This document shows positions 1 through 22,767 of a stretch of DNA of 22,767 bases, piece by piece. The stretch comes from a virus. Each line of letters starts with the position of its first letter. Positions within the stretch are counted from its first letter, which is position 1. A program made the translations under genes and the position numbers. The notes beneath the pieces are model-generated. The model had not been told where the DNA came from and did no database searches. It saw only the letters and a program-made list of their open reading frames with translations. The stretch covers positions 1 to 22,767 of IMG/VR virus record IMGVR_UViG_3300025137_000322. One strand, written 5' to 3'.

Positions 1-1
1 A

Positions 2-3000
2 AATGGAGGTTTAATTAATTTATACAATGAAGCAGGAACTAGAAATGTTGTTGTAAGGGGTTATGGTAATTCATACTTTAATGGAGGTAACTTTGGTATA
101 GGAACAACTACACCAACAGAAAAACTACAAGTAGAAGGTAATATAAGTGCAAGTGGAACAGGTTCATTTGAAAATATAGTTATAACATCTAATGATGCAA
201 ATATTGTATCTGGAAGTGCATTTAGAGTATCAAAAGGAGCATCACCTATTGGAAATATTCGTTATGACACAGTAGTAATAGAGGCTAACGATGTAGCTAC
301 TATAAGAATTGGTGAATCAGACGGTACTGTTTCGAGTATAATGTCTGGTGATTCTAATATGAGGATTAATTCAACTCACCCTATGAAATTTTTCACAGCA
401 GGATCAACAACTGGTGAAGCTCATGGAGGTCAAGGTGGTACTTTAGCTTTAACTTTAGATAATTCTCAAGACGCAACTTTTGCGGGTAATGTATTAATAG
501 CAGATAACAAAAATTTAGATTTTGGCGCAGCAACTGATTTTAGAATAGTACACAATTCAGGCACAAATGTAAATCATATATCTTCAAAATTAGATAGACA
601 ACTATCTCTTAATGCAAACATCATAAACTTTACTAATCAGGCTAATGACGATACTGTTGTGAGAGTAAGTGGATCTAAAGTTGGTATAGGAACAACTGCA
701 CCAACAGAAAAATTACAAGTAGAAGGTAATATAAGTGCAAGTGGAAATGTAGAAGCCACTTCATTTACAGGTTCTCTTTCGGGTACAGTTACAGGTAATA
801 TTATAGGTAATGCTACAGGTTTAACAGGCACACCTGATATTGTTGTAGGATCATTAACAGCTACATCTATAACATCATCAATTGTAACATCATCAATATT
901 ATTCACAGAAGGATCAAATATATTTGGTGATGTTACATCTGATTTTGAAGACACTCATACATTTAATGGTCATATAACAGCCTCGGGTAATATAAGTGCA
1001 AGTGGAAATTTATATGCTCAAAAATATTATATACACTCAACAAAAGAGACATACATAGGTTCAAGTGATAGTGGTGATGATTTACTACTTGAAGCAGTTG
1101 ACGATATAAGAATTAGACCAACTGATGATGTACTTCTTTATGGTAATGATGATACTATTTATACACATTTTGATGGTGCTAATAAAAGAGTCGGTATAGG
1201 AACATCTATACCAACAAAAAAATTACATGTATCGGGAGCCATAAGTGCAAGTATGCATTCTGCAATTAGAACTTTAGATCATGGAGAAACTTTACCTCAG
1301 TTATTAATTGAAGGAAATATGGGTGGATTTACTCCAGCATTAGGTACTGCTATAGAATTAAGATCTAATATAGATTATAGAGGAAGAGGAATCCATATGA
1401 CTACAGCTACAGGTTCTGAAGGTGAAGAATGGTTTGCTGGTGTTCCTTATACAGGGGGAGGATATCAAATAGGATATGATGGTTCAAATGGATTTCCTTA
1501 CTATAAAGCTAGTAGTTCTCTCTTTATCAATGAATCTGGAAATGTTGGTGTAGGAACAGTTAATCAAGGTAGAAAATTAGATGTAGAGGGTACATTTAGA
1601 GCCACAGGAAACACAGATTTTTTATCAAATGTATCTTTTAGCCAATCAGCTGATGGTGGTGTTGGTGGGTTTGGTTCTATATTAGAAAAACCATCTGCTG
1701 CTGTTCATACATTAAGGTTTGATTCTAATAGATTTAGATTTTGGGCTGGTGGTAATGAAAGATTAACTTTAGTATCAGCTTCAGGTAATATTGGTATAGG
1801 ACAAAGTGATCCAAGTACAAAATTACACATTGGAGATGGTGGTACAGGTACAGTAGATTCAGCATATTCTTTAGCTATTGAAGGTGATGGTATTGATGGA
1901 GTACATATACTTACTGCTAATGATCAACAAGGTAGAATAGTCTTTGGAGATGCTCAAGATAATGATATAGGTCAAGTAAGATACGATCATTCTGATAATA
2001 GTATGACATTTAGAGTTAATACATCTGATGCAATGACTATTACTGGTTCTACAGGTAACGTTGGTATAGGAACAACCACACCATTAACACCACTTCATGT
2101 TAATGCTGGTAGTAATAACCAAAAAGTAGCTACTTTTACAGGTAATAATACTACTAGAGGATTAGAAATAACTACTTATCAAGAATCAAACCACGACGCC
2201 GGAGTAATTTTAGATGCAGTTGATGCTTCTCATGGAACTTTAAAATTCCAAACTAGCACAGATGATGCTATGATAATTACTAAAAATCAAAAAGTTGGTA
2301 TCGGAAATATGACACCACCAGAAGTGTTAACAGTTACAGGTAACATAAGTGCAAGTGGTGAAGTAAATGTTAATGTAACTGATGCATTATTTTCATCTAA
2401 AATTACCATAGGAGGAGACGCATATTCAACAGGTGCATTTAAAGTTGGTTCAGCAGCTACCAATGTTGGTAAGATGACAAATACAAATGGAGTACTTACT
2501 TTAACAGCGGAAGATAATAGAGACATACAATTTGGTGATACTTCAACAACAGCATCAATATATATTGATAATTCAGCTGAAAAGGTTGGTATAGGAACAA
2601 AAACACCAGGAGAAAAATTAGAAGTAGTAGGTAATATCAGAGCAAATGTATCTAATGCAGGAGGGTTTATGATTACTGGTAACGCTGCAAGTGGTTTAGT
2701 TAGAAGTAATGCTACTGGAGTTGCATTAAGAACAAATACTACTGATCGATTAATTATAAATTCAGATGGTGATGTTGGTATAGGAACAGGGACAGAACCA
2801 CCAGAAAAATTAACAGTTGAAGGTAATATAAGTTCAAGTGGAAATGCAATAATAAAAGGCAACATAACAGCCTCAAGTAATGCAGGTATTGCAGGAGCAT
2901 TAGGAGTAGGTGTATCAAGTCATCATGCTAGTTTTGGATTTTATAATCAAAACACAGCTTATTTCAATGGACAAGTTACAGTAAATGATAGCTTAGCTAT

Positions 3001-5293
3001 TGATGCAGGTAGTGTAAGTGTAAGCGGACCTGGTCACATAACAGCCTCAGGTAATATAAGTGCAAGTGGAAATGTTATTGCAAGTGGTAATATACTTTTA
3101 GATGAAAATGGTTATTTACAACTTAATAACACAAATAATAATAATCCATCCTTTATAGGAAACCAAGGTTCAAATGCTACTCAAATATCTTTTATGTTAG
3201 GTAGTCATGGTAATGCAAATGCAAGATTTAAAATTGAAGATAGTAAAATATCAACATTAAAAGGAGCAGATTTATTTGTTTCGGGAGCATTAGAAGTAGA
3301 ATCACACACAACAGCCTCAGGCAATATAAGTGCAAGTGGAGAAGTATATGGTCAAAAGTTTGGAGCAGGTAGTACAAATCTTTTAGATTTTTCAACAACT
3401 AACTCTATAATATTTAGAACAAATAACTCTAATAGATTAAGATTTGACCAAAGTCAATTTTATCCTGTTACTAATAATGGTGTTTCTTTAGGTACAGCAA
3501 CTAATAGTTTTTCAGATTTATTTTTAGCAACAGGCGCTGTTATTAACTTTCATAATGGTGATGTTACATTAACACATAGTAGTAATACTTTAACTTTAGG
3601 TGGTGGAACTTTTGTCGCAGGTGATGTAAGTGTAACTAACATAACATCCTCAGGTAATATAAGTTCAAGTGGAACAGGTGAAAATTTCTTTAATGGTGAT
3701 TTTAAATTTGATGGCGATACAACTATCTCAACAGTTGGTTCTAGTGATGATATATCTATTAATCCTGCGGCAGAGTTAAATTTAGGAACGTCAAACGCTG
3801 ATGTAGTACAAATAGGAAGACAATCAAGTGCAGTACCTATTAAAATATTTGCCGGATCTTCGACCCCCACTTTTGAAGCAAAATCAGGCCATATAACAGC
3901 CTCAGGTAATATAAGTTCAAGTGGTACTGTACATACTAAATTTTTACAACTACCACAGGCAGGTGCTGGAGGAACAGGTGATAGTTCTATTCATTTTGGA
4001 TCACCTGGTGGGAATAATGGACACATTTATGATGATGGACAGTTTCGTTTAGGTTATAATGATAGTGATAATATATCACTGGCTGATGGCTCAACTACAA
4101 TTAGTTCAATAAAAGCTAAATTTAATGGTAATATTACAGCCTCAGGAACTATAAGTGCAAGTAAAGATATATTAACATCAGGAAGCTTCAGAACTAATGC
4201 TGATGTAAGTGCGAGTGGTGATGGTACAAATGAAGGTCGTATATTTGCAGGACAATTTTATGCACATCAAGCATATAGATTAAATGATGCTAGTGGAACA
4301 TCTAGACATGTTCTTACTAATGGATCTGATGATTTAACTATTGAAATAGGTAACGCAAATATGACAAGTGGGGTGTCATTAGTAGGAAATGTAACAGCCT
4401 CAAATAATATAAGTGCAAGTGGTACTATTTTTACTAATAAAATAGAAGGTCATACTTCATTAGCTTTAGGAGACCCAGATGGTAATTCAAATGCATCAAG
4501 AGTTATAATAAACCAATCTGATACTTCAGTTTCAGTTTTTAATGCTGACCTAGTTGTAGGCCAAACAGGTGGTGGAGAAAAAGATTTAAATGTAACAGGA
4601 ACAGGTTCATTTGGACATATTTTAATGGCCGAACAAACTAGAATATCATTTGATAATGAATCATCTAATGATCAATTTATTACAGGTACAGATCATAATA
4701 TCACAATAGATGGAGATAATAATGTTAATTTAGAAGCGGATGTAGGAGTAAATTTAAATACACCATTAGTAACAGCAACAGGTAATATAAGTGCAAGTGG
4801 AGACCATACAGCTCTTAATTTGACAGCTACAGGTTCTAATAATCTTCTTAACACAAGTGCAAGTGGAAATCTTATAGGTAATAGATTTTTTAAAAAATCA
4901 TCAACAGCTGATTATTTTCTAGCACAAGGTGATATTATATATACTGGAGGGGGATCTACTACAAAAGGAGATATTGTTTATATGAATACTTCTGGTAACT
5001 GGGCAAGTGCTAGAGCAGACGCAACAAGTACATCAACTAGTTTATTAGGAATTGCATTAGGAACAGATCCTGATGTTAATGGTGTATTATTAAGAGGTAC
5101 AGTAACGTTAGACCATGATGTAGCAAATAATCAAGGTGTACCATTGTATATATCAACTTCTGCCGCTGGACAAGCTACTGCAACTATCCCATCCGCAGAC
5201 GGACATATTGTAAGAATTATAGGATATAATTTAGGTGATAATGATGAGATATGGTTTAATCCAGATAATACATTTGTAGAAATAAATGCATAA
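2..5293 (+). CDS. Giant repetitive tail fibre / receptor-binding protein (5' end outside window)
   Basis: The frame is open from base 2 to the TAA at 5291-5293 (1763 codons), so the gene enters from the left edge; the ATG at 341 is internal, since a repeat of the same family is already encoded at 91-158. The left half carries nine units of the form [NKRD]-VGIGT-x(2)-P-x-EKL-x-V-x-GNISASG, near bases 93, 681, 1195, 1546, 1789, 2059, 2296, 2587 and 2773. This is the beta-helix style common in phage fibres and often seen ahead of S74 chaperone domains. The right half carries about eight GHITASGNISASG-type units. The last roughly 110 residues (from KGDIVYMNTSG to NPDNTFVEINA) read as a compact terminal domain without an S74-like region. 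The likely role is an elongated trimeric fibre or spike contacting the host surface. Whether it sits on tail or head is not shown by sequence; its place beside the tail genes favours the tail. Confidence 0.75.
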   Translation, partial: NGGLINLYNEAGTRNVVVRGYGNSYFNGGNFGIGTTTPTEKLQVEGNISASGTGSFENIVITSNDANIVSGSAFRVSKGASPIGNIRYDTVVIEANDVATIRIGESDGTVSSIMSGDSNMRINSTHPMKFFTAGSTTGEAHGGQGGTLALTLDNSQDATFAGNVLIADNKNLDFGAATDFRIVHNSGTNVNHISSKLDRQLSLNANIINFTNQANDDTVVRVSGSKVGIGTTAPTEKLQVEGNISASGNVEATSFTGSLSGTVTGNIIGNATGLTGTPDIVVGSLTATSITSSIVTSSILFTEGSNIFGDVTSDFEDTHTFNGHITASGNISASGNLYAQKYYIHSTKETYIGSSDSGDDLLLEAVDDIRIRPTDDVLLYGNDDTIYTHFDGANKRVGIGTSIPTKKLHVSGAISASMHSAIRTLDHGETLPQLLIEGNMGGFTPALGTAIELRSNIDYRGRGIHMTTATGSEGEEWFAGVPYTGGGYQIGYDGSNGFPYYKASSSLFINESGNVGVGTVNQGRKLDVEGTFRATGNTDFLSNVSFSQSADGGVGGFGSILEKPSAAVHTLRFDSNRFRFWAGGNERLTLVSASGNIGIGQSDPSTKLHIGDGGTGTVDSAYSLAIEGDGIDGVHILTANDQQGRIVFGDAQDNDIGQVRYDHSDNSMTFRVNTSDAMTITGSTGNVGIGTTTPLTPLHVNAGSNNQKVATFTGNNTTRGLEITTYQESNHDAGVILDAVDASHGTLKFQTSTDDAMIITKNQKVGIGNMTPPEVLTVTGNISASGEVNVNVTDALFSSKITIGGDAYSTGAFKVGSAATNVGKMTNTNGVLTLTAEDNRDIQFGDTSTTASIYIDNSAEKVGIGTKTPGEKLEVVGNIRANVSNAGGFMITGNAASGLVRSNATGVALRTNTTDRLIINSDGDVGIGTGTEPPEKLTVEGNISSSGNAIIKGNITASSNAGIAGALGVGVSSHHASFGFYNQNTAYFNGQVTVNDSLAIDAGSVSVSGPGHITASGNISASGNVIASGNILLDENGYLQLNNTNNNNPSFIGNQGSNATQISFMLGSHGNANARFKIEDSKISTLKGADLFVSGALEVESHTTASGNISASGEVYGQKFGAGSTNLLDFSTTNSIIFRTNNSNRLRFDQSQFYPVTNNGVSLGTATNSFSDLFLATGAVINFHNGDVTLTHSSNTLTLGGGTFVAGDVSVTNITSSGNISSSGTGENFFNGDFKFDGDTTISTVGSSDDISINPAAELNLGTSNADVVQIGRQSSAVPIKIFAGSSTPTFEAKSGHITASGNISSSGTVHTKFLQLPQAGAGGTGDSSIHFGSPGGNNGHIYDDGQFRLGYNDSDNISLADGSTTISSIKAKFNGNITASGTISASKDILTSGSFRTNADVSASGDGTNEGRIFAGQFYAHQAYRLNDASGTSRHVLTNGSDDLTIEIGNANMTSGVSLVGNVTASNNISASGTIFTNKIEGHTSLALGDPDGNSNASRVIINQSDTSVSVFNADLVVGQTGGGEKDLNVTGTGSFGHILMAEQTRISFDNESSNDQFITGTDHNITIDGDNNVNLEADVGVNLNTPLVTATGNISASGDHTALNLTATGSNNLLNTSASGNLIGNRFFKKSSTADYFLAQGDIIYTGGGSTTKGDIVYMNTSGNWASARADATSTSTSLLGIALGTDPDVNGVLLRGTVTLDHDVANNQGVPLYISTSAAGQATATIPSADGHIVRIIGYNLGDNDEIWFNPDNTFVEINA
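93..158 (+). repeat. 66-bp direct repeat, copy 1 (fibre gene)
   Basis: This copy matches 681-746 at 64 of 66 positions by eye and lies 588 bases from it in the same reading frame. It encodes a complete VGIGTT...EKLQVEGNISASG unit. The near identity at the DNA level suggests recent duplication or gene conversion. Confidence 0.85.
681..746 (+). repeat. 66-bp direct repeat, copy 2 (fibre gene)
   Basis: Partner of 93-158, with only two substitutions, one silent and one Thr to Ala. Other units in the gene are much more diverged. Confidence 0.85.
966..4873 (+). repeat. Array of GGTAATATAAGTGCAAGTGG-type repeats inside the fibre gene
   Basis: A roughly 21-base unit encoding GNISASG recurs at 986, 2339, 2822, 3050, 3320, 3653, 3905 and 4781, with outlying copies at 137 and 725. 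Degenerate copies lie near 1230, 4147, 4410 and 4855. Several copies are preceded by ACAGCCTCAGG, giving an ITASGNISASG module. Spacing is irregular (about 230-500 bases), so the units punctuate longer variable segments rather than forming a strict tandem array. Confidence 0.8.
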
Positions 5294-5907
5294 TGAGTTA
5301 CACAGATAAAACATTAACATTCAAATCAGACAAGATATACTATACAGACACATCTTTTGGAGGAGATTTTGAAGTTATGATGGATTGGGAAGACCCCCTA
5401 ATGTCAGCTTCAGCAGCTTACGTGTGTGGAAACGGAGGTGACATTTTAGAAATAGGATTTGGAATGGGAATATCAGCAGGTTATATGCATTCTCATTCAA
5501 TTTCAACACACACCATAATAGAAAATCATCCTGACATAATACCCAAGGCTCAGGCGTGGGCTTCAAATAAATCTAATGTAACTATCATAACAGGTAGTTG
5601 GTATGATATTAAAGATTCTTTGTCAACATACGATGGTATATTTTATGATACTTTTGGTGATCAAAATATGAAAAATTTTAGTTCATCTTTAAGTGCTTTA
5701 ACAAAACTAAATACTAAAGTAACTTGGTGGAATAATGAAACTAAACTTGAACTTATATCCCCTGGTAGATTATTATTTGAAAATATGTTACCTGAAACTA
5801 ATTATTATAATATACCTAATGTAACTTATCAAGCTATGACTGTTGATCCACCAACAAACAGCTATTTCAATAGTACAACTTACTATTTACCTAAAAAACA
5901 GTTTTAA
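5293..5907 (+). CDS. SAM-dependent methyltransferase of the guanidinoacetate/arginine (GAMT/RMT2-like) type
   Basis: A 204-residue class I methyltransferase. The SAM motif I is DILEIGFGMGISAG (50-63); the acidic end of strand 2 is IIEN with E77; the motif after strand 4 is YDGIFYDTFGD (113-123). These match the GAMT/RMT2 branch: WE-x-P (W32-E33-P35), LEIGFGM and the YDT triplet are its hallmarks. In GAMT the glutamate of WE-x-P and the aspartate of YDT bind the guanidino group, and here E33 and D119 are both present. Human GAMT is 236 residues, so this is slightly short but complete. The substrate is unknown; a guanidino group (small molecule or protein arginine) is the best inference. The ATG shares its A with the fibre stop (TAATG), implying translational coupling, and the next gene starts directly after its stop. 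Membership of the methyltransferase class is near certain; the branch is likely. Confidence 0.85.
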   Translation: MSYTDKTLTFKSDKIYYTDTSFGGDFEVMMDWEDPLMSASAAYVCGNGGDILEIGFGMGISAGYMHSHSISTHTIIENHPDIIPKAQAWASNKSNVTIITGSWYDIKDSLSTYDGIFYDTFGDQNMKNFSSSLSALTKLNTKVTWWNNETKLELISPGRLLFENMLPETNYYNIPNVTYQAMTVDPPTNSYFNSTTYYLPKKQF

Positions 5908-6594
5908 ATGCCAACGTTAGCATCAAATAGAAAAGGATTCATAACAGGAGCAAGTGCTAGTGATTATGAAACCGCACTTGTTCAATCTACTGGTACAGCT
6001 ACTGATAGTGCTACAGGTAATCAAACAGCTTGTATTCAATATTTTAAATCATCAGGAAGAGGTGGTGGTACATTTAGATTTATAAGAACATTTATACATT
6101 TTGACACATCAGGTATATCAGGTGCTTCTAGTATTTCTCTTCAATTAACTTCTGTTGCTGGTAATGCTGGTAATGGTCTTAATAATGTAACAGCAGTAAA
6201 ACATACTGCTGGTACTAGTAATGGTGGTGAGCTTGCTAATGCTGATTTTAATAATGTAGATAAATCCACTACCTATTCTGCCGCAACAGCTTATGCATCA
6301 AGTGGAACAGTTGAATTTACTTTAAATGCAGCAGCCGCTACTCAAATTAATAATAACAATGATTTTAATATAGCATTACTTTTATCTGCTGATGTAGCGG
6401 GTGAAGAAGAAGACCCATTAGAAGAAGATGGTGATATAAGTAATGGTATAGCTTTTAGTAGTGCTATAAATTTAGTATACACAGCAGCTGCTGCTGCAGC
6501 CTATGATCATAACGTAATAGGAATAACACAAGGTAATATTAAAAAAGTAAATTTAATAGCTACTGCAAATATAGAAAAAGTAATAGGAGTATAA
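5908..6594 (+). CDS. Adhesin-like structural protein of the fibre operon
   Basis: A 228-residue protein starting immediately after the methyltransferase stop. Residues 57-70 (RFIRTFIHFDTSGI) followed by SSISLQL resemble the core of DNRLRE-type beta-sandwich modules found in surface and carbohydrate-associated proteins. An acidic patch (GEEEDPLEEDGD, 165-176) and an alanine run (193-198) lead to a C-terminal pair of short repeats: VIGITQGNIKKVNLI (203-217) and ATANIEKVIGV (218-228). Such ANI-KV-GV repeats are common at the ends of phage structural proteins. No signal peptide or transmembrane segment is seen. It is probably a virion decoration or fibre-associated protein; an exact role cannot be assigned. 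Confidence 0.55.
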   Translation: MPTLASNRKGFITGASASDYETALVQSTGTATDSATGNQTACIQYFKSSGRGGGTFRFIRTFIHFDTSGISGASSISLQLTSVAGNAGNGLNNVTAVKHTAGTSNGGELANADFNNVDKSTTYSAATAYASSGTVEFTLNAAAATQINNNNDFNIALLLSADVAGEEEDPLEEDGDISNGIAFSSAINLVYTAAAAAAYDHNVIGITQGNIKKVNLIATANIEKVIGV

Positions 6595-6617
6595 TAAAAA
6601 TAACGGTTTTTATCTCT

Positions 6618-6633
6618 TACATATATGTATATC
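6618..6633 (+). promoter_or_regulatory. Candidate promoter/operator, motif B copy 1
   Basis: The gap 6595-6667 contains ATATATGTATATC (6621-6633), shared exactly with 10282-10294 upstream of the gp26-like gene. In this copy TACATATATGTA (6618-6629) is a perfect 12-base palindrome. Both copies follow a pyrimidine-rich CTC stretch and lie about 30-35 bases before a start in the context GTTATGG. Function is inferred from position and recurrence only. Confidence 0.45.
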
Positions 6634-6667
6634 CGATTAATAAAAAATAAATTTAAAAATTTAAGTT

Positions 6668-6958
6668 ATGGCAGTAGAACAAAAAATACCAACACCAACA
6701 GATATTAAAAAAGGACCAGTTAAATTTACAACTGAAGAAATTCAAAATTTAAAAGATCTTCAATCAAAAGTAAATCAAACAACAATTCAATTTGGTCAAT
6801 TAAATATTAATAAAATTAAATTAGAAGAAGCTGAAATTTTATTAAAAAATCAATTATCTGAATTAGAAAAAGAAGAAGTTAAAATAGCAAAATCTTTATC
6901 AGATAAATATGGTAGAGGATCTCTTGATATAGAAACGGGAACTTTTACTCCAGCATAA
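6668..6958 (+). CDS. Small coiled-coil protein, unknown function
   Basis: A 96-residue protein, highly charged, dominated by Lys, Glu, Gln, Leu and Ile. Residues about 18-80 show heptad-like spacing (NLKDLQSKVNQ, KIKLEEAEILLKNQLSEL, EKEEVKIAKSL), predicting a long alpha-helical coiled coil. The ending KYGRGSLDIETGTFTPA is glycine-containing and probably extended. It lies alone between the fibre block and the sheath gene, behind the motif-B element. Without cysteines, membrane segments or catalytic motifs, it could be a small structural or chaperone protein. I do not recognise a named family. Confidence 0.6.
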   Translation: MAVEQKIPTPTDIKKGPVKFTTEEIQNLKDLQSKVNQTTIQFGQLNINKIKLEEAEILLKNQLSELEKEEVKIAKSLSDKYGRGSLDIETGTFTPA

Positions 6959-6977
6959 TAGTTTTTAAAAAAGCCAT

Positions 6978-6988
6978 TATATTTATTA
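6978..6988 (+). promoter_or_regulatory. Candidate promoter box, motif A variant (upstream of sheath)
   Basis: TATATTTATTA is a variant of the TATATTTATAA box found closer to the sheath, tape-measure and 13830 genes. It lies 116 bases before the sheath ATG and 66 bases before the better copy at 7044, so it may be a secondary start or chance in AT-rich DNA. Confidence 0.25.
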
Positions 6989-7043
6989 CTAAGGGAATTA
7001 TACTTTTAATTACCTATTTTTAGTTTGGTTTGTGTTTTCCTTT

Positions 7044-7062
7044 TATATTTATAATAGAACAA
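7044..7062 (+). promoter_or_regulatory. Candidate late promoter of the sheath gene, motif A
   Basis: TATATTTATAATAGAACAA matches 9704-9722 before the tube gene at 18 of 19 positions. The core TATATTTA fits seven of eight positions of the Bacteroidota -7 consensus TAnnTTTG. TTTG tetramers occur upstream at 7024 and 7029, but the spacing is shorter than the classical -33/-7 distance. The sheath ATG lies 50 bases from the motif start. Confidence 0.55.
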
Positions 7063-7093
7063 CCAGACATAACATTATAAAAAATAATATAAA

Positions 7094-9688
7094 ATGGCAG
7101 AACAAATTATTTCCCCAGGTGTATTTACAAGAGAAAACGACCTATCATTTTTACCACAAGGAATTGGCGCAATTGGCGCTGCAATCATTGGACCTACAGT
7201 AAAAGGACCAGCATTTGTACCAACAGTAGTAAGAAGTTTCGCAGAATATGAAAGAAGATTTGGACCCTTAAGTTCTGAAACATATGTTCCACAAACAGTA
7301 AGAGAATATTTAAAAAATGCAGGCTCAGTTACGGTATGTAGAATATTAGCAGGAGGTGGATACACACTAGGTACAGCAGCAGGACAATCTAACCCTATAG
7401 GTGTATTTTTATCAGGATCAGTTGGAATAAATGTTGATGAAGCAGGTAAAACATTAGTAGGATTACTTTATCCTTCTAAAGCAGCAAGTACTCCTTCATT
7501 ACAATTATCATCAATTGGAGAGCATGCAGGAGCTACAGATAATGATATATCTGGAAGTTTTGGATTACTTCTTAGTGGTTCAAATGTTACAGAAACAAGA
7601 TTTTCAGCTTCTTTAAATCCATCTAGTAATGATTATCTATTTAAATATTTAGGATACACTCCAAATAATAGTAAAGATGGAGCAGATTCATATGCAGGTA
7701 CTCCTGCTTACACTTATTTAAATTTTAAAGAATTACAATCAAAAGTATTAGGCACACATAGTTTAAGTGGTTATGGACACGGAACAGGATCTATTGTACT
7801 TTTTGCTAGTATGAGTGCAACTCCTCAAGTATATGATGGAATTGGCCAAACAGAAGGATATGGTTATTCATCAACACCTTTTATTCAATCACAAATTGCA
7901 TTAGGACAAAAAGATTTATTTAAATTCCATACTTTAGATCATGGAAAACATTTATGTCATGAATATAAAATCTCAATAGCAAATTTAAAAGAACCAGGAG
8001 ATATAGATAACGTTGAACAATATTCACAATTTTCAGTTTTATTAAGAAGAACAAACGATACAGATAAAAACCCAATAATTTTAGAACAATATAACAATGT
8101 AACTTTAGATCCAGACAGCCCAAGATATATTTCAAGAGTTATTGGAGATAGATATCCACAGTACAATGATACTTTAGGAAAAGTTGAATTACTTGGAAAT
8201 TATTCAAACATTTCAAATTACATAAGAGTAGAAGTTTCAGATGCTGTAGATTCAAGAGCATTATCACCTAAATTATCACCAAAAGGATTTGCAGCAGTGT
8301 TAAATCCAATTGCATTAGGTGGTTTCTTTAGTAATGATTTAGCAGATGCATCAGCATCATTCTTCCCTACAGCTTCATACGAAGGAGAACAAACATTAGA
8401 AGCTTCAACAACATATAATGCTCATACATTATCATTACCACTTGCAACTGGTGGATCATATAATGCTAAAGGATATTTAGGATTCAAATTTCTAGAAAAA
8501 TCAGCTGATAATGAAAATTTCTTACAACCTTTACCAAATAGTGCCCCTACAAACGCAGCGGGTGCATTTAATGTTGAAAATTTCTACGGTCATGCAAGCT
8601 CATCAAAATGGACAGGTTCATTAAGTTCCTCAATTGATACAACAGGAGTAACAGGACCAGACGCAAATCAATTGAAATTTACAGTTCCTTTCCAAGGAGG
8701 TGATGATGGTTTAGCACCATGGACAGTTAAAAAAATAGGATCACATATAACTGCAACTAATGTATATGGATTTGATTTAAGTACAACTACAAAAGCAGGA
8801 TATACAGGATATAAAAAAGCATTAGACATATTATCAAATCAAGATGAATATGATATTAATATGTTAGCTATGCCTGGAGTTATCCATTCATTACACCCAT
8901 TAATAACAAATGCAGGTATTGACATGTGTGAAGATAGAGGAGACACATTCTTTGTAATGGATTTAAATGGAGTAGATGCTTCAGTTAACACAGCAGTAGC
9001 AAACGTAGCAGGTTTAGATACAAATTATGCTGCAGTTTATTACCCATGGATTAAAGTACTTGATACTGCTAAAAATAAACCAGTATTAGTACCACCATCA
9101 GTAATAGTACCAGGAGCAATAGCTGCTTCAGATAGAATTGCTGCAGAATGGTTTGCACCAGCAGGTTTAAATAGAGGTGTATTAGGAAATGTAATAGAAG
9201 CTAAAATAAGATTAAATCAAGCTGAAAGAGATACATTATATAATGAAAAAATCAACCCAATAGCAACATTCCCACAAACAGGAGTTTGTATTTGGGGTCA
9301 GAAAACATTACAAGAAAGATCAACAGCATTAGACAGAATTAATGTTAGAAGATTATTAATTGCTCTTAAGAAATTTATTGCAAGTTCTTCAAGATACTTA
9401 GTATTTGAACAAAATACACAAGCTACAAGAAACAGATTCTTAAATATTGTTAATCCATACTTAGAATCAGTACAACAAAGACAAGGACTATACGCATTTA
9501 GAGTGCAAATGGACGAAGGTAATAACACTCCAGATGTAATCGATAGAAACCAATTAGTTGGCGCAATATTTTTACAACCAGCTAAAACAGCAGAATTTAT
9601 AGTATTAGACTTTAACGTATTACCAACAGGAGCTACGTTTGATGGTGGAGGTGCTTCAGGTGGTGCAGGTGGTGGCGGAGGTTACTAA
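7094..9688 (+). CDS. gp18: Contractile tail sheath protein (gp18-like)
   Basis: An 864-residue subunit of the contractile sheath surrounding the tail tube. The N-terminus shows the family signature: ISPGVFTREND (6-16), then an Ala/Gly-rich strand, GPTVKGPAFVPT and a Phe-Gly-Pro (FGP) step near residue 56. The C-terminal domain has the classical TPDVIDRN (812-819), then GAIFLQPAKTAEFIVLDF, which forms the conserved polymerisation core. T4 gp18 is 659 residues, so about 200 extra residues lie in the middle (roughly 120-500), where Ser/Gly/Thr-rich sequence suggests surface-exposed inserted domains. The last 14 residues are almost all glycine (GGGASGGAGGGGGY), an unusual tail. The start follows an A-rich leader without Shine-Dalgarno. 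The tube gene follows after 52 bases, as in other myoviruses. Confidence 0.95.
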   Translation: MAEQIISPGVFTRENDLSFLPQGIGAIGAAIIGPTVKGPAFVPTVVRSFAEYERRFGPLSSETYVPQTVREYLKNAGSVTVCRILAGGGYTLGTAAGQSNPIGVFLSGSVGINVDEAGKTLVGLLYPSKAASTPSLQLSSIGEHAGATDNDISGSFGLLLSGSNVTETRFSASLNPSSNDYLFKYLGYTPNNSKDGADSYAGTPAYTYLNFKELQSKVLGTHSLSGYGHGTGSIVLFASMSATPQVYDGIGQTEGYGYSSTPFIQSQIALGQKDLFKFHTLDHGKHLCHEYKISIANLKEPGDIDNVEQYSQFSVLLRRTNDTDKNPIILEQYNNVTLDPDSPRYISRVIGDRYPQYNDTLGKVELLGNYSNISNYIRVEVSDAVDSRALSPKLSPKGFAAVLNPIALGGFFSNDLADASASFFPTASYEGEQTLEASTTYNAHTLSLPLATGGSYNAKGYLGFKFLEKSADNENFLQPLPNSAPTNAAGAFNVENFYGHASSSKWTGSLSSSIDTTGVTGPDANQLKFTVPFQGGDDGLAPWTVKKIGSHITATNVYGFDLSTTTKAGYTGYKKALDILSNQDEYDINMLAMPGVIHSLHPLITNAGIDMCEDRGDTFFVMDLNGVDASVNTAVANVAGLDTNYAAVYYPWIKVLDTAKNKPVLVPPSVIVPGAIAASDRIAAEWFAPAGLNRGVLGNVIEAKIRLNQAERDTLYNEKINPIATFPQTGVCIWGQKTLQERSTALDRINVRRLLIALKKFIASSSRYLVFEQNTQATRNRFLNIVNPYLESVQQRQGLYAFRVQMDEGNNTPDVIDRNQLVGAIFLQPAKTAEFIVLDFNVLPTGATFDGGGASGGAGGGGGY

Positions 9689-9703
9689 AAAGCTAAAAAA
9701 AAT

Positions 9704-9722
9704 TATATTTATCATAGAACAA
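9704..9722 (+). promoter_or_regulatory. Candidate late promoter of the tube gene, motif A
   Basis: TATATTTATCATAGAACAA is the near twin of 7044-7062. It lies 37 bases before the tube ATG in a 52-base gap with no recognisable terminator, so tube transcription could come both from here and by read-through from the sheath gene. Confidence 0.55.
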
Positions 9723-9740
9723 TTTAAATAAAACAAAAAG

Positions 9741-10226
9741 ATGGCAATATTAAACACAAACGAAATGATGTTCACAGCATTTGAACCAAAGTTACAAAAC
9801 AGGTTCCTAATGTTCATCGATGGTATCCCAGCATACCTTATTAAGAAAATAGCAAGACCAAGTATAACATTTGGAGAAGTGGTTCTTGATCATATTAATG
9901 TGAAAAGAAAAATCAAAGGAAAAGCTAATTGGGAAAACATCACATGTGATCTTTATGATCCAGTAACACCTTCAGGTGCTCAAGCAGTAATGGAGTGGGT
10001 TCGTTTGTCACACGAGTCAGTTACAGGTAGAGATGGTTATTCTGATTTCTATAAAAAAGACATTAGAATCAATACATTAGGACCAGTAGGTGATGTTGTT
10101 GAGGAATGGATCTTAAAAGGTGCTTATTGTCAATCAGCTAATTTTGGAGATATGGATTGGACATCAGACACACCAGCAAATATCAATATGACTATTGTAA
10201 TGGATTATGCTATATTAAATTACTAA
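9741..10226 (+). CDS. gp19: Tail tube protein (gp19-like)
   Basis: A 161-residue protein that stacks as hexameric rings to form the inner tail tube; T4 gp19 has 163 residues. Family features are the early FEPKLQNRFLMFIDGIPAYLIKKIARPSI region, where the tube subunit's first strands lie, and WVRLSHESVTG in the middle. The C-terminal GDMDWTSDTPANINMTIVMDYAIL matches the conserved MDW...INMT...DY ending. The position directly after the sheath gene is the standard order. The start is unambiguous, preceded by an A-rich leader. A rho-independent terminator follows 20 bases after the stop, closing the sheath-tube unit. Confidence 0.93.
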   Translation: MAILNTNEMMFTAFEPKLQNRFLMFIDGIPAYLIKKIARPSITFGEVVLDHINVKRKIKGKANWENITCDLYDPVTPSGAQAVMEWVRLSHESVTGRDGYSDFYKKDIRINTLGPVGDVVEEWILKGAYCQSANFGDMDWTSDTPANINMTIVMDYAILNY

Positions 10227-10246
10227 AAGTTAACTTATATTAAAAG

Positions 10247-10277
10247 AAAAGCGCCTAATTTGGCGCTTTTTTTGTTT
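10247..10277 (+). terminator. Rho-independent terminator after the tube gene
   Basis: A perfect 9-bp stem, AAAAGCGCC (10247-10255) with GGCGCTTTT (10262-10270), has a 6-base loop and is followed by more T and TGTTT. It is the most GC-rich intergenic element here. Confidence 0.9.
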
Positions 10278-10280
10278 CTC

Positions 10281-10294
10281 TATATATGTATATC
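10281..10294 (+). promoter_or_regulatory. Candidate promoter/operator, motif B copy 2
   Basis: TATATATGTATATC shares 13 exact bases with 6621-6633. It sits directly behind the terminator and 31 bases before the gp26-like ATG, where a promoter is needed to restart transcription. Confidence 0.5.
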
Positions 10295-10324
10295 TGAACT
10301 AGTTTTAAATAAATAAATAACGTT

Positions 10325-11131
10325 ATGGAACAAACACCAAAACCCCAATCAACATCTTACACTCAGGAAGAAAAACACCAATATCCTACTGAAGAAGTTA
10401 CATTACCTTCAAAAGGATTGTTGTATCCTGAAGGATCTCCTTTAAGATCAGGTAAAATTACAATGAAGTATATGACTGCTCGTGAAGAAGATATTCTTAC
10501 AAATCAAAATCTTATTCAAAATGGAACAGTAATTGATAAATTATTACAGTCTCTTATTGTAACTCCTATTGATTATAATAGTTTACTCATAGGAGATAAA
10601 AACGCTATATTAGTAGCTGCACGTATTTTAGGATATGGTCAAGATTATACATTTAAACTTAAAAATCCTAGCACAGGAGAAGAAGAAGATATAACAGTTG
10701 ATTTAACTAAATCTAATGATGTATCAATAGATGAATCTATAATTACAAATGGTAAAAATGATTTTCAATTTACATTACCTACATCTAAACTTCTTATTAC
10801 TTTTAAATTTTTATCTCAAGATGATGAAAATAAAATAGCTAAGGAATTAAAAGGTCTTAAAAAATTAAATAAACAATCCTCTTCAGAATTAACTACTCGA
10901 ATGAAATATTTAATTACATCCATAAATGGTGATTACGAGAAGAAAACTATTAGAGAATTTGTAGATGGGAATTTTTTAGCTCGTGATGCAAGAGCATTAA
11001 GAGATTATATATCAAAATCAATGCCAGACATTGATTTAACTTATGATGTTGAATTTGAGGATGGGACAGTAATAGAAGGTATTACAATTCCTATCAGTGT
11101 TAACTTTTTTTGGCCTGACGCCCAAATATAG
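10325..11131 (+). CDS. Baseplate hub assembly / tail assembly protein (gp26-like, T4 baseplate family)
   Basis: A 268-residue protein whose N-terminal half carries the family signature: EEVTLPSKGLLYPEGSPL (23-40), then SGKITMKYMTAREEDILTN and a KLLQSLI helix. This is the pattern of the T4_baseplate family (gp26). T4 gp26 has 208 residues and acts catalytically in hub assembly rather than as a major virion part. The C-terminus ends PISVNFFWPDAQI. The stop TAG at 11129-11131 is the only non-TAA stop among the fourteen genes that end in this window. A run of seven T in NFFW lets the ribosome enter the overlapping downstream frame, which could give a longer product of about 345 residues. Placement just before the tape measure fits a tape-measure or hub chaperone. 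Confidence 0.8.
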   Translation: MEQTPKPQSTSYTQEEKHQYPTEEVTLPSKGLLYPEGSPLRSGKITMKYMTAREEDILTNQNLIQNGTVIDKLLQSLIVTPIDYNSLLIGDKNAILVAARILGYGQDYTFKLKNPSTGEEEDITVDLTKSNDVSIDESIITNGKNDFQFTLPTSKLLITFKFLSQDDENKIAKELKGLKKLNKQSSSELTTRMKYLITSINGDYEKKTIREFVDGNFLARDARALRDYISKSMPDIDLTYDVEFEDGTVIEGITIPISVNFFWPDAQI

Positions 11132-11363
11132 AAATCTCGTATTCAATCAGATACATGATCTGGTGTACCATGGCGGCGGTGGATTTATACACTCAGAGAT
11201 ATACAACATGCCTATCTGGATGAGAAGATTCCACATTAGTAAAATCAATGAACATAACCAACAGTTAGAAGAAGAAAGGGATAAAATAAAAAATAAAAAC
11301 AGTCCATCTTCAAATAAAGTAACGGGACCCAATGTAAGTCCTTCTTCAACATATAATTATTAA
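11097..11363 (+). CDS. Downstream part of a frameshifted tail assembly chaperone (overlapping ORF)
   Basis: This frame is +1 relative to the gp26-like gene and is open from 11076 (after a TAG at 11073) to TAA at 11361. Its only early start is GTG at 11097, with no ribosome-binding site. Coding character begins at the T run: GLTPKYRNLVFNQIHDLVYH, then GGGGF, YNMPIWMRRFHISKI and a charged helix EHNQQLEEERDKIK, ending in a Ser/Pro/Asn-rich tail. The well-formed aromatic and MP-W-R-F pattern shows a real protein. Expression is most likely by a +1 (or -2) ribosomal frameshift at 11105-11111, giving 262 gp26-like residues plus 83 from this frame, analogous to the G/GT chaperones before tape measures in other tailed phages. 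Independent translation from GTG is the alternative. Confidence 0.7.
   Translation: MLTFFGLTPKYRNLVFNQIHDLVYHGGGGFIHSEIYNMPIWMRRFHISKINEHNQQLEEERDKIKNKNSPSSNKVTGPNVSPSSTYNY
11105..11111 (+). other. Candidate programmed frameshift site (T7 run)
   Basis: The sequence AAC TTT TTT TGG in the gp26-like frame becomes TTT TTT GGC after a +1 slip. Phe-tRNA can re-pair on the T run, and the downstream frame starts its conserved-looking sequence exactly here. A -2 slip would give the same frame. Confidence 0.55.
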
Positions 11364-11366
11364 AGT

Positions 11367-11394
11367 AAAGGTATCGAAGATACCTTTCTTTTTT
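11367..11394 (+). terminator. Rho-independent terminator before the tape-measure gene
   Basis: AAAGGTATC (11367-11375) pairs perfectly with GATACCTTT (11379-11387) around a 3-base loop, followed by CTTTTTT. It starts 4 bases after the overlapping ORF's stop. Confidence 0.9.
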
Positions 11395-11404
11395 ATATTT
11401 ATAA
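11394..11404 (+). promoter_or_regulatory. Candidate late promoter of the tape-measure gene, motif A
   Basis: TATATTTATAA directly abuts the terminator's T tract and lies 29 bases before the ATG at 11423. It has the same core as 7044 and 13804 but lacks the TAGAACAA extension. Confidence 0.5.
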
Positions 11405-11422
11405 CCACAGGAATAATATATT

Positions 11423-13801
11423 ATGGTAGATCAAAGCGAAGAATTAAATAAATCAAAAGCTGAAGCAAAACAGCTTAGGGAAGAACTTAAGGAAATATTA
11501 TTTGCTTCTAGAGACATAGCTCAAGAAGCTGGACTTCTTGCTAAAAGTTTGGGTCTAGGTACTATAGAAGCAGCAGCTTTTCGTAAAGCTTTTAAAGAAA
11601 CAGCTAATATAGCAGGTGAATTAGCAAACAATGCAGATAAAATTTTAGCTGGACAGGCAAAATCAAAAAATCTCCAAAAAGAATTAGAAAAAAATACTAG
11701 ATCTAGAAAAAATTTAGAACAAGAAATAAGTCAAGTTTTATTAAAAGCAGGAGTAAGCCAAAAAGATATTACTAAAAATTTAAGGACTCAAGATGGATTA
11801 ACTAATCTACTATATAATAAACATAATGACATTAATTCTGAAATTGTTGATTCTGTAGCCTTATATGAAGAACAAGCAGCAAATAACTTATCAAATAATA
11901 AAATACTTGATGCACAGTTAAAAAAACAAAAAGAGATAGAAAAAACAACAGGTTTAACGGGTAAATTACTTAAAGGTATAGAAAAAATACCATTAGTAGG
12001 CCAATTTGTAGATAGTGCAGAAGCTCTAGAAAAAATGCAAGCAGCTGCAGCAGGTGGTGCTGGTAAAGTTGAAACTATGTTTATTGGATTGAAATCAGCA
12101 GGTAAAGATATTGCTGCGGGTTTAACGGATCCTCTTTTTATAATGACACAATTAGTAAAAGCGGGTCTAGAATTTGATTCAGAACTTACTAAAATAGAAA
12201 AGAATCTAGGAACTAGTAGAGATTCAGCGGCCTTTATTAGATTAAATTTTACAGAATTAGCTGGTGCATCAAATAATTTAGCTATTACCTCTGCAGAAAT
12301 AATGAAAGCATTTACTAGTTTAAATGAACAATTTGGAACAGCTTCTACAGTTTTAAGAGATGATATAGTAGTAGAATCTGCTGAGTTAATGAAATTAACA
12401 GGACAGTCGGCTGAATCAGTAGCGAATTTTGCAAAATTTGCAAATATATCTGGCAAAAATATGGCCGTTGTTACTAAAGAAGCAAGAGCAGCAGTAGTAG
12501 CAGCAGAACAAGAAAACGGAGTAAGATTAGATATTAATAAAGTATTAGAAGAAACAGGTAAAATAACAGGTCAAATAGCTGCTCAATTAGGAGGTAATCC
12601 TGAAAAAATAGCTAAAGCAGTAGCTGTAGCTAAACAATTTGGAATGACTTTAGAGGGAGTAGCTGCTGCTGGAAAATCATTATTAAATTTTGAAGAAAGT
12701 ATAAATGCAGAATTAGAAGCAGAATTACTTACAGGTAAAAATCTTAATTTAGAAAGAGCAAGATTAGCTGCTTTAACAGGTGATTATGAAACATTAACAA
12801 AAGAAATAAATGCAAATGTAGGTGATTTTGGTGATTTTACCAAAATGAATGTATTACAACAGGAAGCATTAGCTAAATCAGTTGGTATGACTGCAGATGC
12901 ATTAGCTGATCAACTACTATCTAAAGCTAATTTAGAACAACTAGCACAAGAAGCAAGAGCTGGGGGAGATGAAGATTTAGCTAGACAATTAGAAGCTAGA
13001 AGTGCACAAGAAGACTTTAATGATGCAGTAGCTAAATTAAAAGGATTATTTACTGACATTGTGGGGGGACCAGTATCTGCTCTTTTAGATTTATTAACTA
13101 TGGCTCTTACACCTATAACACTAGCAGCTAATGGTTTATCAGGTATAATGGCATTATTTACAGATGGTAATAAAGAATTAACTTTTATGGAATCATTATT
13201 AGGATCTGTAGCAGCTGCTTTTTTAGCTATTAAAGGTACTATGATGGCTATTAAAGCTATCCAAGTAGCAACAAATGTAGTTAAAGCTATAGGTTTAGGA
13301 TTTGATATAGCAACAGGAAAAGCATCAGCAAAAAATATTTTATCACTAAATAAAGGTTTAGGAAAAAACATAGCCCTAGCAGCAGCAAAAATATTTGGTA
13401 CATTTGCTAAAATACCTTTTGGACTTGGTATACCTTTAGCTATAGCATCTGTTATAGGAATGGCTGCTTTAGTAAAGAAAATGTCAAAAGCAGATGATGG
13501 TATATTTGAAGGAGGAGGATATGGAAAAAGAGCTTTATTAGATGAAGGATCAGTAACATTATTTAATAATAAAGATACTATAATAGCTGGAACTAATTTA
13601 AATAAAGGAGATGATGTTATAAGTAAACCAAAAGGAAGTGTTGATATAACTCCTTCTTTTGATTATGAACAAATGGCACAAGCCTTTAGTAATGTAAACA
13701 TTAGTGCTACTACTAAATTTGATGATTTTGGTTCAAGAAGTAATCTAGCACGAACAGGATTAAAAAATAATAATTTAAAAAATCAAAGCAGTTTTGCTTA
13801 A
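11423..13801 (+). CDS. Tail tape-measure protein
   Basis: A 792-residue protein that sets tail length and occupies the tube lumen before DNA ejection. Residues 1-130 are charged and helical with heptad-like repeats; the middle is Ala/Glu/Lys-rich helix. Hydrophobic segments follow at about 547-580, 592-635 and 664-685, typical of tape measures that interact with membranes during infection. The C-terminus holds DDGIFEGGGYGKRALLDEG (691-709), then an IIAGTNL stretch, a pattern often seen at tape-measure ends. At the usual rule of about 1.5 angstrom per residue it predicts a tail of roughly 120 nm (inference). T4 gp29 has 590 residues. It sits behind its own terminator-promoter pair, after the chaperone-like gene, as expected. 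No lysozyme or peptidase motif was seen. Confidence 0.88.
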   Translation: MVDQSEELNKSKAEAKQLREELKEILFASRDIAQEAGLLAKSLGLGTIEAAAFRKAFKETANIAGELANNADKILAGQAKSKNLQKELEKNTRSRKNLEQEISQVLLKAGVSQKDITKNLRTQDGLTNLLYNKHNDINSEIVDSVALYEEQAANNLSNNKILDAQLKKQKEIEKTTGLTGKLLKGIEKIPLVGQFVDSAEALEKMQAAAAGGAGKVETMFIGLKSAGKDIAAGLTDPLFIMTQLVKAGLEFDSELTKIEKNLGTSRDSAAFIRLNFTELAGASNNLAITSAEIMKAFTSLNEQFGTASTVLRDDIVVESAELMKLTGQSAESVANFAKFANISGKNMAVVTKEARAAVVAAEQENGVRLDINKVLEETGKITGQIAAQLGGNPEKIAKAVAVAKQFGMTLEGVAAAGKSLLNFEESINAELEAELLTGKNLNLERARLAALTGDYETLTKEINANVGDFGDFTKMNVLQQEALAKSVGMTADALADQLLSKANLEQLAQEARAGGDEDLARQLEARSAQEDFNDAVAKLKGLFTDIVGGPVSALLDLLTMALTPITLAANGLSGIMALFTDGNKELTFMESLLGSVAAAFLAIKGTMMAIKAIQVATNVVKAIGLGFDIATGKASAKNILSLNKGLGKNIALAAAKIFGTFAKIPFGLGIPLAIASVIGMAALVKKMSKADDGIFEGGGYGKRALLDEGSVTLFNNKDTIIAGTNLNKGDDVISKPKGSVDITPSFDYEQMAQAFSNVNISATTKFDDFGSRSNLARTGLKNNNLKNQSSFA

Positions 13802-13803
13802 GT

Positions 13804-13814
13804 TATATTTATAA
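13804..13814 (+). promoter_or_regulatory. Candidate late promoter of the baseplate block, motif A
   Basis: TATATTTATAA lies two bases after the tape-measure stop and 26 bases before the ATG at 13830. No other promoter-like box is visible until the right-hand gene, so it may drive the whole 13830-22303 block. Confidence 0.5.
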
Positions 13815-13829
13815 TAAAATAATAAAATT

Positions 13830-14591
13830 ATGGGATTAAAAGATTTAAATTCAATATTAGACTTAGTAAATGGAAATGAAATTCCTGTTGGTAATATGGA
13901 AAACCAAATGGGACCTCAATTTCAATTACCAATAGAAACGGCAGATCAAAAACATAAAGATTCATTAACACAACAATCAAATTATCAATATGGAGATTCT
14001 AAAGCAAAACAAGGACCTTCTACCCTTGATTTAAATGGTAATCCAGATCTTAATTACAATACTTTAAATGGAACATTAAACTCTCCATTTACAAGTAAAA
14101 CAGGAACATCAGATCATATGATAGATTTACTTACACAAAATGTAAGAAGTAATAACCATCCATATACTCCTCATAATGGAACTATAACATATTCTCCATC
14201 ACCTAATAAGTCAGATTTCCAAGACTTAAATGGTCTGCCTGGAAAAGCTTTTCAATTACCACTAGAAGCTGCTGATCAAAAACATAAAGATTCATTAACA
14301 CAACAATCAAATTACCAACATGGTGGTTTTAAAGAAACAGTAGGACCTTCCACTCAAGATTTAGATGGTAATCCAGGACCAATGTTTCATGGAGGTGTTA
14401 GAATAGGATCAGGTGTAGATACATTACATGTAGATTTATTATCTGAAAGATATAAAAGTAATATAAACCCAGGAGCATCTTATGGTGCAGGACAACCCGG
14501 AGGAACTTGGCCTAGTGTTAGAGATGGAGGTCTTGATTTAGATGGTGGTTTACCTACAAATGGAGAATATTTAAATAATTTTCCATCATAA
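13830..14591 (+). CDS. Internally duplicated structural protein, unknown function
   Basis: A 253-residue Asn/Gly/Pro/Gln-rich protein with no recognised family. A segment of about 50 residues occurs twice, at about 31-75 and 141-185. Its core DQKHKDSLTQQSNY (39-52 and 149-162) is identical, flanked by QLP-E-A before and GPST-DL-GNP after. The two copies are 110 residues apart and their DNA is identical over 41 bases. The start codon follows AATAAAATT. It lies between the tape measure and baseplate genes, which suggests a baseplate or tail-tip component. Low hydrophobicity and few regular helices point to an extended or beta-rich, possibly partly disordered protein. Confidence 0.6.
   Translation: MGLKDLNSILDLVNGNEIPVGNMENQMGPQFQLPIETADQKHKDSLTQQSNYQYGDSKAKQGPSTLDLNGNPDLNYNTLNGTLNSPFTSKTGTSDHMIDLLTQNVRSNNHPYTPHNGTITYSPSPNKSDFQDLNGLPGKAFQLPLEAADQKHKDSLTQQSNYQHGGFKETVGPSTQDLDGNPGPMFHGGVRIGSGVDTLHVDLLSERYKSNINPGASYGAGQPGGTWPSVRDGGLDLDGGLPTNGEYLNNFPS
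13944..13984 (+). repeat. 41-bp direct repeat, copy 1
   Basis: Identical to 14274-14314, in frame, 330 bases apart. Similarity continues in both directions with substitutions, for example TTTCAATTACCA upstream of each copy. Confidence 0.9.
14274..14314 (+). repeat. 41-bp direct repeat, copy 2
   Basis: Second copy of 13944-13984, encoding residues 149-161 and part of 162 of the same protein. Confidence 0.9.
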
Positions 14592-14597
14592 TAAAAT

Positions 14598-17156
14598 ATG
14601 GCATTAAAAGCACTATTAACAAACCTGGAACAAGGTATACAAGCTTACCCTAATAATAATACTCCTTCAACTTCAGGAGGTTTTAATTATGGTAAATCGT
14701 ATTCTCCAATTTTTGAAGGTGTTTTTAGACAACGTAATTTTAAATTTGGAGAAGGCTCAGCCTATGATAGACCAGGACAAGAATTCAGTAGAGAACCTTT
14801 AATTGGTAAAAATATAGATATACCAGGCCCAGATGATGTCCCAGGAGCAGGAGGATTTTTAGACCTTATTAGTGGTTTAACAGATGGTTTTGTACGTGGT
14901 GGTATAGTTAATGCTTTATCAAGATCTGCTAAAGATGTAGCTCGTATTACTAAATTTTATTTAACTTCAAGAGGTATAGGTTTTTTAGCTAAAAATGTTG
15001 CATTACAACTTACAAATCCTAGAATACCAGTTGGAAATACTTCACTTTTTGGAATAGATTTAGATAGAAATAGAACTTTTAACGCAGGATTAAATTTAAT
15101 AGCTCAAGCAGGTGTTAATTTTAGTGGTATTCATTTTGATAGATCAGGAGCAACACCTGTATGGCCCGATGAGGACAAATACGAAAAATATTATGGACCT
15201 GCAGGAATGTCTCCAATTGATAGAGGAACAGATGGAGTAAATTTTGGTGAAAAAGATAGAAATAAGGGTATAACTCTAGGAAATAGACTTTTAACTTTAT
15301 ATGATACTTCTATATTAGGAAATGTAAATAATCCCCCTGCTGAAAAAGGTAAAGTAGGACAGTTTTTTCAAGGTATAGGAAATAAAATAAAAGAACTAAC
15401 AGGAAGAGGAGGAGAAGAATTATATGCTTATAATGGAGGTCCTGGTTCACTTTATGGTATAGGAAAAACAAGAATTTTAAGAGCAACAAACACAAGAACA
15501 GAAGACCTAAATATAGATTACGATTTTCATTTAATATCAGATAAAGATGCTCAAGGCAGAACTGTTAATGCAGAAGCAGGTTATATACCTTTTAAATATA
15601 GAGGCGCAGATTCATCTATAGACATATATCAGAATAGATTATTTGCTAATTCACCAAAATCTCAATATATAGGTATGCCTAAATCATTTCTTGATGTTTA
15701 TGGAAATGTTGATAATAATACAAATCCTTTTTCTTATAGTGTATTTGCTTCAAATGAATTTGCTAGATGGCCTGATTATTTAAGTGATTCAGCTAATTCA
15801 CTAGGGATTATGCTTTATAGTTCTATAACAAAAATAGGAGTTACAGATCCTGATTCATCAAAAATCAGAGATTTTAGATCAAGAAAAAGAAGTCAGGGAG
15901 TATATAGAATGCCTAGTACCAATTATCAAAAAGATGCTATTGGAATGAAAGCTAAATTTTATAGAGAATCTAGGGTAAATACAGGTAATCCAGGACAATT
16001 AAAACAAAAACAAGGTTTTAATTATAATGTATATGATAGTAGAACAATAGATAAAATTAATGCTTTAGATATAATTAGAGTAAAAGACAGTAATTTTACA
16101 GATCAAGCCTTTAGAGATTTAATTAGATTTAGAATTGAAGCTGTAGACGCAGACAAACCTACAGAATCTGATACTATGGTATTTAGAGCATTTTTAGATG
16201 ATTATTCAGATAATTATACTGGTAACTGGAATGCTTTTACATACAATGGTAGAGGGGAAGAATTATACACTTATTCGGGTTTTAAACGTGATATAAGCTT
16301 TAGTTTTAAAATAGCAGCCCAATCTCGTCATGAAATGATGCCTTTATATAGAAAATTAAATTTTCTAGTATCTCAAACAGCACCAGATTATAAAGGTACA
16401 AGAATGAGAGGTAATTTTGTTAAACTTACTATTGGTTCTTTAGTAGATAGAACACCAGGTATTATAACAAAAGTAGGTTTACAATGGCAAAAAGATTATC
16501 CTTGGGAAATTAATATAGATGGTCCTGAAAATGGAAAAGATAAAGAAATGCAAGTATTACCTCATGTATTAGATGTTTCTGTTTCCTTTACACCAGTACA
16601 TAACTTTATACCTAAAAAATCTATTACAAGTTCTCCATTTATATTCAAACATGAAAGAAATAATGCTATGAGAGAAGAAGAAAAATGGTATAAAAAAGGA
16701 GCAGCTCAAAATTTACAAGAAGCTACCCCAGAAGGTCAAAGAAATGGTATGGGAGATAATTTAATCCCAATAGATTCAGTTCCTGAAGAATCAGTAGCAG
16801 CTGATAATGCAAGAAAACAATCAGAACAAGATGCTGAAATTAAAAGATTCCAAGAACAAGAAGCAGCAGAAAGAAAAGCAATAGAAGATGCTAAAAAAGC
16901 AGAAGAAAGAAAAGCAAGAGAAGCTTTATATCCTGAAGATGATGAATGGGTAGATATAGAAGAAGAAGAAGAAGATGATTTAGAACCTTTTGATACAGCA
17001 GCCATAGCAGCTAATAATCAAGAATTTAAAGATAAATCAGCAGCTTTTCAAAAAGAACAAAATAAACCTATAGCACTTGAACCTATTGCAGTTCAAAAAT
17101 TAGAAACAGGAATTAGTATACCTAGATATTTACAAAAAGTTGAAATGCCTGAATAA
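14598..17156 (+). CDS. Large baseplate/tail structural protein, possibly tube-initiator-like
   Basis: An 852-residue protein starting 6 bases after the preceding stop (TAATAA then AATATGG). The N-terminal 100 residues are Gly/Pro/Asn-rich. A helix-rich stretch (about 85-140) follows, then a long region without recognised motifs. The most family-like part is 578-672: HEMMPLYRKLNFLVSQ, TIGSLVDRTPGIIT, PWEINIDGP (635-643) and LPHVLDVSVSFTPVHNFIP (654-672). This looks like the beta-barrel of tail-tube or baseplate-cap proteins (gp48/gp54-like role), but that is inference from layout and style. From about 736 to 800 it is highly charged and helical (KRFQEQEAAERKAIEDAKKA), followed by an acidic run. 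The next gene, gp53-like, begins 6 bases after its stop, supporting a baseplate job. Confidence 0.6.
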   Translation: MALKALLTNLEQGIQAYPNNNTPSTSGGFNYGKSYSPIFEGVFRQRNFKFGEGSAYDRPGQEFSREPLIGKNIDIPGPDDVPGAGGFLDLISGLTDGFVRGGIVNALSRSAKDVARITKFYLTSRGIGFLAKNVALQLTNPRIPVGNTSLFGIDLDRNRTFNAGLNLIAQAGVNFSGIHFDRSGATPVWPDEDKYEKYYGPAGMSPIDRGTDGVNFGEKDRNKGITLGNRLLTLYDTSILGNVNNPPAEKGKVGQFFQGIGNKIKELTGRGGEELYAYNGGPGSLYGIGKTRILRATNTRTEDLNIDYDFHLISDKDAQGRTVNAEAGYIPFKYRGADSSIDIYQNRLFANSPKSQYIGMPKSFLDVYGNVDNNTNPFSYSVFASNEFARWPDYLSDSANSLGIMLYSSITKIGVTDPDSSKIRDFRSRKRSQGVYRMPSTNYQKDAIGMKAKFYRESRVNTGNPGQLKQKQGFNYNVYDSRTIDKINALDIIRVKDSNFTDQAFRDLIRFRIEAVDADKPTESDTMVFRAFLDDYSDNYTGNWNAFTYNGRGEELYTYSGFKRDISFSFKIAAQSRHEMMPLYRKLNFLVSQTAPDYKGTRMRGNFVKLTIGSLVDRTPGIITKVGLQWQKDYPWEINIDGPENGKDKEMQVLPHVLDVSVSFTPVHNFIPKKSITSSPFIFKHERNNAMREEEKWYKKGAAQNLQEATPEGQRNGMGDNLIPIDSVPEESVAADNARKQSEQDAEIKRFQEQEAAERKAIEDAKKAEERKAREALYPEDDEWVDIEEEEEDDLEPFDTAAIAANNQEFKDKSAAFQKEQNKPIALEPIAVQKLETGISIPRYLQKVEMPE

Positions 17157-17162
17157 TAAATT

Positions 17163-17462
17163 ATGAATAGATTATCATCATTAACAAAAAAGATTAATTC
17201 TAAAGGAAGATACTATAGATATGCTAAATATCCTGTGGTTCCCTTATCTTTTAGTGATATATATATTATAACTAGAAAAGAAGATAGATTAGATTTACTA
17301 GCAGACCAATTTTATGGTGATACAGAATTATGGTGGATAATAACTATGGCTAATTTAGGTAAAATAAAAAGAGATTCTTTTTTTGTAGAAGGTGGTTTAC
17401 AAATTAGAATTCCCCAAGATACACAATCTATAATTGATGAATATAATAGAATAAATTCTTAA
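17163..17462 (+). CDS. gp53: Baseplate wedge protein, gp53/LysM-like
   Basis: A 99-residue protein. Residues 20-95 hold a conserved pattern: YPVVPLSFSDIYIITRKEDR, then LDLLADQFYGDTELWWIITMA, NLG, and finally LQIRIP near the C-terminus. The combination of a D-R-LD-LA-x-YG-D-LWW-I core with a closing -IRIP strand is the LysM-like fold of gp53 and tail protein X, which clamps baseplate wedges around the hub. T4 gp53 has 196 residues, so this is a minimal version with essentially only the LysM-like part. It is packed between two large baseplate genes, with 6 bases before and 3 bases after. The call is fairly sure. Confidence 0.75.
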   Translation: MNRLSSLTKKINSKGRYYRYAKYPVVPLSFSDIYIITRKEDRLDLLADQFYGDTELWWIITMANLGKIKRDSFFVEGGLQIRIPQDTQSIIDEYNRINS

Positions 17463-17465
17463 AAT

Positions 17466-20400
17466 ATGTCTATATTTAAAGAAAGTTTTAAAAATTTTGT
17501 TAGAAAACAAATCAAAATAAGAGAAGCAATAATTTCTCATGGTAATAAACAAGGAGAAGCCCGTACAAATTCCCCTATAGTAGATTTATCTAATTTAGGG
17601 GGTCCTAAAGAATTAACACTTCCTTCACATGCTTTTTATACTAATACTATTAATAGACAATGTACTATTAGAATGTCTTCTGGAGTTGACTTAAAAGAAA
17701 CTAATGAATTAATTAAAAATAATTCTAATCCCTATGAAAGATTAGATGATTTAAAAGGAGAAGGTTTAGCTTTAAGATATGTGTTAGAAGGAGGTACTAC
17801 TATGATAGATAAATCTATAAAACAAGTAGAAGTAGAAGCAGAAGGAACCCACACAGGTACTAAATCAGTAACAGAAACTGTATTTAAAACAGCCCCACGT
17901 TCGGGTTTTACAGGTGCAAGTAAAAATAAATTTGGTCAAACATATGGGGATCCTTCAATTAGAGCAAATTCACAAGATGGTTATGGAATAGTACCTATGC
18001 CAGGTATTGTAGATGCAGACATAAAAACTAAATCAGCTTACGGTTCACTTAGAGAAATTAAAGTAAACTTTGTTTGTTATAATATAAGACAACTTGAAAT
18101 TTTAGAATTACTTTATATGAGACCAGGTTATCCTGTTTTAGTAGAATGGGGTTGGACTCCTTTTATTGATAATGAAGGTAAAAGAAGATCAGATTTTCCT
18201 TTCATTAGCGAATGGTGGGATCAAAATTCTTCAACTAATGTAATTAATAAAAAAATTATAGAAAGAAAAATAGACACTGGAGGTAACTATGATGGAGTAA
18301 TAGGATTAGTAAAAAACTTTAATTACAAAGCTAGAGCAGATGGAGGTTTTGATTGTACTACAGAACTAACAGGAATGGGTGAAATATTACAAGGTTTAAA
18401 AGGTAAAGACGATGTATTAGGTGAATCAGGAAGATATGAAACCGCTTTAGAACAATTTTATAAAATATTAAAAACATATTCTCAATATAAAGATAGATCA
18501 ACAATAGATGAAGATGAAAATCTTACACTAAGAACAATTGTTAGATTAAGAAATGCAGCATATAAAGCTTTTGGAGAAGGAACAAGAGGAAAAATTAGAA
18601 GTAATTTAGCTAGTTTTTTAGATTTAGATTTTTTAAAAGAAAATGAAAAAGAAATTGATGATACCATATATGGACGTTTTAAAGATGTAGATACTAATAA
18701 AGAAACAGCAGATCAAGTACTCGAAAGTTTTTTATTAAGAAATGACCAAGATTTAATTGTTGAACAAGATCCTGAAGATGAAGATGAAGTAATAGCTAGT
18801 GTAAAATCCAAAAATACTTATATTAGATGGGATTTTTTAGCACATGTAATGAATTCTACTATAATAGAAAAAAACGAAACAGAAGATAGTCCTCTTCTAT
18901 ATTTTAAAACAGACATTATAGTTAATGAAGATAGAGAAATTATAAAAAATACAGATGGTTCTACTTCTATAGAGGGTAAGCATATAGAACCATTAGCATA
19001 TACTACTAAACGATTATCCCCTGAAGTTAAAGATGAATTTAAAAGACTTTACAATGGGGCAATATCTAAAAATAGATCAAATGGATGGTTTGGTTATGGA
19101 AATGATCAATTTAAAGAATATTTTGGTGAAAGTGCAGAAGCTATAAATGATGGTTTTGATGGAATTGAAGATTTAATAGATAAAGTAAGAGAAACAGGAA
19201 TTGATTCTTTTGATAAATTAACTAGAGATGATTATTTAGATATGTCAATAGATCCTACAATATGTATGTTACCTCATCAAATGAGATTTATAAAAGAAAA
19301 AGGAAAGGATCCTAATATTCAAGCATTTTTTAATAGACCTCAACCACAGTTTGCTTTTGATGGTATAGGAAATCCTAAAGATAAAAATAAAGCAACTAAG
19401 TATAAAGAGATTATAGAAATGTGTAATTATGATATTAAAAAAGGAATAGAAGGAATATCAGAAAGACAAATAGGCCATATATTTTTAAATGTTGACCATT
19501 TAGATAGAGTTTATAAATCAATGAGATATAATACAACTTTAGATGCGGGAGGTGTAGATCAATCAATAAATGATAATTTTAATATGTTTGATTATATTAA
19601 AAAAATATTTGATGATGTAAATGCTTCTTGTGGGGGTCAACATAGATTTGAATTATCAACAGATAATGAAAGAGGTAATGTAGTTAGAGTAATAGACATT
19701 CAATATCAACCTGAAGCCAAAGTAGAGTTAGATATTAAAGAAGGAAAAATAATAGAACTAAATATTCAAAGTAATGATTCTATATTTAGAGATTATGTAT
19801 ATACTTCAACCGTACCTAGTAGTTTAATGTCTTCAATTGGTGTAGTAGCCCAAAACCCTGATGCTATATCTTCGGTAGAACAATCTACATTTTCGGCCTT
19901 AAATAAAAATATTAAAAATAGATTTTCAACTCCCCCAGAAAAACCACCAAGATTAACATCAGCTGAAAAACAAGATAAAGCTAAAAAAGAAGCTGAACAA
20001 AAAAAGACATTAATAGAAAACCAACAAGCTTCAAGAACAGCATTTGAATTAAGTATGATGGATGCTTTTAAAGCTTTTATAAGTTTAAAATTATTTTATA
20101 TAGAGGTTTTAAAGGGTGAAATGACAGATATAGACAATCATGGAAATGCTAAAGAAAGTAATGAAATTTCAAAACAAAAACAAAACCTTAAAACTATTAT
20201 TAACCAAATAACTAAATTAGAAACTAGACACCTAACAGATGGTTTATATGCAGATGGAACTGGTTTTATTAAAGGAGATGTAAAAAGAAAACCAACACAA
20301 CAAGTTTCAGATATTATACCTTTAAAATTTAATGCACAATTAGATGGTATAGGAGGAATTGTAATAGGAAATGTCTTTAAAATAAATCCATCAAGATTAC

Positions 20401-21416
20401 CTGCTGCTTATAAAAAAACAGAAGGAAGACATATTTTATTTATTACAATGGCTGAAGATCAAAAAATAACATCAGGCCAAGATTGGACCACTACTATTTC
20501 GGGACAATTAACTATAATAGCTCCTGATGTAGATAAACAAGCTACAGGAACTAAAATTAAAAGAGATGGTACTGGAGGTAATGGTGGGGGAAGTGGACAA
20601 GCAGGAGCAGTAGCTGCTGTAGCAGCTGCAAAATATGAAACTACTAAAACTGAAACAGTAGAAGAAATTAAAGTAGAAGAAAAAACACCAGAGCAAGAAC
20701 AATTAGAACAACAAGATAGATGTGCTCCAGGACAATATTTTGATGAAGAACTACAAACTTGTGTTACTGAGATGACAGCCGATGTTAATGAAGAAAAATC
20801 TCTTGTAGGATATGAAGATTGGAAAAAAACATTCTTTAAGTATTTAGAAAATGTTGGTTATATTGATTATTATATAGATAGGATAGGAGGATATAAGTTA
20901 GACGCTAATGGGGGCCCTCGATATAATAGAAAAACAACAGGTGATGGCTCTGAAATAATTACAAATACAGGAGATAAATTATTTACAAGTGCTATGGGGT
21001 ATATTAAACAACAAAAAGTACTAGGTAAAAATGTTAAAACACAATATAAAGGTCAGCATTTTTTAGATGAATTAGAAAAAGAATTTGAAAATAAAGTGTT
21101 TCCAGCTTTCTTTTCAGGAGGTGTAACTTATGATTTTATTGATGTAGAAGATTACCATCATACTATAATAGAGGATAATGATTTTTTCACTGAAGAATCA
21201 CATAGTCTTATAATTAAAAGTGCAAAAATAAATCCATTTACAGTAGAAGGTATTGAAGCTGAAAGACTTAAGGCACCAACGGGAGGATGGCCTTCAGATA
21301 AAATCCCTCCAGGTAATGATCCAAATGCAGATATAATTAGAAAAAACCCTAAAGAGTATGATATAACAATTGATCAAAGTATAGTAAAAGATTTTGAAGA
21401 TTACGATAAATTATAA
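17466..21416 (+). CDS. Very large baseplate hub-like protein
   Basis: A 1316-residue protein beginning 3 bases after the gp53-like stop. The N-terminal region contains MPGIVDADI (178-186), then an SLREIKVNF strand, LEILELLYMRPGYPVLVEWGW (ending near 230) and a following TPFI. It reads as a beta-rich hub domain. The region 300-930 is mixed and helical with charged loops. Residues 960-982 (DGIGGIVIGNVFKINPSRLP, then AAY) and DWTTTISGQLTI (about 1010-1021) resemble the end of hub proteins, where a small beta-domain binds the tube. A low-complexity linker (about 1026-1085, Gly-rich, then Ala/Val, then Thr/Glu/Lys) follows. C1086-x12-C1099 (CAPGQYFDEELQTC) makes a small two-cysteine knob, and a separate C-terminal domain of about 200 residues ends the protein. 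Hub identity is inferred; no lysozyme motif was found. Confidence 0.6.
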   Translation: MSIFKESFKNFVRKQIKIREAIISHGNKQGEARTNSPIVDLSNLGGPKELTLPSHAFYTNTINRQCTIRMSSGVDLKETNELIKNNSNPYERLDDLKGEGLALRYVLEGGTTMIDKSIKQVEVEAEGTHTGTKSVTETVFKTAPRSGFTGASKNKFGQTYGDPSIRANSQDGYGIVPMPGIVDADIKTKSAYGSLREIKVNFVCYNIRQLEILELLYMRPGYPVLVEWGWTPFIDNEGKRRSDFPFISEWWDQNSSTNVINKKIIERKIDTGGNYDGVIGLVKNFNYKARADGGFDCTTELTGMGEILQGLKGKDDVLGESGRYETALEQFYKILKTYSQYKDRSTIDEDENLTLRTIVRLRNAAYKAFGEGTRGKIRSNLASFLDLDFLKENEKEIDDTIYGRFKDVDTNKETADQVLESFLLRNDQDLIVEQDPEDEDEVIASVKSKNTYIRWDFLAHVMNSTIIEKNETEDSPLLYFKTDIIVNEDREIIKNTDGSTSIEGKHIEPLAYTTKRLSPEVKDEFKRLYNGAISKNRSNGWFGYGNDQFKEYFGESAEAINDGFDGIEDLIDKVRETGIDSFDKLTRDDYLDMSIDPTICMLPHQMRFIKEKGKDPNIQAFFNRPQPQFAFDGIGNPKDKNKATKYKEIIEMCNYDIKKGIEGISERQIGHIFLNVDHLDRVYKSMRYNTTLDAGGVDQSINDNFNMFDYIKKIFDDVNASCGGQHRFELSTDNERGNVVRVIDIQYQPEAKVELDIKEGKIIELNIQSNDSIFRDYVYTSTVPSSLMSSIGVVAQNPDAISSVEQSTFSALNKNIKNRFSTPPEKPPRLTSAEKQDKAKKEAEQKKTLIENQQASRTAFELSMMDAFKAFISLKLFYIEVLKGEMTDIDNHGNAKESNEISKQKQNLKTIINQITKLETRHLTDGLYADGTGFIKGDVKRKPTQQVSDIIPLKFNAQLDGIGGIVIGNVFKINPSRLPAAYKKTEGRHILFITMAEDQKITSGQDWTTTISGQLTIIAPDVDKQATGTKIKRDGTGGNGGGSGQAGAVAAVAAAKYETTKTETVEEIKVEEKTPEQEQLEQQDRCAPGQYFDEELQTCVTEMTADVNEEKSLVGYEDWKKTFFKYLENVGYIDYYIDRIGGYKLDANGGPRYNRKTTGDGSEIITNTGDKLFTSAMGYIKQQKVLGKNVKTQYKGQHFLDELEKEFENKVFPAFFSGGVTYDFIDVEDYHHTIIEDNDFFTEESHSLIIKSAKINPFTVEGIEAERLKAPTGGWPSDKIPPGNDPNADIIRKNPKEYDITIDQSIVKDFEDYDKL

Positions 21417-21418
21417 AA

Positions 21419-22303
21419 ATGGCAAAATATATTCCAAAATCAAAAATAAACATAAGGGAGGCAGGTCCTGGTGAATTTATTCTTAAAAAAACTAGAAAAC
21501 CCTACACAGGCCCTTACATTGAAACTAGTAAAGGAATATACTATGCTGGTAGTAATCCTCAAAATTTATCTGTAGTTTTAGTTAAACCTAAATCAATACC
21601 AAATAATTTTGGTAAAAATAAAAATACAAGCAAATATAATATTTTAAATAAACAAACATATAGTCTTCTTAAAAACATAAAAAATATAGTAGCTACTAAA
21701 AACATACCTACAGATGATGACTATAAATTAGGAAGTTATAAAAGATATTTTGTAAAAAAAGTAAATGAATTATATGGTTATTTTGAAGTAGATAAAAAAA
21801 CATATGATTCAATAAATAATAAAAAAAAAGAATATAATCACCAATTATATGATGTGGGTCAAATACTTTGGTCTTTAGTAGGTAATGTTAAAAAAACTAA
21901 TAGAGCACAAATATTTTTACAAAGAGAAAATTTCCCTTACTTATATATATTATTTACTAAATTAGATGAGTTTGTAAAAACTGAAAGTAAATTAATAGAA
22001 AATTTATTTACTAAAGGAAAAGAATTATATTATAAAGATGGTAGAGAATATAAAGGAGACTATCATATACACCCAGGTACTGGTCCTATGGTGGGATCTA
22101 AACATACTTCTAAACGACACGAAACATTATATTATGAAGTTCCCCAAGAAAACACCCAAACAGAAGGTGATATTATTTTAGGTAAACCTGTTACTTCTTT
22201 ATCCGAAGTATCTCCTGAATATACACTTAGTACTCCAACCCCCTCTACAAATATTTCTCCAATGGAAGAAATTACTTCTGGTGGTGGAGAAGGTGGTTAT
22301 TAA
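21419..22303 (+). CDS. Conserved-looking baseplate-region protein with HIHP motif, unknown function
   Basis: A 294-residue protein starting 2 bases after the hub-like stop. The N-terminal segment GEFILKKTRKPYTGPYIE (18-35), then TSKGIYYAG (36-44), is echoed by LYYKDGREYKGDYHIHPGTG (203-222), then PMVG (223-226). Both have Tyr-x-Gly-x-Tyr followed by an x-G-x(1-3)-[YV]-x-G ending, so the protein appears to contain two related beta-hairpins. HIHP (216-219) with H229 and H234 could bind a metal, but there is no complete known metalloprotease motif. Between them is a helical, Lys/Asn-rich region. The C-terminus is Pro/Thr/Ser-rich and ends GGGEGGY, similar to the sheath's end. By location it should be a virion or baseplate component. 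Confidence 0.6.
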   Translation: MAKYIPKSKINIREAGPGEFILKKTRKPYTGPYIETSKGIYYAGSNPQNLSVVLVKPKSIPNNFGKNKNTSKYNILNKQTYSLLKNIKNIVATKNIPTDDDYKLGSYKRYFVKKVNELYGYFEVDKKTYDSINNKKKEYNHQLYDVGQILWSLVGNVKKTNRAQIFLQRENFPYLYILFTKLDEFVKTESKLIENLFTKGKELYYKDGREYKGDYHIHPGTGPMVGSKHTSKRHETLYYEVPQENTQTEGDIILGKPVTSLSEVSPEYTLSTPTPSTNISPMEEITSGGGEGGY

Positions 22304-22321
22304 ATAAAATTTTATTACACT

Positions 22322-22344
22322 GATAAGGTATGTTCTATCTTATC
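22322..22344 (+). promoter_or_regulatory. Hairpin around the start codon of the last gene (candidate translational operator)
   Basis: GATAAG (22322-22327) pairs with CTTATC (22339-22344), placing the ATG (22330-22332) in an 11-base loop. A 14-base AT palindrome (22303-22316) lies just upstream. T4 DNA polymerase represses its own translation through an operator hairpin at its start, so the position is suggestive if this gene is a polymerase. The stem is short and mostly A-U. Confidence 0.3.
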
Positions 22345-22767
22345 GAAACAAAAAACCAATTAGACAAACTAGAATTAAAGTTATCTTCTAGTCTAACACG
22401 TTATCTTGAATTCATCCAAGGTAATGATAACACACATCCTGCGTTAGCAGAAATTATAGCTGTGTATCTTGACGTTGATGGTGAAGATTTTATTATACCA
22501 TTAAATCATTTAGAATGTATAAATTGGGATAAAGATGCTATATTAAATGTATTGGCAAATTATAATTTTTGTGTTTTAGATAAAAAAGCCGCTTTACACG
22601 CGGCCCCACACATTTCTTATACGGATATACAACATTCAATACCTTTATTAGACCAACATACAACACAAGCACACCAATGGTATTACCGAAAATTCCCACA
22701 TACTAAGGTAAATAAAATGATACCCGTTGGAAAACACCTAGAGCGCTGCAAACAAAAGTCACACGAT
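22330..22767 (+). CDS. Probable phage DNA polymerase, N-terminal fragment (runs off the right edge)
   Basis: There are 146 codons without a stop to the window end. An in-frame TAA at 22324-22326 and the lack of another early start fix the ATG at 22330. The sequence reads MFYLIETKNQLDKLE, then FIQGNDNTHP, a YLDVDGEDFIIPLNH strand pair, VLDKKAALH and, after a helical stretch, THQ-like WYYRKFPHTKVNKMIPVGKH, LERC. From memory this NDN-HP / DKK-x2-LH / N-x-IP-x2-KH-x-E-x-C pattern belongs to the N-terminal exonuclease-like region of DNA polymerases in marine T4-related phages. I cannot confirm this here, and no complete DxE exonuclease site is visible yet. Its arginines are all CGN, unlike the AGA-rich tail genes, consistent with a different (early, replication) gene class. 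Confidence 0.5.
   Translation, partial: MFYLIETKNQLDKLELKLSSSLTRYLEFIQGNDNTHPALAEIIAVYLDVDGEDFIIPLNHLECINWDKDAILNVLANYNFCVLDKKAALHAAPHISYTDIQHSIPLLDQHTTQAHQWYYRKFPHTKVNKMIPVGKHLERCKQKSHD

Follow-up and report, generated by a model that had tools for sequence, protein, structure and literature searches.

A putative phage arginine methyltransferase of the GAMT/RMT2 type and its candidate target in a CBM96-like tail tip protein

GAMT, which makes creatine, methylates a substituted guanidino nitrogen, and RMT2, known as a eukaryotic enzyme acting on a ribosomal protein, methylates protein arginine at the delta nitrogen. RMT2 (yeast, type IV), with its N-delta activity on protein arginine, presumably has a GAMT-type domain in common with the viral enzyme described here. 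In GAMT the proton acceptor is Asp134 (PMC12471008). Among glycan-binding modules, the founding CBM96 binds alginate via basic residues (Lys and Arg), and its R36E substitution abolishes alginate binding (PMC9971899). Methylation of phage proteins was first reported only in 2026, when Lys and Arg methylation of structural proteins, including fibres, was observed by mass spectrometry in Cellulophaga phages; these phages encode no methyltransferase, and the authors credit host enzymes (PMC13288928). In the Cellulophaga phages the methylated virion proteins are thus observed and a phage enzyme is missing, whereas the locus analyzed here offers a phage methyltransferase gene together with a candidate residue. 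A search of the literature (open-licence papers) found no phage-encoded protein arginine methyltransferase.

The window (the whole 22,767-base virus record) holds a contractile-tail module with matches to sheath, tube and baseplate-hub proteins. Its relevant features are collected in Table 1. In what follows, MT designates the GAMT-like methyltransferase of ORF 5293-5907 and its viral homologues, and the tip protein is the ~225-aa CBM96-like product encoded downstream; R51 and R60 are residue numbers of the window's tip protein, and L-numbers denote the loci compared. The first-pass annotation had described an enzyme gene locked between a fibre gene and an adhesin-like gene, and the reading frames bear this out: the TAA of the fibre occupies 5291-5293 and shares one base with the ATG of MT (TAATG), and the following ORF begins at 5908 with a gap of 0.

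Table 1. Features of the window that bear on the proposed modification of the tip protein
Feature	Position	Strand	Basis or remark
Tail fibre gene, extending 5' beyond the record	2..5293	+	repeats of GNISASG / VGIGTTTPTEKL type
Fibre C-terminal domain, ~last 70 aa, conserved 'type A' end	5081-5290	+	shared by fibres that precede MT or CBM genes
GAMT-like SAM-dependent methyltransferase (MT), 204 aa	5293..5907	+	fibre stop overlaps start, TAATG
E33 codon (WEDP)	5389..5391	+	aligned with WETP of GAMT, whose Glu binds the guanidino group
SAM-binding motif I, D50-G59 (DILEIGFGMG)	5440..5469	+	sequence
D119 codon (YDT)	5647..5649	+	aligns with catalytic Asp134 of GAMT (PMC12471008)
CBM96-like glycan-binding tip protein, 228 aa	5908..6594	+	AlphaFold2, Foldseek, PF24517 in relatives; abuts MT stop
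R51 codon, proposed methylation site in loop 49-54 (SGRGGG)	6058..6060	+	R51-MT covariation

The pairing of fibre and MT, proposed originally from this one contig, recurs in the same three-gene order in other phage contigs, two scans of viral contigs having returned 335 and 441 MT-encoding stretches. In nearly all of the viral loci fetched, a fibre gene with one of two C-terminal types (A or B) is followed by MT and then by the ~225-aa protein. The tip gene lies directly after MT in 157 phage loci (overlapping contigs being counted more than once), and the other 7 MT loci comprise 2 bacterial ones, the pair L082 and L083, and 3 in which the contig ends, one of these still encoding part of the tip protein; where the DNA downstream of a phage MT can be read, the tip protein follows in all but two loci. 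L082 (7971-8555) and L083 (2466-3047) represent a deep MT clade, each lying beside a fibre gene and one of them in a 634-kb phage; their records contain no CBM96-like tip protein in a search with alignment A4 that detected the positive controls, and the adjacent fibres contain no R-G-G. MT can exist, then, without the tip protein. Next to a further 46 fibre ends, again of types A and B, there is no MT and no CBM96-like gene, which points to other tip genes having been swapped in there. The contig of one cassette has been binned with a Flavobacteriales MAG.

Among the 50,697 phage records of INPHARED the single match is the 634-kb uncultured phage LR745206.1. Bacterial GAMT-like genes are rare, at ~1% of the genomes sampled from two phyla. 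Two of the bacterial genes (L357 and L358) have Q for the E and H for the D, a joint change that fits two acids working as a pair and suggests a different substrate. A third, in a Thiothrix genome (L165, 3815-7939), lies among GNAT-like, PLP-enzyme-like and aminotransferase-like genes, a neighbourhood that is possibly a small biosynthetic cluster.

MT is related to GAMT both by sequence and by predicted fold. In the PDB, phmmer matches of MT are GAMT entries only, the best being human GAMT (E = 2.9e-14) with WEDP aligned to WETP and YDT to YDT, and a profile of 48 viral homologues matches GAMT with E = 1.1e-21; judged from these alignments, the similarity is far beyond chance. The AlphaFold2 model of MT (mean pLDDT 88.9) has GAMT as its nearest fold by Foldseek, where the top five matches are GAMT chains (5.9e-14 to 8.5e-13) and the next family, the spermidine synthases, follows at 8.5e-7. 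The TM score of the model against GAMT is 0.69-0.78 over the query with an rmsd of ~5 A, a value which indicates that the C-terminal part of MT differs from GAMT. The active site is intact: E33, E53, G55, G57, E77, W103 and D119 are invariant where covered among 142 distinct viral sequences, and by alignment with GAMT both E33 and D119 would be placed in the guanidino pocket. The SAM motif and the pair of acids that had been singled out as GAMT-like in the initial reading of the window are thereby upheld, as is the placement in a GAMT-like family. In the tree the viral MTs form a single group (support 100/100) apart from the bacterial rows and from human GAMT, the latter represented by a sequence that matches the PDB alignment over residues 40-174.

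MT nevertheless differs from GAMT in several respects. Sequence, fold, SAM motif, the Glu of WE(T/D)P and the catalytic Asp of YDT are common to MT and GAMT (PDB 3orh, 1xcj, 1khh; PMC12471008), whereas the viral clade is separate, has a shorter N-terminus, is encoded in a phage tail operon and has a partner protein whose arginine depends on MT. In addition, a stretch of ~27 residues, corresponding to the GAMT C-terminal helix region between the last strands, is missing from the viral MTs in the alignment, which suggests a more open site; this helical stretch and the substrate-carboxylate site, which together mark GAMT proper, are not found in the viral enzymes. Pfam returned only sub-threshold generic methyltransferase matches for MT, PHROGs and NCBIfam hold no family for it, and PRMT models gave no match; an identity with PADLOC mad2 was rejected, the weak match covering the SAM-binding region only. 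The MT of the window differs from nearly all of its relatives by an in-frame 48-bp (16-aa) insert at 5737-5793, flanked by a direct repeat, GAAACTAA; the insert falls in a low-confidence loop (154-168), and L033 carries another, different insert at this position.

The tip protein is a beta-sandwich (AlphaFold2, pLDDT 90.3), and the folds closest to its model are a chondroitin-sulfate-binding CBM and an alginate-binding CBM (Foldseek: 8wab, 2.9e-5; 7vbo, 7.5e-4). PF24517 (CBM96) matches 7 of 49 tip proteins (best 1.2e-4) and does not match the window's own member; a PDB profile search with the tip protein produced chance antibody matches only. The protein is CBM96-like, weakly by sequence and clearly by fold. 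The adhesin-like label earlier given to the downstream gene is refined by Foldseek and PF24517 to a CBM96-like domain, an identity which had been missed. With CBM96 (DNRLRE; PDB 7vbo, related 8wab) the tip proteins share the fold and, in some members, Pfam CBM96 matches; they differ from it in being remote, in being encoded alone as a phage tail tip and in carrying an R-G-[GSA] loop.

That loop, overlooked by the first-pass annotation, is the candidate site of modification. Two arginines are invariant in the tip alignment: one, R60, belongs to the strand motif R-x-F-x-x-F-D, and the other, R51, to the loop [SGA]-R-G-[GSA], which in the AlphaFold2 model forms the tip of a hairpin between strands 38-48 and 55-66. 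Loci exist in which MT is missing and the fibre abuts the tip gene, and the two arginines behave differently in these MT-less orthologues. With distinct proteins counted and the bacterial neighbour L165 left out, all 135 of 135 MT-linked tips have R51 (the automatic column gives 134, the remaining one being offset by one position and reading GRG), compared with 10/21 MT-less ones. By column, conservation drops from 99% to 48% at R51 and from 96% to 33% at the next glycine, whereas R60 and the five further conserved inner columns all stand at 100% in the MT-less set. Where R51 is missing, the position reads K, P or T or is deleted; examples are K (L169, L179), PKGG (L206, L235) and, in the L310 clade, a shortened loop. 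Lysine occurs at this site only where MT is absent, which fits a site that needs positive charge either way and arginine for MT. In one further locus (L274, 10711-11404) a CBM96-like tip has SKGG for the R-G motif, and a 115-aa protein of another type stands upstream in place of MT.

Fisher's test on the tree set (127/0 versus 10/11) gives p 2.8e-11, for rows that are related to one another. On a loop-free tree there are ten MT-less lineages and four losses of R51, all on MT-less branches; these branches make up 7.9% of the tree length, and the placement has p ~4e-5 if losses are random along the tree. In an independent-pairs test the differences are almost always in the predicted direction, the pairs being too few for significance. 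The dependence also appears when the R51 motif plays no part in finding the proteins: a DNA pattern covering just R60 and its strand was run against viral contigs, and the motif was found in 32/32 MT-adjacent tips and was absent from 37/45 others, many of them remote proteins. Two more viral-contig scans, on fibre ends, widened the tip sample, and MT-less tip proteins used as queries, again with the R51 motif unused, added few loci. MT was not found elsewhere in 20 MT-less records, which may be fragments, with the same model that finds the positive controls.

Could R51 be conserved for contact with a glycan receptor alone, MT being co-distributed by common ancestry and acting elsewhere? Such a role would be in keeping with the binding of anionic glycans by CBM96 through Lys and Arg (PMC9971899), with the positive charge that some MT-less replacements retain (K in L169, L179 and L274) and with the presence of MT but no tip protein in L082 and L083. 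It is nonetheless improbable, because there are ten separate MT-less lineages and R51 is lost only there, with the other conserved residues intact, and because MT-linked tips less than 50% identical to any other retain R51; L169 (K, MT-less) and L087 (R, MT-linked) are 72% identical. The R-G motif is kept in several MT-less lineages (L168/L176, L191/L244, L198, L318, L220, L204), and since they retain R51, this arginine either is useful even unmethylated or the losses of MT are recent.

The fibre is the other structural protein adjacent to MT, and modification of a fibre arginine rather than of the tip protein would explain why MT always follows a fibre gene, with its start overlapping the fibre stop, and why L082 and L083 retain a fibre partner only. 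In the conserved C-terminal part, to which the comparison was confined since the upstream fibre is too variable, a column test revealed no arginine that depends on MT: type A ends have one near-invariant Arg that is kept equally with or without MT, and in type B ends no Arg is invariant. The fibre was accordingly rejected as substrate, and we regard this alternative as very unlikely. A small ORF before the tail sheath (6668-6958), conserved in related loci, encodes KYG[R/K/A/P/Q]G near its end (YGRGS in the window) and was considered as a second substrate; it was discarded, as in MT phages this position varies freely among R, K, A, P and Q, its arginine showing no dependence on MT.

Two further explanations place the function of MT outside protein methylation. 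The closest characterized enzyme, GAMT, uses guanidinoacetate, and MT might similarly methylate a small guanidino compound in a creatine-type reaction or, during infection, a guanidino group on the surface of the host. This has only a slim chance of being correct, given the tight coupling of MT to tail structural genes in diverse phages, the dependence of R51 on MT and the more open site suggested by the missing C-terminal helix stretch. Phages often encode fibre chaperones between fibre and tip, and a non-catalytic MT fold that docks as an assembly chaperone on the R-G-G loop of the tip would likewise account for the R51 dependence as well as for the position of the gene. However, the SAM-site residues and both acids are invariant over ~140 sequences, which would be needless for a pure chaperone, and this explanation is slighter still.

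The reading preferred here is that MT is a putative phage protein arginine methyltransferase of the GAMT/RMT2 type that modifies R51 of the phage's own tip protein, to which we assign a probability of roughly 0.6. As targets the first-pass annotation had offered arginines of the fibre or adhesin, or else a guanidino metabolite or surface group of the host; covariation of R51 with MT favours the adhesin, while the fibre C-termini offer no MT-dependent arginine and nothing points to the host metabolite or surface group. According to the proposed mechanism, MT would be made from the late tail operon between fibre and CBM96-like tip protein, E33 and D119 would bind the guanidino group of R51 on the exposed R-G-[GSA] hairpin loop, and a methyl group would be transferred to R51 from SAM. 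The predicted product is N-delta-monomethylarginine, by analogy with GAMT, whose target is the substituted guanidino nitrogen, and with RMT2, which acts at the delta nitrogen of protein arginine. The candidate site resembles that of classical PRMTs (RGG/GAR) in its R-G-[GSA] sequence; MT is of a different family, and the site is a single Arg on a folded hairpin, unlike the disordered repeats of PRMT substrates. A mark in this receptor-binding domain would be expected to tune glycan recognition or the assembly of the tip on the fibre.

In this proposal a phage gene and its single target arginine are put forward together, in hundreds of contigs and on a likely host-recognition protein. That widespread phages carry a dedicated arginine methyltransferase marking one tip loop, probably as N-delta-methylarginine, and that this is the first phage-encoded one with a matching virion substrate, seems to us slightly better than an even bet. 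If true, this kind of phage protein modification would be new, and arginine methylation could join the means by which a phage adjusts its binding to receptors.
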